A stretch of 64,000 bases of DNA. Source: Phycisphaerales bacterium. GTDB lineage: Bacteria; Planctomycetota; Phycisphaerae; Phycisphaerales; UBA1924. Location of the stretch: contig CANHCQ010000003.1 of the NCBI GenBank assembly GCA_947459215.1, positions 124,001-188,000 on the forward strand. The letters run 5' to 3'. The position numbers were made by a program, and so were the translations under genes. Below the pieces are notes generated by a model. It saw only the letters and a list, made by a program, of their open reading frames with translations, made no database searches and was not told the DNA's origin. Shown here one piece after another: positions 1 through 64,000 of this stretch; the first letter of the stretch is position 1; every line of letters starts with the position of its first letter.

Positions 1-515
1 GGCACCAAGGCCCGCGCTCCACCATGGTCCGCGCGATGGTACTGGTAGAGAAACTGTGCCAGCAACTGCAATGAAACAGCGAACGCGGCAAGGCGGACGC
101 TGCGCTTGCGGCGGAGAAGCTCGCGTTCATCCCGAATGGTCGTTCCGCACTCCGGACACAGACCTTCGTGTGCCGACATGTCGTACCAGCACTGCGAGCA
201 CAATGGCACACCACGCGACGATCGCCCGGCCATCGCGACCAGTCCAATCAACGCCGCGGCCCCGACGATCACGGCCAATCCGGCGACAAACGCGAGATCG
301 AACACGCGGTTGTCGAACCCTTCCCAGCCGCGGATGCGATGACGGACGCTCCACAGCACGCCCGCGGCCCCGAACAGCAGCACGGCCGCAATCCAGGTCC
401 AGACGCCGCGGCGTCTCTGGCTGGTCAGCCAAGCCTGACGCACGTAAACGCCGCCACCCAACGCGAGAATCAGCGGGAGAATCGCGAGCGAGGAATAGAA
501 GATCCGGTCGACCAC
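1..515 (-). CDS. Zinc-ribbon membrane protein, truncated by the window edge
   Basis: The open frame runs off the left edge, so the C-terminus is missing. The only start-type codon after the upstream stop at 606-608 is a GTG at 513-515, which I use; it has no clear ribosome binding site, so the start is uncertain. The protein begins with two or three hydrophobic stretches (around residues 7-20, 42-52 and 75-95). A short zinc ribbon follows, with CSQC then WYDMS and CPECG, and then a basic segment (RRKR) leading into another hydrophobic stretch. This ribbon type is common in Phycisphaerae membrane proteins of unknown role, and a second protein of the same flavour lies at 7329-8198. I do not recognise a function. 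It is probably a small membrane protein whose ribbon faces the cytoplasm. Confidence 0.55.
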   Translation of the reverse strand, partial: MVDRIFYSSLAILPLILALGGGVYVRQAWLTSQRRRGVWTWIAAVLLFGAAGVLWSVRHRIRGWEGFDNRVFDLAFVAGLAVIVGAAALIGLVAMAGRSSRGVPLCSQCWYDMSAHEGLCPECGTTIRDERELLRRKRSVRLAAFAVSLQLLAQFLYQYHRADHGGARALV

Positions 516-777
516 AACGGAAACACTGTACCGTTCGGAGCGACTGTCGCTGCCATTGGTCGCGATTCGGCTGGCACCGGGTCCGCGAAGACTTCTGGCG
601 ACGTATCAGCGGGGTTTGAGTTCGGGGGGCGTCAGACGTTCAAGGCGCGGGCCGCGGCGTCGCAGCAGGACCAGAAACGCCTGGAATCCAGATGTTGCTC
701 CCGGTGGACGCGAGGGACCGTCGATGCGGCCGCGTGGTCTGAGCGGCGAAGCACCTGAACATACCGATCAAAAGCAG
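516..777. other. Stretch without a recognisable gene
   Basis: The frames here are open on both strands only because of the high GC content, and none gives a recognisable protein. The stretch probably carries the promoter of the truncated zinc-ribbon gene, which reads leftward. I see no repeat or RNA structure until the hairpin at 778. Confidence 0.4.
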
Positions 778-802
778 ACAAGCCCCGCTGAGCGGGGCTT
801 GT
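778..802 (-). terminator. Hairpin terminator after tRNA-Ala
   Basis: A 25-base perfect inverted repeat (ACAAGCCCCGC at the left and its complement at the right) starts 15 bases beyond the 3' end of the tRNA gene, reading leftward. A T-rich run (CTTTTGAT) follows on the minus strand. This is the expected layout of a factor-independent terminator for the tRNA transcript. Confidence 0.75.
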
Positions 803-816
803 CCGGGGTCTGAAAG

Positions 817-889
817 TGGAGCGGAGGAGAGTCGAACTCCCGACCTCATCATTGCGAACGATGCGCTCTACCAACTGAGCTACCGCCCC
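817..889 (-). tRNA. tRNA-Ala, anticodon CGC
   Basis: The 73-nt minus-strand sequence folds as a complete cloverleaf. The acceptor stem GGGGCGG pairs with CCGCTCC and includes the G3:U70 wobble pair that marks alanine tRNAs. The D arm carries AGCTCAGTTGGTAGAGC. The anticodon stem CATCG/TGATG encloses the loop TTCGCAA, so the anticodon is CGC, and the T arm contains GGGAGTTCGACTCTCC. The discriminator base is A, and the CCA end is not encoded. It reads GCG, a frequent alanine codon in this GC-rich genome. No other tRNA is adjacent. Confidence 0.95.
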
Positions 890-1045
890 TTCGCGGCCAT
901 CCGCGGGGAGGGAGTGTAGCCGTCGGCCCCGCGTCTGTCGCGTGCCAAGGGGTCGTGGCAGTGCCAGACGGGAAAGGCCGAACGATTCGGCGTGGCGTCG
1001 CCGGATTCTCCGAACCGCCCCGGGGTCGGCGGCGTCATATGCTAT

Positions 1046-1061
1046 TGAGAACGCATTCTCA
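1046..1061. promoter_or_regulatory. Fur/Zur-like operator upstream of the zinc receptor gene
   Basis: The sequence TGAGAACGCATTCTCA has perfect 6-bp arms around CGCA. It is AT-rich compared with its surroundings and ends 45 bp before the start codon at 1107. Its size and TGAGAA/TTCTCA arms match the general shape of Fur-family boxes (TGAnAAT...ATTnTCA). A Fur-family regulator with a His-rich tail is encoded at 14510-14986. That this box is a zinc-responsive Zur site is inference from the downstream gene. Confidence 0.55.
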
Positions 1062-1106
1062 TCTGTGTCAGCGTTCGGCCGCGTCGGCGTCTTTCCGGAA
1101 ACTCGC

Positions 1107-2069
1107 ATGTCACTGCCACGGATCATCCTCGCGTCCTTCCTCGTGATCGCCGCACCGCACGCGATGGGCGTTGAACCAATGACCGCACAGGCGAACGCCG
1201 CGCCGGCGGCCACACCGACAACGCTTCACGCGGTGGTCACCATCGCTCCGCTGAAGGGCATGGTCGAGCCGCTGCTGCCGCCTGGGTCGACCGTCCGGGT
1301 ACTCATGCCGCCGGGGCGCAGCGAGCACGGCTATGAGTTCACGCCGGCCGACATGGCCGAGCTGGCACGGGCAGATCTCGTTGTGTTTGTCGGGCTGGGC
1401 CTCGAGCCGCAGATCCAGGACTTTGTGACATCGCACGCGTCGCCGAAGCGGATCGACATCAGTCTGGCGGAGGCTCTGGGTCTGCACACAACGCACGAAG
1501 CGGACGACAAAGGCCACGACCATGAGAACTGCGACCACGGCCCCGTTGATCCGCATGTGTGGCTCGACCCGGATCTGGTTGCCAAAGCGACCCCGAAGCT
1601 GGCCAACGCGGCCCGAGAGGCCGTGCATGCAAGCGACAAGGGCAACGTCGCCGGGCGCCAGGCCGCCGCCGCCGCGATCGACCAGAACTTCACTCAGCAG
1701 AGCACCCGAGTCGCCAAGCTGCAAGCCGACCTGACGGAGGTGCTGGCGCCGTACAAGGGTGCCAAGATCGTCACCCACCACGCCGCGTTCGGACGCTTCG
1801 CGGAGCGGTACGGCTTGATCGTTGCCGAGGTCATCAAGGGCACGGAAGGCGCCGAGCCGACGCCCGGTCGCATCGCAGCGATCGTCGAAGCGGTGAAGGC
1901 GGAGCAGGTCAAGGCGATCTTCATCGAGCCGCAGTTCAACGCGACCGCGGCCGAGCGGATCGCGAGGGCCTCGGGGGTGAAGCTCGGCAAGCTGGATCCG
2001 CTGGGCGACGGCGACTGGTTCGCCATGATGCGGGCCAATGCCGATGCTATCGCGACGAATCTCAAGTAA
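1107..2069 (+). CDS. znuA: Zinc/manganese ABC transporter substrate-binding protein (ZnuA/TroA family)
   Basis: This is a periplasmic metal receptor of the cluster A-I (ZnuA/TroA) family, 320 residues, with an N-terminal signal peptide (about residues 1-20). The family metal histidines are visible: SEHGYEF near residue 73, DPHVWLDP after the loop, and THHAAFGRF about two-thirds along. Before the second histidine lies a His/Asp/Glu-rich loop (HEADDKGHDHENCDHG), typical of zinc-specific members. The start at 1107 is chosen because the signal peptide begins there; the frame is open further upstream. Permease and ATPase genes are not adjacent, so the receptor must work with components encoded elsewhere. 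The palindrome at 1046-1061 suggests repression by a Fur-family protein. The zinc assignment is an inference from the loop and operator. Confidence 0.85.
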   Translation: MSLPRIILASFLVIAAPHAMGVEPMTAQANAAPAATPTTLHAVVTIAPLKGMVEPLLPPGSTVRVLMPPGRSEHGYEFTPADMAELARADLVVFVGLGLEPQIQDFVTSHASPKRIDISLAEALGLHTTHEADDKGHDHENCDHGPVDPHVWLDPDLVAKATPKLANAAREAVHASDKGNVAGRQAAAAAIDQNFTQQSTRVAKLQADLTEVLAPYKGAKIVTHHAAFGRFAERYGLIVAEVIKGTEGAEPTPGRIAAIVEAVKAEQVKAIFIEPQFNATAAERIARASGVKLGKLDPLGDGDWFAMMRANADAIATNLK

Positions 2070-2100
2070 CGCCGCGCTCACTCGTTCGCGAAGCGACGGA

Positions 2101-2236
2101 CAGACGCTGAGGCTGAGAAGTCTTTGCGACGAAGCCTCGGATGGCGCGGAGCCCGTGCCGCCGGATCAGGACATCCGATCGACTGTGCTGCGGTCCATCC
2201 GAGGCTTCCTCGAAGACTCGTCAGCCTCGGCGTCTG
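2101..2236. repeat. 136-bp imperfect palindrome between convergent genes
   Basis: The left arm 2101-2144 and right arm 2195-2236 are inverted copies about 43 bp long with a few mismatches. Both carry CAGACGC, GAGGCTGA, AGTCTT and AAGCCTCGGATGG in order. The spacer is about 50 bp. It fills most of the gap between the 3' ends of the zinc receptor gene and the epimerase gene. It could end transcription from both sides or be a degenerate miniature inverted-repeat element. Confidence 0.75.
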
Positions 2237-2273
2237 GTCGCGACGAGGCTTGCTTGATTGTGGCGGAGGCCGC

Positions 2274-3563
2274 TCAGCCCTTCTTTTCCTTCCAGGCCTT
2301 CAGCACCTCGGCCTCGCGCTCGCGGGTCATGCCGGCGCGGAGCTTGTCCGACGGCGGCAACTTCGGCGCCGGCTTGCCGGCCTTCTCCGCCTCGGCCACC
2401 AACTGCTTGCCCACGCGTTCGCGGCGTTCGACTTCCTTGGGCCACCACTCCAACGTGTCCTTGCACGTGGCTTTGTAGCTGCGGTAGGTCAGACCCGCAT
2501 CAACCGCTCGCTTGTTGGAACGACGGTGGAAGCCGGCGGACTCGCCGCTGCCGGGGATCGTGATCGGAAGGTCGCCGCCGACGGCGACACCCTGAGCCGC
2601 GAGGAACTCGAGCGGGACCCAAACCGGGGTCGCGGCCTTCGCGCCACCGGCCTCGACGCACGCGTCGATCAGTTGCTTGTTGGTCAGGCCACCCTCCATG
2701 CCGCCGGGGCCGATGGCGTTGAAGACGCCAGTGGTCTTCTTCTCGCAGAGGCGCACGCACCATTCGGCGAGGTCGCGGTTGTCGATGAACTGGACCGGAT
2801 CGGAACCGTCGCCTGGGCAGAGCATTTCCCCGCCCTGGGCGGCACGGACAGGCCAATAGGTGAAGCGGTCCGTGCTGTCGCCGGGGCCGACGATGAAGCC
2901 GGGGCGGACGATCGCACTGCGATCCTTGAAGACCTCCTGCACGGCTTTCTCGCACAGCGCCTTCAGCGGGCCGTAGCGCTCCATCTGCCCGCCCATGTTC
3001 TCGGTGGTGGTGTCCTCGACGGTGCCGAGTTCGTCGTTCTCGTCCGCGGCCTTGTCGCCGTTCTTGTACACGGAAATCGTCGAGATGAAGAGGTAGAAGC
3101 CTGAGTCCTTCAGCAGTTCAGCGCTCGCGCGAACGTGACGGGGATAGAAGCCCGAGGTGTCGATGATGGCGTCGAACTTCTTGCCCTTGAGTTGTTCGAG
3201 GCCCTTGGGCGTGGTCGGGTCGGTTTCCTCGGCGTTCTTGTCGGGGTCGCGGTTGCCGTAGAGCTTCTCGACGTCCTCGATGATGCCGATTCGCTTCTCG
3301 GTGCGGCCGCGGTTGAAGAGCGTGACCTTGTGGCCGCGGGCCTTGGCGTACTCGGCCATCTTGGGCCCGCTGAAGCCGGTGCCGCCGAGGATGAGTAGGG
3401 ACATTGGCTTGCCGGCGCTGAGGTCCGGGGCCGCGGCCTTGGCGACGCGGGCGAGGCCCGAGGCGGCGATCAGTCCCGCGCCGGCGACGAGGGAGATCGC
3501 GCCGAACTCGCGGCGGGAGAGGGATGAAGCGTCGGAAGAAGGGCTGTTCTCGCGTTGGCTCAT
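2274..3563 (-). CDS. Tat-exported NAD-dependent epimerase/dehydratase family protein
   Basis: This 429-residue protein is an extended short-chain dehydrogenase fold. It starts with a twin-arginine signal (SRREF at about residues 16-20, then a hydrophobic stretch ending at AKA). The nucleotide-binding motif GGTGFSG lies near residue 60, with a following basic NRGR that would suit a phosphate-bearing cofactor, and the catalytic pair is YGPLK. The start at 3563 is preceded by GGAG at a good distance; the longer open frame to 3662 lacks this. Tat export of cofactor-binding oxidoreductases is common in planctomycetes, because the enzyme folds around its cofactor before transport. The substrate is unknown, a nucleotide sugar or a related metabolite being possible. 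It is convergent with the zinc receptor gene. Confidence 0.8.
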   Translation of the reverse strand: MSQRENSPSSDASSLSRREFGAISLVAGAGLIAASGLARVAKAAAPDLSAGKPMSLLILGGTGFSGPKMAEYAKARGHKVTLFNRGRTEKRIGIIEDVEKLYGNRDPDKNAEETDPTTPKGLEQLKGKKFDAIIDTSGFYPRHVRASAELLKDSGFYLFISTISVYKNGDKAADENDELGTVEDTTTENMGGQMERYGPLKALCEKAVQEVFKDRSAIVRPGFIVGPGDSTDRFTYWPVRAAQGGEMLCPGDGSDPVQFIDNRDLAEWCVRLCEKKTTGVFNAIGPGGMEGGLTNKQLIDACVEAGGAKAATPVWVPLEFLAAQGVAVGGDLPITIPGSGESAGFHRRSNKRAVDAGLTYRSYKATCKDTLEWWPKEVERRERVGKQLVAEAEKAGKPAPKLPPSDKLRAGMTREREAEVLKAWKEKKG

Positions 3564-3726
3564 GTCACAATCTCCGGGAAATCGAGCGACGGCACCGAGC
3601 ACTCGGCATGGGCGGCGGACGACGCCGCAACCGTCGGTCGCAGAGGTTGTACCATGCCCCACGGAAGCAGTTGCGTGGCGTCCGGAGAAAACTCGGACGA
3701 ATTTTCAGCCAATCGAAGGAGCCAGG

Positions 3727-5061
3727 ATGGACGGCGAGCACGACCAGCAGGCGGGCACCACCCGGACACACGCACCTGCGACCCCGATCCGCCTGCTGTC
3801 GAAGTTCACGGGGGCCGAGGCGAGGGAACTGCCGCTGGTGTTGGCGTCGATTCTCTGCGCATTCTGCTTGTTCTGCGGCTACTCGCTCGCCAAGCCGCTG
3901 CGCGACGCGGTAGCCGCGGGGCACGAAAAGGAATGGGTCGCGTCGCTTCTCACCGGCACGCTCATCGCCATGCTCGGGGCGAGCGTGGTGGTCGGGGTGC
4001 TGGTCTCGCGGCTGTCGTGGCGGCGTTTCGTGCTGGCCGCGCACGCGGTCTGGGTGCTCGGCGCGATCGGGCTCGCCGTGTGGTTCAAGCTGCACACGGC
4101 GGCATCCGCGAAGGCGCTGGACTCAACCTTCTTCATAGCGGTCAGCGTCTTCAACCTGCTCAGCCTGTCGATCTTCTGGTCGACCGTCACCGACATTTTC
4201 GCGTCGGACCGGGCCAAGGCCGTTTTCCCGGCGATTGGACTCGGGCTGACCGCCGGCAACATCGCGGGGTCGTGGACGGTTTCGACCTATGGAAAACAGG
4301 TCGATGCCAGCACGCTGGTCTTCGCAAGTGCGGCACTGCTCGCTGTCTCGGGGATCTGTGCCGCGTTCATGCTCCGCAGCCTGCCCGCGCACGCCGGCAA
4401 AGCCCACCGCACTCCCGGCGGATCGATCACGGATGCCATCGAAGGCCTGCGGCTTGCGCTGCGCTCTGATTACCTAGGCCGCCTCGCGTTCTACGTGCTC
4501 CTCTATTCCGTCACCGGCACGCTGGTCTGGATGCAGCAGCAGGCGATCCTGAAGGCGGAGTTCCAGTCGCTGGCCGCGGACGTCGCCCGGCAGAACCGAA
4601 CCGCGGTCAGCGGAACGATTGACCTGTACGCCAACATCCTGACGGCGATCCTGCAGCTCTTCATTGCGGGCCGCATCTTGCGATTCGTCGGCGTCTCTGC
4701 CGCCCTCGCGCTGACGCCGCTCACCACGCTTGCCGCGCTCCTGGCGCTGTACTTCTCACCGACGGTGGCGATGCTGATCCCCGTGCAGGTCGCCCGGCGC
4801 GGCATCCACTACGCCATCGATCGCCCGGCCCGCGAGGTGCTGTACACGGTGGTCTCGCCGCAGGAACGGTACAAGTCGAAGAACTTGATCGACACGTTCG
4901 TCTACCGCTTCGGCGACGCCGTCGGCGGGTGGAGCGAAGCGCTGGTGGCGAAGCTCGGCATTGTGGCGAGTCTGGCTGCGTTCGGCACGCTGTGCCTTGG
5001 GTTTGCCGGGATCGGAGTGTCCCTGGGGCAGAGCCTTCGCAAACGCGAGAGCACGAAGTAG
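3727..5061 (+). CDS. Nucleotide-transporter-like multispanning membrane protein (Npt/AAA-like MFS)
   Basis: This is a 444-residue integral membrane protein with about 12 hydrophobic segments. The first segment contains the signature YSLAKPLRDAV, which recalls the Y-x-L-x-K/R-PLRD motif of the ATP:ADP antiporter and related Npt1/Npt2-type transporters widespread in planctomycetes. The start at 3727 follows an AAGGAG six bases upstream; open frame before it does not look like protein. Free-living planctomycetes with such proteins are unlikely to import ATP, and the real substrate is unknown. It is divergent from the epimerase gene, with about 160 bp between them for two promoters. Confidence 0.7.
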   Translation: MDGEHDQQAGTTRTHAPATPIRLLSKFTGAEARELPLVLASILCAFCLFCGYSLAKPLRDAVAAGHEKEWVASLLTGTLIAMLGASVVVGVLVSRLSWRRFVLAAHAVWVLGAIGLAVWFKLHTAASAKALDSTFFIAVSVFNLLSLSIFWSTVTDIFASDRAKAVFPAIGLGLTAGNIAGSWTVSTYGKQVDASTLVFASAALLAVSGICAAFMLRSLPAHAGKAHRTPGGSITDAIEGLRLALRSDYLGRLAFYVLLYSVTGTLVWMQQQAILKAEFQSLAADVARQNRTAVSGTIDLYANILTAILQLFIAGRILRFVGVSAALALTPLTTLAALLALYFSPTVAMLIPVQVARRGIHYAIDRPAREVLYTVVSPQERYKSKNLIDTFVYRFGDAVGGWSEALVAKLGIVASLAAFGTLCLGFAGIGVSLGQSLRKRESTK

Positions 5062-5103
5062 AACATCTTGCACAGCCAAGAGGTCGGGCGCGGGATAACG
5101 AAA

Positions 5104-5127
5104 AGCCTCTCGCTTGCGCGAGAGGCT
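5104..5127 (-). terminator. Hairpin terminator after the S46 peptidase gene
   Basis: A perfect 10-bp stem (AGCCTCTCGC and its complement) has the loop TTGC. On the minus strand it is followed by TTTT, so it ends the leftward peptidase transcript 32 bases after the stop codon. It may also stop rightward transcription from the transporter gene. Confidence 0.8.
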
Positions 5128-5158
5128 CTATGCGAGCTTTCAATTCACTGGCAGCGAG

Positions 5159-7216
5159 CTACTTCCGGAGTTCCTTGACCAGCTCCGTGGCGCCGTACAC
5201 CGTGTCGAGCGCGGCCATCAGCCCGCGGCTGTCCACAGCAACCGAGCGGGAGTTCACCGGATCGAAGAACACATCACCGGTCAGCGAGTAGACGTTACCG
5301 TCGAAGATCAAGCCGACGACCTCGCCGGACTTGTTCACCATCGGGCTGCCGGAGTTGCCGCCGATGATGTCGCAGTCGGCGATGAGGTTGAAGGGGGTCT
5401 TGAGATCGAGCGAACCCTTGGCCTTGTTCCAGCTGTCGGGCAGCTTGAAATCAACCTGCTCGGAGCGCTCGGCCGCACGATCGAAGGCGCCGCCGATGGT
5501 TGTGAACGCGGGCGTCTTGTCGCGCTCCACACCCTTCACGGTGCCCAGGCTCATGCGGAGGGTGAAGGTCGCGTCCGGGTAGACGCTCTCGCCAAACTTG
5601 GCGAAGCGGGCAGCGGCGAGCTTGGCGTACGACGCTTTCTCGGCGGAGTCGACGGTGTCATCGAACTGTTTGCGGAGCTCGCGCCAGCGAGGCTCGATGG
5701 CCTTGGCGATCGCGATGAGTGGGTCGTTGGACGCGTCGATCGCCTTGATGCCGCCTTCAACCAAAGCCTTACGTGCAGCGACGTCGAAGAGCTTCGTGCC
5801 GGCAATCGCCTCGGCCGCACGGTCGCAGGGCGACTTGCCGTCGAGGGCCGCGACGACGATCGGGTGATCACCGCCCAGTCGCTCGGCGATCAGGCCAAGG
5901 CCCGAAGCGAGCTTTTCGATCTCGAGTTCGGCGTAGAGCGGCTCGGGCGAATAGAGGTTGAGATAGACCGCGGGCAGGCGCGAGTCGCCGTACTCGGTGA
6001 GGCGCTCGGACGAGGGCTTGGCGAGCTCGGTGCCGAGTTGGAGAATCGCGTGGGCCCGCGACATGAGGGCGCCCGAGCCCGCGAGGGCGTTGATGGTCTG
6101 ACGCTCCACCTGGAAGGCGCGGTGGGCGTTCTGGGCATTCGCAATCGCCTCGAACGCGCTGCCCCACTCGCGAGCCTTGTCGCTCTGCTCGATGAACGAG
6201 CGCAGGTCTGACTCGGCGGCGGCCTTGGTCGCCATGAGCCGCGGGTCCTGAAGACCCTGCAACAGACCCGTGATCACCTTGCGGCCGTTGGCGACGCCGT
6301 GGATGTCGTCCTTGGCCATGTAGTCGAACTTGGCCCCGCGGCCGGCGAAGCCCTGCAGGATGATCTCAGACCGCCGCGTGCGATTCAGGCGCTCGGGCAC
6401 CTCGACATCGCGGAGGAACTTGAGGTGGTCGGTGGTGTACAGCCGCCGCGTGCGGCCAGGGTGGCCGAAGACGAAGACGCTCTCGCCGTCGGCGGCGCCG
6501 TTGGCGCTCCACTTGAGGAAGTGCTCGGCCTTCAGCGGCTTGCCGTTCTCGTAGATGCGGAAGAACGCGCAGTCGAGGTTAAAGCGCGGGAACTCGAAGT
6601 TGTCGGTGTCGCCGCCGAAGAAGGCGATAGCCTGCTCGGGCGCGAAGACGAGGCGCACATCGGTGAAGGACTTGTAGCGGTAGAGGTGGTACTTGCCGCC
6701 TTGGTAGAGCGTGACGACCTGGCTGGTCAGGCCGGTCTTTTCCTGCGAGGCCTTCTCGATCTCGCTCATCACTTTGCGGCGTGCGGCGCCAGCGTCGGCG
6801 GTGGACATGCCGGGCTTCTCGCTGCCGCGGACCTTGTCGGTCACGTCTTCGATCTCCCAGAGAACGCGGAGTTCAAGATCCGGGCACTTCAACTCCTCAG
6901 CGTGGGTGCGCGCGAGAAAGCCCTTGGCGAGCAGATCATTCTCAGGCGTCGAAAGCTTCGCGATCGAGTCCGATCCGACGTGGTGGTTGGTCATCACCAG
7001 GCCGTCGGCGGAGACGAGCGAGCCGGTGCCGCCGGTCTCGAAGCGGACCACGGAGCGCTGCATGTGGAGCAGCCATTCCTTGGAGGGTTCGAAGTTGTGC
7101 TTGGACTTGAGAACCGCGGCGGGCGGGCTGGTGAGCAGCCACATGCCCTCGTCGGCGCGGGCGGTGTGAAGACCGAGGGCAAGTCCGGCGGCGAAGGCGA
7201 GCGTTGCGAATCGCAT
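5159..7216 (-). CDS. S46-family dipeptidyl-peptidase (DPP7/DPP11-like)
   Basis: This is a secreted serine peptidase of 685 residues, the usual length of family S46. A signal peptide covers about residues 1-21, and mature DEGMW follows directly, as in known members. Chymotrypsin-like active-site motifs are in order: TNHHVG (His, near residue 78), DTDNFEFPR (Asp, near 220) and GGNSGSP (Ser, near 625). After the serine the sequence FDGN has Gly at the position where DPP11 enzymes have Arg, so a preference for hydrophobic rather than acidic P1 residues is likely. That reading rests on remembered family data. The enzyme would remove dipeptides from imported or periplasmic peptides. A hairpin terminator follows at 5104-5127. 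Confidence 0.9.
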   Translation of the reverse strand: MRFATLAFAAGLALGLHTARADEGMWLLTSPPAAVLKSKHNFEPSKEWLLHMQRSVVRFETGGTGSLVSADGLVMTNHHVGSDSIAKLSTPENDLLAKGFLARTHAEELKCPDLELRVLWEIEDVTDKVRGSEKPGMSTADAGAARRKVMSEIEKASQEKTGLTSQVVTLYQGGKYHLYRYKSFTDVRLVFAPEQAIAFFGGDTDNFEFPRFNLDCAFFRIYENGKPLKAEHFLKWSANGAADGESVFVFGHPGRTRRLYTTDHLKFLRDVEVPERLNRTRRSEIILQGFAGRGAKFDYMAKDDIHGVANGRKVITGLLQGLQDPRLMATKAAAESDLRSFIEQSDKAREWGSAFEAIANAQNAHRAFQVERQTINALAGSGALMSRAHAILQLGTELAKPSSERLTEYGDSRLPAVYLNLYSPEPLYAELEIEKLASGLGLIAERLGGDHPIVVAALDGKSPCDRAAEAIAGTKLFDVAARKALVEGGIKAIDASNDPLIAIAKAIEPRWRELRKQFDDTVDSAEKASYAKLAAARFAKFGESVYPDATFTLRMSLGTVKGVERDKTPAFTTIGGAFDRAAERSEQVDFKLPDSWNKAKGSLDLKTPFNLIADCDIIGGNSGSPMVNKSGEVVGLIFDGNVYSLTGDVFFDPVNSRSVAVDSRGLMAALDTVYGATELVKELRK

Positions 7217-7328
7217 GGTTGGTTCCTGGAAGAGGGCAGCGTGGCCACTTGGATCACGCGTGGAGCACCATCGTACCGGCCTGACCCTCTCGGGTTTCGC
7301 ACCCTCGCTGGGCGTCGTGTCGCTTGCA

Positions 7329-8198
7329 TCAGCGGACCAGCGCGATCACAAAGCCGATCGCGAAGAGCAGGCAGATCTGGCAGCAGAGCAGAATGAACGC
7401 GAGGACCACCGCCTCGATGTAGTCATCCAGATCGAGGTACGACTTCAACAGAATCAGATACGCCGCAAAGGCCGCGAGCCAGGGAAGGATCGGGATTGGG
7501 ATGAAGCTTGCCCCGACGCTGATCGCGGTCGAGATTCCCATCACCGCGAACAGGTTCGCCGCGGCCAAGCCCCACGACTGATCGAACCCGCCGCTCCACA
7601 CTGTGCAGTACAAGAAATACGCGACAAGCCCAAGTGGAACAAGGATCACGAGGCTGACGCCGTCAACAAGTAACGGCAGCGGCTGCTGGGCAGCAAGCCG
7701 GATCACACACAGCGCCGCCACGCCGATCGCTCCGGCCTTGATGGGGCGGACGTAGTAGTTCCGGAGCTCCTGACGATCGGTCGCCGACTGTCTCGACGCT
7801 CTCGGCGGGAGATTGTGCGTGCCACACTCCGGACAATCGCACTCGAGTTCCAATCCCCGAAGGTCATAGCCGCACGACTTGCATTGGCGAGGCAGGCGTT
7901 GTTCAGGGGGCGGCGGCGCCCGCCCGGTCTGGAGGTCGGTTCCGCACTTCACGCACAGCCGCGCGGTCTGGCCGACCAACTCGCCGCAGCGCGAGCACTG
8001 CCGCGGCGGGCTCACGTCGCCATCGAGTGGCGCGAGGCCGATCGGTTCATCGCCCGGGTCAGCCGCCGCGTTGACCGAAACGGTCTCGCGTCGCGGGCCC
8101 GTGTCCCCGAAGCACTCGCTGCACATGTAGCGCCCCGCCGCGTCCTTCACCCGCTTGCGATCCGAGCAGTCGATCCCGCACTTGACGCATGTCTTCAC
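7329..8198 (-). CDS. Multi-zinc-ribbon membrane protein
   Basis: This 289-residue protein has three zinc-binding segments and then membrane helices. The first is KTCVKCGIDCSD with a distal CSEC, the second CSRCGELVG with CVKCG, and the third CKSCGYDLRG with CPECG. About four hydrophobic segments follow from residue 150 to the end. I choose the GTG at 8196-8198 because AAGGGG precedes it at a good distance and similar planctomycete proteins begin with KTCVKCG. The function is unknown; the ribbons could bind protein, RNA or metal at the inner face of the membrane. It is divergent from the LysR-type gene. Confidence 0.7.
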   Translation of the reverse strand: MKTCVKCGIDCSDRKRVKDAAGRYMCSECFGDTGPRRETVSVNAAADPGDEPIGLAPLDGDVSPPRQCSRCGELVGQTARLCVKCGTDLQTGRAPPPPEQRLPRQCKSCGYDLRGLELECDCPECGTHNLPPRASRQSATDRQELRNYYVRPIKAGAIGVAALCVIRLAAQQPLPLLVDGVSLVILVPLGLVAYFLYCTVWSGGFDQSWGLAAANLFAVMGISTAISVGASFIPIPILPWLAAFAAYLILLKSYLDLDDYIEAVVLAFILLCCQICLLFAIGFVIALVR

Positions 8199-8281
8199 GG
8201 CGCACCCCTTGGAGCACAATCCCTGATGCCCCAATGAACATACCACTCAGAGTCCGCCGACGCATGCGATACCATGGCTCC

Positions 8282-9181
8282 GTGGAACTCACCCCGCTGC
8301 GCTATTTCCGTGCGATCGCCCAGGCCGGGCACATGACTCGGGCGGCGGAGAAGCTGGGAGTCACCCAGCCGGCGCTGTCGGCGATGCTGAAGAAGCTGGA
8401 ACGCGAGGTGGGGACGGACCTGGTGGTTCGCACCGGCCGCGGCGTGGAACTGTCCGAAGCGGGCCGGGTGTTCCTCACCCACGCCGACGATTCCGTGCGC
8501 TCGGCCGATCAAGCGGTAGCCAGCGTGCGGCAGTTGCTGGGCCTCGAGCGCGGCACGCTGCGACTCGGCGGCGGGGCAACGGCGATCACGTATCTCTTGC
8601 CCCCGGTCGTGTCTCAACTGCGTCGCAAACACCCCGGCCTGCGGTTCTTCGTCCGCGAGGCGGGCTCGAGCGCCGTGGCCCAGAGCGTGCTCTCCGGCGA
8701 ACTCGATGTCGGCATCGTCACACTGCCGATCACGCTTCCGGGGGCGGACGACCTGGTACGTGTGCCGCTGGTGACCGACGAGTTCCGGCTGATCGTGCCG
8801 ACGAACCATCGTCTCCGCAAGAGCGACTCATTCCGCTGGAAGGATCTGCAGGGCGAGCCGGTGGTCGCGTTCGAGGCCGGGTCGGCGGTGCGAGAGGTGA
8901 TCGACCGTGCCGCACGAGACACCGGCGTGACGCTCGACATCGTGATGGAGCTCCGCTCGATCGAATCGATCAAGCAGATGGTGCAGGCGGGTATCGGCGT
9001 CGGCTTCGTCTCTCGGTTCGCGGTGTCGGAGCGCGAGGGGCTGGCGTGCCGCGATACGCGGCTGACACGACAGTTGGCGCTCATCCGGAGGCGCGACCGC
9101 GATCCGTCGCCGGCGGCGGCGGCGTTCGAGAAGGCGATCGCGGCGAGCGTGCCACGGACGAAGGCGAAGGAGCGGGCGTGA
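8282..9181 (+). CDS. LysR-family transcriptional regulator
   Basis: The 299-residue product has the LysR winged-helix at residues 1-60, including AGHMTRAAEKLGVTQPALS, the recognition-helix signature of the family. A periplasmic-binding-like effector domain occupies about residues 90-290. Family proteins usually begin M/V-E-L-x-x-L-R-Y-F, so I use the GTG at 8282; an ATG at 8264 in the same frame is possible. The stop codon overlaps the GTG of the next gene (GTGA), so the two are translated from one message. LysR regulators often control a divergent gene, here the zinc-ribbon membrane protein, but the target cannot be told from sequence. Confidence 0.88.
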   Translation: MELTPLRYFRAIAQAGHMTRAAEKLGVTQPALSAMLKKLEREVGTDLVVRTGRGVELSEAGRVFLTHADDSVRSADQAVASVRQLLGLERGTLRLGGGATAITYLLPPVVSQLRRKHPGLRFFVREAGSSAVAQSVLSGELDVGIVTLPITLPGADDLVRVPLVTDEFRLIVPTNHRLRKSDSFRWKDLQGEPVVAFEAGSAVREVIDRAARDTGVTLDIVMELRSIESIKQMVQAGIGVGFVSRFAVSEREGLACRDTRLTRQLALIRRRDRDPSPAAAAFEKAIAASVPRTKAKERA

Positions 9182-9633
9182 ACGGACAACCGGGCAGCCC
9201 CGCGCACGTCACGATCCGACCGGCAACGGAGACCGACGCCGCGGCGTTGGCTGACCTCTGCGGCCAGCTCGGCTATCCCACCGATCAGGCCACGATGGTC
9301 GCAAGGCTGAGCGAAGCGAGCGACGACCGCCACCGCGCGGTGATCGTGGCCGAGGTGCAAGGCCGTGCTGTGGGATGCCTGGAACTGGCGGTGCAATCGG
9401 CCTTTGAGAACGGGACGTGGCCGGAGATCCGCGGGTTGGTGGTTGACGCCAACTGCCGCAGCGGCGGGATTGGGGCGGCGCTGGTGGCGTTCGCGAAAGA
9501 GTGGTCGAAAGAGCGCGGGTTCAAACGGCTGCGTGTGCGAACCAACGAAATCAGGACCCGCACGCACGCGTTCTACGAGCGTGAGGGATTCACGAAGACC
9601 AAGTCGCAGCGGGTGTATGACGTTGATCTCTAA
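9178..9633 (+). CDS. GNAT-family N-acetyltransferase
   Basis: This is a 151-residue single-domain GNAT protein. The acetyl-CoA loop is CRSGGIGAALVAFA (the R/Q-x-x-G-x-G/A motif), and the C-terminal TRTHAFYEREGFTKTK is the conserved last strand-helix of the fold. The GTG start at 9178 overlaps the LysR stop in GTGA and is preceded by AAGGAG six bases upstream, which settles the start. The acceptor substrate is unknown. Coupling to the regulator suggests they act in the same response. Confidence 0.85.
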   Translation: MNGQPGSPAHVTIRPATETDAAALADLCGQLGYPTDQATMVARLSEASDDRHRAVIVAEVQGRAVGCLELAVQSAFENGTWPEIRGLVVDANCRSGGIGAALVAFAKEWSKERGFKRLRVRTNEIRTRTHAFYEREGFTKTKSQRVYDVDL

Positions 9634-9650
9634 GTGACAGCGGTACCGGG

Positions 9651-9725
9651 CTCCGGCCGGTCTTCCTGTCTGCGGGTTTTCTGGATGCGAGGGTTTCAGA
9701 CCATTGCCCAAGAGACCGGCCGGAG
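9651..9725. repeat. Inverted repeat with 13-bp arms
   Basis: CTCCGGCCGGTCT at 9651-9663 recurs as its complement at 9713-9725, separated by about 49 bp that include a TTTT run. It lies just after the GNAT gene and before the alcohol dehydrogenase gene. It could be a large terminator or a cruciform-forming element; only the pairing is certain. Confidence 0.65.
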
Positions 9726-9804
9726 GCGGGTCCCACTGATTTTGTGATTCTGTGTTCGCCGCCGGGGCCTAGAAGGCCCCGCCCCTGTGCCTTAGACTGG
9801 GTTC

Positions 9805-10848
9805 ATGCGAGCCGTCGTCGTTACCAAGCAAGGCAATCCCGTCACGCCCAACATCCGATTTCAGACCGATTGGCCGGACTTGCCGGCGCCCGCGCCGGGC
9901 TGGGTGAACGTCAAGGTCCTTGCCTCCGCGTTCAACCACATGGACCTGTGGGTCGGCCGCGGGATCAACGGGGTGAAACTCACCTACCCGCGGGTATCGG
10001 GCTGCGATTCCTGCGGCGTGGTGGTCGCGGTCGGGCCCGGCGTCGACGAGAAGTGGATCAACAAACGCGTGATCGTGAACGCGGCGATGCGCATGCCCGA
10101 GCCGTCGCGCCCTGGCGACCCGCCCGGCTCGACCCTCGCGCCCAACTACGAGCTGGTTGGTGAGCATCACAACGGGATGTTCGCGGAACGATTCACCATC
10201 CCCGCGGCGAATCTCGCTGAGATTCCCGAGGCGATCGATCCCGCGGAGGCCGCCGCGTTCGGGCTGTGCGCGCTCACCGCGTACTCGATGATGATCACCA
10301 AAGCCGCGCTGCGCCCGGGGCAGAGCGTGCTCATCACCGGCATCGGCGGAGGCGTCGCGACGAGCGCGCTGGCGATCGCCAGGCACTACGGCTGCCCCAC
10401 CGCCGTCACCAGCCGCCATCAGTGGAAACTCGAGAAGGCCAAGGCACTCGGCGCCGACCTGTGCGTCCTCGATACCGGGCAGGACTGGAGCAAGGAAGTC
10501 CGCGCCTGGACGCAGAAACGCGGCGTCGACCTCGCAGTGGACTCCTCGGGCAAGGCCACGCATCTCAACTGCATCAAGTCCCTCGCCCGCGGCGGGTGCT
10601 ACGCCACCCCCGGCTGCACCAGCGGCCCGGACGCGACGACCGACCTTGCTCGCATCTTTTGGAATCAGTTGCGACTGCTCGGCTCGACGATGGGCAGCAA
10701 CGACGAGTTCAAGGAAGTGGCGTCGCTCTTCCGCATTGGATCGCTGAAGCCCGTCGTGGACAAGGTGTTCAAGGCCGAGCAGGCGAGCGAGGCGTACGCG
10801 CGGCTCGAGGCTGGGGAGCAATTTGGAAAGATTGTGCTGTTGTGGTAG
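9805..10848 (+). CDS. Medium-chain alcohol dehydrogenase / quinone oxidoreductase family protein
   Basis: This 347-residue protein belongs to the MDR superfamily. It has the GroES-like N-terminal half with FNHMDLWVGRG and SGCDSCGVVVAVG, and a Rossmann domain with LITGIGGGVATSALAIA. The cluster of four cysteines that binds structural zinc in classical alcohol dehydrogenases is absent. The catalytic zinc position after FNH is Met-Asp rather than a Cys, which fits zinc-independent quinone oxidoreductase or enoyl reductase-like members. The substrate is not predictable. Its 3' end runs into the palindromic repeat block at 10860-11016. Confidence 0.8.
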   Translation: MRAVVVTKQGNPVTPNIRFQTDWPDLPAPAPGWVNVKVLASAFNHMDLWVGRGINGVKLTYPRVSGCDSCGVVVAVGPGVDEKWINKRVIVNAAMRMPEPSRPGDPPGSTLAPNYELVGEHHNGMFAERFTIPAANLAEIPEAIDPAEAAAFGLCALTAYSMMITKAALRPGQSVLITGIGGGVATSALAIARHYGCPTAVTSRHQWKLEKAKALGADLCVLDTGQDWSKEVRAWTQKRGVDLAVDSSGKATHLNCIKSLARGGCYATPGCTSGPDATTDLARIFWNQLRLLGSTMGSNDEFKEVASLFRIGSLKPVVDKVFKAEQASEAYARLEAGEQFGKIVLLW

Positions 10849-10859
10849 CCGCACCGCGC

Positions 10860-11016
10860 TTCCCCGCCCCGCGAAGCGGGGAGGGGTGGTCGAGCGCAGC
10901 GAGACCGGGGAGGGGTGAATCGCGTTTGGATGTTTGTGGCGTTGCGGTAGCCGCAATCCCCTCACCTGACTTGAGGCTTCGCCTCAAGTCGTCCTCTCCC
11001 CGCTTGCGGGGAGAGG
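10860..11016. repeat. Mosaic of three hairpins between convergent genes
   Basis: Three stem-loops lie in a row. The first is CCCCGCGAAGCGGGG (10867-10881). The second has GACTTGAGG arms with loop CTTCG (10968-10990). The third has CCTCTCCCCGC arms with loop TT (10993-11016). A GGTAGCCGCA motif occurs just before the block and again at about 10945, so the block may contain a partial duplication. Repeats of this kind are scattered between genes in many bacteria and can act as terminators. Confidence 0.75.
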
Positions 11017-11075
11017 AGGCGCGGCACGAATTGTGAGCCACAAGAACCGGACGATTGTGATTCCAAAGACACTGG

Positions 11076-12560
11076 TCACCGCGTCTCTTGCATCTTCTTG
11101 ATCGTGTTCGTCGTGCTCTTGCCCTCAACGAGGTTGATGAGCGCCACCGTCCCGCCGTGCTTCTCGACGAAATCGGCGCCCACCACGCGCTCCTTGGTGT
11201 AGTCGCCGCCTTTGACGAGCACGTCGGGCTTTACGGCTTCGATCAGCTTGATCGGCGTGTCCTCGGCGAAAAGCACCACGGCGCCCACGCTGCCAAGCGC
11301 TGCCAACACCTTTGCCCGGTCATCCTCGCTATTGACAGGTCGAGACGGGCCCTTGAGCCGCTTGACCGACGCGTCGTCGTTCAGGCCGACGATCAGGTAG
11401 TCGCCATGGTCGGCGCTCTGATCGAGCAGGGCGACGTGCCCCGCGTGCAGCACGTCGAAGCAGCCGTTGGTGAAGACGATCTTCTGCCCCGCGCGGCGGC
11501 GCGCGTTCACTTCGACCACCACCTGCTGCAGCGTCCGCACCTTGCCCAAGCCCTTGCTCGCCTGCTCCAGGATCGAGCGGTGCACGGCTTCCAGCGGGAT
11601 CGGCTCGACGCCGAAGACTTCGACCTCCAACCCCGCGGCGGCGTTCGCAAACCGCACCGCGTCGGGCCAGTCGATCCCGTTGGCCCGCGCCGCCGCCAGA
11701 GCCGCGAGCATCATGTCGCCGGCACCTGTCACGTCATACACCTTGCGAGCCACCGTCGGCACCGCCAATGCGGCCTTGCCTTGTTCCAAGAGCAGCGCCC
11801 CGTGGCGATCCAGCGTCAGCACGACGGTCGCGAGGTTGTGTTCCTGCTGCAGCCGCGTCGCCAGCAGCGTGTTGTGCTCGGCCGAGCCGTCGCCGTGGGT
11901 ACGCAGACCCGTTGCAAACTCCGCCTCGGTGCGATTGGGCGTGATGCTCGTCGCGCCTCGATACTTGGCGTACGACGTGATCTTCGCTGGGTCGACCAGC
12001 ACGTCCTTGCCGGCTTTTCGCGCGATCTCGATCACGCCCTGGCAGAGCGCCTCGGTGCAAACGCCCTTGGCGTAGTCCTCGATGCACACCACATCGACGC
12101 TCGCGATCCTTTCACGAACGCGAGCGAGCACGCGCTGGACGACCTCCGCGGACAGTTCTTCCCGCGACTCAAAGTCCACGCGGAACATCTTCTGCGGGTG
12201 GCGGGCCTGGGCGAGGCCGATCAGGTTCTGCTTGATGGTCGTGGGCCGCGACGCGTCGACTTCGAGATTCGACGCGTCCACGCCGTGCTTCTCAAGGACG
12301 GCTCGAAGGTGCTTCCCCGGCTCATCATCGCCGACGACGCCGATGGCGATCACTTCGCCCTTGAGCGCGACAAGGTCCAGGCACACGTTCGCCGCGCCGC
12401 CTGGGCGATGCTCCCGCTTCTTCACGTGCAGGATCGGCACCGGCGCATCGGCGCTCAATCGCTCGGCGTCGCCAAAGAGCAGTTCGTCCAGCATGAGATC
12501 GCCGACGACCATCGCCCGGAACGGCCGCCAACGCTCGAGACTCTGCAGCAGGTGATCCAT
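11076..12560 (-). CDS. hldE: Bifunctional heptose-7-phosphate kinase / heptose-1-phosphate adenylyltransferase HldE
   Basis: This is a two-domain enzyme for making ADP-heptose, the precursor of lipopolysaccharide inner core heptose. The N-terminal part (to about residue 330) is a PfkB-type sugar kinase with PGGAANVCLDL, TPNRTE and the ATP/catalytic signature DVTGAGD. The C-terminal part (about 355-494) is a nucleotidyltransferase with FTNGCFDVLHAGH, where HAGH is the HxGH motif, and later RPVNSEDDRA. The length of 494 residues is close to the E. coli protein. The ATG at 12558-12560 starts the conserved part; an ATG at 12596 in frame is an alternative and neither has a strong ribosome binding site. 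It follows the recombinase gene by 60 bp on the same strand. Confidence 0.93.
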   Translation of the reverse strand: MDHLLQSLERWRPFRAMVVGDLMLDELLFGDAERLSADAPVPILHVKKREHRPGGAANVCLDLVALKGEVIAIGVVGDDEPGKHLRAVLEKHGVDASNLEVDASRPTTIKQNLIGLAQARHPQKMFRVDFESREELSAEVVQRVLARVRERIASVDVVCIEDYAKGVCTEALCQGVIEIARKAGKDVLVDPAKITSYAKYRGATSITPNRTEAEFATGLRTHGDGSAEHNTLLATRLQQEHNLATVVLTLDRHGALLLEQGKAALAVPTVARKVYDVTGAGDMMLAALAAARANGIDWPDAVRFANAAAGLEVEVFGVEPIPLEAVHRSILEQASKGLGKVRTLQQVVVEVNARRRAGQKIVFTNGCFDVLHAGHVALLDQSADHGDYLIVGLNDDASVKRLKGPSRPVNSEDDRAKVLAALGSVGAVVLFAEDTPIKLIEAVKPDVLVKGGDYTKERVVGADFVEKHGGTVALINLVEGKSTTNTIKKMQETR

Positions 12561-12619
12561 CGCAGCATTGTTCGCCGCCCGACCGAAGCGGGACATTCGC
12601 CGCGGCAGGAGCCCCGACC

Positions 12620-13669
12620 CTAACGCCGCTCTCGTGGATGAAACTTCTTGTGCACGCTCCGCAGGTGGGAGCGATCGACGTGGGTGTAGATCTGCGTGGT
12701 CGCGATGTCGGCGTGACCGAGCAGTTCCTGCAGGACGCGGAGGTCGGCGCCGCCGACGAGCATGTGCGTCGCGAAACTGTGACGCAGCATGTGCGGATGA
12801 ATGTCGCGCAGGCCCGCCGCCCTGGCATGCTTGCGAACGATCTGCCACAACGCGACGCGCTCCAGCGGCCCGCCGGTCTTTGAGAGGAACACCCGGCCCT
12901 CATCGCGTCCGTCGGGCCGAAGCAACTTCGGACGGCATTCCTTCAGATACTCGTCGACCGCCCGCCGCGCCGGCACGCCGATCGGTACGAGCCGTTGCTT
13001 ATTGCCCTTGCCCGTCACCAAGACGCCGCCGATCGATGGGTCCACGCTCCGCAGCGTGATCGTACAGATCTCCGTCGCCCGCAGGCCGCTGCTGTAGAGC
13101 AGTTCGAGCATGGCGCGATCACGCAGCCACAACGGCGGTTCGGCTTTCGCGTTGCCGAGCTTTCGGACTGCGGTCGCCTTCGGCAAGGGTGCGGGCCTTG
13201 GCGCCTCGATCAGGGCCTTGACCTGCGCCTGTGACATCGTCTCGGGCACCCGCTTCCACCGCGTCGGCGGATCGACCGCGAGCGCTGGGTTGGTCGCAAT
13301 CTTCCCGTTGCCGTACAGCCAGCGGCAAAACACCCGCAGGGTCGCCAGATGCCGGGCCACCGACGAGGCCTCCATCTTTCGCTCCGACCGCAACCCCATG
13401 ATGTGACTGTGCAGATGCTCCGCGGCCATCCCACCGACCGCCGTGACCCCGGCCGCCGCCAGATCCGTCAGAAAATCACGCAGGTCCCGCCCGTACGAAT
13501 CAATCGTCGCCGGTCGCATCCCGCATTCGATCCGGAGATAGACCAGAAAATCATCGCCGGCGGCGTGCAAACCCCGCGGCAAGTCAAGCGGCAGCAACGG
13601 CTTCCGCTTTGTCGCCCCGCCACGACCAACGACCCTGCCTCGAACTGTCCGACCGCCTCGGGCACGCAT
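12620..13669 (-). CDS. Tyrosine recombinase XerC/XerD family
   Basis: The 349-residue protein has the SAM-like core-binding domain (about 25-115) and the catalytic domain. All catalytic residues are visible: Arg in SGLRATEI, Lys in GKGNKQRL, HMLRHSF (His-x-x-Arg), His in LLGHADIATTQ, and the nucleophile Tyr in IYTHVD. Its length and lack of neighbouring phage genes fit a chromosomal Xer recombinase that resolves dimers at dif with FtsK, rather than an integrase. A basic segment of about 40 residues precedes the core domain, longer than in E. coli XerD. The ATG at 13667-13669 has GGGG upstream at a good distance. Which Xer paralogue it is cannot be told. Confidence 0.88.
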   Translation of the reverse strand: MRARGGRTVRGRVVGRGGATKRKPLLPLDLPRGLHAAGDDFLVYLRIECGMRPATIDSYGRDLRDFLTDLAAAGVTAVGGMAAEHLHSHIMGLRSERKMEASSVARHLATLRVFCRWLYGNGKIATNPALAVDPPTRWKRVPETMSQAQVKALIEAPRPAPLPKATAVRKLGNAKAEPPLWLRDRAMLELLYSSGLRATEICTITLRSVDPSIGGVLVTGKGNKQRLVPIGVPARRAVDEYLKECRPKLLRPDGRDEGRVFLSKTGGPLERVALWQIVRKHARAAGLRDIHPHMLRHSFATHMLVGGADLRVLQELLGHADIATTQIYTHVDRSHLRSVHKKFHPRERR

Positions 13670-13843
13670 GGAATCCCCATCGACCCACCGCCGTCGGTTG
13701 CGTGAGACTCCGATCAAACGCGCGACTCAACGACCGTCCCGGACAAGCGGACCTGCCGACCTTGAGAACGTTTTCATGTAAACACCTGCCAGAAAGGAGG
13801 TCCCGCGACCTACGCATTTTCACGGCGGCGTTATCATTGGAGC

Positions 13844-14485
13844 ATGGTTGCTGGGGCTGACACTCTTGCCATCGCGGTGGTCGACACCCGTCCACTCGTG
13901 GCCGCGGCGGTGGCGTCTTGGCTCGACAGCGACGGGCGGTTCGCGGTGCGGACGGTGGCTGCCCCGCCGCTGGACTTTGGCGTGTGCCACGTGCCGCAGG
14001 TGTGCGTGGTTGGAATCGCCGAGGGATCGTGGGACTGGGAATCGCTGATGGTGGCGATCCGGTCGAACTGGGCGCAGACCCCGATCGTGATGACGCTGGG
14101 TGCCGCACCGCATCGATCGCTGGACGGCGCGCTCGAGATGGGCGTGCAGGGCTTGGTGTGCGAGCACGGCGCGGCGGCGGACCTGCCCAAGGCGATCGTC
14201 GCCGTTTCCCGCGGGGAGACCTATTTGTGTCCCACCGTGGTCGGTCGCATGGCGAACGGACAGGCCTGCAGCAAGGAATCTCGCTGCGCCAGTCTCACCG
14301 GTCGCGAACGCGAAATCCTGCGGCATCTCGCCAGCGGTCAAACCAAACGCGAGATCGCGGCTGAGTTGCATCTCAGCCCCAAGACCGTCGACAACCACGC
14401 GACTGCGATCATGACCAAGCTCAATATCCACAACCGCGTCGGCTTGACCCGCTTCGCGATCCGCGAGGGCATCTTCAGCGCCTGA
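13844..14485 (+). CDS. LuxR-family regulator with a degenerate receiver-like domain
   Basis: The 213-residue protein ends in a clear LuxR/NarL helix-turn-helix (about 148-210), with LTGREREILRHLASGQTKREIA and KTVDNHATAIMTKL. The first 130 residues follow the length and strand pattern of a response-regulator receiver. However, the acidic pocket after the first strand is VVDTRP, and the usual phospho-acceptor Asp after the third strand is replaced (VVGIAEGS). It is therefore unlikely to be switched by ordinary phosphorylation. No sensor kinase is adjacent. A Fur-family gene follows 24 bp downstream, so they may share a transcript. Confidence 0.82.
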   Translation: MVAGADTLAIAVVDTRPLVAAAVASWLDSDGRFAVRTVAAPPLDFGVCHVPQVCVVGIAEGSWDWESLMVAIRSNWAQTPIVMTLGAAPHRSLDGALEMGVQGLVCEHGAAADLPKAIVAVSRGETYLCPTVVGRMANGQACSKESRCASLTGREREILRHLASGQTKREIAAELHLSPKTVDNHATAIMTKLNIHNRVGLTRFAIREGIFSA

Positions 14486-14509
14486 CTTGCCGCGGCGTAC
14501 TGTTCCCTG

Positions 14510-14986
14510 ATGGAACGCAACACCAAGCAGCGCTCCGCCATACGCGATGCGATCACCGAAGCGCACGGTCCGGTCTCGGCCCGTGAGGTGCTCGACCTGG
14601 CCCAACGCCGCGTCCGCGGCATGGGCATGGCCACCGTCTACCGCACGCTCAAGGCGCTGGTCACCGACCGCGAGATTGTCCAGATCGACGTGCCCGGCGA
14701 GCCGCCCCGCTACGAGATTGCGGGCAAGGCCCACCACCATCACTTCTACTGCCGAGGCTGCGGCCGCATGTTCGAGGTCGAGCAGTGCCCCGGCGACTTG
14801 TCATACCTCGCGCCCCAAGGCTTCAAGCTCGAGAACCACGACCTCTTGCTGCTGGGCCTGTGCGTCGATTGCGTCGGCGGAAAGACCAAGAAGAAGGCGG
14901 TCGCGAAAGCCCCGCCGAGGCTGCGACCGGCTGGTGATCACGCCCACGGGCACGACCACAGCCATCCCAACACGCACCGTCACTAA
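14510..14986 (+). CDS. Fur-family metal-responsive repressor with His-rich tail
   Basis: The 158-residue protein has the winged helix (residues 5-75, with MGMATVYRTLKALV) and the metal-binding dimer domain. The motif HHHHFYCRGCGRMFEV and the distal CVDC supply the four structural zinc cysteines and the regulatory histidines. After a Lys/Ala-rich linker, the tail HAHGHDHSHPNTHRH carries seven histidines, which is unusual for Fur itself and suggests zinc or nickel sensing. The Fur-like box in front of the zinc receptor gene at 1046-1061 is a natural candidate target. Zur is my best guess, with Fur, Nur or PerR not excluded. Confidence 0.88.
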   Translation: MERNTKQRSAIRDAITEAHGPVSAREVLDLAQRRVRGMGMATVYRTLKALVTDREIVQIDVPGEPPRYEIAGKAHHHHFYCRGCGRMFEVEQCPGDLSYLAPQGFKLENHDLLLLGLCVDCVGGKTKKKAVAKAPPRLRPAGDHAHGHDHSHPNTHRH

Positions 14987-15015
14987 GCTTCCTCGCGGTC
15001 GCGACGGTGCCTACC

Positions 15016-15180
15016 ATGGTCCCGCGACGAACGCATCGTCGCATCATTCATGAACGCCTCGACGCTCCAAACCCGCACGATCCGCTCGACGCTCGCCGTC
15101 GCTTCGATCTGCTGCGCCGCGTCGAAACTCGCGAAACACAAAGCCGTGAAACGCTCGGCCTAGTCGTTCGCGATCCCTGA
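15016..15180 (+). CDS. Possible small basic protein upstream of lysW
   Basis: An ATG-initiated frame of 54 codons begins at 15016 and ends in TGA at 15178-15180. The peptide is rich in Arg, His and Asp/Glu, with DARRRFDLLRRVETRETQ in the middle, which looks helical and protein-like. It has no strong ribosome binding site (GACGGTGCC upstream), and I recognise no homologue. It may be a leader-type or hypothetical small gene, or an open frame by chance in GC-rich DNA. Confidence 0.3.
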   Translation: MVPRRTHRRIIHERLDAPNPHDPLDARRRFDLLRRVETRETQSRETLGLVVRDP

Positions 15181-15200
15181 AGAACAAGGTTGATTGCGGA

Positions 15201-15245
15201 CCGGCCGAGTGTACTCGACCGGCCCGCGATGTCGTTTTCATCGCG
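15201..15245 (+). promoter_or_regulatory. Two adjoining hairpins before lysW
   Basis: The first inverted repeat is CCGGCCGAGT-GT-ACTCGACCGG (15201-15222, one mismatch). The second is CGCGATG with loop TCGTTTT and CATCGCG (15225-15245). They end 75 bp before lysW, in the stretch expected to be its leader. They could form a terminator or attenuator controlling the amino acid operon. The first could also be a protein operator. Only the pairing is directly seen. Confidence 0.5.
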
Positions 15246-15319
15246 AGCCGAAGCCCCAAACTTCGTCGTGCGATCGTGTTTTCTCCCTCTCCACCACCGT
15301 TTCGCCAGGAGCCTTGAAG

Positions 15320-15508
15320 ATGTCCACCACCACCACCGGTCTTTCCAGCACCTGTCCCGAGTGCGAAGCCTCGATCGCGCTCGCCCGCAGCCCGATCGCC
15401 GGCGAGGTCGTGCGCTGCGGCGACTGCTCGGCCGAGCTCGAAGTCACCGGCGTCGCGCCGCTGCGCCTGGAACTCGCCCCCGAGGTGCAGGAGGACTGGG
15501 GCGAATGA
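15320..15508 (+). CDS. lysW: Amino-group carrier protein LysW
   Basis: This small acidic protein of 62 residues is the carrier on which lysine or ornithine is built in the LysW pathway. The zinc-finger cysteines CPEC and CGDC are present, and the protein ends in EDWGE, the hallmark C-terminus whose final glutamate gamma-carboxylate receives alpha-aminoadipate or glutamate. The ATG at 15320 starts just before the conserved part; AGGAG lies 12 bases upstream. It is the first gene of lysW-lysX-lysY-lysZ-lysK. It is separated from lysX by 117 bp with no gene, so lysX may have its own ribosome loading site. Confidence 0.95.
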   Translation: MSTTTTGLSSTCPECEASIALARSPIAGEVVRCGDCSAELEVTGVAPLRLELAPEVQEDWGE

Positions 15509-15625
15509 GCACGTTCACTCTCTCGATCCACGCCCGTTGGCATCCACCGTTCTCTCGCACCCGCACACCGAACACCTCTTGCTGTCGCAACCGCGACACC
15601 CATCACGACCATCAGGAACCCACGC

Positions 15626-16558
15626 ATGCATGTCGGCATTCTCGTCTCCCGCGTCCGCACCGAGGAGCGTCTGCTCATCGACGAGCTCGCGCGCCGCGGC
15701 GTCTCCCATGAAGTGATCGACGTCCGCTCGCTCGTCGTGGACGCCGAGAACGTCCGCGACCTCGCCCGCTTCGACGCCGTGCTCGAACGCTGCATCAGCC
15801 AGACCCAGGCGATCACGTTCGCGCGTCTGTTCGAGCATGCGGGCGTGCCGTGCGTCAACGCGTCGCGCACCATCGAGACCTGCGGGGACAAGCTCGCGAC
15901 CACGCTCGCCCTAGTCCGCGCCGGCGTGCCCTCGCCGCGAACGGTCATCGCCTGCGAGGAAGAGAGCGCGATCCGCGCGGTCGAGGCCATCGGCTACCCC
16001 GCGGTCCTCAAGCCCACCGTCGGTTCCTGGGGCCGCCTGCTCGCCCGAGTGCACGACCGCGACGCGGCAGAAGCGATCATCGAGCACAAGGCGACGCTGG
16101 GCGGGCCCCAGCACTCGGTGTTCTATGTGCAGGAGTACGTGAACAAGCCCGACCGCGACCTCCGCATCTTCACCGTCGGCGACGAGGCGATCGCGGCCAT
16201 CAGCCGCAGCAGCGAGCACTGGATCACCAACACGGCCCGCGGCGGCAAGGCGGCGGGATTGACCATCACGCCCGAGATCGCCAACCTCTGCCGCACCGCG
16301 TCGCGCTGCGTCGGCGGCGGCGTCCTCGCCATCGACCTGCTTGAGACCGCCGAGGGTCGCCTGCTCGTCAGCGAGGTCAACCACACCATGGAGTTCCGGA
16401 ACAGCATCACCACGACCGGCGTGGATATCCCGGGTCGCATCCTCGATTGGCTGCTTGAGGTCGCGGCGGGGCGTCAGGCCGCGTCGAATGACTCCTCGCT
16501 CGTCCGCGTCATCCGCGGCGACGCCGAGCCCGCCACCGCTGTCGGAGGTGCACGGTGA
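15626..16558 (+). CDS. lysX: LysW ligase LysX (RimK-type ATP-grasp)
   Basis: This ATP-grasp ligase of 310 residues joins the amino group of alpha-aminoadipate (LysX) or glutamate (ArgX) to the C-terminal glutamate of LysW. The ATP-grasp core is seen in [29 protein letters not shown] and [12 protein letters not shown], where the last supplies the magnesium-binding Glu and Asn. Which amino acid it uses cannot be settled by eye. The stop overlaps the GTG start of lysY (GTGA), showing translational coupling. The C-terminal 25 residues look unstructured. Confidence 0.92.
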
Positions 16559-17610
16559 GCGACGGGAGTCAACGAATCCGCGCCTCGATCGTCGGCGGCA
16601 GCGGCTACGGCGGCGGCGAGGTGTTGCGACTGCTTCTGGATCACCCCAACGTCGAGGTGGCTCAGGTCACCAGCCGCTCGCAACCGGGCGTCTTCGTGCA
16701 CAGCGTGCACCCCAATCTCCGCGGTCGCACGAAGCTCGCGTTCGTGTGGCCCGAGGAACTCGAGGCGTGTGATGTGCTCTTTCTCTGCCTGCCCCACGGC
16801 GAGGCGAGCAAGCAGATCGAACGCCTCAGCACGCTCGCGCCCCGGATCGTCGATCTGTCCGCGGACTTCCGCCTGCGCGACAAGGCGGCGTACCGCAAGT
16901 GGTACGAGGAGGATCATCCCGCACCCGCGTGGCTCGATCGCGCCGTCTACGGCCTGCCCGAGCTGCGGCGTGAGACCATTCGCACCGCGCGCCTCGTCAG
17001 CGGTGTGGGTTGCAACGCGACGGCAATGAACCTCGCGTTGCTGCCTCTCGCTCGCCACGGGCTCATCAAGTCGGTGGTGTGCGATGTCAAGGTCGGCTCA
17101 TCCGAAGCAGGCAACGCCGTCAGCCCGGGGAGTCATCACCCGGAACGCGCCGGTGCCGTGCGTTCGTACGCCCCGACCACGCACCGTCACGCGGCCGAGG
17201 TCGAACAGGAACTCATGGAACCCTTCGGCCGCTTCGACCTGCACGTCAGCGTCACCGCGATCGAAATGGTCCGCGGCGTGCTCTGCACCGCGCACATCTT
17301 CCCGACCCGCAAGGTCGAGGAGAAGGAACTGTGGCGTTTGTTCCGCGAGGCCTACTCGAACGAACCATTCGTGCGGCTCGTGAAAGACCGCGTCGGGCAC
17401 TTCCGCTTCCCCGAGCCCAAGATCCTCGCCGGCACGAACTACGCCGACGTCGGCTTTGAAGTATCGCCCGATGGCTCTCGCATCGTCGCGATTTCAGCAA
17501 TCGACAATCTCATGAAGGGCGCCGCGGGCTCCGCCGTGCAGGCCATGAACCTGATGCACGGCTTCGCCGAGAACGCAGGGTTGACCTTCAGCGGGCTTCA
17601 CCCGATCTAA
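16555..17610 (+). CDS. lysY: LysW-aminoadipyl/glutamyl phosphate reductase LysY
   Basis: This is the ArgC-type NADPH-dependent reductase of the pathway, 351 residues, converting the LysW-linked acyl phosphate to a semialdehyde. It has the nucleotide-binding [14 protein letters not shown] near residue 14, and the catalytic cysteine in SGVGCNATA in place of the PGCYPT of true ArgC, as in LysY proteins. Later motifs [18 protein letters not shown] and HPERAG are family-conserved. The GTG start at 16555 overlaps the lysX stop. In the reaction order it acts after lysZ, although it is encoded before it. Confidence 0.92.
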
Positions 17611-17690
17611 GCGTTTCGATCTCGTAGGTTCGCTCGAACTCGCGTCATTCACACACGGCGTCATCCACGGTTTCCACTCTCATACCAGCC

Positions 17691-18500
17691 ATGAACACCA
17701 TCGTCATCAAGATCGGCGGAGCCGCGGGGCTCGACTTTGCCCACGCGGCAGCGGACATCGCGGAACTCATCCGCGCTGGCAATCGCGTCATCGTCGTCCA
17801 CGGCGGCAGCGACGCGACCAACGACCTCTCCCGTCGGCTCGGCATCGAGCCGACGTTTCTCACTTCCCCGAGCGGCCACACCAGCCGCCGCACCGACGCG
17901 AAGACGCTCGAGGTCTTCCAGATGGCGTGCCGCGGGCTGGTGAATCCTCGCATCGTGCTGGCACTGCAACGCGTCGGCGTGCAGGCGGTGGGCATCTCCG
18001 GCCTCGACGCGGGGCTGTGGACCGGGCCGCGGAAGAACGCGGTACGAGCGATCGTCGAGAATCGACCGGTCATCGTCCGCGATGACTACACGGGCACCGT
18101 TGAGAAGGTGAACACCAGAGTGCTCACGACGCTGCTCGATGCTGGATTCACACCCGTCATCGCACCACCCGCGCTCGCCGACGACGGCACCGCGATCAAC
18201 ATCGACGCCGACCGAGCCGCGGCTCAGACGGCCGCGGCATTGCGTGCCGACTCGCTCATCCTTCTCACCAACGTGCCGGGGCTGCTGCGGGCGTTCCCAG
18301 ATGAGTCGTCGCTGATCCCCGAGATTGCTCGCGCCGAGCTCGCCGCAGCGGAAGAGCTCGCACAGGGCCGCATGAAGAAGAAGATCATGGGCGCCCGAGA
18401 AGCACTCGACGGCGGCGTCTCCCGCGCCATCATCGCCGACGGCCGCGTTGAACGACCGATCACCCGCGCGCTGGCCGGAACGGGGACCGTGATCCGATGA
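17691..18500 (+). CDS. lysZ: LysW-aminoadipate/glutamate kinase LysZ
   Basis: This amino-acid kinase family enzyme of 269 residues phosphorylates the side-chain carboxylate of the LysW-bound amino acid, as NAGK (ArgB) does for acetylglutamate. The N-terminal IKIGGAAG and VVHGGSDATN match the ATP-binding glycine loops. The end carries the KMKKKIMGAREAL segment, equivalent to the conserved G-M-x-x-K-x-x-A region. The gene starts 80 bp after lysY and its TGA overlaps the ATG of lysK (ATGA). Confidence 0.92.
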   Translation: MNTIVIKIGGAAGLDFAHAAADIAELIRAGNRVIVVHGGSDATNDLSRRLGIEPTFLTSPSGHTSRRTDAKTLEVFQMACRGLVNPRIVLALQRVGVQAVGISGLDAGLWTGPRKNAVRAIVENRPVIVRDDYTGTVEKVNTRVLTTLLDAGFTPVIAPPALADDGTAINIDADRAAAQTAAALRADSLILLTNVPGLLRAFPDESSLIPEIARAELAAAEELAQGRMKKKIMGAREALDGGVSRAIIADGRVERPITRALAGTGTVIR

Positions 18501-19693
18501 CATCGCCCTCCCCCACCGCTGCGACGCCCTCCACGGCGACGACCACCACGCCGTCGGCGATCCCGTCCGACGCCGACGCAATCGATCTCGTCTTCGATCT
18601 TGTCCGCGAGTTCAGCCCGTCCAGGAACGAGCTTCCCGCGAGCACTCGCCTCGCCGAGCGTGCCGAGGCACTCGGGCTGCACGCGATCGTGGACGACACC
18701 GGCAACTTCGTCGCCAGCACCCACGCCGATCCGCTGCGTTCCTCTCCCGAGTATCGCGACATCGTGCTCCTCGGACACATCGACACCGTCCCGGGAGAGA
18801 TCCCGGTGCTGATCGACAACGGCATTCTGCACGGCCGCGGCAGCGTGGACGCGAAAGGCCCGCTCGCCACCTTCGTCATCGCGGCGGCCCGGCTGCGGGA
18901 TCGATTGCCGCCGGGCGTGCGGATCGTCGTCATCGGCGCGGTCGAAGAAGAGACACCCACCTCGCGCGGCGCGCGGGCGGTCGTCGACCGCTACCAGCCG
19001 ATTGCCTGCGTCATCGGCGAACCAAGCGGCACCAGCGGCGTGACCGTGGGCTACAAGGGCCGCCTCGTGGTGCGTGCGGAGGCTTCGCGTTCGCTCTCGC
19101 ACACGGCGGGACCCGATCGAAGCGCCGCCGATCGCGTGCTCGCATGGTGGAGCCGGGTCCAGTCCCGCGCGGCAACCTTCGCCAGCGAGACGCCTTCGCC
19201 GTTCCGTTCGCTGCAGCACTCGGTGCGGACCATGCACGCCGCCGACGATGGCTTCACCGATCGCGCCGAGCTCGTCGCGGGGTTCCGCCTGCCGCCGAGC
19301 GTGTCCCCGGAGCAACTCAAGACGGCCTGCCTCGACGAGGCGGGCAGCGAGATTTCGCTGACATTTGTCGGTGCCGAGGTCTGCTTCGAAGCCGATCCGA
19401 AGAGCACGCTCGTACGAGCCCTGACCGGCGCGATCCGCGAGATCTCTCCCGAGACTCGTCCTCGAATCCTCTACAAGACCGGCACCAGCGATATGAACGT
19501 GGTCGGCCCGACCTGGCGTTGCCCGATCGCGGCGTTCGGCCCGGGCGACAGCGCGTTGGACCACACGCCGCAGGAGCACCTCGTGCTCGACGAGTACTTG
19601 CTCTCGTGCCGCGTCCTGGAGCAAGCTCTGACACGCTTCGCGTCGGAAGCGATTCCCGCGGGGAGCGATCAGGGGCAGATCAACAGGTCGTAG
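18497..19693 (+). CDS. lysK: LysW-lysine/ornithine hydrolase LysK (M20 peptidase fold)
   Basis: This 398-residue M20-family metallohydrolase releases the finished amino acid from LysW. Metal and catalytic motifs are in order: GHIDTVPG (metal His and catalytic Asp), GRGSVDAKGP (bridging Asp), GAVEEETPTSRG (catalytic and metal Glu) and IGEPSG. The first 25 residues are Thr/Ser/Ala/Pro-rich and lie outside the fold. The ATG overlaps the lysZ stop. The last 25 bp overlap the 3' end of the convergent secreted-protein gene, so the final residues of both are encoded by the same DNA. No lysJ-type aminotransferase is in the cluster and it must be supplied elsewhere. Confidence 0.9.
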   Translation: MTSPSPTAATPSTATTTTPSAIPSDADAIDLVFDLVREFSPSRNELPASTRLAERAEALGLHAIVDDTGNFVASTHADPLRSSPEYRDIVLLGHIDTVPGEIPVLIDNGILHGRGSVDAKGPLATFVIAAARLRDRLPPGVRIVVIGAVEEETPTSRGARAVVDRYQPIACVIGEPSGTSGVTVGYKGRLVVRAEASRSLSHTAGPDRSAADRVLAWWSRVQSRAATFASETPSPFRSLQHSVRTMHAADDGFTDRAELVAGFRLPPSVSPEQLKTACLDEAGSEISLTFVGAEVCFEADPKSTLVRALTGAIREISPETRPRILYKTGTSDMNVVGPTWRCPIAAFGPGDSALDHTPQEHLVLDEYLLSCRVLEQALTRFASEAIPAGSDQGQINRS

Positions 19694-21129
19694 AGCACCA
19701 CGAAGATCTGGAAGTCGCTGTCGTTCACGAGGCCGTCGGAGTTGAGATCACCCGGGCAGGCGGCGGGCGTGAACTCAAGCGGCCCGACATCGATGGGGGC
19801 GAGCGGGCCGTAGGCGTTGGATACCAGCCCGACGTCGGCCACCCGGAGCTTACCGGCGAAGTCCTTGAAATCCGTGGGCTGGCAGGCGAGGTACGTGGTG
19901 ACCAGACCGCAGTCGATGCAGGGCGACGTGCTCTGCAGGTTGAAGTTGTTGGCGAAGGCGTTGACGAAGCGCGGATCACCGTTGAAGTTTGTGCCGCTGG
20001 CGGTGCCCGGGACGAGCGAGTTGGTGACGGCGGTCACGTTGAGCGTTCCGGTGTTGTCCCAGAAGATCGAGTTCGCGATGGAGTTGATGTTGGCGAGGTC
20101 GAAGAGATCGCTCGGGCCGCAGCGGGTGAAGAGGCAGTTCGAGAAGCGGGCGAAGCTGTTGACGGTGCCGCCGCCGCTGACGGCGCCGAGATCGCGGAAG
20201 ATCGAACTGGTGACCGTCGTCGAGCCGAAGTCGATTTCGATCGCCACGCTGCTGGTGTTGAACAGGCAGGAGTCGATGGCGAGCAGGTCGAGCGGGCTTG
20301 GCGATGCCGAAATCTGGAGGAGCACGCCATCGGCCGTGCCGGGGAGTGATGTCAATTCGACGCGCCGCAAGGAATTGAGTCCGCCGAGGTTCACGACGCT
20401 CGCCACCGAAGAGCGGTTGACGATCGTCATGTCCTGCGCCGTTCCGCCGTTGACCAGAAGAACCGCCGGGAAGCTGCCGGTGGGTCCTTGCAGGATCGTC
20501 TGGCCGATACCAGCACCGCGAAGAGTGAGCCCCGGCAGATTGATGACATTGGTCAGCGCATAGGTTCCGGCGGCGAGGTCGATCTGGTTCGCCCCAACCT
20601 GAGGAAGGATCGTGAACGCGCCCGCGATCGTGGGCTGTTCTGCGGGCACCCGGATCGGTGCGGGCACGCCGTTGACGGGACGGATCTCGACGATCGCGTC
20701 GGGGCTGAAGTTGACGGCGACAATCTCCCAGGTGCCCGCCACCGAGCTGTCGTAGCGGACATAGTCCTTGGTCTGGCTATTTGAGGGCTCGCCGAGGCGC
20801 CAATTGCGGTAGCTGCTGGTCGAGCCGTCGGACCAGACGAGCGTCCCCTCGGAAGAGGCGTCATTGAGACCGATGTAGGGCTTGGTGTTGGTGAGCACGA
20901 CGTTGTTGCGGACCCAGGTGTTCTCCGCCGCGTCGTCGATGCTGGCCAGATCGCCGCCCATCGCCACCGCGAGGGCACGGAACTGGTTCCAGTCTCCCCC
21001 GGTGATTCGGTAGTAGCGGGACTGGTTCGCGGGGTTGAAGAAAGGCCCGCCGGCGACGGTGACCGCGGCCTGTGCAAGTCCGGCGAGAGCGCAGCACGAC
21101 AACACCGACAGCGATGAAGCGAAACGCAT
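19669..21129 (-). CDS. Secreted C-type-lectin/beta-helix protein with dockerin-like tail
   Basis: This 486-residue exported protein has four parts. A signal peptide covers about residues 1-21. A C-type-lectin-like domain (about 25-145) shows GGDWNQFRALA, DDAAENTWVRNN, IGLNDASSEG and a late WEIVAVNF. A right-handed beta-helix region (about 160-430) has many I/V-N-x-S turns. The dockerin-like end is DLNSDGLVNDSDFQIF, finishing in LLICP. The ATG at 21129 has AAGGAG upstream, located in the 11-bp gap after the preceding gene, so the two are coupled. Its neighbour at 21141-22618 is a paralogue of the same layout. It probably binds surface carbohydrate or is attached to the cell envelope through the dockerin-like tail. 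Confidence 0.82.
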   Translation of the reverse strand: MRFASSLSVLSCCALAGLAQAAVTVAGGPFFNPANQSRYYRITGGDWNQFRALAVAMGGDLASIDDAAENTWVRNNVVLTNTKPYIGLNDASSEGTLVWSDGSTSSYRNWRLGEPSNSQTKDYVRYDSSVAGTWEIVAVNFSPDAIVEIRPVNGVPAPIRVPAEQPTIAGAFTILPQVGANQIDLAAGTYALTNVINLPGLTLRGAGIGQTILQGPTGSFPAVLLVNGGTAQDMTIVNRSSVASVVNLGGLNSLRRVELTSLPGTADGVLLQISASPSPLDLLAIDSCLFNTSSVAIEIDFGSTTVTSSIFRDLGAVSGGGTVNSFARFSNCLFTRCGPSDLFDLANINSIANSIFWDNTGTLNVTAVTNSLVPGTASGTNFNGDPRFVNAFANNFNLQSTSPCIDCGLVTTYLACQPTDFKDFAGKLRVADVGLVSNAYGPLAPIDVGPLEFTPAACPGDLNSDGLVNDSDFQIFVVLYDLLICP

Positions 21130-21140
21130 GGGAACTCTCC

Positions 21141-22618
21141 TTACGGGCAGATGAGCTGGTCGTACATGACTGTAAAGATCTGGAAGTCGGCGTCGTTCAC
21201 AAGGCCGTCGCCGTTCAGATCGCCGGGGCACGGAACAGGCGTGACCTCGAAGACACCCAAGTCGATCGGCGTGACGCTCGCGGTGTAGTTCGGCACGCTC
21301 GGGACGTCGATCGCACGGGGATTGCCCGCGAAGTCCACAAGATCTTCGGGCAGGCACGCCGCGAAATCGGCGACCGCACCGCGGTCAATGGCGGGTGAAT
21401 CGGACTGGAGCCGGAAGTCGTTCCCCGCGTCGTTGACGAACTTGGGATCGGCGTTGAGATTCGTGGGACCTTGAATGCCCGCGCCGATGCAGTACCGCAC
21501 GCCTGTTCCGATCTCGCCGGTGTTGTTCCAGAAGATCGAGTTGGACACGAAGGTATCGGGCCCGAACTGGAACTGGTTGCCAGGCCCACACCGCGTAAAG
21601 ACGCAATTGCTCATGCGAAGCGTGCCCGAACTCCCGCCGTTCTTGCTCACGGCCCCGAGGTCGCGGAAGATCGTGTTGATGATCGAGAGATCGCCGAACT
21701 CAGGCTCTACTGCGTACTCGCTGGTATTGAACACACAGCTATCGATCACAGTCGTTTCGGAAGACGTGGATCCTGAGAACTCCAACAGAGGGCCGTCCGC
21801 CGTGCCGAGGGTGGACGTGAACTCCACGCGCCGGATGCGATTGGCACCCGAGAAGACCACGGCTGAGGGGCCCGAGGAGCGGTTGACGATCGTCAGATCC
21901 GGCACGGCGGCATTGCCGCCCACCGACATGCCCGGGCTCGGGCTTGTGGGCATCAATAGGGTCGTCTGTCCGACGCCCGCGCCGCGAAGCGTGCGCCCGA
22001 AGACCGTAAAGCTCGAAGTGATCGTGTAGGTGCCGGCTGCCACAACGACTTCCGCGGCGTCCGTCTGGTTGGCGGCGATGATGGCAGCCTGAATCGTGGG
22101 TTGCTCCGTGGGAACCCGGATCGGCGCCTGCTCTCCGTTCACCGGCTTGATCTCAACGATCGCCTCGGGGCTGAAGTTGATTGCCACGATCTCCCACGTG
22201 CCCGCCGCCTGTCCGTCGTAGCGGACGTAGTGCTTCGCCGCGGTGTTGGAGGGCTCGCCGACGCGCCACGCGCGATAGCCGCTCGTGGAGGAGTCGGCCC
22301 AAACCAAGGTCCCCTCAGACGAGGCGTCGTTCAGGCCGATGAACGGCTTGGAGCCGTTGCCGACGACGGTGCTGCGCACCCATGTGTGTTCTCCGCCGCG
22401 TCATCGATCGTCGCCAGATCCCCTCCCAAGGACTGCGCGAACGCGCGAAGCTGGTTCCAATCACCCCCGCTGATCCGGTAGTAGCGCGACTTGGTTGTCG
22501 AGTTGTAGAACGGCCCCGCCGCGACCGAGACCGCGGCGGTAGCGGTCGTGCCCGCGACCGCACAAACGAGCAGGGCGGCCACAACGGAAGAATAAGAACG
22601 CGTGAAGCGGACGTTCAT
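21141..22618 (-). pseudogene. Frameshifted paralogue: lectin/beta-helix/dockerin protein
   Basis: The signal peptide and the start of the lectin domain are encoded from the ATG at 22616-22618 down to about 22383. The rest, from WVRSTVV onward, continues in another frame to the stop at 21141. The break falls at an ACACACA tract (22383-22389 on the plus strand). The intact paralogue has AENTWVR here, and removing one AC unit restores exactly that reading. The remaining 400 residues show no further damage: IGLNDASSEG, beta-helix region, DLNGDGLVNDADFQIF and a final QLICP. The lesion may be a recent mutation, a slippage-prone on/off switch or a sequence error. Confidence 0.8.
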
Positions 22619-22860
22619 GATGCAGGATTCCCTCGTGGTCTTGGGGCCAAGACAAACGCAGGCAAGACGCCCAGATACCAGAGAAGCGAGAAGAGCCGTC
22701 ACGCACCCTCACGGTCCGATCACGAAAACCACGAAGTCGTTGCAAGACTCAACCCCTGCCGAGACATCCCAGACGGATCCTTCCCGTCCGTGGGTTCACC
22801 CGGGGAAGCTATGGCCCGTTGGAAAAGGGGGCTGGAACCGTCCAATACACTGCAGTACCG

Positions 22861-23489
22861 ATGGGGCATCGCACCGACGTCACCATGCTCTTGAACGAAC
22901 TGTCCGGCGGCGATGCCTCCGCCGCGGATCGTCTGTTGCCGATGCTCTACACCGAACTGCGGGCTCTTGCCGGTTCGTTCTTCAAGAACGAGCGGCGCGA
23001 TCACACCTTGCAGCCCACCGCGTTGGTCAACGAGGCGTACATCAAGCTCGTCGGCGGGGAATCGGGCGATCCGGTCCACGCCACGAGCCGCGCCCATTTC
23101 ATGGCCCTCGCAGCCAAGGTCATGCGTCAGCTGCTCATCGATCACGCGCGGGCCAAGCGGGCTCAGAAGCGCGGCGGCTTCGGCGAGGCCGGCGACGGCC
23201 AGAAACGCGAGCGGGTCAGCGACACGATCGCCCTCGCCCAGACGCCTTCACCCGACGGGCGCACCGAGGCCGACGTGTCGACCTGGAGGACGCAATGCAG
23301 GAGTTCGCGTTGCTCTACCCGCGCGCGGCTCGGGTGGTCGAGCTCAAGTTCTTTGGTGGCTTGACCGCGCAGGAGATCGCCACCGTGCTCGGCGTGGGCG
23401 ACGCCACCGTCGAACGAGATTGGGTGCTCGCCCGCGGCTGGCTGAATCGGCGTATGAAGCCGCCCGAGGATGGCCCGGAACAGGCTTGA
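22861..23489 (+). pseudogene. ECF-type RNA polymerase sigma factor, interrupted by a frameshift
   Basis: Region 2 is read from the ATG at 22861: LLNELSGGDASAADRLLPMLY, ALAGSFFKNE, TLQPTALVNEAYIKL and MRQLLIDHARAKRAQKR. This is the layout of the planctomycete/acidobacterial ECF group that accompanies protein kinases. Region 4 is in the frame one base back: DLEDAMQEFALL, RVVELKFFGGLTAQEIA and ATVERDWVLARGWL. The switch lies between GACGTG and TCGACC at 23272-23281. One extra base there (giving Val-Leu-Asp-Leu) would join the halves into a normal factor of about 210 residues. No slippery heptamer is present, so programmed frameshifting is unlikely. The gene is 63 bp upstream of the kinase. Confidence 0.82.
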
Positions 23490-23552
23490 GACACCCAAGA
23501 CGCACGCGAGCCCACCGCGTACCGCAGTACTTTCGCTACACAGCCATTCACC

Positions 23553-25901
23553 ATGAGCGCCGACGATCGCACCAAAGAACTCACGCTGGAACAACGCGTC
23601 GCGCGGGTGCTCGACGACGCCGGCGACATGTCGGGGCCGTCGCTGGTCGCGTTCGTGCGAGGCCGCTGTCAGGAAGATCCCGAGGTCGTGCGCGAGGTCG
23701 AAGCCCTGTTCAACTTCGCGGGCGATGAGAATCCGATACTCGATTCGCCCGAGTTCGCGCCCGACCGCCTCGCGCTCGATCGCCTGCACTCCGCCATCGC
23801 GTCCAAGGCGGACTCGTCGGACTCCCCCACTTCCGGATTCGACAAGGGTCGCGATCTGCAGATCCCGCTGCCGCAGGCGATCGGTCCGTATCGCGTCGTG
23901 CGTCTGATCGGCGAGGGCGGCATGGGCCTGGTCTACGAGGCCGAGCAGCCCAGCCCCAAGCGCCGCGTCGCGATCAAGGTCATCGCCCGCGGCATCGCAA
24001 CTCGCGCGATGCTCGCCCGCTTCCGCAACGAGGCCCAGGTGCTTGGCCAGCTCAAGCACCCGGGCATCGCCCAGATCTTCGAGGCTTCGACCGATGTCGC
24101 GACGGGCCAGGCGTACTTCGCGATGGAGTACGTCGAGGGGCCGCCGCTGACGCGGTTCGTGCGGGACCGCGGGTTGTCGGATCGACAGCGGGTCGATCTG
24201 CTTGCACGCGCGTGCGACGCGGTGCAGCATGCCCACCAGAAGGGCGTGATCCACCGCGACCTCAAGCCAGGGAACATCCTCGTCGAGATCGCGTCGGACG
24301 GCACATACGCACCCAAGGTTCTGGACTTCGGCGTCGCCAAGCTCACGAACAGCGAGGGCGAGTCGGCCACGCTCGCGCTGGACGCCAACCGCATCGTCGG
24401 CACACTTGGATACATGAGCCCCGAGCAGTTCGAGGCCAGGCCCGAGCAGGTCGATACCCGCAGCGACGTGTACGCACTGGGCGTCGTCCTGTACGAACTG
24501 CTGGCCGAGAAACTGCCGCTGAATCTGAACGATCTCACGATCACGCAGGCGGCGACCAAGGTGCGCGAGCAGGTGCCGCCCAAGCTCGGGCGCGTCCGCG
24601 CTGTGCTCGCCGGCGATCTGGAAGTGATCGCTGCCAAGACTTTGCACAAGGATCGCGAACAGCGGTATTCGTCGGCGGCCGAACTGGCCGCGGACCTGCG
24701 GCGATTCCTCGCGCACGAGCCGATCACCGCCCGTCCGCCCGGAACGCTGTACACCATCCGCAAGTTCGCCCGCCGCAAGCCCGCTCTGACGGCGATCTCG
24801 ATCGGCTCGGTGCTTGCTCTGGTCGGCGCAACCGCGTTCTCTTGGGTGCAGTATCAGCGCGCGGTCAAGGCCCGCGAGGCCGAGGCCGCACAGACTGTGC
24901 TCGCCAACATGCGGGCGACCTCCGAACAGCAAGCCCGCGAGCGGGCCGACGCGGCCAACAGCGTGACCGAGGCGGTGAAGGACTACCTCGTCGTCCAAAT
25001 GATCGGAGCTGCGGCCCCGGACAAGATGGGCTACGAAGTCAAGGTCGTCGACGTGCTCAAGGTGGCCGAGAAAGGCATCGCCGAAAAGTTCGGCGGCAGC
25101 CCGAAGATCCAGGGCGAGCTTCGCTACGAGCTCGGTCGTATCTATAACACCCTCGGGATGTGGAGCCTGTCCGCCGAACAGCACGAGAAGTCCATCGAGA
25201 TCTACAAGACTCTCGAGGGACCTCAAGGCGTTCGAGTCATCAACGGCGAATCTCAGCTCGCGGTCGCCCTCGCCAACGCCGGCGAGCAGGAAAAGGCCCT
25301 CGCGCTCTTCGAACGCATCTATCCGCTCTTCCCGACGGTGATGCAGGACCAATACCTGAGCCGCATCAGCGCCGGCACCTCGTACGGCAACATGCTCCAG
25401 TCCGCCGGCAAGTTCGACAAGGCCGAGCCGATCCTCAAAGAGGCGATCGCGCTCGCCGACGAGTATCTCCCGGTCGGGCACACCTCTCGGCTCAACACGC
25501 GGGCCACGTACCTGGTGATGCTCAACGCGATGAACCGCGTCAGCGAGGTCGAGCCGCAGCTCATACAACTCCTCATCGAGCAGGAAGCCGCGAACGGAAA
25601 ATTCAGCCCACTTTCATTGACGACTCGCAACAACCTCGTCAACGTTCTGCTGCGGCTCAAGAACAACACCGAAGCACTCCGGTACGCCGAGGGCATGATC
25701 GAGCAATCCGAGAAGATCTTCCCCGAGGGCCATACCCATCGCGGAATCCCTCTGGTCACGGTCGCCGCGACGCTCCGGCGCAACGGTCGCCCGGCGGAGG
25801 CCGCCCCGCTCGCCACGAAGGCATCGGAGATCTTCGAGCACGCGGAGGGCGACTTCGCGTTCTTCGCCGAAAGAGCCGCCGACTTCGCCCAGCTTTCGTA
25901 A
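23553..25901 (+). CDS. Membrane-anchored Ser/Thr protein kinase with TPR-type C-terminal domain, cut short by a stop
   Basis: The 782-residue product has a helical N-terminal region (1-105), then a Hanks-type kinase domain (about 110-385). Its motifs are GEGGMGLVYEA, VAIKVI (ATP lysine), HRDLKPGN (catalytic Asp), DFGVAKL and GTLGYMSPEQ. A single membrane helix lies near residues 410-430. TPR-like helical repeats follow, which would lie outside the cytoplasm. The frame ends at TAA (25899-25901), but the same frame continues as plausible TPR sequence to 26297, so the stop probably truncates a protein of about 914 residues. It pairs with the ECF sigma gene just upstream, an arrangement common in planctomycetes, where the kinase is thought to act on the sigma pathway. 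Confidence 0.85.
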   Translation: MSADDRTKELTLEQRVARVLDDAGDMSGPSLVAFVRGRCQEDPEVVREVEALFNFAGDENPILDSPEFAPDRLALDRLHSAIASKADSSDSPTSGFDKGRDLQIPLPQAIGPYRVVRLIGEGGMGLVYEAEQPSPKRRVAIKVIARGIATRAMLARFRNEAQVLGQLKHPGIAQIFEASTDVATGQAYFAMEYVEGPPLTRFVRDRGLSDRQRVDLLARACDAVQHAHQKGVIHRDLKPGNILVEIASDGTYAPKVLDFGVAKLTNSEGESATLALDANRIVGTLGYMSPEQFEARPEQVDTRSDVYALGVVLYELLAEKLPLNLNDLTITQAATKVREQVPPKLGRVRAVLAGDLEVIAAKTLHKDREQRYSSAAELAADLRRFLAHEPITARPPGTLYTIRKFARRKPALTAISIGSVLALVGATAFSWVQYQRAVKAREAEAAQTVLANMRATSEQQARERADAANSVTEAVKDYLVVQMIGAAAPDKMGYEVKVVDVLKVAEKGIAEKFGGSPKIQGELRYELGRIYNTLGMWSLSAEQHEKSIEIYKTLEGPQGVRVINGESQLAVALANAGEQEKALALFERIYPLFPTVMQDQYLSRISAGTSYGNMLQSAGKFDKAEPILKEAIALADEYLPVGHTSRLNTRATYLVMLNAMNRVSEVEPQLIQLLIEQEAANGKFSPLSLTTRNNLVNVLLRLKNNTEALRYAEGMIEQSEKIFPEGHTHRGIPLVTVAATLRRNGRPAEAAPLATKASEIFEHAEGDFAFFAERAADFAQLS

Positions 25902-26297
25902 ACCGACGCTGGCGACGAGACCAACGCACGCCTCTGGGCCATCCGATACGCGGGCTGCCGGTTCCGATTCGCCAGCGACACGGAGCGCCAAACACGGAAG
26001 GCCCGCCTCATGGACGTTGCCAAGCCTTTCAATCGCGAGCGCAATGACGACGACGCCCGGCGCACGCTGCGAGACCTCATAGACGCCGCGGACCAGGTGG
26101 CGCCGCCGGGAACGAATCGGCGCGCACGGCTGCTGATCAACCTTGCTCGCGCCGCCATCGACCTGAACCAGCGAGAACTCGCCGACCCGCTCCTCGCCAA
26201 GGCCGAACCCGAGGTCGCTAGGTCCCGCAACGCCGACGACGACAAGAAGATGCTCGAAGCCACCAAGGCTGAATTGCGCGGACCCGAAAGCCGCTGA
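25902..26297 (+). pseudogene. In-frame remainder of the TPR kinase after the premature stop
   Basis: After the TAA at 25899-25901, the kinase frame stays open for 131 codons and stops at TGA 26295-26297, 19 bp before the next gene. Its sequence (NARLWAIRYAGCRF, RRTLRDLIDAADQV, ARLLINLARAAIDLNQRE, ADPLLAKAEPEVA) has the helical repeat character of the preceding TPR region. A CAA-to-TAA change would explain the break. An ATG at 26010 could start a separate 95-residue protein, but the coding-like stretch begins before it. Confidence 0.65.
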
Positions 26298-26316
26298 CCC
26301 GCGGTATGCTGGCCCC

Positions 26317-27423
26317 ATGAACCGCACCCTCGCGTGGCTGCTCGGCCTGCTCGCGCCACTCACATCCCACGCCGCCCCCGCCCCCGAAGTCCGCCCGCTG
26401 CGGATCGCGGTCATCGGCCTCGTCCACGGCCACGTCGAAGGCCTGCTCTGGGCCGATTCGCAGCGCACCGATCTCGAGATCGTCGGCATCTACGAACCCA
26501 ACCGCGCTCTCTTCGATCGCCTCGCCTCGAAGTACCACCTCGATGAAGCGCTCTGGCACGCGGACCTCGGCACCATGCTCGATCAGACCAAGCCCGAGGC
26601 CGTCAGCGTGATGACCTCGATCCGCGATCACGAGGCCGCCGTCGAAGCCTGCGCGCCGCGCGGCGTGCACCTGCTGGTCGAGAAGCCGCTTGCTTTCGAC
26701 AAAGACGCCGCGGCTCGCATGGCTGCGCTCGCCCGTAAGCACAACGTCCTGTTGCTCACCAACTTCGAGACCAGTTGGTACCCCAGCGTGCGCGAAGCGC
26801 ACCGGCTCGTCGAAGCTGGAGAGTTCGCGCCGATCCGCCGCATGGTCTTTCGCCACGGCCACAAGGGCCCAAAGGAGATCGGTTGCTCCCCCGAGTTCCT
26901 CGCCTGGCTCACCGACCCCGAACAGAACGGCGGCGGAGCTGTGATCGACTTTGGCTGCTATGGAGCCGTGCTGTCGACCTGGTTGATGCAGGGCCAACGT
27001 CCCACCCGCATCACCGCTACCGCCACGACGCTCAAGCCAGCCATCTATCCCAACGTCGACGACGACGCAACCATCATCCTCGAGTACCCCGGAACCACCA
27101 GCGTCATCCAGGCCTCCTGGGCATGGACCCACGACAACAAGGAAACCGATCTCCACACCGAGCGCGGCTCGATCCACTGCGGCAAGTGGCAGGCCCTGCA
27201 TCTCCGCGCTCCAGACCAAGCCGCCCGGGCCGTCGAGCCCCCAACGATGCCCGCCGACCTCAAGGACGAATGGACCTACCTCCGCCGCGCCGTGCGGCGT
27301 GAGTGCCCGGTCGACCCGCTGTCGAGCCTCGAAACCAACCTCGTCGCGGTCGAAATCCTCGACGAGGCGCGCCGCCAGATCCGGGCTGCTCGGATTGATC
27401 GCCCGGCTGCCGCTTCGAAGTGA
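26317..27423 (+). CDS. Exported Gfo/Idh/MocA-family oxidoreductase
   Basis: This 368-residue protein begins with a Sec-type signal peptide (about 1-20, ending SHA-AP). The NAD(P)-binding Rossmann domain has IAVIGLVHGHV, and the family motif is VEKPLAF, where the lysine is catalytic. The C-terminal alpha/beta domain has GGGAVIDFGCYGA. Family members oxidise or epimerise sugars and cyclitols. Export of such enzymes is frequent in planctomycetes, where they may use tightly bound cofactor. The gene follows the damaged kinase by 19 bp and could be co-transcribed with it. The substrate is unknown. Confidence 0.82.
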   Translation: MNRTLAWLLGLLAPLTSHAAPAPEVRPLRIAVIGLVHGHVEGLLWADSQRTDLEIVGIYEPNRALFDRLASKYHLDEALWHADLGTMLDQTKPEAVSVMTSIRDHEAAVEACAPRGVHLLVEKPLAFDKDAAARMAALARKHNVLLLTNFETSWYPSVREAHRLVEAGEFAPIRRMVFRHGHKGPKEIGCSPEFLAWLTDPEQNGGGAVIDFGCYGAVLSTWLMQGQRPTRITATATTLKPAIYPNVDDDATIILEYPGTTSVIQASWAWTHDNKETDLHTERGSIHCGKWQALHLRAPDQAARAVEPPTMPADLKDEWTYLRRAVRRECPVDPLSSLETNLVAVEILDEARRQIRAARIDRPAAASK

Positions 27424-27553
27424 TCGGACCCTCACGCCCCGCGAACCCGGCACCGCCGCAAGCCTCTCGATCGCGGTAGAGAGGCGACCCGCACGGCGAT
27501 CCAATCCCCTGCCGATGGGACTGGGCCTCGAATCACGGCCCGCCGATTCGAAC

Positions 27554-27585
27554 ATTCATCCATTGATCCGCATAGACGGATGAAT
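27554..27585. promoter_or_regulatory. Inverted repeat in the metH upstream region
   Basis: ATTCATCC (27554-27561) is matched by GGATGAAT (27578-27585). A shorter pair, ATCCG/CGGAT, lies inside (27566-27570 and 27577-27581), so two alternative foldings or overlapping operators exist. It ends 70 bp before metH and is AT-rich compared with its surroundings. It may be a binding site for a methionine or S-adenosyl-compound regulator, but I recognise no named motif. Confidence 0.5.
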
Positions 27586-27655
27586 ATACTCCGCCGTCCC
27601 GTTTCGGATCCTTTCCCCGTCAGCACTTACCGGACTTTCTCGCTCGGAGCCCTTC

Positions 27656-30600
27656 ATGCCCAGCCGCTTCCTCCAGGAACTCTCCAAACGCGTCATCGTC
27701 TTCGACGGCGGCATGGGCACGCAGATCTACAGCCGCAGCCTCTCGGTCGAGCACGACTACTGCGGCTGTGAGAACTGCACCGACATCCTGGTCAAGACCC
27801 GCCCCGACGTCATCGGACAGATCCACGAGGCCTACCTGCTCGCCGGTGCCGACGTCGTCGAGACCGACACCTTCGGGGCCAACAAACTGGTCCTCGCCGA
27901 GTTCGACCTGACCCCCGAGACCTACCAGCTCGCCAAGATGGGCGCGGAAGTGGCCCGGGCGGCGTGCGACAAGCACTCGACCAAGGACAAACCCCGCTTC
28001 GTCGCCGGCTCGATGGGCCCGGGCACCAAGCTGATCACGCTGGGCAACACGAATTGGGAGGAGATGTTCGACTCCTACCGCGAGCAGTGCCGCGGCATGA
28101 TCGCCGGCGGCATCGACTGCTTCATGATCGAGACCTGCCAGGACCTGCTGCAGGTCAAGTGCGCGATCAACGCGTGTCTTGCGGCTCTCGATGAAGCGGG
28201 CAAGACGACCGCCGACATCCCGATCCTCGCAAGCGTGACCATCGAGACCACCGGAACGATGCTGCTCGGCTCCTCGATCGAAGCCGCGGCCACCGCGCTC
28301 GCTCAGTACCCGATCGCCTCGCTGGGCCTCAACTGCGCCACCGGCCCCACCGAGATGGCCGAGCACGTCAACTGGCTGGGCAAGAACTGGGCCAACGTCC
28401 GCGGCCGCAAGACCGTTACCGGCGACGAGCGCCGCGTGAGCGTGCTGCCCAACGCCGGCCTGCCCGTGCTCGTCGAAGGCCGCACCGAGTACCCGCTGAA
28501 GCCACAGCCTTTCGTCGAGGCGATGCTGAAGTTCGTCGAAGAAGCCGGCGTCAGCATCGTCGGCGGCTGCTGCGGCACGACGCCCGAGCACATCAAGCTG
28601 CTCAGCGAGGCCGTCGGCAACCGTCCCGCGTACAAGATCGCCAAGAACAGCCCCAAGCCGGGCGCGACGAGCCTCTACGGCGTCGCGGATTACCGCCAGG
28701 ACAACTCGTTCCTGATCGTGGGCGAGCGGATGAATTCGTCGGGCAGCCGCGCGTTCAAGACGCTGCTCGAGAAGGAAGCTTGGGACGACATCGTGTCGCT
28801 CGCCCGCGAGCAGGTGCGCGAAGGTGCGCACGTGCTCGACCTGAACGTCGACTACGCCGGGCGCGACAACGTCCGCGACATGACCGAGATCGTGAAGCGT
28901 GTGGTCCGTCAGGTCGACGCCCCGCTGATGATCGACAGCACCCAGGTCAAGACCATCGAGGCGGGCCTCAAGCACGCCGGCGGCAAGTGCATCGTCAACT
29001 CCGCCAACTTCGAAGAAGGCGACGAGAAGTTCGACCAGGTGCTGGAGATGTGCAAGAAGTACGGCGCCGCGATCCTCATCGGATCCATCGACGAGGACAA
29101 GCAGGCCTCGATGGCCCGCACCGCCGACCGCAAGCACTCGATCGCCGAGCGCGGCCTGCGCCGCGCCGTCGAGAAGTTCAAGATGGACCCCAGCGACGTC
29201 ATGTTCGACCCGCTGGTGCTGCCCATCTCCACCGGCATGGAGAGCGACCGCCGCTCCGCGCTCGAACTCATCGAGGGCATCAAGAAGATCTCGGCCTCTT
29301 TCCCCGAGTGCCAGACCGTCGTCGGCCTGTCGAACGTCTCGTTCGGCCTCAACCCCGTCGCCCGCACGGTGCTCAACTCAGCATTCCTGCACGAGCTGCG
29401 TGTCGCGGGCCTGACCGGCGCGATCGTCCACGCCAGCAAGATCCTGCCCAGCAACAAGATCGATCCCGCCCACTGGCAGGCCGCTCTCGACCTGATTTAC
29501 GACCGCCGCTCCACCAAGAACGGGGGCACCGGCGTGCCCGCCGGTCAGCCCGAGACCTTTGATCCGCTGCAGGCGTTCATCGAGCTCTTTAAGGACGCCC
29601 AGGCCGCCAAGGTGCAGAAGAAGTCGCTCGCCGACCTGCCCATCGAGGAGCGGCTTCGCTCGCACATCATCGACGGCGAGAAGCAGGGCCTCAAGGAAGC
29701 CATCGAGGTCGCTCTCCAGACCTACAAGCCGCTGGCGATCATCAACGACCACCTGCTCGAGGGCATGAAGACCGTCGGCGAACTGTTCGGCTCGGGCAAG
29801 ATGCAGCTGCCGTTCGTGCTCCAGAGCGCCGAGGTCATGAAGATGGCCGTGGCGCAGCTCGAACCCCTCATGGAGCGAGTGCAGGGCCAGGAGAAGGGCA
29901 AGATCGTGCTCGCCACCGTCAAGGGCGACGTGCACGACATCGGCAAGAACCTGGTTGACATCATCCTGACCAACAACGGCTACAAGGTCTTCAACATCGG
30001 CATCAAGCAGCCGATCAGCGCCATCGTTGAAGCCTTCCGGCAGCACCAAGCCGACGCGATCGGCCTCTCGGGCCTGCTCGTCAAGAGCGTCAACGTCATG
30101 GAAGAGAACATCCATGAGATGAACACGCTGGGCTTGAACGTCCCGCTCATCCTCGGTGGCGCCGCGCTCACGCGTCACTACTGCGAAAGCCACCTGCGCT
30201 CGCAGTACAAAGGCCAGTGTTTCTACGGCAAGGACGCCTTCGAGGGCCTCCGCACCATGGACATGATCATGTCCAACCAGATGGATACCCTCGCCACCGA
30301 GATCGACGACCGTCTCGGCAAGCGCAGCAAGGCCGAGGACGCGATCAACAAGACGCGGATCGAGAAGCTGGCTGCAATGAACAGAGACGGAGAGACGGAG
30401 AGACGCAGAGACGAAGTGGGTGGAACCGCAGTGCGGGAGCGCGTCCGCTCCGATGTTTCAACGTCCATCCCCGTCCCCAAGGCTCCGTTCTGGGGCACCC
30501 GCGTCATCGACGACATCAACCTCGATCACGTCTACCCCTTCATCAACCCCGTCGCGCTCTTCCGCGGCCAGTGGCAGATGAAGAAGGGCGCGATGAGCGA

Positions 30601-31267
30601 TACCGAGTACGAGAACCTGCTCGAGGACAAGGTCCAGCCCGTCTTCGAGGAGCTCAAGGAACGCTGCAAGCGCGAGAAGATCCTCCGGCCCGCGGTCGTC
30701 TACGGCTATTTCCCCTGCAACAGCGACGGCGACGACCTGGTCGTCTTTGACCCGCAGGACCAGAGCCGCGAGATCGAGCGGTTCACATTCCCGCGTCAGG
30801 GCGATAAACGCCGCCTCTGCATCAGCGACTTCTTCCGCCCCATCGAGAGCGGCGAGAAGGACGTCCTGCCCCTCCACTGCGTCACCATGGGCAAGCACGC
30901 CAGCGAGGCCGCCCAGGCGCTCTTCGCCAAGAATGACTACACCAACTACCTCTACCTACACGGCATCGGCGTCGAAACCGCCGAAGCGCTCGCCGAGATG
31001 TGGCACAAGCGCATCCGCCAGGAACTCGGCATCGCCAACGACGACAGCCCCAAGATCAAGGACCTCTTCACCCAGAAGTACCGCGGCAGCCGCTACTCCT
31101 TCGGCTACCCCGCCTGCCCCGAGATGAGCGACCAGGACAAGCTCTTCCGGCTGCTCAAGCCCGACCGCATCGGCTGCGTGCTCACCGAGAACTGGCAGAT
31201 CGACCCGGAACAGAGCACCAGCGCGATCATCGTGCACCATCCGGAAGCGAAGTACTTCAACGTGTGA
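27656..31267 (+). CDS. metH: Cobalamin-dependent methionine synthase MetH
   Basis: The enzyme moves a methyl group from methyltetrahydrofolate through cobalamin to homocysteine. All four modules are present in 1203 residues. The homocysteine domain (1-325) has zinc cysteines in GLNCATG and GGCCGT. The pterin domain (about 345-640) starts FLIVGERMN. The cap and B12 domain (about 645-890) has GDVHDIGKNL, where His is the cobalt ligand. The activation domain (about 950-1203) has RYSFGYPACPEM for S-adenosylmethionine. The linker before the activation domain (about 905-945) is Arg/Glu-rich and encoded partly by a tandem 8-bp repeat (30383-30414). It stands alone, with a palindrome upstream. Confidence 0.96.
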   Translation: MPSRFLQELSKRVIVFDGGMGTQIYSRSLSVEHDYCGCENCTDILVKTRPDVIGQIHEAYLLAGADVVETDTFGANKLVLAEFDLTPETYQLAKMGAEVARAACDKHSTKDKPRFVAGSMGPGTKLITLGNTNWEEMFDSYREQCRGMIAGGIDCFMIETCQDLLQVKCAINACLAALDEAGKTTADIPILASVTIETTGTMLLGSSIEAAATALAQYPIASLGLNCATGPTEMAEHVNWLGKNWANVRGRKTVTGDERRVSVLPNAGLPVLVEGRTEYPLKPQPFVEAMLKFVEEAGVSIVGGCCGTTPEHIKLLSEAVGNRPAYKIAKNSPKPGATSLYGVADYRQDNSFLIVGERMNSSGSRAFKTLLEKEAWDDIVSLAREQVREGAHVLDLNVDYAGRDNVRDMTEIVKRVVRQVDAPLMIDSTQVKTIEAGLKHAGGKCIVNSANFEEGDEKFDQVLEMCKKYGAAILIGSIDEDKQASMARTADRKHSIAERGLRRAVEKFKMDPSDVMFDPLVLPISTGMESDRRSALELIEGIKKISASFPECQTVVGLSNVSFGLNPVARTVLNSAFLHELRVAGLTGAIVHASKILPSNKIDPAHWQAALDLIYDRRSTKNGGTGVPAGQPETFDPLQAFIELFKDAQAAKVQKKSLADLPIEERLRSHIIDGEKQGLKEAIEVALQTYKPLAIINDHLLEGMKTVGELFGSGKMQLPFVLQSAEVMKMAVAQLEPLMERVQGQEKGKIVLATVKGDVHDIGKNLVDIILTNNGYKVFNIGIKQPISAIVEAFRQHQADAIGLSGLLVKSVNVMEENIHEMNTLGLNVPLILGGAALTRHYCESHLRSQYKGQCFYGKDAFEGLRTMDMIMSNQMDTLATEIDDRLGKRSKAEDAINKTRIEKLAAMNRDGETERRRDEVGGTAVRERVRSDVSTSIPVPKAPFWGTRVIDDINLDHVYPFINPVALFRGQWQMKKGAMSDTEYENLLEDKVQPVFEELKERCKREKILRPAVVYGYFPCNSDGDDLVVFDPQDQSREIERFTFPRQGDKRRLCISDFFRPIESGEKDVLPLHCVTMGKHASEAAQALFAKNDYTNYLYLHGIGVETAEALAEMWHKRIRQELGIANDDSPKIKDLFTQKYRGSRYSFGYPACPEMSDQDKLFRLLKPDRIGCVLTENWQIDPEQSTSAIIVHHPEAKYFNV
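30383..30414 (+). repeat. Four tandem 8-bp units inside metH
   Basis: The unit AGAGACGN is repeated four times without spacer (AGAGACGG twice, then AGAGACGC and AGAGACGA). Translated, it gives the Arg/Glu-rich linker between the B12 and activation domains. Since 8 is not a multiple of 3, gain or loss of a unit would shift the metH frame. No inverted partner array is seen nearby, unlike the arrays in dnaE2. Confidence 0.8.
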
Positions 31268-31327
31268 CGGGTCCTACCGAACGAGGCGGCATCCCGTGAA
31301 GCACCCTTCGTTTCAGCATGCGCGAGA

Positions 31328-32650
31328 CTAGTTCCCGCCGCGCTGTCCTTCGGTCACCGCCGAGCGATCCGCCTCGACGAACGCCACCGCGAAGATGTGC
31401 GGAAAGTCGGACGCGGGAACCCAGAACAGGCCAGCCTTGGTCGGGTAGCCATACTTCAGACCCGGCTCGCCTCGGGGCGTGTGCGTGTTGCCGTGCGGGT
31501 TCCACACCTCGAGCCGATCGGTGGCCTTGTCGAAACCGACGACGGCGTACGCATGCTGACCGGAGATTCCCGGAGGCAAGCGCTCGGGAAAGGTGCCGAC
31601 ACCGACCAGCTTGTTGCGATTGAGTGCGGCGATGATCTTCTCGCGGACGATGCGTGTGACTTCGGACTCGGTTGCCACCGGCTTCACCTGCGTCACCCGC
31701 TGCCCATCGACAACACGCACCTCTCCGGTTGTGTCGCGGAGAGCGATCTCGTCTGGCTCCTTGCCAGTCAGCACGCGGATCGTGGTCGTCGGCGAACCGC
31801 CCTGAGCGATGGTGTCGGTGGCGACCTTGGTGTCCTTGTGCTCGTTGGGGAACTGGCGCCGGCGCAACGTGCCGAAGGCCTTCTCGAAGACCGCAACCCA
31901 CAGCCCTTCGTCGCCCGTCGTCGAGCTCGTCGCTATCTCGGCATCGGTGAGAGCCGTGATTGTCACCGGACGGTCGTCGCCGAACGCGACCTTGTACCCG
32001 CCGCCCGGCAGCGGCGTGATCATCCGCCGCACCGCGTCGGGGTTGCGGTGCACCATGCCGCCCAATAGCGACACGAAGTAGCAGTCGCCGAGCTGGCCCT
32101 GGTGGAACTGCGTGATATCGAGCTTGTCGTTCTTGTATAGCTCGCGGCCGCTGACGCTGATGCGCTTCAGCGCGTCGGAGTAGGCCTTGTTCCAGTCGAG
32201 CCCGAAGCTGAACTCGGTGAGCGACGGCTCCTTGTCGTCCTCGGACGTGGGTTTCGATCGCTTCTCCTCCGCGGCGAGGTAGTCAGGCGTGAGCGGCGGC
32301 ATGATCGGGCCGAAGATCCGCATGTAGTTCTTGATCGCCCCCACCGCCGCCGCGTGGTCCCCCTTCACGTACGGATCGATCACGAGGGCATCAATCTCGG
32401 CCTCGGAGATCACGCCGTTCCTGTCGCGATCCCAGCGCCCGCCATACGCCCGTATGACCTCAAAGAAAGAGCGAGGCTTGGAGGAAGCAGTGGGCTTGGC
32501 TTCCGGCTTGGCAGTCGGCCGCGGAGAGCCGGGCTTGGGCGACACGGGAGCCTCGGGTCTCTTTTTGTCCTGAGCGACGGCATGCTGGATCGCCACGGCG
32601 GCCGTGAACGCCGCCACAAGTGCCCAAGTGTTCAACTCTCGCGTTCGCAT
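31328..32650 (-). CDS. Secreted calpain-like cysteine protease with EF-hand
   Basis: This 440-residue exported protein has a signal peptide (1-26) and a Pro/Lys/Ser-rich linker (27-60). An EF-hand loop follows at 74-85 (DRDRNGVISEAE, with all calcium-ligand positions filled). The catalytic region resembles the calpain C2 family: QGQLGDCYFVSLL with nucleophile Cys190, GQHAYAVVGF with the His, and VWNPHGN with the Asn. The spacing fits a calpain protease core. Calcium may control it, as in animal calpains, but here by a separate N-terminal EF-hand. It is convergent with metH. Confidence 0.8.
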   Translation of the reverse strand: MRTRELNTWALVAAFTAAVAIQHAVAQDKKRPEAPVSPKPGSPRPTAKPEAKPTASSKPRSFFEVIRAYGGRWDRDRNGVISEAEIDALVIDPYVKGDHAAAVGAIKNYMRIFGPIMPPLTPDYLAAEEKRSKPTSEDDKEPSLTEFSFGLDWNKAYSDALKRISVSGRELYKNDKLDITQFHQGQLGDCYFVSLLGGMVHRNPDAVRRMITPLPGGGYKVAFGDDRPVTITALTDAEIATSSTTGDEGLWVAVFEKAFGTLRRRQFPNEHKDTKVATDTIAQGGSPTTTIRVLTGKEPDEIALRDTTGEVRVVDGQRVTQVKPVATESEVTRIVREKIIAALNRNKLVGVGTFPERLPPGISGQHAYAVVGFDKATDRLEVWNPHGNTHTPRGEPGLKYGYPTKAGLFWVPASDFPHIFAVAFVEADRSAVTEGQRGGN

Positions 32651-32942
32651 CCACAGACTCTACCAAGCGAAGGGAAGACAGATGCGGGGCGGCATCCGCG
32701 ATGGCCCGGCGTCGGGCGACCGGAGCGGTTCGCGAGCCGCCAGGTTCGTTATGGAGGTCTGTCCCCAAGATGAGGGGGGAGGTGGGGAGACGGGCGTGCG
32801 ATGAAGAACATGACTCGATGCTTCCATCAGGGCAAGAAAAAGGTCTGCCCAGCGTTGTATTCATCGCTGTCGCCGCAGGCCGATATCGCTGGTTGATGCA
32901 AGCCCCGGCCGGGCCGGGAACGCGTCGTAGGATAACGGACAC
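32651..32942. other. Divergent intergenic region
   Basis: These 292 bp separate the divergently read protease and MFS genes and must carry both promoters. I see no protein-like frame or strong repeat, apart from a short GATGC/GCATC hairpin near 32680. Confidence 0.4.
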
Positions 32943-34253
32943 TTGACCATCAGCCGAGCAGAATCCATCCAGGACGAGGCCGCGACCACGCCGCAGACGT
33001 GGTTGGGGCTTGACGTCCACAAGCACCGTTGGCTCTTCCCGACAGCGGGTCTGCTGACGACCTTTGTGCGTGGTGCGGCGACCTTTACGTTTTCGCTGCT
33101 GATCCTGCCGCTGGAGAAGGAGTTCGGCTGGACGCGGGCGGAGACGGTGACGGCGTTCTCGGTGTATGCGTTTGTCGTCGCTCTGGGGCTCTTCCTGGGC
33201 GGCATCATCGTGGATCGCTTCGGTCCCAAGCTACCGATCATCGTGGGAACGCTCCTGGTCGGGGTGGCCCACTTGCTGCTGAGCAGCGTGAACTCGACGC
33301 TCTCACTCGTGCTTTCCTACGGCGTAACACTGGCTCTCGGCGTGGCCCTGACATCCGCGGCGGCGACGTTCGCACTGGCGGCCCGTTGGTACCCGATGCC
33401 GACCGAACGCGGGCTGGCGATCGGAGTCAGCGTGATGGGCATTGGTATCGGCGGGCTCATCGCGGTTCCGCTTTGGCAGTACGGCTTCGAGCACATCGGC
33501 TGGCGCAAGACCGTGGTCATCACCGGCGCGGTCTACGTCCTGGTGCTCGCGTTTGTCGGCTCCGTGGCGAGGTTCCCGCCGCAGGACGCGGACGCGACTC
33601 CGAAGTCCGGCGACTTCAACCTGCAGGAGGCGGTGCTCACACGGCGGTTCTGGACCATCGTGCTCATGCTCTTCCTGACTGTGATCGGCGGCATGCTGAT
33701 CGTCAGCCAGGTCTTCCCGATGTTCAGCGAAGCGATCGAATCGCCAACCGCGCTGACCGCGACGATCGCCGCCACGGGCGTGGTCGTGCAGGCCGTGTGC
33801 AACTCGTTGGCGCGTCCGTTCTGGGGCTGGTTCTCCGGCTGGATGGGGCTGCGAACCGCCCAGGCGATGTGCGGACTTTCGATGTCGATCGGCCTGGTGA
33901 TCCTCGCCACCGCCGACGCCGACTCTTACGCGGCAGCGAGCTTTGGTTTCTTTCCGCTCTTTGGTATCGGTCTGGTTGGACTGGGTCTTGGCGGGAGCGT
34001 CGCCCTTGCGGCGGTCGCAACCGCCGAGTCGTTCGGGACCTCTTTCTTCGCGCGAACCTTCGGCTTGGTCATGCTCTTGGGCAGCGGGCTTGCCGGATTC
34101 CTCGGACCATGGATCGGTGCGTTCCTGCGGCAGCGAACCGGCGACTACGACGTCGCATTGTTGCTAGGCGCTGGGCTCGCCTTGCTCTCGTGCATTCTCG
34201 CGGCGCTGATGTTGCCGGGCAAGGGAGAAGAGAAACTCGAAGGCGAGTGGTAA
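32943..34253 (+). CDS. MFS transporter, OFA (oxalate/formate antiporter)-like
   Basis: This 436-residue protein has 12 hydrophobic segments in two groups of six, separated by a polar loop near residue 215. The loop between helices 2 and 3 carries GGIIVDRFGPKLPI, close to the MFS consensus G-x-x-x-D-R/K-x-G-x-R/K. The N-terminal TTFVRGAATFTFSLLILPL and EKEFGWTR match the OFA family, which exchanges small carboxylates. The only start upstream of the first helix is a TTG at 32943. A terminator-like hairpin follows, but its T-run is on the other strand. The substrate is not determined. Confidence 0.8.
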   Translation: MTISRAESIQDEAATTPQTWLGLDVHKHRWLFPTAGLLTTFVRGAATFTFSLLILPLEKEFGWTRAETVTAFSVYAFVVALGLFLGGIIVDRFGPKLPIIVGTLLVGVAHLLLSSVNSTLSLVLSYGVTLALGVALTSAAATFALAARWYPMPTERGLAIGVSVMGIGIGGLIAVPLWQYGFEHIGWRKTVVITGAVYVLVLAFVGSVARFPPQDADATPKSGDFNLQEAVLTRRFWTIVLMLFLTVIGGMLIVSQVFPMFSEAIESPTALTATIAATGVVVQAVCNSLARPFWGWFSGWMGLRTAQAMCGLSMSIGLVILATADADSYAAASFGFFPLFGIGLVGLGLGGSVALAAVATAESFGTSFFARTFGLVMLLGSGLAGFLGPWIGAFLRQRTGDYDVALLLGAGLALLSCILAALMLPGKGEEKLEGEW

Positions 34254-34301
34254 TCGGGGGCAATGGGGGCGACGGCGCCCGATTGATCAACGGTCGTGAG
34301 G

Positions 34302-34333
34302 AAAAAAAAAACGCACGGCGCTACCCGTGCGTT
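34302..34333 (-). terminator. Intrinsic terminator after the PEP-CTERM-like gene
   Basis: A 9-bp stem (AACGCACGG/CCGTGCGTT, 34310-34333) has a 6-base loop. On the minus strand a run of nine to ten T follows (A-run at 34302-34310). It lies 28 bp after the stop codon of the leftward gene. This is the clearest rho-independent terminator in the window. Confidence 0.93.
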
Positions 34334-34360
34334 CTGGTCATGCCACTGTCGCGACTGTCA

Positions 34361-35086
34361 TCAGCGGCGACGTCGGGCCGCTGCCAACGCACCAAAGGCC
34401 AGGAGAGCCGCTGCCCCCGGGGTGGGGATGCGATTGCCCTCGAGGAACTTGAGCGTGAACTTGTTGCGCTCGTTGTTCAGGTTCGCGCCGGCGTTCCAGG
34501 TGAACTTGATCTTGCCGCTGAACTCGACGTCGGTGACGCTCGAGTCAAAGTAGTAGTTCGGACCCTGCACGAAGCTCTGCAGGAAGTCGGCGGTGATGCT
34601 GGGAATCGCGATCGCAGTGCCGCCGTCGAGCTTGGCGGTCATGTTGTAGACCTCGGTCTTGGCGTGAGCGCCGTTGAGGTCGCTCCCACCCGCGTAGGTC
34701 GAGTTCACGAAGAAGTAGAACCCCGCGAGGCTCTTGCCCGCGGCAAGCCCGAAATTGGCGCTGGTCACGACGTTCTGATTCGCGGCCACCTGAATGCTGC
34801 CGTTACCGGTTCCGGCGTCGAACTTGATGGTCCATGCATACTCGGTCGCGTTGGACCAGACCGTCGGGGTCGGGCCCTGCACGCCGGAGTTGGACAACAT
34901 CGTCAGGTCCTTCCAGAACGCGGCCTTCCACGTCTGGCTGTTGCCCTGGTCCAGGCGGATGCGGGCCTGGCCGACTTCAGAAACGTTGGAGTAGACGCCC
35001 GGATCGACGGTCGTGATTCCGGCGAAGGCGTTGCCGGCGGCCACGACAAGGGCGCCAGCGCTCACGAGCGAGAACGAACGAATCAT
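34361..35086 (-). CDS. Secreted protein with PEP-CTERM-like sorting tail
   Basis: This 241-residue protein has a signal peptide (1-22, ending AFA) and a beta-rich middle with no recognised domain. The C-terminus has three parts in the manner of exosortase targets: IPTPGAAA, a hydrophobic stretch and a final ARRRR. In planctomycetes such ends direct proteins to the envelope, where the tail is cut. AGAGAGG stands before the ATG at 35086. A strong terminator follows, so it is a single-gene unit. The function of the mature domain is unknown. Confidence 0.8.
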   Translation of the reverse strand: MIRSFSLVSAGALVVAAGNAFAGITTVDPGVYSNVSEVGQARIRLDQGNSQTWKAAFWKDLTMLSNSGVQGPTPTVWSNATEYAWTIKFDAGTGNGSIQVAANQNVVTSANFGLAAGKSLAGFYFFVNSTYAGGSDLNGAHAKTEVYNMTAKLDGGTAIAIPSITADFLQSFVQGPNYYFDSSVTDVEFSGKIKFTWNAGANLNNERNKFTLKFLEGNRIPTPGAAALLAFGALAAARRRR

Positions 35087-35318
35087 GATGTCTTGCCTCT
35101 CTCTTGCTTTGCCGCGAGGTCGCGCGGAGGACGGCCTCGAACGGCTGACACAGCGTCGAGCGACCCCCTCCTACAGGAATCGCTCCGGAACGCATCACTA
35201 CTGTGAAACGGGAGTCCTCCCACCCGTCTCAAGTGGACGGTACGCCGATCGTCGTGGATTCGACTCGTGGCACCTCGCTTCTGCGATGTAACTTCACGCC
35301 GTCCGAGCGCTCCAACGA

Positions 35319-35346
35319 CAACGCGGCGTCCGAGAACGCCGCGTTG
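35319..35346 (-). terminator. Hairpin terminator after the SH3-like gene
   Basis: The stem CAACGCGGCG and its complement (10 bp, perfect) have an 8-base loop. It begins 29 bp after the stop codon at 35375. The minus strand continues TCGTTGG with no long T-run, so termination may be incomplete. The remaining 230 bp up to the next gene hold nothing I recognise. Confidence 0.6.
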
Positions 35347-35374
35347 CTGGGGGATCCCTTGATTGTGCGGTCGA

Positions 35375-36976
35375 TTACTTCGTCACTTCGATCGTGCTGG
35401 GCTTCGGAGGCTGCTGCTCCGGCATCGGCACTGCCGCGGCGGGCGACGCGGGGATGGTGACCGGGGGCTGCTGAACAGGCTGAGCGGGAACGTTCTGCAG
35501 CAGGTCCACCCGCACCGGGTCGATGACGTTCAGCCGCAGTTCCTTGTCGATCGCGGTTTCCCCGATCACGCCGACGAGCATGCCGAGCTTGCTCTCCAAC
35601 GCGAACTTGGGATCGGGCTTGATGTACCCGAGCGTGCGCGGGACGCTGGTGCCGACGCTTTGAATGCGGTACATCAGCGGCAGCGTCTGCCCGTTGTAGA
35701 CCGTGCTGGGCTGGAGCTGGCCGACGATCGTGTAGACACGCGTGGACTCAACCTGGGTGACGCGCTGTAGAACCTGGAAATTCTGCTGCTGCGTGGTGGA
35801 CGACTCATTGAGCAGCGCCTGCTGCTTCTCGCGGAGTTCCTTGCGGAACTTGAGGATCTCCAGGCGGCCCTGCAGTTGCGCCTTCTGCCGCGGGCTGAGC
35901 TCGCCCGAGAGCTCCTCGATGCTGCGCTCATACTCGGCGATCAGCGACTCGTACTCGGCCTCGCCCAGCGGCTGAGCGTTGACACGCGAGAAGGCCGAGT
36001 CGAGTTCCTTGATCCGGGCTGCGGTCTTCATCGCGGGCGAGACCGGACGAACGACGGGAGTCACAGCCTCGGTATTCGACGAGGTCGGCACGGGAGTTGT
36101 CGAGGTGATCGTCGGCGCCGGCGTCGGTGCCGCACCGGTGGACGGCGTGATTGCCGGGTTCGCCGCACCGGCGCTCTGGTCAATCGTGACCGGGGCGGCA
36201 GTGTCCGCAGCGGGCGCACCGGCGGTACCTTCGGTCTTCATCGGAGCGACGAGGCTGGTGTCCACCTTGGGAGCGCCGGTGCTGGGCGGGGTGGCCGGAG
36301 TGCTGGCTGGCGTGACGGCCGGTGTGCTGGACGGAGCGGCGACGATCGGCTGGGACTCCACGGTTGGCGTAGGGACTGGCGTCGCGATAGCCGCCGAGGC
36401 GCTCTTGGCCAAGTCCGCCACCGTGCCGCCCTTGCTGCGGAAGGCGTTCACTTCGTCCTGCGTGGCACGGCGGAGGTTCTGCGACTCGGTAAACGCTCGC
36501 CCCTCGGCGGGCACCGGCACGCGGTAGGCGATGACGCCCGAGGTCTTCGCCTCATCGACCTGAAGCACGTTGAGCGCGGTACCGGCGGGCAGGGCCGTCG
36601 TGAGCAGCGCCTTCCAACTGCCGTTCATGCCCGATGTGGGATTGGCCGCGAACAGGCGGCTGGCCTTGCTGAGCGTGATCTTCTTGGCCGCGCTGTCGTA
36701 GGTGGCGTCGTCGGCCCGCACGAACGCGAACGAACCGGCGGGATAGGCGACTCGCGACCACGCCTGACCTTCGCCGTCGACGATCAGGATCGTGCCCTGG
36801 TTCGCGGCACCGACGGAGTAGAACTGATTGGTATCGCCGGCACGAAGCGGGGCGCTGGCCGAGGAAACGATGGCGTAGTACGGCTCAACGTCCTTGAGCT
36901 GCGCACCGGCAACCGGAGCAAGACCGGCTACGAGCACGACAGCGGCGACGCGAGAGATCGGATTCGACGTGAACAT
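35375..36976 (-). CDS. Secreted SH3-like-domain protein with coiled coil
   Basis: This 533-residue exported protein has a signal peptide (1-26, ending AGA-Q). Next come about 150 residues in two beta-rich parts that resemble bacterial SH3 domains (YYAIVSSASAPLRAGD, then SWKALLTTALPAGTALNVL). A long Pro/Thr/Ala/Ser-rich linker covers about 190-320. A charged helical stretch rich in Glu/Lys/Arg follows (about 330-410, coiled-coil-like, with ERSIEELSGELSPRQKAQL). A C-terminal beta-rich domain and a Pro-rich tail complete it. The start at 36976 has GGAG eight bases before it; the frame upstream is open but not protein-like. It may bind peptidoglycan or envelope peptides. Confidence 0.7.
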   Translation of the reverse strand: MFTSNPISRVAAVVLVAGLAPVAGAQLKDVEPYYAIVSSASAPLRAGDTNQFYSVGAANQGTILIVDGEGQAWSRVAYPAGSFAFVRADDATYDSAAKKITLSKASRLFAANPTSGMNGSWKALLTTALPAGTALNVLQVDEAKTSGVIAYRVPVPAEGRAFTESQNLRRATQDEVNAFRSKGGTVADLAKSASAAIATPVPTPTVESQPIVAAPSSTPAVTPASTPATPPSTGAPKVDTSLVAPMKTEGTAGAPAADTAAPVTIDQSAGAANPAITPSTGAAPTPAPTITSTTPVPTSSNTEAVTPVVRPVSPAMKTAARIKELDSAFSRVNAQPLGEAEYESLIAEYERSIEELSGELSPRQKAQLQGRLEILKFRKELREKQQALLNESSTTQQQNFQVLQRVTQVESTRVYTIVGQLQPSTVYNGQTLPLMYRIQSVGTSVPRTLGYIKPDPKFALESKLGMLVGVIGETAIDKELRLNVIDPVRVDLLQNVPAQPVQQPPVTIPASPAAAVPMPEQQPPKPSTIEVTK

Positions 36977-36992
36977 GTCAGACTCCATTCCG

Positions 36993-37024
36993 AGATGAAC
37001 AGATGGACAGATGGACAGATGGAC
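36993..37024. repeat. Four tandem 8-bp units before the SH3-like gene
   Basis: The unit AGATGGAC occurs three times in a row, preceded by one variant copy AGATGAAC. The array lies 17 bp upstream of the start codon of the leftward gene, in its leader or ribosome binding region. The form matches the 8-bp arrays in metH and dnaE2, but no inverted partner is seen. Confidence 0.8.
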
Positions 37025-37180
37025 CGTGCACGCGGCGGCGGGGACTGCTTCCTCGCCCGCGCGCAGCGACAAGTTTACGCCCGCGACGCGGACCGACCCA
37101 GCATCGGCAGATCCGGGCGCATCGTCTGAAATTGGCAAGAGTTGCGCTTCTGGCTCCAGGCCGGGCCGCAACAATGCACG

Positions 37181-38299
37181 GTGCCGGACGCGACCGACCA
37201 TGCCGACGTCATTCTGTTCGCCGCGGAACACCTCCGTCGCGGCGGACTGGTCGCATTCCCAACCGAGACCGTCTACGGCCTCGGAGCTGACGCCCTGAAT
37301 CCCGGTGCTGTCGCTCGAGTCTTCGCCGCCAAGGGCCGTCCGAGCAACAACCCGCTGATCGTGCACGTCGATGGCCCCGCGATGGCCCAGCCGCTGGTCG
37401 AACGCTGGACCGCTGACGCCCGCAAGCTCGCCGAGGCCTTCTGGCCCGGGCCGCTGTCGATCGTGCTCCCCAAGCATGCGTGCGTCCCAGACAGCGTGAC
37501 CGGCGGCGGGCCCAATGTCGCACTCCGCTGCCCCGATCACGAGCTTGCCCGCGCCCTTATCCGCGCGACCGGCCGCCCGCTGGTGGGCCCCAGCGCGAAC
37601 AAGAGCGGCTTCGTCTCCCCCACCGCCGCGGAACATGTGATGCGCGAGTTCGCGGGGGCGGTGCTCTTGCCGGCGGGAGGCGGAACCTTCGCGCCGCCTG
37701 CCACCGTGCCCCTCGACACTGTGCTCGTGCTCGACGGCGGGGCCTGCGCACGCGGGATCGAAAGCACGGTTGTCAAGCCGCCGGCCGCGATCGGGGATCG
37801 CGTCGTCGTGCTGCGGCAGGGTTACGTGTCCGCCGATCAGATCGCGTCCGTGCTCGGACGCTCCGTGGATGTCGCCCCGCCCGCCGCGGCGGACTCCGCG
37901 TCGGCAATCGCACAGACGCACCTCGACAGCCCTGGCCTGCTCGACCGTCATTACGCGCCGCGCACGCCTGCGTTCCGCTTCACCGCCGCCCAGTGGCCCG
38001 AGGTGCTCGAGCTTTTGCTCGACCTGCTGGCGGCATTGCAGCCCGCCGACGGAGCCGAAGCCCGTGCCTGTGTGCTCACACTCGGATCACGATCCGTACC
38101 ATCGCCGCACGCTCGCGTTGCGATGCCGACCGATCCGCGCCAGTACGCCGCCCGCCTGTACGCGGCTCTGCGCGAGGCTGACGACGAAAAGCTCTCTGCG
38201 ATCTTGATTGAGACACCACCCAGCAATGCCGACCCGCTTTGGGCGGCGATCGCCGACCGGGTCCGCCGCGCGACCGTCACGCTGCCGAGCGCGGATTGA
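37181..38299 (+). CDS. Threonylcarbamoyl-AMP synthase (Sua5/YrdC/TsaC)
   Basis: This enzyme makes threonylcarbamoyl-AMP from threonine, bicarbonate and ATP for the t6A modification of ANN-reading tRNAs. The YrdC domain shows GLVAFPTETVYGLGADA, KGRPSNNPLIVHV, WPGPLSIVL and GPSANKSGFVSPT. A C-terminal extension of about 150 residues, including LDRHYAPRTP, identifies the two-domain Sua5 form. I use a GTG at 37181, which leaves a normal-length N-terminus; a TTG at 37142 in the same frame is the alternative. It is divergent from the SH3-like gene. Confidence 0.9.
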   Translation: MPDATDHADVILFAAEHLRRGGLVAFPTETVYGLGADALNPGAVARVFAAKGRPSNNPLIVHVDGPAMAQPLVERWTADARKLAEAFWPGPLSIVLPKHACVPDSVTGGGPNVALRCPDHELARALIRATGRPLVGPSANKSGFVSPTAAEHVMREFAGAVLLPAGGGTFAPPATVPLDTVLVLDGGACARGIESTVVKPPAAIGDRVVVLRQGYVSADQIASVLGRSVDVAPPAAADSASAIAQTHLDSPGLLDRHYAPRTPAFRFTAAQWPEVLELLLDLLAALQPADGAEARACVLTLGSRSVPSPHARVAMPTDPRQYAARLYAALREADDEKLSAILIETPPSNADPLWAAIADRVRRATVTLPSAD

Positions 38300-38308
38300 T
38301 CGATCGGC

Positions 38309-39181
38309 TCAGCGCGCCAGCACGCCGTCTTTCCATGTTTCGAGATTCTCGAGCTTGTCCTTGGACATGTGGATGGCATGACCATCCAGGAACAAACTGT
38401 TCGAGCCCAGCCCGTGCTGGTTGGGGTTCAGGCGATAATCATCCGGTCGGACGCCGGCCTGCACGTGATGCGGCAGCCAGATGTCGTAGACCTGCCCGAG
38501 CGAGATGTCGTCCTTGGCGAAGCTGCTCCACGAGAGCCGCATCAGGCCGCCGGGGTCCTTGGCGAACTCCGAGAGATACATCATCGTCGAAGGGCTGGGG
38601 ATGCGGTCTTCCTGCATCGGCCCGCGGCGGAGCGGGATGTGCCCGGGGCCTTCGCCGCGTTCATCGACGGTGCCGTCGGCAAAGAACGCGAACCCGTTCA
38701 CGGCGTAGTGCACGTTGTGGGCGTCCAGCGGACGGCTGGGGCACCGGAAATACGGAGCACGCTCGAACATGTCGTTTGGGTCGACGTTCGGAGCGACCGT
38801 CGTGTCGAGCTGCGGGCGATACGCGACGCTCCACGAGATCCGCTCTCGGTAGTTCCGCGGCGTGTCGCCGGCGCTGCCCTCACGGGCAATGAAGCCCCGA
38901 TTCTCGCCAGCGTACAGCGTCATCGCGAGATGAATCTGACGCTCGCGGGAGAGGCAGATCGACGACCGGCCGGCATCCCGGGCGTGACGCAAGGCCGGGA
39001 GCAGCAGCCCAATCAGCACCGCAATGATGGTGATGGCAACCAGAAGCTCGATGAGCGTGAAGGCGCCGAAACGTTGCGCACGAGCAAACCGCCGCAGACG
39101 CCGCACCCCACCGTCCCCACCGCCCCCACGGTCCGCTCCGCCCACTCCGCTCCGCAGACCCTTCTGGATTCCGATTCGCAT
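38309..39181 (-). CDS. Type II secretion/type IV pilin-like pseudopilin (planctomycete prepilin family)
   Basis: This 290-residue protein has a basic, Gly/Arg-rich leader of about 40 residues, unusually long. The prepilin peptidase site and first helix follow, [26 protein letters not shown], shown here in part as [10 protein letters not shown]. The rest is soluble, with [11 protein letters not shown] near the end, typical of the large planctomycete family of pseudopilin-like proteins with a C-terminal H-x-G/DGH motif. The start at 39181 has GAGGAGG upstream. It is convergent with the Sua5 gene, 9 bp apart. The role is unknown; these proteins are very numerous in planctomycete genomes. Confidence 0.85.
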
Positions 39182-39497
39182 ACTGCCTCCTCGCCGCAGC
39201 GGCTTGAGAACCGACCTCTTGGTTTCGACAACGAGACAAAGGAGATTGGCCAGCGGAAAGCCGCGGTGGGCGTGGGCGATCGACCATGGGGAAGAAACAA
39301 AATCCCGATCGCGCCGTCCGCCGCGGGAATCGCTGAACCGTTCTGCCGTACTGCCGGGTTGTCTGTTCCGCGCCGCTCCAACGACGCGTGGTTCGAAGTT
39401 ATCGAACATCGCTCCGCGACGCAAGGAGATTTTCCAAGAACGCGGAGAAGTTTTGCTGTCCTTCGTGGGCAAGATCACCGAGCCCACCTGCAGGCAC
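39182..39497. other. Upstream region of the pseudopilin gene
   Basis: These 316 bp lie between two leftward genes. No frame resembles protein. A short palindrome, GTTCGA-AGTTA-TCGAAC (39391-39407), is the only structured element and could be an operator. It has the look of a DNA-damage type box, but I cannot assign it. Confidence 0.35.
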
Positions 39498-40715
39498 TCA
39501 CGCCGAAACCAGAGTGCGAGCGATCTCGCTTCGCATAGAGGCCATGAACACGTCCTCGGAGAATCGCTGCGCGTTCGCGCGGCACACCTCAGGCTGCACC
39601 CGTGTCTCCTCGCACCGAACGATCGCATCCGCAAGATCGGTGACATGTTGTTCGGCGAAATGCACGCCGGTCACGCCGTCCCTGACCGAGTCGAGAGCCC
39701 CGCCTCGCCCCAGCGCGACCACGGGAGTCCCGCAGGATTGGGCCTCAAGGGCGATGATTCCGAAGTCTTCGAGCTGCGGGAAAAGCAGCGCGTTCGCACG
39801 CTGATACAGCGCACGGAGCATCGAATCGCTGACGCGTCCCAGCATTCGAATAAGAGGGGACCCGGCAGAAAGCTGAGCCAGCCGCTCACGCTGCGAACCA
39901 TTTCCGGCCACCACCAGCGGACGCCCGGCCCGGGTCGCTGCCTCCATCGCAAGATCTGTCTTCTTGTACGGCTCGAGTGCGCCAGCGCACAGAAGATACT
40001 GTCCGCCGCGGTCCGATGCCCACCGATCCAGCTCGTCGAGCGTCCGCCGCTCTGGTTCGCTGAGTGCGGCATCGGTCGCATCGGAACGGGGCGTGAAATA
40101 GTCGGTCCGCACCGGCGGAAACACAACCTCGGCGTCGCGCCCGTAGAAGCGACGGATCATCTCCCGCGTGTGGGTCGAGTTTGCGAGATATCGCGTGACC
40201 CGTGCCGCCCCGCGGGCGTCGAGCCGCCGAAGCACCGGCGAGCACACCCGCAATCCCACGCCCATCAAGCCACCGGAGTACTGCTCGCCCAGGTGCCAGA
40301 GATACCGCGGCGGCGAGTGGCAATAGCACAAGTGCGGGACGTTTCGCGGCGGGCGGATCGCGTGCACCGCCGCGGAGGACGTGGAGACCAGCAGGTCTAC
40401 GCGTTCGTTCGCGTCGTCCGCTGTCAGCATCGATGACAGGTGCCCCACGCCCAGGTGATAGAGCGGGAGGAGCCAGCGCCGCGCCCGCGTGGCCAACGGG
40501 GCACGATTGAGCAACGAGACCCGATGCGGGAAGGCGTCGATGGCCGGTGTCAGCGGACGCCCGTCATCGAAGATCGCGTAGAGCCTACCGGGCCTGTACT
40601 CATCCGAGACGAGGCGCGCAAGACAGTCGAGCACGCCTTCGCCGCCCCGATAGCCGACGAGCCAGTCGTGCGCGAGCGCTATCCGCGCCGGCTGTGATTG
40701 CGGAGCCGAGGCCAT
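39498..40715 (-). CDS. Glycosyltransferase family 4 protein
   Basis: This 405-residue GT-B fold enzyme has the N-terminal acceptor domain beginning [17 protein letters not shown]. The C-terminal donor domain shows [19 protein letters not shown] (start of the GT4 C-domain), [16 protein letters not shown], and the nucleotide-sugar motif [25 protein letters not shown], the E-x7-E form. The middle carries HSPPRYLWH, seen in mannosyl/rhamnosyltransferase-like members. It probably adds a sugar to a surface polysaccharide or lipid. It follows the diguanylate cyclase gene with a 24-bp gap on the same strand. Confidence 0.88.
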
Positions 40716-40739
40716 GGTGCCAGAGGCTAGCGTGGATCG

Positions 40740-41624
40740 TCACGCGGCGGCGTGATAGACGAAACGGTCCTTGCCGCTCTTCTTCGCGCGGTATTGGCAC
40801 TCGTCGATCCGGGCCAGCAGTTCGTCGACGCTCGACGGCGGGGCATCAAACGTCGCGGCGCCGATGCTGAAGGTGACCTTCCGGCCGATACCCTCCATCG
40901 CCTTGGCCAGTTCGGCCTGCAGACGTGCCACCGCGAATCGCCCGCCGATGCGATCGGTCCCGGGCATGAGCAGCACAAACTCGTCACCGCCGACGCGGGC
41001 GGAAAGATCGGTCGGACGGGTGCCGTTGGTCAGTACGCCCGCAACCGCCTTGAGCACCTGATCGCCCGCGGCGTGACCGTCGGCGTCATTAATCTGCTTG
41101 AAATTGTCGCAGTCGATATAGGCGGCGGAAATCGGCGACGCATGCCGCTGTGCACTCGCGAGGAGTCGAGCCGCCTGCTCACGCAGCGCCCTGTGATTGG
41201 CGAGACCGGTCAGTCCGTCGGTACGTGCAAGGGCCGCCTGGCCCTTCAGCAACTGACGGACAAACGTTGAGACCTCGGCCATCAGCACGAACGCGCCGAT
41301 GCGAGAGCACGCCGCCCAGATGAACACGCCCGGCCCGGTATCACGCGGAAAGATCTGGTAGTCCGCCGCAAACCAGCAGACGCCGGCGATCACGGCGTAG
41401 GTGTACGCCACCAATCGCCCGCCGAAGCACGCGACCAGAAAGACCGGCGCGAGCGAGAGCACGCTGAGCGAAACATACGGACCGAGCTTGAGGTCGGCCG
41501 ACACGATCGGGATCAGAGCCAAGAGCGACAACGCAAACACGTCGAGCTTGCTGCGGCGTTCGAGCCAGCGCACGGTTTCCTCCGGGCTGCTGACGCGAAT
41601 GAGATGTCGCCAGGGTGACGCCAT
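40740..41624 (-). CDS. Membrane-bound diguanylate cyclase (GGDEF)
   Basis: This 294-residue protein has an N-terminal membrane part with about four or five hydrophobic segments (35-130) and a GGDEF domain (about 140-290). The active-site motif is intact as RVGGDEFVLL, and the product-inhibition I-site RPTD stands exactly five residues before it. It should therefore make cyclic di-GMP and be limited by it. DGLTGLANHRALRE marks the domain start. The ATG at 41624 has no good ribosome binding site, so the start is tentative. It sits between a glycosyltransferase and a DNA glycosylase, perhaps in one transcript. Confidence 0.88.
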   Translation of the reverse strand: MASPWRHLIRVSSPEETVRWLERRSKLDVFALSLLALIPIVSADLKLGPYVSLSVLSLAPVFLVACFGGRLVAYTYAVIAGVCWFAADYQIFPRDTGPGVFIWAACSRIGAFVLMAEVSTFVRQLLKGQAALARTDGLTGLANHRALREQAARLLASAQRHASPISAAYIDCDNFKQINDADGHAAGDQVLKAVAGVLTNGTRPTDLSARVGGDEFVLLMPGTDRIGGRFAVARLQAELAKAMEGIGRKVTFSIGAATFDAPPSSVDELLARIDECQYRAKKSGKDRFVYHAAA

Positions 41625-41707
41625 TGAAGGAGATATCGGCCCCAGCGTGACCTCGCGACAGCCGAGCTTTCCCAAACCCCGTGGCCGTCGCCGGTTATCA
41701 GAGCCAA

Positions 41708-42784
41708 CTACGCAGAACTGCCCGCCGACCCGAGGTTGGCTTTGGCGGTCTTTGCGCGTTTGGAGGCTTGGGAAGCTTTCCTTTCCTTCGTCTTCTCGCC
41801 CAGCTTCTTGATCGCGGCGTTGAGCTTTGCTGCGGTGAATGCCGTGCCAGTCGCGTCGCGGTCCCATGTGTGAGCCGGGCCGTGGATCGACTCATAGTGA
41901 TGCCACATCTCGAACCAGTAGGAGCGAAACGCCTGATCGCCGAAGGGCTCGAAATGGCGTTTCACCCGCAGCATGATCTGCTTCGACCCGCCCCGGAAAC
42001 CCAGGATCGTGCGCCCGTGACGGACACTCTCTGTGTCCAAGGGCAGCCGCGAATAGCGTCCCAGCAGCTGCATGATGTTCGCCGCGGCGTAGGGTCCAAC
42101 ACCGGGAAGCGCGAGCAGGATCTCGTGCAGGTCGTCGTCGCTGGTCGCCGGGTCTTCGATCTTCGTAATCGCGGCGTCCCCACTCGCGAAGATCGCGCCC
42201 AATTCAACGATGCGTTTGTCGCGATAGCCCACGCGGCAGCGTTCGCGGAGCAGCAACGGCGACGCATCGGCGATGGTCTTGGGATCGGGGAACGTCTTCA
42301 GGCCGCCCGGAGACTGCTTGCCGAGCACCTCGACGAGCCGCCGATTCATGTGCACCGTCCCCGGCCAGGTCACGTTGCAGCTCGTGACGGTCTTGAGAAC
42401 GTCCTCAAAGAGCGTTGGGGAACGGAAGAGGCGGCCTCGACCGAGCTTCTTCCATCGCGGGTCGACACGATGAAAACTGCGGATGTGAGCGGCATCCTCG
42501 TCGAGTCGCAGCATGCGGGTGATCTGAATACGGGCGTCGGCGATTTCTTGCTTCGTCAGAGCGCGGTCAAACCGGCAGAGCAACTCGGTTCCGCCGCCGC
42601 TCATCGGTTCAGCTCCCGGTTGCGAGATGGCGACTCCCGCCGGCTTCCCGCCGAGCAACAAGGCTCGCGTCAGCGTGTGTTCGTGGATGGTCCAGCGGTT
42701 CGGCGAAAGCAGGAAATAGCCGTAGCTGCACACATCGCGTGCGAGGCGGTAGTCGCGTGGCGGCATCAACCGAAGCGTGGTCAT
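41708..42784 (-). CDS. HhH-GPD superfamily base-excision DNA glycosylase
   Basis: This 358-residue enzyme of the AlkA/OGG fold has the helix-hairpin-helix LLALPGVGPYAAANIMQLL, followed by the catalytic Asp in PLDTES. The position after PGVG that is Lys in bifunctional OGG1 enzymes is Tyr here, so it is probably monofunctional, removing damaged bases without cutting the strand. The N-terminal part carries RFDRALTKQEIA and VTSCNVTWPGTVHMNR. The C-terminal 45 residues are Lys/Ala-rich and may bind DNA. The start is the ATG at 42784. Which lesion it recognises is unknown. Confidence 0.82.
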   Translation of the reverse strand: MTTLRLMPPRDYRLARDVCSYGYFLLSPNRWTIHEHTLTRALLLGGKPAGVAISQPGAEPMSGGGTELLCRFDRALTKQEIADARIQITRMLRLDEDAAHIRSFHRVDPRWKKLGRGRLFRSPTLFEDVLKTVTSCNVTWPGTVHMNRRLVEVLGKQSPGGLKTFPDPKTIADASPLLLRERCRVGYRDKRIVELGAIFASGDAAITKIEDPATSDDDLHEILLALPGVGPYAAANIMQLLGRYSRLPLDTESVRHGRTILGFRGGSKQIMLRVKRHFEPFGDQAFRSYWFEMWHHYESIHGPAHTWDRDATGTAFTAAKLNAAIKKLGEKTKERKASQASKRAKTAKANLGSAGSSA

Positions 42785-42854
42785 GCGCGAGGCGCCTTTT
42801 CCGCGGTGGGCGAGCAACAACGATCTGGTGACGCGGGCCGAGGCCGGGACGGGC

Positions 42855-43622
42855 TCAAGCCGTGAGCTTGCGCTGCAACGGGAACAAGTACGTCGCAAGA
42901 TTGACACACAAACGATCAGAGACGACGCTGAAACGCGCGTAGTGCTTGTCGAGCTGAGCCCGAATCTCGGACTCGCTCTGTCCGGTACGGGCCAGGAAAT
43001 CGCCCTCGCGCGACAAGATCGCCTCGATCATCGTGCGATCGAACTCCGGATGGAACTGGAAGCCATAGGTGCGAATGCCGGCCCGATACACCTGGACCTT
43101 GCAGTCCTTGCTGGAACCAAGGACCGCCGCACCGGCGGGCGCCTGCTTCACCTCGTATCCGTGTGTCTGATACATCGGGCTGGCCCAAGGGATGCCAGCG
43201 AGAATCGTGTCCGTCTGACCCGCCTGGCTCAGAACGAGATTGTGGAACCCAAGCTCGGGACGGTCCATGGGTCCGACCTGCCCACCGAGCGCGGCGGCGA
43301 TCATCTGGCTGCCGAGGCACAGCCCGATCAACGGAAGCTGCATTTCGTGGGTCGCCTTCAGGAACTCCAGCTGCGGCTTCATCCACGCATGATCCTCGCC
43401 AACGTTCTGAGGTCCGCCAAGCGAGACGACGCCGTGAATGTTGTCGAAGTCCTTGGGAATCAGCGATGACTTGTCGAAGCCTTCGAGCGCGTGCTGATTC
43501 AACGGATGCTCGAGCGGCAGATCGAGCCGCCGGATCGAGAGCTTGAAGCCGTGGTCGCGGAGCGTGACTCCAAGCCGACCGGGACCGACATCCGCCGCGT
43601 GTTGAAAGACGATGATCGCCAT
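42855..43622 (-). CDS. Class I glutamine amidotransferase-like protein
   Basis: This 255-residue single-domain protein has the class I amidotransferase triad: the nucleophile Cys in GLCLGSQM (near residue 99), and His plus Glu in FQFHPEFD (near 186). It resembles the GMP-synthase-like stand-alone GATase group, some of which act on gamma-glutamyl compounds. The start at 43622 begins the conserved MAIIVFQHA; an in-frame ATG at 43673 would add 17 residues. It is divergent from the hydrolase gene. Confidence 0.82.
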   Translation of the reverse strand: MAIIVFQHAADVGPGRLGVTLRDHGFKLSIRRLDLPLEHPLNQHALEGFDKSSLIPKDFDNIHGVVSLGGPQNVGEDHAWMKPQLEFLKATHEMQLPLIGLCLGSQMIAAALGGQVGPMDRPELGFHNLVLSQAGQTDTILAGIPWASPMYQTHGYEVKQAPAGAAVLGSSKDCKVQVYRAGIRTYGFQFHPEFDRTMIEAILSREGDFLARTGQSESEIRAQLDKHYARFSVVSDRLCVNLATYLFPLQRKLTA

Positions 43623-43741
43623 AGGGATGCGAGTGTATTCGTAGTCCACCGCAGGCGACGCGGCTGAGGCCATGTCGACCCCGCGTCGTCCGGCAGACGC
43701 CGCCGGAAACGGATGCCGCGGAATCCCATACATTGTGGGAG

Positions 43742-44650
43742 ATGATCGGGCTTCCGAGACAACGCCGCCACGGGTTCTTCGCGAAGGTCGCGTTGTCGAC
43801 GATCGCGATTTCGGCGCTCACGGGCTACACCGCCTACTGCGGCTTCATGTACACGGTGCAAGATCAGATCATTTTCGCCACGGATTTCGCTGACCGTCAC
43901 CGGGGCACGGGCAAGCCACCCGAGGCAGAGCAACTGTGGCTCGAAGCACCGTCCATCGATGCTCTCACCGTCACCGAGAAGACCGAGGCATGGTACTTCA
44001 TCGGAAAGGGCCGCTCGGCATCGAACCCCGGGCCGCTCGTCGTGCTCTTCCATGGCAACGGCGACATCATCGACAACTACACCCGCCTCGCACAGCTGTA
44101 CGCCTCACTGGGGTGCAACGTGCTTTTGCCCGAATACCGCGGGTACGGCCGTGCAACCGGGAAGCCTTCACAGCAAGCGATCGTCAGCGACACGGTACGG
44201 TTCATCTCTGACGCGCTGAAGCGGCCCGAAGTTGATCCAACAAAACTGGTGCACCTCGGTCGATCGCTCGGCGGTGGCGTCGCGGTCGCCGTTGCCGCGA
44301 GTCTGCGCGACACTGCAAATGTTCAGCCCGCAGTGCTCGTGCTCGACTGCACGTTCACGAGCGTGGCCGCGATGTCGAGCAAGTATCTTGTGCCGTCGTT
44401 CCTGGTGAAGCACCCGTTCCGGACCGATCTCGAACTGCCAAAGCTCGCGGGGGCGGTCATCATTACCCACGGCACCGCCGACCGGGTGATCCCGTACTCG
44501 CACGCTCTCGCGCTGCAGAAGATCCGCCCCGACGCCACACTGGTGACGCTTGCATGCGATCACCTTGACTTCCCTGGCAAGTCCGGCGAATACGAGCGAT
44601 CGCTCCGGGCGTTCCTTGCTGCCAATGGCATCATCGACGCGGCGCCGTGA
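43742..44650 (+). CDS. Membrane-anchored alpha/beta hydrolase (ABHD13/BEM46-like)
   Basis: This protein of 302 residues has an N-terminal membrane helix (about 13-35) and an alpha/beta hydrolase domain. The oxyanion region is VLFHGNGDIIDNY, the nucleophile elbow LGRSLGGG (Ser), the acid HGTADRVIP (Asp) and the base CDHLDFPG (His). EYRGYGRATGKPS is typical of the BEM46 group. It would act on an ester or thioester at the membrane. The ATG at 43742 lies next to a GGGAG, which is close; a TTG at 43733 in frame is possible. Confidence 0.82.
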   Translation: MIGLPRQRRHGFFAKVALSTIAISALTGYTAYCGFMYTVQDQIIFATDFADRHRGTGKPPEAEQLWLEAPSIDALTVTEKTEAWYFIGKGRSASNPGPLVVLFHGNGDIIDNYTRLAQLYASLGCNVLLPEYRGYGRATGKPSQQAIVSDTVRFISDALKRPEVDPTKLVHLGRSLGGGVAVAVAASLRDTANVQPAVLVLDCTFTSVAAMSSKYLVPSFLVKHPFRTDLELPKLAGAVIITHGTADRVIPYSHALALQKIRPDATLVTLACDHLDFPGKSGEYERSLRAFLAANGIIDAAP

Positions 44651-44701
44651 GCCAGCGGTCGTCTCGAGCGTGCTGCACCGGCCAGTGGATTCGAGCCAGC
44701 G

Positions 44702-45817
44702 TCAATAGCCCGCGGCGACATCAACACAATTCAGAAGTGGCTCACCCGCGCCGAAGCGACGGATGTTCTCTTTATAGAGCGCCCACCAGCGTTCTTCGGT
44801 CAATTCACCGTCCGCCGCAACGTGAGGCGTGATGAGCACGTTCGGGGCCGTCCAAAGCGGGTGATCTGCGGGCAGCGGCTCGGGATCTGTGACATCCAAC
44901 GCCGCGCCCGCGATGCGACCATCCTTCAAAGCGGCTATCAGCGCGTCGGTGTCGACGATCTTGCCGCGGGCGATATTGATCAGGTATGAGCCCTTCTTCA
45001 TCCGCCCGATCATCGTGGCGTCGAAGAGCTTCTCGGTCTCCTTGGTCAAGGGGACGCAGATCGCGACGACGTCTGCCTCCACCAGCATTGCGGCGAGCTC
45101 GTCGGGCTTGCCGACCCGTTCGACGAATGGCTCCGGCGGGGTATCGCTGCGACGGGTCGCAATCACTCGCATACCGAAGCCGTGGGCTCGTTTTGCGATC
45201 TCGCTGCCGATGCCCCCGATGCCGACGACGAGCATGGTGCGTCCCTGCAGCGCGACGGCCTGAGGTCCACCGTCGCGGTCGCCGCCACCCCACTGCTTCT
45301 TCAACTGAGCGTCGCGATACTCCGGCAGGCGGCGAGTGAGCGACAACAGCATGCCCATGGCGTGATCGGCGATCGCCGGGCCGTGCACGCCGCGGGAGTT
45401 TGTGACCACGATCGACGGTCGTTCCTTGAGGGCGGGCATACCGATGAATCGATCGACGCCGGCACTCGTAGCATGCGTCCATGAAAGCTTGGTGGCTTTG
45501 GCGAGCAGCTCGGGCGACAGGAACCTCGCCTCGACGCCGTCGATCTCCGTGGCCTTCTGCATCGCATCGTCGCGGCCGGACGCACGCAAGACACGGACGT
45601 TTGGCGCAACCTGCCGCAGCTCGTCAACTTGCTGATCGGTGAGCGCCCCGGCGAGGTATGTCAGGGACGGGGACGCCTCGCCCGGCGGCACCGGGCGGGC
45701 GACCCGGGCGTTGCGGAGCGAGCCAGGCAATTCGTCCACAGCGTGGACGGCGTGTGGGCAGAAGGCCATGAAAACAAGCGCCGCCGCGATCCGAGCCGCG
45801 TTTCTGGCAAGCCGCAT
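44702..45817 (-). CDS. Exported D-2-hydroxyacid dehydrogenase family protein
   Basis: This 371-residue protein starts with a Sec-type signal peptide (about 1-27, ending VHA), which is unusual for this normally cytosolic family. The NAD-binding motif is VVGIGGIGSEIAKRA. The catalytic residues are Arg in NIARGKIVD, Glu in DPEPLPADHPLW and His in ITPHVA. It should reduce or oxidise a 2-keto/2-hydroxy acid. The ATG at 45817 is preceded by GAGGAGG. The divergent PrpD-family gene starts 105 bp away. Confidence 0.83.
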   Translation of the reverse strand: MRLARNAARIAAALVFMAFCPHAVHAVDELPGSLRNARVARPVPPGEASPSLTYLAGALTDQQVDELRQVAPNVRVLRASGRDDAMQKATEIDGVEARFLSPELLAKATKLSWTHATSAGVDRFIGMPALKERPSIVVTNSRGVHGPAIADHAMGMLLSLTRRLPEYRDAQLKKQWGGGDRDGGPQAVALQGRTMLVVGIGGIGSEIAKRAHGFGMRVIATRRSDTPPEPFVERVGKPDELAAMLVEADVVAICVPLTKETEKLFDATMIGRMKKGSYLINIARGKIVDTDALIAALKDGRIAGAALDVTDPEPLPADHPLWTAPNVLITPHVAADGELTEERWWALYKENIRRFGAGEPLLNCVDVAAGY

Positions 45818-45922
45818 GTGCAACCTCCTCGATGGACGGTGCAGTCTACCGCCGATCGCCCCGGCGCGTACTGTTGCACCCTGTTCCGCAGCACCCGACG
45901 GCCCCTTTCATCAGGCAGCACC

Positions 45923-47623
45923 ATGGCCCTCACCATCAACAAAGAGACGCACGTTCATCTGCCCGCCGACACCAACCAGGCGTTGGGCATCGCTCAGTAC
46001 GCGATCGACTTCATGAGCGACGACGCCGCGAAGACCGGCCGCCCGTCGCAGACCGTGCTCGATCGCACCGCCCTCTTCCACACCGACGCGTGCCTCTGCG
46101 GCGTGTCAGCGCTGGCGCTCGGCACGAACGCGCCGAATCTGCTCCGTGACGAGGCACATCAGTACACCACGCCGGTGAGCGGCGTGGGCTCGATGGCGGG
46201 TGTGCCGTGGGCCAAGTCTGCGGTCCGCTCCGGCGTGCCGACGTTCGGTTCGAAGACCGATGTGCAGGTCGAGAAGGCGATCGTCGCCAACGCCGCGGCG
46301 GTCCGCGAGTGGGACAGCAACGGCACCAACTTCGGCTACAACCCGGAGCTTAACCACCTCGCGGGCGAGTTCGGGCACAACGACTTCTACGCGGTCGCGC
46401 TCGCGGCGGCGCAGCTGCGCGGGAAGGACGGCGCGTTCGCTCTGAAGGGCATGCTGCTCATCGACGAGATCCGCGGCCGCCTCGCCGAGGTTTTCTCGCT
46501 CAAGTCGTACAAGATCGACCACGTCGTGCACGGCGCGATCGGCTCGGCGGCGGCGTTCGGCGCGATGATGGGCGCGACCGCGGAGCAGATCGAGTCTGCG
46601 ATCGGCATGGTGATCGCCCACTACATCCCGTTCCGCGCGATCCGCGCCGGCAAGCAGCTCAGCGACAGCAAGGGTGCGTCCGCCGCGATCAGCACCGAGG
46701 CCGCGATCCTGAGCGTGAAGCGCTCCATGGCCGGCTTCATGGGCCCGCGCGACATCTTCCGCAACCCCGAAGCAATCTTCCGTCTTTTCGAAGGCCCCGG
46801 CCAGCTCTTCAAGAAGACCCACAGCGGCGGCACCGGCATCCCGGACGCCAAGGAAGGCTGGGGCACCAAGACCTACGCCTCGCCCTTCGATCTCGTGCTG
46901 GGCAAGGCCGGCGACGACTTCGCGGTGATGGGCATGCACTTCAAGCTCGGTCTCTACGAGCACCAGTCGGCTGGTGCGCTGCAGGGGCTGATCAACCTCA
47001 TCACCCGCAACCCCCACCTGCTCGAAGATCAGACGGGCGACTGCATCAACAAGATCGTCGTCCGCGCCTACGAGCCGGCCTTCGGCATCATCGGCGACCC
47101 GGCGAAGCGCGATCCCAAGACGCGTCAGTCCGCCGACCACTCGATGCTGTACCTCGTCAACACCATGCTCCGCAAGGCGCTCGAGCTGGCGAGCGCGAAG
47201 AAGGGCGTGAAGCTCGGCTGGAAGGACTTGATGCTCCTGCCGCACGACTTCGACGCCAAGAGCCTGCACGATCCGCTCACCCGCCGCCTGATGGACAAGA
47301 TGTCCTTCGAGCACGGCGGTGCGGAGTATGACGCCAAGTATCCCGACGGCATTCCCACCTCGATGATCGTCACCGACGATAAGGGCGCCACGTTCGATAG
47401 CGGTCTCGTCATGTACCCCGGCGGCCACGCCCGCAATCACTTGGGGCCGGACAAGGTCGACCTCCACGAGATCCTCGACCACAAGTTCAAGAAGCTCGCC
47501 GAGATCGCCAGCGACGACCCCAAGGGGCTCGTGAAGCGCCTCAGCGATGTCGGCGACAAGAACGCCAAGGCGTTGGCGACGCTGATGGACTTCGACATCA
47601 AGTCGCACGGCAAGTTCGAGTGA
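45923..47623 (+). CDS. MmgE/PrpD family protein
   Basis: This 566-residue protein belongs to the PrpD fold (2-methylcitrate dehydratase, iminodisuccinate epimerase and relatives). It has the helical half with HTDACLCGVSALALG and DHVVHGAIGSAAAFGAMMG, and the C-terminal half with KLGLYEHQSAGALQG and ARNHLGPDKVDL. It is longer than the usual 450-500 residues, largely by additions in the C-terminal half. No prpB or prpC lies nearby, so a role in propionate use is not supported by context. The divergent exported dehydrogenase may or may not be related. Confidence 0.82.
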   Translation: MALTINKETHVHLPADTNQALGIAQYAIDFMSDDAAKTGRPSQTVLDRTALFHTDACLCGVSALALGTNAPNLLRDEAHQYTTPVSGVGSMAGVPWAKSAVRSGVPTFGSKTDVQVEKAIVANAAAVREWDSNGTNFGYNPELNHLAGEFGHNDFYAVALAAAQLRGKDGAFALKGMLLIDEIRGRLAEVFSLKSYKIDHVVHGAIGSAAAFGAMMGATAEQIESAIGMVIAHYIPFRAIRAGKQLSDSKGASAAISTEAAILSVKRSMAGFMGPRDIFRNPEAIFRLFEGPGQLFKKTHSGGTGIPDAKEGWGTKTYASPFDLVLGKAGDDFAVMGMHFKLGLYEHQSAGALQGLINLITRNPHLLEDQTGDCINKIVVRAYEPAFGIIGDPAKRDPKTRQSADHSMLYLVNTMLRKALELASAKKGVKLGWKDLMLLPHDFDAKSLHDPLTRRLMDKMSFEHGGAEYDAKYPDGIPTSMIVTDDKGATFDSGLVMYPGGHARNHLGPDKVDLHEILDHKFKKLAEIASDDPKGLVKRLSDVGDKNAKALATLMDFDIKSHGKFE

Positions 47624-47688
47624 CGCACGGCCGCGGCAAGCCACACTCGCACCCCGAGACGCGATTGTGCGTCCGTTCTTCTGTTGGC

Positions 47689-50600
47689 TTAGTGGAAGTC
47701 GCGTGACGCAACCTCCACATCGGGCAGCGCGTGATCCAGGCTCTCCATGTGATCAACGTGCAGATGAACGACCTCACCCTGCCGTTCGACCTTGCCGCGA
47801 ACTTGCAGAATGTGGCTCTGTCGCGCCACGCGTCGGTACGTCTCGAATGTGTCCGACCACACGATCAGATTCGCGATGCCGCTCTCGTCCTCGAGCGTGA
47901 AGAAGACGACACCTGACGCCGTGCTGGGGCGTTGACGCACAAGCACGAGACCCGCGACCTGCAGGCGACGACCCTGGGGGCAGAGCCGCGGATCGCGCAG
48001 CTCTCCGCAGGGCACAACCCCACCGCTTGCAAGCCTTTCTCGCAGGAACGACATCGGGTGCGCTTTCAGCGAGAGCCCCACGTGCTCGTAGTCTTGCCGC
48101 ACGAGCGTGCTCGGCGCAATCGGCGGCAAGGCGGCGAGGGCCGCGGCGTCTGCAACAGGCAAGACTGACTCCCCACGGAGAGAAGAGGAAGCGATAGACG
48201 GCCCTGTATCTCCACCGTTTCCGTCCTGCTTCACACTGTCCTCACTCGGTGTTTTCTGTGCTATCCGTGGTGAACGGCCTTGATCCTGCGACCAGCCTTC
48301 TTCACAGCCGCCGGCCTCAAACAGCGGCAGCCGCTCGTCCCGCAGCGGCTTGATCTGCCACAACGCCTGCTGGCGTGTCAGCCCCATCGAGCCAAACGCG
48401 TCGGCTTGCGCGAGGCATCGCAGCCCCCGCACCGACACGCCGCTGGCACGCCAGAGTGAGTCCACATCGCGGAATGGTCCGTGCTGCCGAACCGCCGCCG
48501 CGACGCGGTCGGCGTCGTCTTGAGCGAGGCCTTTGACGAGGCGGGTACCGAGGCGGAGGGCGGGCGTGACAAGTGTCGCAGTGGCAGAGTGGCAGAGTGG
48601 CGCAGCAGCTGCGATATCCCGATCCAAGTCACTCATCGCTCCGCATGTATTCACTTTGCCACTCTGCCACTGTGTCACTGTGTCACTCTCTGCTTCCAGC
48701 GAGCAGTCCCACCCACTCCAGTTCACATCCACTCCCCGCACCTCCACGCCGTGCTCCTGCGCGTCGCGGACGATCTGGGCTGGCTGATAGAACCCCATCG
48801 GCTGGCTGTTGATCAGTGCGGCGGCAAACGCCGCGGGGTGGTAGCGCTTCAGCCACGCGGAGTAGTACACGATCAACGCAAAGCTCGCGGCATGCGACTC
48901 CGGGAAGCCGTACTCGCTGAAGCCCTTGATCTGCTCGAAGCAGCGCTCGGCGAACTCGCGCGGATAGCCCTTGGCGATCATGCCGTCCATCAGCTTCTGG
49001 CCGTACTGATAGATCCCGGAGCCCTTGCGCTTCCACGCCGCCATCGACTTGCGCAGCCCGTCGGCCTCGTCGGGCGTGAAGCCTGCGGCCACGATCGCCA
49101 GCTGCATCGCCTGCTCCTGAAACAGCGGTACGCCCAGCGTCCGCCCCAGCACACCCTCGACCTCCGGGCTCGGATACGTCACCGGCTCCTTGCCCTCGCG
49201 CCGGCGCAGGTACGGATGCACCATCCCGCCCTGGATCGGCCCGGGCCGCACGATCGCGACCTCGATCACGAGGTCATAGAAAGTCCGGGGCTTGAGCCGC
49301 GGCAGCATCGACATCTGTGCCCGCGACTCGATCTGGAAAACGCCGACGGTGTCGGCTTTGCAGATCATGTCGTAGACGGCGGGATCTTCGAGGGGGATGG
49401 AGCGTGTTGTGAGCGGGGGAGAGGTGCCGAGGTGTCGAGGTGTCAAGGTGTCAAGGGAAGAGTCCTTCACTTCGTCTGCCGGGCTTCGAGCTTGCGAATC
49501 AGAGCGAAGAGCATGCGGTCGATCTCCTGCAGCATCGCCTGGAGATCCGGCTCTGGATTGATAAGTCCCAGCTCCGACGCGATCTCGAGCTGCGTGGACA
49601 GCTCCGCCTGGGAGCCGCTGGCGATCCGTAAGCCGCGGATGTATTCCGCGGTCGTCTTGCGGTTGTAGCCCTCGGCGATGTTGGACGGAATCGAGACGCT
49701 CGCACGTCGCATCTGCGACGTCAGGCCGAACATCTCTGCTTTTGGCATCTTCTCCGTTGCTCGATACACAAGCTTGCACACTTGCTTGCTCTTCTGCCAG
49801 ACCGTCAAGTCCCGATACGAGTGAATCGCGCTCATCGCCATGCTCCTTTGCAATCTCCGTGGCGGAATCCCTACCGCCCCACTCGGCACCTCGACACCTC
49901 GACACCTCGGCACCTCTCTCATTCACCATCCGCACACACTTCCCCACACACGTCAACATCCCCAGCCCCAGCACGTCCACCTTCAGCATCCCCATCGCGT
50001 CGATGTCGTCCTTGTCCCACTCGATGACGGTGCGGTCCTCCATCGCGGCGTTCTCGATCGGCACCAGCTGGCTCAGCGGGGCCTGCGTGATCACGAAGCC
50101 GCCGACGTGCTGCGACAGGTGGCGCGGGAAGCCCGCGAGTTCGTGGGCCAGTTCGATCACGCGACGGATCGTCGGCTCTCGCGGGTCGAGCCCGATCTCG
50201 CGCACGCGCTCTTCGCTCGGCGGCTCGTGCCAGCGGTCCAGGTTCTTGGCGAGGGCGTCGATGCAATCCTCCGACAAGCCCATCGCCTTACCGACGTCAC
50301 GCACCGCGCTGCGCCCTCGGTACGAGATCACCTCCGCCGTCAATGCCGCTCGCTCACGCCCGTACTTGGCGTAGATGTACTGGATCACCTCCTCGCGGCG
50401 TTCGTGCTCGAAGTCGATGTCGATGTCCGGCGGCTCCTTGCGGGCGCGGCTGATGAACCGCTCGAACAGCAGCTTGAACCGCGACGGATCCACCTCAGTG
50501 ATGCCAAGGCAGTAGCACACCGCTGAGTTCGCAGCGCCGCCTCGCCCTTGGCACAAAATGCCCCGCGACCGCGCGAACCGCACGATGTCGTGGCAGGTGA

Positions 50601-51828
50601 GGAAGTACGTCTCGTAGCCGAGCTCGGCGATGAGGGCGAGTTCGTGCTCGAGAGCGTGGGAGACGGAAGAGGGAATCGGAGGCAAGGTGTCGAGGTGCCG
50701 AGTTGCCGAGGTGTCGCGTGACGACGAATCCGAAGCGAGTACGCGTTGGGGTTGTCCTTCCCTTGGCACCTCGGCACCTTGACACCTGACACCTTGAGAC
50801 CCCCACGCCTCCCCGCCATACCGCTCCGCCGCCCCCTCGTACGCCAACTTCCGCAGATACTGCGTCGGCGTCATCTCCGGCGGGCAGGTCTCCAGGGGGT
50901 ACTGATACTTGATCTGGTCGAGCGAAAAGCCCGCGGCGCGGCGTGCGATCTCCAGCGACCGCTCGATCGCGCCGGGCATACTCGCAAACAACCTCGCCAT
51001 CTCGTCGCCGGGCTTGAGGTGCCGCTCCGCATTCGCCGCCAGACGCAGTCCCGCCTCGTGGATCGTGCAGCCGTGCCGGATGCACGTCACCACATCCTGT
51101 AACGGCCGTCGTTGCCGCACGTGGTAGTGCGCGTCGTTCGCTGCCGCGAGAGGTACGCCGCTGCGCTCGCTCAGCGAACGCAGCGCGGCCAGATGCACAG
51201 CATCGTGTGCCCCGAACCGTACGACCGCAGCCAGGGACATCCGATCGTCATCGAAGATCTCTTTCAGCCGAAACACCGCACGCTCCCACGCCGCGTGATC
51301 CCCGTGCGGCGTGCCGAACGTCTCCGGCGGCATCGCCAAGGCCAGCAGCCCGCGTGCGTGCGCGGCAACATCATCCAGTGTGAGATAGCACTCACCCTTG
51401 GGAGCTCGGCGTTTCCCAAGTGTCAGCAGCGTGCACAGCCGTGCGTATGCGTCGCGGTCTTGTGGGTAGACACAAAGCTCCACGCTCGCGGCCCCCGCCG
51501 GCCCCACAGCCGCTCCGGTCCCGACAGCTTCAATCAGCACAAGGCGGCAGCCGATCACGATCTGTACGTTGTGCTGCCTGGCCGCCACATGGGCGCGGAC
51601 GATACCCGCCAGTGTGTTGCGATCGGCAATCGCGACGGCCCGATAGCCCAACGCCGCAGTTTGCTCGACCAGTTCCTCCGGGTGCGACGCGCCGCGCAGG
51701 AACGAGAAGTTGCTCGTCACTGCGAGCTCTGCGTACGGATGCGTAACCAGCGCAGCGTCGCTCGCCGCCGCCGCGGGCGGGCTGTTGATCGGGTGCGGCT
51801 TGATCTTGTGAAAGACTTTCTCGGGCAT
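47689..51828 (-). CDS. dnaE2: Error-prone DNA polymerase III alpha subunit DnaE2 with in-frame insertions
   Basis: This translesion polymerase completes the imuA-imuB-dnaE2 cassette. It has the PHP domain (LAVTSNFSFLRGASHPEE), catalytic aspartates in PPDIDIDFEH and KVDVLGLGML, the fingers (ADTVGVFQIESRAQMSML), a tandem HhH region and an OB domain near the end. The length is 1379 residues against about 1050-1100 for the family. The excess is explained by four stretches absent from relatives: about residues 345-382, 638-803, 1047-1086 and 1177-1222. Three coincide with the repeat elements at 50684-50795, 49419-49918 and 48572-48688. None breaks the frame and none falls on a catalytic motif. Start follows GAGGTG, 8 bp after imuB. 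Confidence 0.92.
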   Translation of the reverse strand: MPEKVFHKIKPHPINSPPAAAASDAALVTHPYAELAVTSNFSFLRGASHPEELVEQTAALGYRAVAIADRNTLAGIVRAHVAARQHNVQIVIGCRLVLIEAVGTGAAVGPAGAASVELCVYPQDRDAYARLCTLLTLGKRRAPKGECYLTLDDVAAHARGLLALAMPPETFGTPHGDHAAWERAVFRLKEIFDDDRMSLAAVVRFGAHDAVHLAALRSLSERSGVPLAAANDAHYHVRQRRPLQDVVTCIRHGCTIHEAGLRLAANAERHLKPGDEMARLFASMPGAIERSLEIARRAAGFSLDQIKYQYPLETCPPEMTPTQYLRKLAYEGAAERYGGEAWGSQGVRCQGAEVPREGQPQRVLASDSSSRDTSATRHLDTLPPIPSSVSHALEHELALIAELGYETYFLTCHDIVRFARSRGILCQGRGGAANSAVCYCLGITEVDPSRFKLLFERFISRARKEPPDIDIDFEHERREEVIQYIYAKYGRERAALTAEVISYRGRSAVRDVGKAMGLSEDCIDALAKNLDRWHEPPSEERVREIGLDPREPTIRRVIELAHELAGFPRHLSQHVGGFVITQAPLSQLVPIENAAMEDRTVIEWDKDDIDAMGMLKVDVLGLGMLTCVGKCVRMVNERGAEVSRCRGAEWGGRDSATEIAKEHGDERDSLVSGLDGLAEEQASVQACVSSNGEDAKSRDVRPDVADATCERLDSVQHRRGLQPQDDRGIHPRLTDRQRLPGGAVHAARDRVGAGTYQSRAGSPGDAAGDRPHALRSDSQARSPADEVKDSSLDTLTPRHLGTSPPLTTRSIPLEDPAVYDMICKADTVGVFQIESRAQMSMLPRLKPRTFYDLVIEVAIVRPGPIQGGMVHPYLRRREGKEPVTYPSPEVEGVLGRTLGVPLFQEQAMQLAIVAAGFTPDEADGLRKSMAAWKRKGSGIYQYGQKLMDGMIAKGYPREFAERCFEQIKGFSEYGFPESHAASFALIVYYSAWLKRYHPAAFAAALINSQPMGFYQPAQIVRDAQEHGVEVRGVDVNWSGWDCSLEAESDTVTQWQSGKVNTCGAMSDLDRDIAAAAPLCHSATATLVTPALRLGTRLVKGLAQDDADRVAAAVRQHGPFRDVDSLWRASGVSVRGLRCLAQADAFGSMGLTRQQALWQIKPLRDERLPLFEAGGCEEGWSQDQGRSPRIAQKTPSEDSVKQDGNGGDTGPSIASSSLRGESVLPVADAAALAALPPIAPSTLVRQDYEHVGLSLKAHPMSFLRERLASGGVVPCGELRDPRLCPQGRRLQVAGLVLVRQRPSTASGVVFFTLEDESGIANLIVWSDTFETYRRVARQSHILQVRGKVERQGEVVHLHVDHMESLDHALPDVEVASRDFH
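48572..48688. repeat. Miniature octamer-armed element in dnaE2 (AGTGGCA type)
   Basis: The left arm is four tandem 8-mers (AGTGTCGC, AGTGGCAG twice, AGTGGCGC; 48572-48603). The right arm is four 8-mers in the opposite sense (TGCCACTC, TGCCACTG, TGTCACTG, TGTCACTC; 48657-48688). The spacer is 53 bp. The element is 117 bp, a multiple of three, and adds about 40 residues before the conserved ALRLGTRLVKGL. The unit sequence differs from that of the other two elements. Confidence 0.85.
49419..49918 (-). mobile_element. IVS-like element with octamer inverted arms and S23-type gene, inside dnaE2
   Basis: The left arm (49419-49452) is GA plus GAGGTGCC, GAGGTGTC twice and AAGGTGTC. The right arm (49885-49918) is the reverse complement of GA plus GAGGTGCC, GAGGTGTC twice and GAGGTGCC, so 32 of 34 positions pair. 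Between the arms lies a complete four-helix-bundle gene (49467-49835) with its own ribosome binding site. In the dnaE2 frame the element reads through as low-complexity sequence. Inverted repeats around an S23-type gene are the layout of 23S rRNA intervening sequences. No transposase is encoded. Confidence 0.8.
49467..49835 (-). CDS. Four-helix-bundle S23/IVP-type protein nested in dnaE2
   Basis: This 122-residue protein is of the family first found in 23S rRNA intervening sequences (S23, also related in fold to Avd of diversity-generating retroelements). The signature is clear: YRDLTVWQKSKQVCKLVY, FGLTSQMRRASVSIPSNIAEG and a C-terminal pair of helices with QAELSTQLEIASELGLI. It is read on the same strand as dnaE2 but in another frame. 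The start at 49835 is chosen because AAAGGAG stands at the right distance; an ATG at 49841 is too close to it. The molecular role of the family is not established. Confidence 0.88.
   Translation of the reverse strand: MSAIHSYRDLTVWQKSKQVCKLVYRATEKMPKAEMFGLTSQMRRASVSIPSNIAEGYNRKTTAEYIRGLRIASGSQAELSTQLEIASELGLINPEPDLQAMLQEIDRMLFALIRKLEARQTK
50684..50795. repeat. Miniature octamer-armed element in dnaE2 (GAGGTGYC type)
   Basis: The left arm has AAGGTGTC, GAGGTGCC, GAGTTGCC and GAGGTGTC (50684-50715). The right arm has GGCACCTC, GGCACCTT, GACACCT and GACACCTT (50765-50795), the complement of the same unit family. The spacer is 49 bp with no gene. It adds about 40 residues between ERYGGEAW and PSSVSHALEHELALI. 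The unit is the one used by the 500-bp element 770 bp away, so this may be a cargo-free derivative. Confidence 0.85.
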
Positions 51829-51836
51829 TGTGCACC

Positions 51837-53420
51837 TCAGGCCGACACGCCATGGAGGAACCAGCGGGTGGACTCACGGAAGATCCACAGCCATCGCCCG
51901 CGGCTGTCACGGACGTGGAAGTAGTCGCGATTCGGAGCGCCGCCGCTCGCGTCGGCCCACCACTCGGGCGCGAGTCGCTCCGGCCCGAGGCATGCGTTCA
52001 CGCTCAACTCCGAATCGCCCTCACGCTGGCCTCCGGATTCATCCCAGAAGACGCGGCAGACCGGGCCGTCGGGCGTGATCGCCAAGACGCGGATCGGCAC
52101 CGGCCGCGGCAGCAGCAACGCGGGCCGCACGACCGGCGCGAGGGCGGCGGGCTCCGGAGCCTCCGCATCGATCGCGGGGCGTGACGACGACGCCCGCTCG
52201 GGAATGTGCGACGCGACCAGGTGCGCCCGTCGCACCCGCTCGCGGCCGAGACGGTTCGCCAGCACGTCGATGAGTTCGCCGGCGTCCGCGTGATGCGCCG
52301 TGTCGGCGTGAGCGGGATCGGTGATGAGCTGCTCGTGCGTCAATCGCCCGACCCACACCGCGGTGAGCGCGACCGACTCGACGCCGTGGCCGAGTTGGAC
52401 GCGTTCGAGCCGCGGGCGCAGCATGTTCCAGAGATGGCGGTGGTTCCGCGTGGGCCGCGCGACCATGAGCGTGAGCGTCTCGTCGGGGAGATCGATCCGA
52501 CCAAGGGTGACGTCGAGCCGGCGCACGCCGCTCTCTCGGGCATGGACCTTGGCGAGCAGTTCCTCAAGCAAGCGGCGGCAGCAGAGCTCGATCGATTCGG
52601 CGTGCGTGGTCGGACCGTCGAAGGTTCGGTGCACGCACAAGGGCGGCTCTTTGCGCAGCGCGTGCAGCGGCTCGATGGCCTGCCCGAGCGCCTGATCGAT
52701 GCGCAGCAGCACCGCGCCGCCGTAGCGGGGGGCGAGCGATGCCCGTGGCAGCTTCAACAGCTCCCCGACGCGGCGGACGCCGACGAGCGCGAGATCGTCG
52801 ACCACTCTTCTCGACAAACGCAGCGCCTCGATCGGCAGCGGCTCGAGCTCGCCACGCACGCCCGCGTCATCCACCCGCAGCGGCGACCGCGGCCCGTAGC
52901 GAGCCAACGCCCACGCACTCCCGCCGCTGGGCGCGATCGCCACACGGGCACGAAAGCCCATCGCGGCGAGCGATTGCAGAGCCAGCGACGCGAGCCTCGC
53001 CTCGCCGCGGAACACCACCTCGCAGCCACCGACATCGAGCTGCAGGCCGTACGAGAGCGCGGCGTCGTGGTCGAGCAGATCGCGTCCACGTTTGTCATGC
53101 GACTCCTCCGGCTCGTCATCGACCGCGACGATGGGTGCCAGCCGCTCGGCCCAGAGCGCCAGCACCCGCAGCATCCGCCGCGGCTGAAGATCATCGAGAT
53201 CGGCGCTGCGGGGCTCGGCATCGAGCAGTGCCCGAGCCTGGCTGAGCGGCAAGCCCGGGCGCACGCCCGCCGCCCGCGCCCGCTCGCAGCAGCACGCGAC
53301 GACGCGTTTGCGGGCGTCGGTGCGCAGGATGAGGATGGGGCGCTGGTCAGGCGCTCTGTCGCGTCGGCGCAGCGCATCGACCGGCAGCATCGGCAACCAG
53401 ATGGACATCACCCGTCGCAT
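51837..53420 (-). CDS. imuB: Y-family polymerase-like mutasome subunit ImuB
   Basis: This 527-residue inactive Y-family polymerase relative links DnaE2 to the beta clamp. It begins SIWLPMLPVDALRRRD, as ImuB proteins do, and contains the CCCERARAAGVRPGLPLSQARAL segment of the palm/fingers. The acidic catalytic residues of active Pol IV/V are not in place. A little-finger-like region and a C-terminal part of about 130 residues follow. Its start overlaps the end of imuA by 74 bp, and dnaE2 starts 8 bp after its stop, so the three genes form one operon. Confidence 0.93.
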   Translation of the reverse strand: MRRVMSIWLPMLPVDALRRRDRAPDQRPILILRTDARKRVVACCCERARAAGVRPGLPLSQARALLDAEPRSADLDDLQPRRMLRVLALWAERLAPIVAVDDEPEESHDKRGRDLLDHDAALSYGLQLDVGGCEVVFRGEARLASLALQSLAAMGFRARVAIAPSGGSAWALARYGPRSPLRVDDAGVRGELEPLPIEALRLSRRVVDDLALVGVRRVGELLKLPRASLAPRYGGAVLLRIDQALGQAIEPLHALRKEPPLCVHRTFDGPTTHAESIELCCRRLLEELLAKVHARESGVRRLDVTLGRIDLPDETLTLMVARPTRNHRHLWNMLRPRLERVQLGHGVESVALTAVWVGRLTHEQLITDPAHADTAHHADAGELIDVLANRLGRERVRRAHLVASHIPERASSSRPAIDAEAPEPAALAPVVRPALLLPRPVPIRVLAITPDGPVCRVFWDESGGQREGDSELSVNACLGPERLAPEWWADASGGAPNRDYFHVRDSRGRWLWIFRESTRWFLHGVSA

Positions 53421-54147
53421 GGTCTAACCGCACGATCCACGATCGCGCGTCCTCCGGAACAGGCCGCAGTCCCTTGCAGCGCAGCAGTTCGAGCCTCCAA
53501 TGCGGATCCGGACACAACACCGTCGAATCCACCCCGGGCTGAGGCGTCACCAGCCACCGCGTCGCCGCGGCCGAGAGCTCGCGACGTTCCCAGGACGGGC
53601 GGGCGAGAAACGCGATCCCGCCAGACTCCGCCGCCGCCAGTTGCAGCCGACGCGAGTCGCTCATCTTCAAGCCCGAGGCGTCGGCCACCACGCACGCCAC
53701 CGCACCGCTGCGCAGCGCGAGCTCGGTCGCCCACACCCGTTGATCGCTCGTCGACGCATCGACGAAGAGATGCCGCTCCAGCGTGTCGCCACGGGCGAGC
53801 GCGACCGGGTACGGCCAGCAGCGCGCCCCGATCCAGACAACCTCGGCCCCGCGACTCGCATCCCTCGCGGCCCGGGCCGCACGCCGCGCCAGATGGCTGA
53901 GAACCGTCAACGGCGCCAACCAGTTCGGTCGCTCCGCCGCGTCGCCGAACCACTCATGCACACACCCGCACGCCAGCCCCCCCGCACCGCTCCACACTCC
54001 CGCCGACTCCAACGGCAGCAACACTCGATCCATCGCGTCCCATCCGGTCCGCACGAGACGAGCCGCGACGTGCCCCGGCCGCTCCAACGCAGCAATCGCT
54101 GCAGCCAACTCCTCGCGGCTTTGATTGGATGGACCACTTGATCGCAT
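53347..54147 (-). CDS. imuA: SOS mutasome protein ImuA
   Basis: This 266-residue RecA-like protein is the first gene of the cassette. It has the features of ImuA: GGLACGCVHEWFG in place of a strict Walker A, WIGARCWPYP, and VWATELALRSGAVACVVAD with LKMSDSRRLQLAAAESG. ImuA is needed for DnaE2-dependent damage tolerance and mutagenesis. The ATG at 54145-54147 lies inside a 45-bp palindrome that also contains a promoter-like pair, so the message may start at or very near the AUG. Confidence 0.9.
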   Translation of the reverse strand: MRSSGPSNQSREELAAAIAALERPGHVAARLVRTGWDAMDRVLLPLESAGVWSGAGGLACGCVHEWFGDAAERPNWLAPLTVLSHLARRAARAARDASRGAEVVWIGARCWPYPVALARGDTLERHLFVDASTSDQRVWATELALRSGAVACVVADASGLKMSDSRRLQLAAAESGGIAFLARPSWERRELSAAATRWLVTPQPGVDSTVLCPDPHWRLELLRCKGLRPVPEDARSWIVRLDHATGDVHLVADAAGRCAAPTRQSA

Positions 54148-54182
54148 TGTGTTAGGATACTATCCAAACACAATCCGATCAA
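54138..54182. promoter_or_regulatory. 45-bp palindrome overlapping the imuA promoter and start codon
   Basis: The two 22-bp arms match at 20 positions around a central C at 54160. Each arm reads TTGATCG, one variable base, ATTGTGTT, one variable base, then GGATA. On the minus strand TTGATC (54182-54177) and TATCCT (54159-54154) are 17 bp apart, a good sigma-70-type pair. The predicted transcript start then falls on the imuA ATG. A dimeric repressor bound here would block transcription. LexA is the expected regulator of imu operons, but the sequence matches no LexA box I know. Confidence 0.75.
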
Positions 54183-54392
54183 GCGCTTTTCCCGCCTCGA
54201 CCCCAATATCTAGTTCCTTATGGGAAAAAGACTTCCGATCCGCCACCCAAGCCCCTATCACACCAGCACCGCCCTTCCAACGGCCTTTTCCTTGCAGTCA
54301 TGCTCACGAGCGGTGCAAGGTCCGAGGCTCGGCGGGAAAGTCACTGGGTGATCCGCCGGGGTGGATGCACGAAGGCGAACATGGAGATAGTC

Positions 54393-55247
54393 ATGAAGGC
54401 TCGGGAGTTGACGATCGGAATGGTGATGTGCGCGATCGGTGCCGCCGCGAGCGCGGTGCAGCCCTACTCCGTCGATCCGGGATCGTGGATCCAGGCCGAG
54501 GCGATCGGTTCCAACAACCCATTCGTGTGGTACGGAGCCTCGTACCTGCCGATCACCGGCCCCTCGCAGTTCGTGAACACGTCCAAGCACAACGTCTACA
54601 TCAATCAGAACGGTTTTCTGGCCTACGTCGTCGAGATGAGCGTTGGCTGGTACCAGTACGGCCCGGGCGTACAGGTCGGACTCCGAGGCGGCCTGCGCTT
54701 CACGCCGCTGGTGCCGAATCTCTCCTACACCTTCAACGGCTTCATGAACATCGTGCAGACCGGCTCGCCCGCCAGCAGCACCGCCACCTCGCTCGTGACG
54801 CTCAAGCCCTATCCCAGCGGCAGCCCTGTGCTCTACGCCAACGGGCTTTCGTTCCCTGGCCCCGGTCCACTGTGGACGCCCGGCACACCATTCGCCGGCA
54901 CGCAGAGCGGCAACCTGACCATGGGCGTGCAGTACGAACTGCTCTACGACTTCACGCTCGTCGCCTACCACGGCGGCGACACCGCCATGGACTACTCCGT
55001 CAAGCTCAAGAACAACCCGTTCTTCCAGATGCTGCTCTTCCAGCGCCCCTGCGCCGGCGACCTCAACGGCGACGGCTATGTCGATGATTCAGACTTCGTC
55101 GTCTTTGCCACCGCGTACAACATCTTCGACTGTGCCGACCCGCTCATGCCCGCCGGCTGCCCAAGCGATCTCAACGGCGACGGCTATGTTGACGACGCCG
55201 ACTTCGTGATCTTTGCGGGGATGTACGAGAATCTGCTCTGCCCTTGA
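54393..55247 (+). CDS. Secreted protein with two dockerin-like repeats
   Basis: This 284-residue exported protein has a signal peptide (1-22, ending ASA) and a beta-rich domain (about 25-210) that looks like a carbohydrate-binding or choice-of-anchor domain, though I cannot name it. Two dockerin-like calcium repeats end it: DLNGDGYVDDSDFVVF and DLNGDGYVDDADFVIF, finishing LLCP. The start at 54393 has GGAG six bases before it. It is divergent from imuA, 245 bp away. Confidence 0.8.
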   Translation: MKARELTIGMVMCAIGAAASAVQPYSVDPGSWIQAEAIGSNNPFVWYGASYLPITGPSQFVNTSKHNVYINQNGFLAYVVEMSVGWYQYGPGVQVGLRGGLRFTPLVPNLSYTFNGFMNIVQTGSPASSTATSLVTLKPYPSGSPVLYANGLSFPGPGPLWTPGTPFAGTQSGNLTMGVQYELLYDFTLVAYHGGDTAMDYSVKLKNNPFFQMLLFQRPCAGDLNGDGYVDDSDFVVFATAYNIFDCADPLMPAGCPSDLNGDGYVDDADFVIFAGMYENLLCP

Positions 55248-55314
55248 TCGCAGAACCCGATCAGACCGGGCGCGGCCGGGCAGTTGCGGCCCCGCCGCGC
55301 TACCCTTGCTCTCC

Positions 55315-58300
55315 ATGAGTCAGGTCGCGTCCAGCGTCGGCAAACCCGGTGATTCCTCGCTCCCTCCGCACCGCTACACCGCGGCACTGGCAGGCGAGAT
55401 CGAGCTGCGCTGGCAGGGCTATTGGCAGGACAAGAACACGTTTGTGCAGCCCAACCCCGGACAGCCGGGGTTCGACGCCAGCAAGCCCAAGTTCTACTGC
55501 CTCGACATGTTCCCCTACCCGTCCGGAGCCGGCCTGCATGTTGGTCACCCCGAGGGCTACACCGCCACCGACATCATCTGCCGCTACAAGCGGCTTAAGG
55601 GTTTCAACGTCCTGCACCCCATGGGCTGGGACGCCTTCGGCCTGCCCGCCGAGCAGTACGCGATCCAGACCGGCGTCCACCCGGCGATCACCACCAAGAA
55701 GGCCATCGACAACTTCCGCCGCCAGCTCCAGCGCTTCGGCTTCTGCTACGACTGGTCGCGTGAGTTCGGGACCATCGACGAGGACTACTACAAGTGGACG
55801 CAGTGGATCTTCCTGCGGCTGTACGACGCGTGGTTCGATGACCACGCCCCCTCGCCCTCTGGCTACTCCAAGGGCCGCGCACGTCCGATCTCGGAACTCG
55901 TCCGCGAGCTCGAATCCGGGAGTTTCCTCGTCGGCCCCAGCGGCGAGATCGTGCGCCCGACGCTCGGTGGCTTCGCGGCACCGCTTGAGGGCGGAAGCGG
56001 TCTCGGCCGCGCGTGGCACCAATTGAATGCCGAGGAACGCCGCGTTTTCATCGACAACCATCGGCTCGCGTACCTGGGCGAGCAAACCGTCAACTGGTGC
56101 CCCAAGCTCGGCACCGTGCTCGCCAATGACGAAGTGATCGACGGCAAGAGCGAACGCGGCGGATACCCGGTCTATCGCAAACCGCTCAAGCAGTGGATGT
56201 TCCGCATCACCGCCTTCGCCGACCGCCTGATCGAGCAGCTCAAGGGACTCGATTGGCCGGCGTCGACCAAGACGCAGCAGGAAGAGTGGATCGGTCGCTC
56301 CACCGGCGCTCAGGTCGACTTCGCGATCGACACGCACTCGCTCTCGCCGCAGGCACTGGGCGAGTTGAAACATCCCTCGTCGGACACCGCGCTCTCGCTC
56401 ACGATCTACACCACGCGCCCCGACACGATCTTCGGCGCGACGTTCATGGTCGTCGCGCCCGAGCACCCGCTGATCGATCACGTGCTCCGCCATCCGTCGA
56501 AGGAAACCGACGCCACGGCCCTGAAGGCCTACGTCGCCAAAGCCCGCAACACCTCCGACACCGACCGCATGGCGGGCACGGAGAAGACCGGCGTCTTCAG
56601 CGGCGTCTACGCCATCAACCCGCTCACCGACGAAAAGGTCCCGATCTGGGTCGCGGACTACGTGCTCATGGGCTACGGCACCGGCGCGATCATGGCCGTG
56701 CCGGCCCACGACGAACGCGATTTCGAGTTCGCCCGGAAGTTCGGCCTCGCCATCGTCGACGTGCTGTACCCTCGCACCGTCCTTGCGATGAAGTACTTCT
56801 GCGAGCACGCGACCGATGCCGAAATGGCTGAGGGCGCGTGGCAGACGACACTGGCCGACTTCCTCGGCCTTGTCACCTCATCAGCGGGCAGCACAACTGC
56901 TTTCTCCGATTCGCTGACGACGGTCCGCGCCCGCCGCGTCTCAGACCCGGCGAATCCCGAATCGTGCCCGGTCGATCCCGACAGCCTCGGCGCGATCGGC
57001 ATGTCCGGCCGCGGGGCGATCCGGATCACGTGGTTCGAAGCATTTGAGTCGATGGGACTCACGTCGCTTGCAACGCTCCGCGAGGTCTTCCTGAAGCGCG
57101 GGTTCCAGGCCTGGCGCGAGGAAGCGGGCATCGCCCCCGGCACCGCCGTGAACTCAAGTCGCGCTGCCAAGCACGGCCTGCCCGGCGTCTCGCTCGACGG
57201 CCTGCACACTGAGGAAGCAATTCCCACAATCGTCAAGTGGCTCGACGAGACGAACATCGGTTCGGCGCAGACACGCTTCAAGCTCCGCGACTGGGCCTTC
57301 AGCCGCCAACGCTACTGGGGCGAACCCTTCCCGATCGTCTTCGACGAAAAGGGCAACCACTACCCCGTGAGCGACAAGTCTCTGCCGGTGGCGCTGCCGT
57401 CGCTGCCGGATTACCTGCCCGAGGAGAGCAACGAGCCGCAGCCGCTGTTGGCCAAGGCCAAGCAGTGGACAAACACGACCGCGTTCGCCGCGGGCGTGGA
57501 TCCGAAGCTGCTCGCCCCCGAGACGCCCGTGCGCCGCGAGACCAACACCATGCCCGGCAGCGCGGGCAGCAGCTGGTACTGCATCCGCTACTGCGACCCG
57601 AAGAACAACGAGCGATTCATTGGCGAACCCGCGGACACGTACTGGATGAGCGGCGGCGAGAAAGGCCGCCTCGCCGCGGTCGATCTCTACATCGGCGGCA
57701 ACGAGCACGCGGTGGGCCACCTGCTCTACTCACGCTTCTGGCAGAACGTGCTCTTCGACCTTGGCTACATCTCGACGCCCGAGCCGTTCCAGAAGCTCTT
57801 CCATCAGGGCATCATCACCAGCTACGCCTATCAGCGGGCGGACAAGACGATCATCGCGATCGATTTGGTGAAGGAAGTCTCCGACGGCAAGTTCATCGAG
57901 ATCGCGACCGGCGAGAGCGTCGCACCCATCATCACCAAGATGGGCAAGCGCTACAAGAACGTCGTCAACCCCGACGACGTGATCGCCGAGTTCGGCGCCG
58001 ACACCTTCCGCCTCTACGAGATGTACATGGGCCCGCTCGAGGCGAGCAAGCCCTGGAACACCAAGGACATCGCGGGCCTCTTCCGCTTCCTGCAGCGGAC
58101 ATGGCGTGTGCTCGTCGACGAACAGACCGGAGTGATCCGTGCCGCGGCCGCCGCGAACCCGGCGCTGGAAAAGGCCCTCACCCGCACGATCCACAAGGTC
58201 GGGCAGGACATCGAACGGCTGGCGTTCAATACCGCAATCGCCGCGATCATCGGGCTCGTGAATGACGCAATGTCCGCCGCGGGGGAGAAGGGTGTGGGCG

Positions 58301-58647
58301 CCTTCACAACCGAACAGATCGAGCGGTTCTGCATCATGCTCTCGCCGCTGGCGCCGCACCTGAGCGAAGAGGTCTGGGGCAAGCTCGGCCTCACGTCCAC
58401 TCGCGGCTGCTGCAGCGACCAGCATTGGCCCCGCGTCGATGAGAAGTTGCTCGTCGACGACTCGATCGAGATCCCGGTGCAGATCCAGGGCAAGATCAAG
58501 GCCCGCATCCAGGTTCCGACCGGCGCCGATCAGAAGACCACCGAAGCGATTGCGCTCTCGCACCCGGACGTACTCAAGGCGATCGATGGCCGCCCGGTGA
58601 AAAAGGCGATCATCGTGCCGGGCAAGCTCGTCAATCTCGTTGTTTGA
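55315..58647 (+). CDS. leuS: Leucyl-tRNA synthetase LeuRS
   Basis: This class I aminoacyl-tRNA synthetase charges tRNA-Leu. It has LDMFPYPSGAGLHVGHPEGY with the HIGH motif as HVGH near residue 75, the editing domain (TTRPDTIFGATFMVVAPEHP, GYGTGAIMAVPAHDERD), FKLRDWAFSRQRYWGEP, and the signature loop as KMGKR near residue 875 rather than KMSKS. At 1110 residues it is about 250 longer than E. coli LeuRS. Additions lie before NWCPKLGTVLAND (about 180-240) and after the editing domain (about 485-620), as in planctomycete enzymes. The ATG at 55315 has a weak ribosome binding site. Confidence 0.94.
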   Translation: MSQVASSVGKPGDSSLPPHRYTAALAGEIELRWQGYWQDKNTFVQPNPGQPGFDASKPKFYCLDMFPYPSGAGLHVGHPEGYTATDIICRYKRLKGFNVLHPMGWDAFGLPAEQYAIQTGVHPAITTKKAIDNFRRQLQRFGFCYDWSREFGTIDEDYYKWTQWIFLRLYDAWFDDHAPSPSGYSKGRARPISELVRELESGSFLVGPSGEIVRPTLGGFAAPLEGGSGLGRAWHQLNAEERRVFIDNHRLAYLGEQTVNWCPKLGTVLANDEVIDGKSERGGYPVYRKPLKQWMFRITAFADRLIEQLKGLDWPASTKTQQEEWIGRSTGAQVDFAIDTHSLSPQALGELKHPSSDTALSLTIYTTRPDTIFGATFMVVAPEHPLIDHVLRHPSKETDATALKAYVAKARNTSDTDRMAGTEKTGVFSGVYAINPLTDEKVPIWVADYVLMGYGTGAIMAVPAHDERDFEFARKFGLAIVDVLYPRTVLAMKYFCEHATDAEMAEGAWQTTLADFLGLVTSSAGSTTAFSDSLTTVRARRVSDPANPESCPVDPDSLGAIGMSGRGAIRITWFEAFESMGLTSLATLREVFLKRGFQAWREEAGIAPGTAVNSSRAAKHGLPGVSLDGLHTEEAIPTIVKWLDETNIGSAQTRFKLRDWAFSRQRYWGEPFPIVFDEKGNHYPVSDKSLPVALPSLPDYLPEESNEPQPLLAKAKQWTNTTAFAAGVDPKLLAPETPVRRETNTMPGSAGSSWYCIRYCDPKNNERFIGEPADTYWMSGGEKGRLAAVDLYIGGNEHAVGHLLYSRFWQNVLFDLGYISTPEPFQKLFHQGIITSYAYQRADKTIIAIDLVKEVSDGKFIEIATGESVAPIITKMGKRYKNVVNPDDVIAEFGADTFRLYEMYMGPLEASKPWNTKDIAGLFRFLQRTWRVLVDEQTGVIRAAAAANPALEKALTRTIHKVGQDIERLAFNTAIAAIIGLVNDAMSAAGEKGVGAFTTEQIERFCIMLSPLAPHLSEEVWGKLGLTSTRGCCSDQHWPRVDEKLLVDDSIEIPVQIQGKIKARIQVPTGADQKTTEAIALSHPDVLKAIDGRPVKKAIIVPGKLVNLVV

Positions 58648-58749
58648 GCGAAAGTTGCTTGAGCGAAATTGGTTCCTGATTCAATCTTGCTTGTCGGGCT
58701 TGCTTGTCGGGCCGCGCGTTGGTCGCGCGACCCGCACGATCTCTGCGGC

Positions 58750-61476
58750 TCAGGGGCACAGGAGCGTGTCGTACGCCGCCGCAAACAGCGAGAAATCCGC
58801 ATCGTCGACCAGCCCGTCGGCATTGATGTCGCACACGCCGTCGGCGGGGGGCACGACCAAGTCGTTGTAAGCGCCCGCGAAGATCTGGAAGTCGGAGTCG
58901 TCAACGATCCCGTCGTTGTTGAAGTCGGCGGGGCATGAGAACGCGGCGGGCTTCACGCGAACCCGCGCCACCGACTCGCTGCCGTCGGTGTACTCGAGGA
59001 TCGTGAGCACGTTCCCGACATGGTCCAGCCACTGCGGGCTGCCGCTGCTGGGAGAGCTCGTCGAAGAGAACGGCGGCGAGAACCGATTGACGATCCGAAG
59101 ATCGCCAGGCGCGCCGTCGAACGTGCGGCCGTTCTGAGCGATCTTCACCAAGCCGCGTTCGCGGTCGTGCAGATACAGCACCGAGTCGCCAGACCCGTAG
59201 GTGTTCCCGCGGAGGAACAAACGCAGGAGCGTCTGCTGATTGCGATTCGCCGCTACGACAGTGACGGCATCGATCTCGCCGCACGGATAGACATCCGGAG
59301 CGCGATCGCCGCTCTTCACGAGCACGCGGGGGTTCTCGCCCGCCGTGCCCGACGCCCAGGCGGCGTTAAAGCTCTCACCGCCGAGCGTGTACCTCAGGCT
59401 GACGACAATGCCGCGGCGGTCGTCGAGCGCAAAGCCGTTGAGGGACGCGACGATCGAACCCGGGACGCCCGGCACTTCGTCGCCGACGTCGAGCAGCGAG
59501 GCCAGCCCAAGGTCTGACTCGACAAACAAGCCCTCCACGCCGTCGGTCGGCGTGTTGATGAACGCAACGCGCCCGTTGCGGTCAAACTCCGTGAGCGCCC
59601 CGTTGGACAACGAACCGAACAACACACCCGGAGCGCGTCCCGGGGCCTGACGTCCCTCCGCCACGCGGATCCACGAGGCATTGGATTCCGGGATACGAAC
59701 CATGAGCACCTCGTCGGCGTCCGCGGGCACGCTCGGGTGCGACACCGTTTCTGTCAGCAGAATCTGCCCCTTGTCGTTCAGACCCAGGAGCGTCGCGTTC
59801 GTGAACCCCGCGCCGGTCGGATACTCCGCCCGTGTCGCGGCATTGATGAACACCGGTCCGACCGAACCCGGTGCCCCGGTGAAGAACAGGAACCCGCCGG
59901 TCGAGAGACCGGAGAAGAACGCCGCCTCGCCAATGTTGTTGAACAGCGGACCGCCGAACGGCGAAAACGTGTACGTCCCAAGAGTTCCCGGCGCTGGATC
60001 GCCCGAGCGGGCAAACAGCGAGACTCCGCCCGCGGGTGATCCGAGGAAGATGCCCTGCGTCACGGACGGGTTGAGTTGGCCCATGAAGCCCGCGTTCTCA
60101 CCGAACCTCGACGTGCCCGAACCGACGGAAGCGAATGTCTCGCCCGCCACCGGTGACGCCCCGCCGATTGTGCAGATCGGTCCGAGCGTGAAGCCAGGCA
60201 CGCCCGAGAGCAGCACCGGATTGCCCGCGGCAAAGAGCTGGATCGACACCGTCCCGCCCTCACCGATCGACGCGTTCTGGATATCGCTCACGGTCGGACC
60301 GGGCAGACCAGGCACAATGCCGCCGGTGTTGACCAGCAGTTCTGCCGAATCGGGCAGGCCGCCCATGGGCACGAAGCATGAGTCCACGATCGGGGCGGCA
60401 AAGGCGATGACATGGCCCGAACCGGTCACCGCGTCGCCGGCAACGAATCGCCCGTCACCGGACAGCGCTTCATACGAAATGAAGCTCAGATTGCGCGGCA
60501 GGTGATTCAACGCTTCCAGCACGTCGTCCACCCGCCGGGCACCGATCACGGCGTCCCACAGGTACGCCACGCCACCGACGGTCATCAGGACGACCGATCC
60601 GTCGTCGGACATGTCGAGGATTCGTCCCTCGAGTTCCTCGCTGATCGGCGCGGTGAGATCGACGAGCGGCCCCGCTCCGGTCTTCACCCACGCCCGCGTG
60701 ACGAGCGAGAACGAGGGCGTGTTCGCGTCGGACTCGCCGACGATGACGGACCCGTCCTCGGAGATGCGAATCGCGCGGCTCTTCTCGCCCGCGAGGACGC
60801 CCAACTGCGTCCATGAGTTAGTGCCGACGTCCCAGACCGCCGCGGCCTCCTGCACGATGTCGGGATCGCCGTAGCCGCCGCCGGAAATGACGTTGCGGCC
60901 GTAGCCGACGACCTGATCGCCATCGGGCGAGATCGCGACCGCACGCGTCTCGGGCAGGAACGGACTCACGTCCGGCAGAAACGTGATCGGGCCGGCGTTG
61001 ACCTGGCGCCCAGGCGAGGAGAACCCGTTCCACAGCTTGCGGGTACCGTCGCGTGAGATGTCAGTGAGCGAACCGCCCGTGAGCGGCACGATCGGGCCGG
61101 GCAGCGCGTACACCCATGTGCCCGTGCTGCCTCGTCCGAACACGATGAGACCGTCGCCGGTGATGTGGTCCGCATCGCTGAACGTTGCGCCCGGAGCAAC
61201 CCCAAGTGAGAACGGCGGAACATCCGCGTCGAAGTTCTTCAGCGTCGCACGTCCGTTGAACCCGATTCCCGGCGCGCCGGACGCCGCGATGCGAGAGGCA
61301 TCGAAGTTCACGGCCCGGAAGAAGTTGAACACGTCACCCGGCGCCGTGCCCGTGAGGGTGAACGTCGGCGGACCGGCAAGTGCGGACAACGCGACGCACG
61401 AACCCGCCGCGAGGGCGATCCCGACGCCACGCCGAGGACCCATCAATGGCGATAGACGACGAGCCTGATGAAGCAT
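58750..61476 (-). CDS. Large secreted beta-rich protein with dockerin-like tail
   Basis: This 908-residue exported protein has a signal peptide (an ATG at 61443, 11 codons in, may be the real start). A first half has repeated Gly/Asp motifs resembling beta-propeller blades or WD-like units: ISPDGDQVVGYGRN, ISEDGSVIVGES, MSDDGSVVLM and LSGDGRFVAGDA. The second half has a similar beta-rich pattern. Two dockerin-like repeats end it (DFNNDGIVDDSDFQIF and DINADGLVDDADFSLF), finishing LLCP. No enzyme motif is seen. It is convergent with leuS. Confidence 0.78.
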   Translation of the reverse strand: MLHQARRLSPLMGPRRGVGIALAAGSCVALSALAGPPTFTLTGTAPGDVFNFFRAVNFDASRIAASGAPGIGFNGRATLKNFDADVPPFSLGVAPGATFSDADHITGDGLIVFGRGSTGTWVYALPGPIVPLTGGSLTDISRDGTRKLWNGFSSPGRQVNAGPITFLPDVSPFLPETRAVAISPDGDQVVGYGRNVISGGGYGDPDIVQEAAAVWDVGTNSWTQLGVLAGEKSRAIRISEDGSVIVGESDANTPSFSLVTRAWVKTGAGPLVDLTAPISEELEGRILDMSDDGSVVLMTVGGVAYLWDAVIGARRVDDVLEALNHLPRNLSFISYEALSGDGRFVAGDAVTGSGHVIAFAAPIVDSCFVPMGGLPDSAELLVNTGGIVPGLPGPTVSDIQNASIGEGGTVSIQLFAAGNPVLLSGVPGFTLGPICTIGGASPVAGETFASVGSGTSRFGENAGFMGQLNPSVTQGIFLGSPAGGVSLFARSGDPAPGTLGTYTFSPFGGPLFNNIGEAAFFSGLSTGGFLFFTGAPGSVGPVFINAATRAEYPTGAGFTNATLLGLNDKGQILLTETVSHPSVPADADEVLMVRIPESNASWIRVAEGRQAPGRAPGVLFGSLSNGALTEFDRNGRVAFINTPTDGVEGLFVESDLGLASLLDVGDEVPGVPGSIVASLNGFALDDRRGIVVSLRYTLGGESFNAAWASGTAGENPRVLVKSGDRAPDVYPCGEIDAVTVVAANRNQQTLLRLFLRGNTYGSGDSVLYLHDRERGLVKIAQNGRTFDGAPGDLRIVNRFSPPFSSTSSPSSGSPQWLDHVGNVLTILEYTDGSESVARVRVKPAAFSCPADFNNDGIVDDSDFQIFAGAYNDLVVPPADGVCDINADGLVDDADFSLFAAAYDTLLCP

Positions 61477-61551
61477 GCTTTCCCTCGGTGTGAGCGATTC
61501 ACAGGAAGATACGAATGAACGAGATACGAGCGAACCACGCCTGAAGCGGGG

Positions 61552-62973
61552 TCACGGACACAGTACGGCGTTGTACCCGATCACAAAGATCTGAAAGTCC
61601 CGGTCATCGACAACGCTGTCGAGGTTCATGTCCGAAGGGCAATCGACCGGCATGCCAGCGTCGGCACAATCCAGGATGTTGTATGCGAGCACGAAGATCT
61701 GGAAATCGAGGTCATCGACGAAGGTGTCCTCGTTGAGATCCTGCGGACATCCGCCGCCGAACGCGACGTGATCGATGCCCAGCCCGTCGCCGAAGGAGCC
61801 GGATCGTCCGTTCGCGAAACGCACGCTGGCGATCCGCGACCCGGCCTTGGCATCGAGGCGGACGTATCCCTGACGAGCGCCGTTGAAGCTGAGGTTTGAG
61901 ATTCCCGAGAAATCGCCGGCGTCGCGGCCGTTCACGACGAGACGCGTGGCCTGGTCCATCTGCTGCACGCTGAATCCAACCCGCCGCTGCGGCGGGTCAA
62001 AGTTCAGCACTACATCGCCCCAGTTGGAACCCGCGGAGTAGTTGAAGGACTGATTGCCGCGGGCGCTGACGAGGCACCGGACGCCGTCCCAGTTGCCGCC
62101 GATGAACGCGGTGCCGAACGGATCGTCGGTGTTTGGATTGAAGAGATTCGGGAGCACCGTAACGGGGCCGATGTCGCCCGCCGGGGCCTCCCACGCGACG
62201 GACAACCCACCGACGAGCGCCGCGTCCTCGAAGTCCTCGATGGAAGCACCGGCCACTCCGAGGGTCGAGTCGTCGATGCCCCAATCGGCGGGCTTGAAGC
62301 CTTGGGCGATGAACGTCGGGTTGGCCTCGGTGCTGAAAGCGAGGTGGTCGAAGGTGAAGCCGTCTCCGGAAGGGTTCACGCCGTTCTTGAACTTCACCGA
62401 CGAGATGGTGTCCGCGCCGTCGGCTTTGATCAGGATGTAGCCGATTCTGGTGCTACCTGGGGACAGGCCGGTGAGGGCCTGAACGGTGCCCTTCTCGACG
62501 CCATTGATGAACACGCGGGGCGAGAGTTCGGACTGATGCAGGCTGACACCGAAGTACTTGATCGGCGGGTCAAACAGAAACGTTACATCGCCGTAGTTCG
62601 ATGACGCGCCGTAGGTGAACGTGCGGTTGGTGCGGACGTTCAGCAGGCACTTGGTGCCGTCGTAATTGCCCCCGGCGAACGCGCTCCCGAACGCGTCGTC
62701 GGTCGACGGGTTAAACGTCTGCGGCAGGGTGCTCGTCGGTCCCACATTTCCCGCAGGCGACTCCCACAAGACCTGCAAACCCGGCTCGAGATTCACGTCT
62801 TCGAAGGACTCGATCGTGCAGTTGCCGACGCCGATCGCGCCGCCCACCAGTCCCCACCGGATCGTCGGTACGCCGTAGTAGGTGATCCCGGCCGACGCCC
62901 ATGTCGCCGCCACGAAGGCAGCGGACGCACACGCCAATTTGATGCCCTTACAGACCATCACGCCCTTCTTCAT
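61552..62973 (-). CDS. Secreted protein with a duplicated domain and dockerin-like tail
   Basis: This 473-residue exported protein has a signal peptide (about 1-28). Two copies of a domain of about 185 residues follow, recognised by shared motifs: WESPAGNVGP/WEAPAGDIGP, FNPSTDDAFGSAF/FNPNTDDPFGTAF, GGNYDGTKCL/GGNWDGVRCL and FDHLAF/IDHVAF. Two dockerin-like repeats (DLNEDTFVDDLDFQIF and DMNLDSVVDDRDFQIF) end it, finishing VLCP. The ATG at 62973 is part of a hairpin; an ATG at 62958 in frame has AAGAAGGG before it and may be the real start. Function is unknown. Confidence 0.78.
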   Translation of the reverse strand: MKKGVMVCKGIKLACASAAFVAATWASAGITYYGVPTIRWGLVGGAIGVGNCTIESFEDVNLEPGLQVLWESPAGNVGPTSTLPQTFNPSTDDAFGSAFAGGNYDGTKCLLNVRTNRTFTYGASSNYGDVTFLFDPPIKYFGVSLHQSELSPRVFINGVEKGTVQALTGLSPGSTRIGYILIKADGADTISSVKFKNGVNPSGDGFTFDHLAFSTEANPTFIAQGFKPADWGIDDSTLGVAGASIEDFEDAALVGGLSVAWEAPAGDIGPVTVLPNLFNPNTDDPFGTAFIGGNWDGVRCLVSARGNQSFNYSAGSNWGDVVLNFDPPQRRVGFSVQQMDQATRLVVNGRDAGDFSGISNLSFNGARQGYVRLDAKAGSRIASVRFANGRSGSFGDGLGIDHVAFGGGCPQDLNEDTFVDDLDFQIFVLAYNILDCADAGMPVDCPSDMNLDSVVDDRDFQIFVIGYNAVLCP

Positions 62974-62994
62974 GCTCCGGCGAACCGGAGCATG
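62971..62994 (-). promoter_or_regulatory. Hairpin covering the translation start
   Basis: CATGCTCCGG-CGAA-CCGGAGCATG is a perfect 10-bp stem with a tetraloop. It includes the GGAG and the first ATG of the leftward gene. In mRNA it would hide that start. It may control translation, end the upstream gene's transcript, or mean that the true start is the downstream ATG. Confidence 0.55.
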
Positions 62995-63129
62995 AACTGA
63001 TTCTCCACGAGCGCGGCCGTCTCGCCAAGCTGTTCGACGCGTTCAGCGAACAAAACCACACGTCCGATGATTCTCGGACGTCTACCCGCCGCGACGCTGC
63101 CCATGGCTGCAAGCCTCGATCCCGCTCGC

Positions 63130-63885
63130 TTACTGCGGACATTCCAGAACGTTGTACTGCACCACAAACAACTGGAAATCAAAGTCGTCCACGATTGCGT
63201 CGAAGTTCAGATCGCCCTTGCCGTCGGGCTGAGCGAAAACCTCGTTGTACCGCTGCACGAAGAACTGAAAGTCCTCGTCGGTGACGGCTTCGTCATCGTT
63301 CAGGTCCGCCGGGCAGGCCGGGCCGGGATCGGACGACTCCAGCCGGAAATCGTCGAAGTTCGCCTGCGTCCCGATCGTCTTCTCGAGCGTGAACAGCACC
63401 GGCAGGCCAATGGCGGGACTGTCCGGCGGCACATAGAACTCGATCGAGCGCTCCGCGAATGTCCCGTCGGTCGGGAGCGTCGCCAGCGTGTCCACTTGCT
63501 GCCCCATCAGGATGTCGCCCGCGAAGAACTTAATCGTGAGCCCGCCGTTAAAGCCAGGACGACGCCCAACCTTCCAGCGCAGCGCCCACGTGCTGTCGCC
63601 CTTGATGACCGACGGCATGCGCTTCTCGAGCTTGCCCCAGTTGATGTAGCCGATCTGGGCACCAACGTACTTGTCCGGCGTGTACGCGCCCCACCCCTGC
63701 GGGTTCCACACCCCCATGTTGACTGACGGGCTGAGCGAGACCCAGCCCGGTGGGACGGTCGTGGTGTACCCCCCGGGGTTCATGAGCGGAAGTTCGAATC
63801 CGGAGTTGAAGAAAGGGATATTGGCGGCCATTGCCGCCGAAGAAATCACGCTGCCAGCCACAATTGCCAAAGTCTGCCTCGTCAT
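63130..63885 (-). CDS. Secreted beta-sandwich protein with two dockerin-like repeats
   Basis: This 251-residue exported protein has a signal peptide (1-20, ending AMA). A domain of about 155 residues opens IPFFNSGFELP and contains WALRWKVG and FDDFRLESS, the pattern of carbohydrate-binding-module-like jelly rolls. Two dockerin-like repeats follow (DLNDDEAVTDEDFQFF and DLNFDAIVDDFDFQLF), and the protein ends LECPQ, one residue beyond the Cys-Pro seen in its relatives. The start at 63885 begins the signal peptide. The remaining 115 bp to the window edge hold no gene I recognise. Confidence 0.8.
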   Translation of the reverse strand: MTRQTLAIVAGSVISSAAMAANIPFFNSGFELPLMNPGGYTTTVPPGWVSLSPSVNMGVWNPQGWGAYTPDKYVGAQIGYINWGKLEKRMPSVIKGDSTWALRWKVGRRPGFNGGLTIKFFAGDILMGQQVDTLATLPTDGTFAERSIEFYVPPDSPAIGLPVLFTLEKTIGTQANFDDFRLESSDPGPACPADLNDDEAVTDEDFQFFVQRYNEVFAQPDGKGDLNFDAIVDDFDFQLFVVQYNVLECPQ

Positions 63886-64000
63886 CGGATTGCTCCAAAG
63901 TGCGGAGATAGCGCGACGCTCGGCGACGGGCATCTCCCCTCGAGAAGGGAAGCGTACTCGGCGTGTCAAGGCCGCAAAGGTCGTTCTCGGACGTTTATCT

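Follow-up and report, generated by a model that had tools for sequence, protein, structure and literature searches.

We found that a single S23 gene, framed by inverted arrays of tandem octamers, sits within the gene of the error-prone DNA polymerase DnaE2 in a Phycisphaerales bacterium. It is probably a minimal mobile element, made of one S23 gene between inverted 7- or 8-base arrays that are recognised by the S23 protein itself. The element is one member of a large and widespread class of S23-array elements, and this class points to a little-recognised kind of mobile DNA. We know of no function assigned to S23 proteins and of no catalytic domain in them, and the short dispersed 7- and 8-base repeats have no agreed origin.

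The S23 element and its host gene

The window, the whole 64-kb stretch of DNA that was analysed, belongs to a genome assembly of 3.66 Mb in 47 contigs (G000). Its relevant features are:

47689-51828, minus strand: dnaE2 (imuC), error-prone DNA polymerase, 1379 aa (NF004225; PF07733, PF17657, PF14579, PF02811, PF01336)
48572-48679: gene-less inverted octamer pair, unit GTGGCAGA, arms 48572-48599 and 48652-48679, in-frame in dnaE2
49419-49455: arm on the downstream side of the S23 gene, an octamer array 92% complementary to the arm at 49882-49918
49467-49835, minus strand: S23 four-helix-bundle gene, 122 aa (PF05635, TIGR02436)
49843-49849, minus strand: AAAGGAG, probable ribosome binding site of the S23 gene, read directly from the sequence
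49882-49918: arm on the upstream side of the S23 gene, an array with the octamer unit GAGGTGTC, rich in G when read on the S23 strand
50685-50787: gene-less inverted octamer pair, unit GAGGTGTC, arms 50685-50711 and 50761-50787, in-frame in dnaE2
51837-53420, minus strand: gene of an ImuB-like polymerase of the Y family (weak matches to PF00817/PF11799 and to Pol IV models), which we take to be ImuB and which lies upstream in the cassette
53347-54147, minus strand: ImuA gene (NF033429, E = 5.9e-17, under the model cut-off)

An earlier note, made from the letters of the window, had placed an S23 gene between inverted octamer arrays inside dnaE2. This arrangement was confirmed. The gene matches PF05635 (Pfam 23S_rRNA_IVP) with an E value of 4.5e-35 and NCBIfam TIGR02436 with 3e-35, and an alternative start is found at an ATG at 49841. 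S23 proteins carry a conserved SNIAEG motif. The two arms of tandem octamers are 37 nt each, 92% complementary and 426 nt apart. Direct reading also bore out that the S23 gene is nested on the strand of dnaE2 (minus) in a different reading frame and is preceded by AAAGGAG. The DnaE2 frame (NF004225, 1382.7 bits) stays open through all three inserted elements. A Pfam scan of DnaE2 found only polymerase-type domains and no intein domain.

Within the window, a scan for array pairs with periods of 6-9 and a partner no more than 700 bases away yielded only three inverted pairs, all of them in dnaE2: the arms of the S23 element (49419-49918) and the two gene-less pairs. Residues ~339-384, 638-790 and 1048-1087 of DnaE2 are missing from most aligned relatives, and both gene-less pairs are extra stretches in the same comparison. 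A further surplus over the relatives, with no clear arrays, was noticed at residues ~1178-1230.

The octamer pattern has 67 matches in G000 and the reversed pattern 5. Paired by eye, they include seven gene-less inverted GAGGTGTC pairs: three on contig C8, one each on C15, C2 and C3, and the one at 50685-50787. Copies of the arms with and without an S23 gene, which the earlier note had suggested looking for, are thus present in the genome, and the gene-less ones have ends like those of the gene-bearing copy, as in MITE-type elements. They look like non-autonomous derivatives of S23 elements. Two weak S23 copies of G000 were not placed by the HMM and have no octamer arrays. The two weaker PF05635 copies of this genome listed as L049 and L050, without octamer arrays, are perhaps S23-like genes with another role.

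Empty and filled sites

In the alignment of DnaE2 with relatives, which has 19 usable rows of 21 (G013 and G030 were left out for wrong-strand frames), the loop that holds the element is a linker of 43-51 residues in 12 of the 19 rows, compared with 206 residues in the DnaE2 of the window. A query with the empty loop against 150 genomes of the family matched without a break at 62 loci in 60 genomes and gave a split match in 25; 18 further genomes were matched weakly, as a replicative DnaE would be. An S23 gene fills the gap in 20 of the 25 split cases, that is, in 20 of the 85 family genomes with the site. The S23 scan covered these 20; the other five gaps measure, by arithmetic, ~78-126 bp in four genomes and ~423 bp in G017.

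A second site was found on Nostoc plasmids. Two plasmids of Nostoc sp. C057 run from a TraM-like gene to the next gene without the element, with 93-95% identity to the query, and the same site holds an S23 element with GGGAACA arms in plasmids of Nostoc sp. C052 and N. edaphicum. In pNsp_c of ATCC 53789, degenerate inverted repeats of GGGAA type are seen by eye at this site, with no S23 gene. About 40 bases of the empty site are missing from the filled one; the difference between them is therefore more than an insertion with both flanks left intact. No clear target-site duplication was seen when the empty and filled Nostoc sites, which differ by these ~40 bases, were compared by eye. Two further Nostoc plasmids (L344, L345) have other inserts at this intergenic site, one of them with AT-rich inverted repeats.

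S23 elements form a widespread class

Inverted arms are a regular property of S23 loci. In the family of the window, searching within 250 bases on either side of S23 revealed them at 88 of 95 placed loci, compared with none of 64 windows shifted along the same loci and 17 of 300 pairs of flanks taken from different loci. The best period between 5 and 11 was 7 at 53 of these 88 loci and 8 at 35, with no other value and two ambiguous rows. The family set of 97 loci consists of the 30 best-scoring in the S23 search, 60 picked by hand, four matches from the window's own genome and L081-L083; L190 was picked, and L081-L083 were taken, for lying in dnaE2. Two loci, L003 and L004, were not placed by the HMM and are outside the 95 counted.

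Named genomes gave a similar picture. Among the best 80 of 590 loci, 79 of which were counted (the flank of L231 is too short), 65 carry inverted arms, compared with 6 of 273 shifted windows and 19 of 300 cross-locus pairs; they cover 14 named phyla. The period is 8 at 39 loci, 7 at 25 and 6 at one, so that 64 of the 65 have 7 or 8. Arms were below the threshold at seven of the 95 placed family loci and at 14 of the 79 named loci, ten of the latter in Bacteroidota. At six loci on cyanobacterial plasmids, paired heptamer arms are clear in three and below the threshold in three. A search for S23 in phages gave no match.

Taken together, the empty dnaE2 sites, the further copies and the arms around homologous S23 genes support the proposal of the earlier note that a mobile element has entered an mRNA gene. 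That note had named the lack of empty sites, of further copies or of arms at homologues as grounds for giving the proposal up; none of these applies, since all three were found.

S23 proteins are coupled to their arrays

On a tree of S23 proteins (104 columns, 88 rows, many forks open), the array period changes 7 times, whereas shuffled periods give a mean of 27.8, and 0 of 500 shuffles were as low. With the rows nested in dnaE genes removed, 7 changes compare with 17.7 in shuffles, the minimum of 300 shuffles being 12. Across genera, S23 similarity correlates with similarity of the array unit (r = 0.36; 0.52 for heptamers and 0.32 for octamers; 0 of 2000 permutations in each case).

The coupling is also seen in array numbers. 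We compared 20 genomes for four units, where a carrier is a genome with an S23 element of that unit among those of its S23 loci that were inspected, which are a part of them. Arrays of GAGGTGTC number 67, 112, 31, 24 and 11 in the carriers and zero in 9 of the 15 others (p = 0.002). For GGGGCAAA, 70 and 110 arrays in the carriers compare with at most 8 elsewhere (p = 0.008). Arrays of AGGCACGG are more numerous in carriers (p = 0.0006); the reversed-pattern control is void for this unit, because its reverse is the same unit. GAGACGGA arrays are also more numerous in carriers (p = 0.016), with two high non-carriers. Some genomes that are not known as carriers are rich in arrays as well: G127 and G102 for GAGACGGA, and G002 and G143 for GAGGTGTC, the GAGGTGTC counts reaching 41 and 38 in two of the 15.

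Most likely, the S23 protein is the mobility factor of its own element and recognises the arrays. It would do so on DNA or RNA and promote the copying both of its own element and of the gene-less derivatives, and the joining chemistry would come from host factors.

An unlikely but not implausible alternative is that a RAYT-type Y1 transposase or a reverse transcriptase acts in trans to move the arrays, while S23 is a passenger or has an accessory role, the latter overlapping with the reading given above. The Y1_Tnp domain was detected in 73 of 96 S23 genomes and in 28 of 54 others (p = 0.0036), which speaks for this alternative. Avd, which is related to S23, has a reverse transcriptase as its partner, according to PMC10053308, which also gives the kinship of PF05635 to Avd. 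However, the loci of the associated Y1 genes carry different repeats, and on this ground Y1 was not retained as the mover. Among 20 Y1 loci picked from among the matches listed (L315-L334), none has paired 7- or 8-base arrays around the gene, the arrangement by which a REPIN/RAYT system would be recognised; one, L316, has a one-sided heptamer run, and 18 have inverted repeats of a different, palindromic kind. Reverse transcriptase was detected in only 19 of the 96 S23 genomes and shows no association with them (p = 0.83), and we rejected it as the mover for this reason. In 5 of the 20 genomes with an S23 gene nested in dnaE2, several of the assemblies being incomplete, neither Y1 nor reverse transcriptase was detected. 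Moreover, the coupling of S23 to its units is not expected of a passenger, which disfavours that role.

In REPIN/RAYT systems a single gene goes with its cognate repeats, and copies lacking the gene are scattered through the genome. The S23 elements resemble them in working, having one gene, cognate repeats and gene-less copies, but they are not members of that group: the protein family is different, REPINs are palindromes, and the Y1 genes found here are accompanied by other repeats. The likeness to Avd of diversity-generating retroelements lies in a related fold family, with bAvd and Avd models matching below their cut-offs. Unlike those retroelements, S23 genes mostly occur where no reverse transcriptase was detected (77 of 96 genomes).

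A probable lineage attached to the DnaE2 loop

Twenty-two nested cases were available: the 20 family genomes, the dnaE1-like case G162 and the named genome of L256. Their S23 genes are all free of stops in the matched range. All 22 fall among the 34 rows of one octamer clade, and nesting changes 4 times on the tree compared with a mean of 20 in shuffles.

These data can be read as an old vertical insertion, in which the element entered dnaE2 once in an ancestor and was inherited, lost many times and left with drifting arms; it would then have no bearing on movement. The same loop is occupied in 20 genomes, and the S23 gene has the same phase in 20 of the 21 sense cases. Well-supported branches of the S23 tree are compatible with a single origin of nesting, and an eight-row clade with a support of 93 is entirely nested. 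On the other hand, S23 distances are uncorrelated with host-flank distances, although these Mantel tests, with ~100 columns, have little power: r is 0.07 for the full set, a value reached or exceeded in 942 of 5000 permutations, 0.05 (1811 of 5000) when G002 and G162 are left out, and -0.09 in a subset of nine genomes. The array units differ among the nested elements, one copy is antisense to dnaE2 (G102), one lies in an apparent dnaE1, and free copies of the same octamer clade occur outside dnaE. The site is unbroken in 60 of the 85 family genomes. We consider the vertical history quite unlikely.

The same facts suggest instead that the nested elements are likely a site-attached, homing-like lineage that moves between hosts: their S23 genes are mostly of one octamer lineage, yet with distances that do not follow those of the hosts. 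Such a lineage would spread between hosts into a single DnaE2 site.

The element in the apparent replicative dnaE1 (L311, contig C8 of G162), a gene assigned from its sequence, lies in a loop homologous to the DnaE2 site, and its host frame is open. Another insert in DnaE2, of ~810 bp (L314, contig C93 of G099, 2265-3022), contains S23 and extra array blocks and is perhaps an element within an element.

The host frame is open through the element

In 21 of the 22 nested cases, the host frame is open and the length of the gap is a multiple of 3. The exception is G002, where dnaE2 is frameshifted and S23 has no stops. By comparison, of 130 elements outside dnaE only 2 have an open +2 frame relative to S23, whereas all 15 sense-nested elements of that set do. 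The codon-position comparison is a weak one, with only seven non-nested pairs, chosen by an arbitrary rule. An open frame and a length that is a multiple of 3 argue for DnaE2 being translated through the element rather than for its removal from the RNA. Translation straight through would give DnaE2 a linker of ~160 extra residues, and S23 would be translated separately on the dnaE2 message, starting at a ribosome binding site of its own. We propose that two properties explain why the element is kept in dnaE2: it has no stops in the +2 frame relative to S23, and it is of a fitting length. This is a form of dual coding, in which a mobile-looking element is retained in a mutagenic polymerase and leaves the host frame open.

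The earlier note had also suggested that pairing of the arms creates a long stem in the dnaE2 message where RNase III could cut, so that the message is fragmented or regulated, as in an intervening sequence (IVS) of rRNA. This is compatible with an S23 protein that recognises its arrays. RNA folding of 49400-49940 on the minus strand gives a long stem formed by the arms and a loop that holds the S23 gene (z = -6.4; 0 of 100 shuffles equally stable). S23-bearing IVSs of 23S rRNA are described in PMC4990558 as having terminal complementary arms and being cleaved by RNase III, and according to the same paper a mobile origin had been proposed by earlier authors. However, the open frames of the nested cases set them apart from elements elsewhere, and one nested S23 gene is antisense to dnaE2. 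On the sense strand, G-U mismatches between the arms do not outnumber A-C ones (102 vs 115), so there is no sign of selection on RNA pairing itself, and the lack of a strand bias to G-U means that RNA is not favoured over DNA as the recognised form. An Rfam scan found no rRNA in the window, and none in the 80 named S23 loci, many of which are from metagenome assemblies that often have no rRNA operons. We regard an IVS-like RNA element as improbable.

The description of the element as a relative of rRNA IVSs therefore stands at the level of the protein family (S23, PF05635) and does not extend to the location. IVSs of 23S rRNA with an S23 ORF are known from Coxiella and Leptospira. The plan of one S23 gene between complementary arms is shared, and the size is similar (428 nt for the Coxiella IVS). 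In contrast to a 23S rRNA IVS, the element here is in a protein gene with the host frame open, has arms of tandem 7- or 8-base units and has many gene-less relatives. It shares the IVS plan but is not an IVS proper, because the defining location in 23S rRNA is absent. A true intron, excised from the dnaE2 RNA with ligation of the flanks, would fit a conserved host gene, a single carried gene and arms able to bring the ends together, but is scarcely credible: splicing needs neither an open host frame nor a multiple of 3, both seen in 21 of 22 cases with a broken dnaE2 as the exception, and Rfam models run against the window at gathering scores gave no group I or II intron, a tRNA being the sole match.

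In-frame insertion into protein genes, as seen here, is known from the Rickettsia palindromic elements, which are not known to have an S23 gene or octamer arrays.

Relation to dispersed repeats

Tandem hepta- and octanucleotides are described in PMC4692102 and PMC2700814: GGGAATC in Xanthomonas, heptamers in Nostoc, and hepta- and octamer sites in Geobacter metallireducens. As described there, they are like the arrays of S23 elements in often having four tandem units, in often forming opposite-strand pairs and in being dispersed, in Geobacter also within genes. They are read in these texts as quadruplex or regulator sites, and the Xanthomonas paper, one of the two, reports generally no association with mobile elements. 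Neither 'S23' nor 'four helix' occurs in the texts of the two papers. Among the matches listed of a literature search, which covered titles and the openings of abstracts and included few subscription papers and no bioRxiv preprints, no publication links S23 with 7- or 8-base arrays; of the papers searched, only 4 contain any of five S23 family names.

A wider, joint reading can be put forward tentatively, with somewhat less than an even chance of being right as a whole. The S23 elements may be a pan-bacterial class of transposable elements that lack a recognisable transposase and whose S23 protein reads an array of 7- or 8-base units. The hepta- and octanucleotide repeats dispersed in cyanobacteria, xanthomonads and Geobacter would then be gene-less derivatives and the rRNA IVSs rare relatives, and one octamer lineage would be homing to the palm loop of DnaE2, once of DnaE1, where the element is dual-coding. 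The coupling of S23 to its arrays across genera ties S23 proteins to the dispersed 7- and 8-base repeats, and both can be tested with one small protein and one oligonucleotide. The only solved structures related by sequence to S23 are 2gsc (XCC0516, an S23 protein of Xanthomonas campestris) and 2rld.
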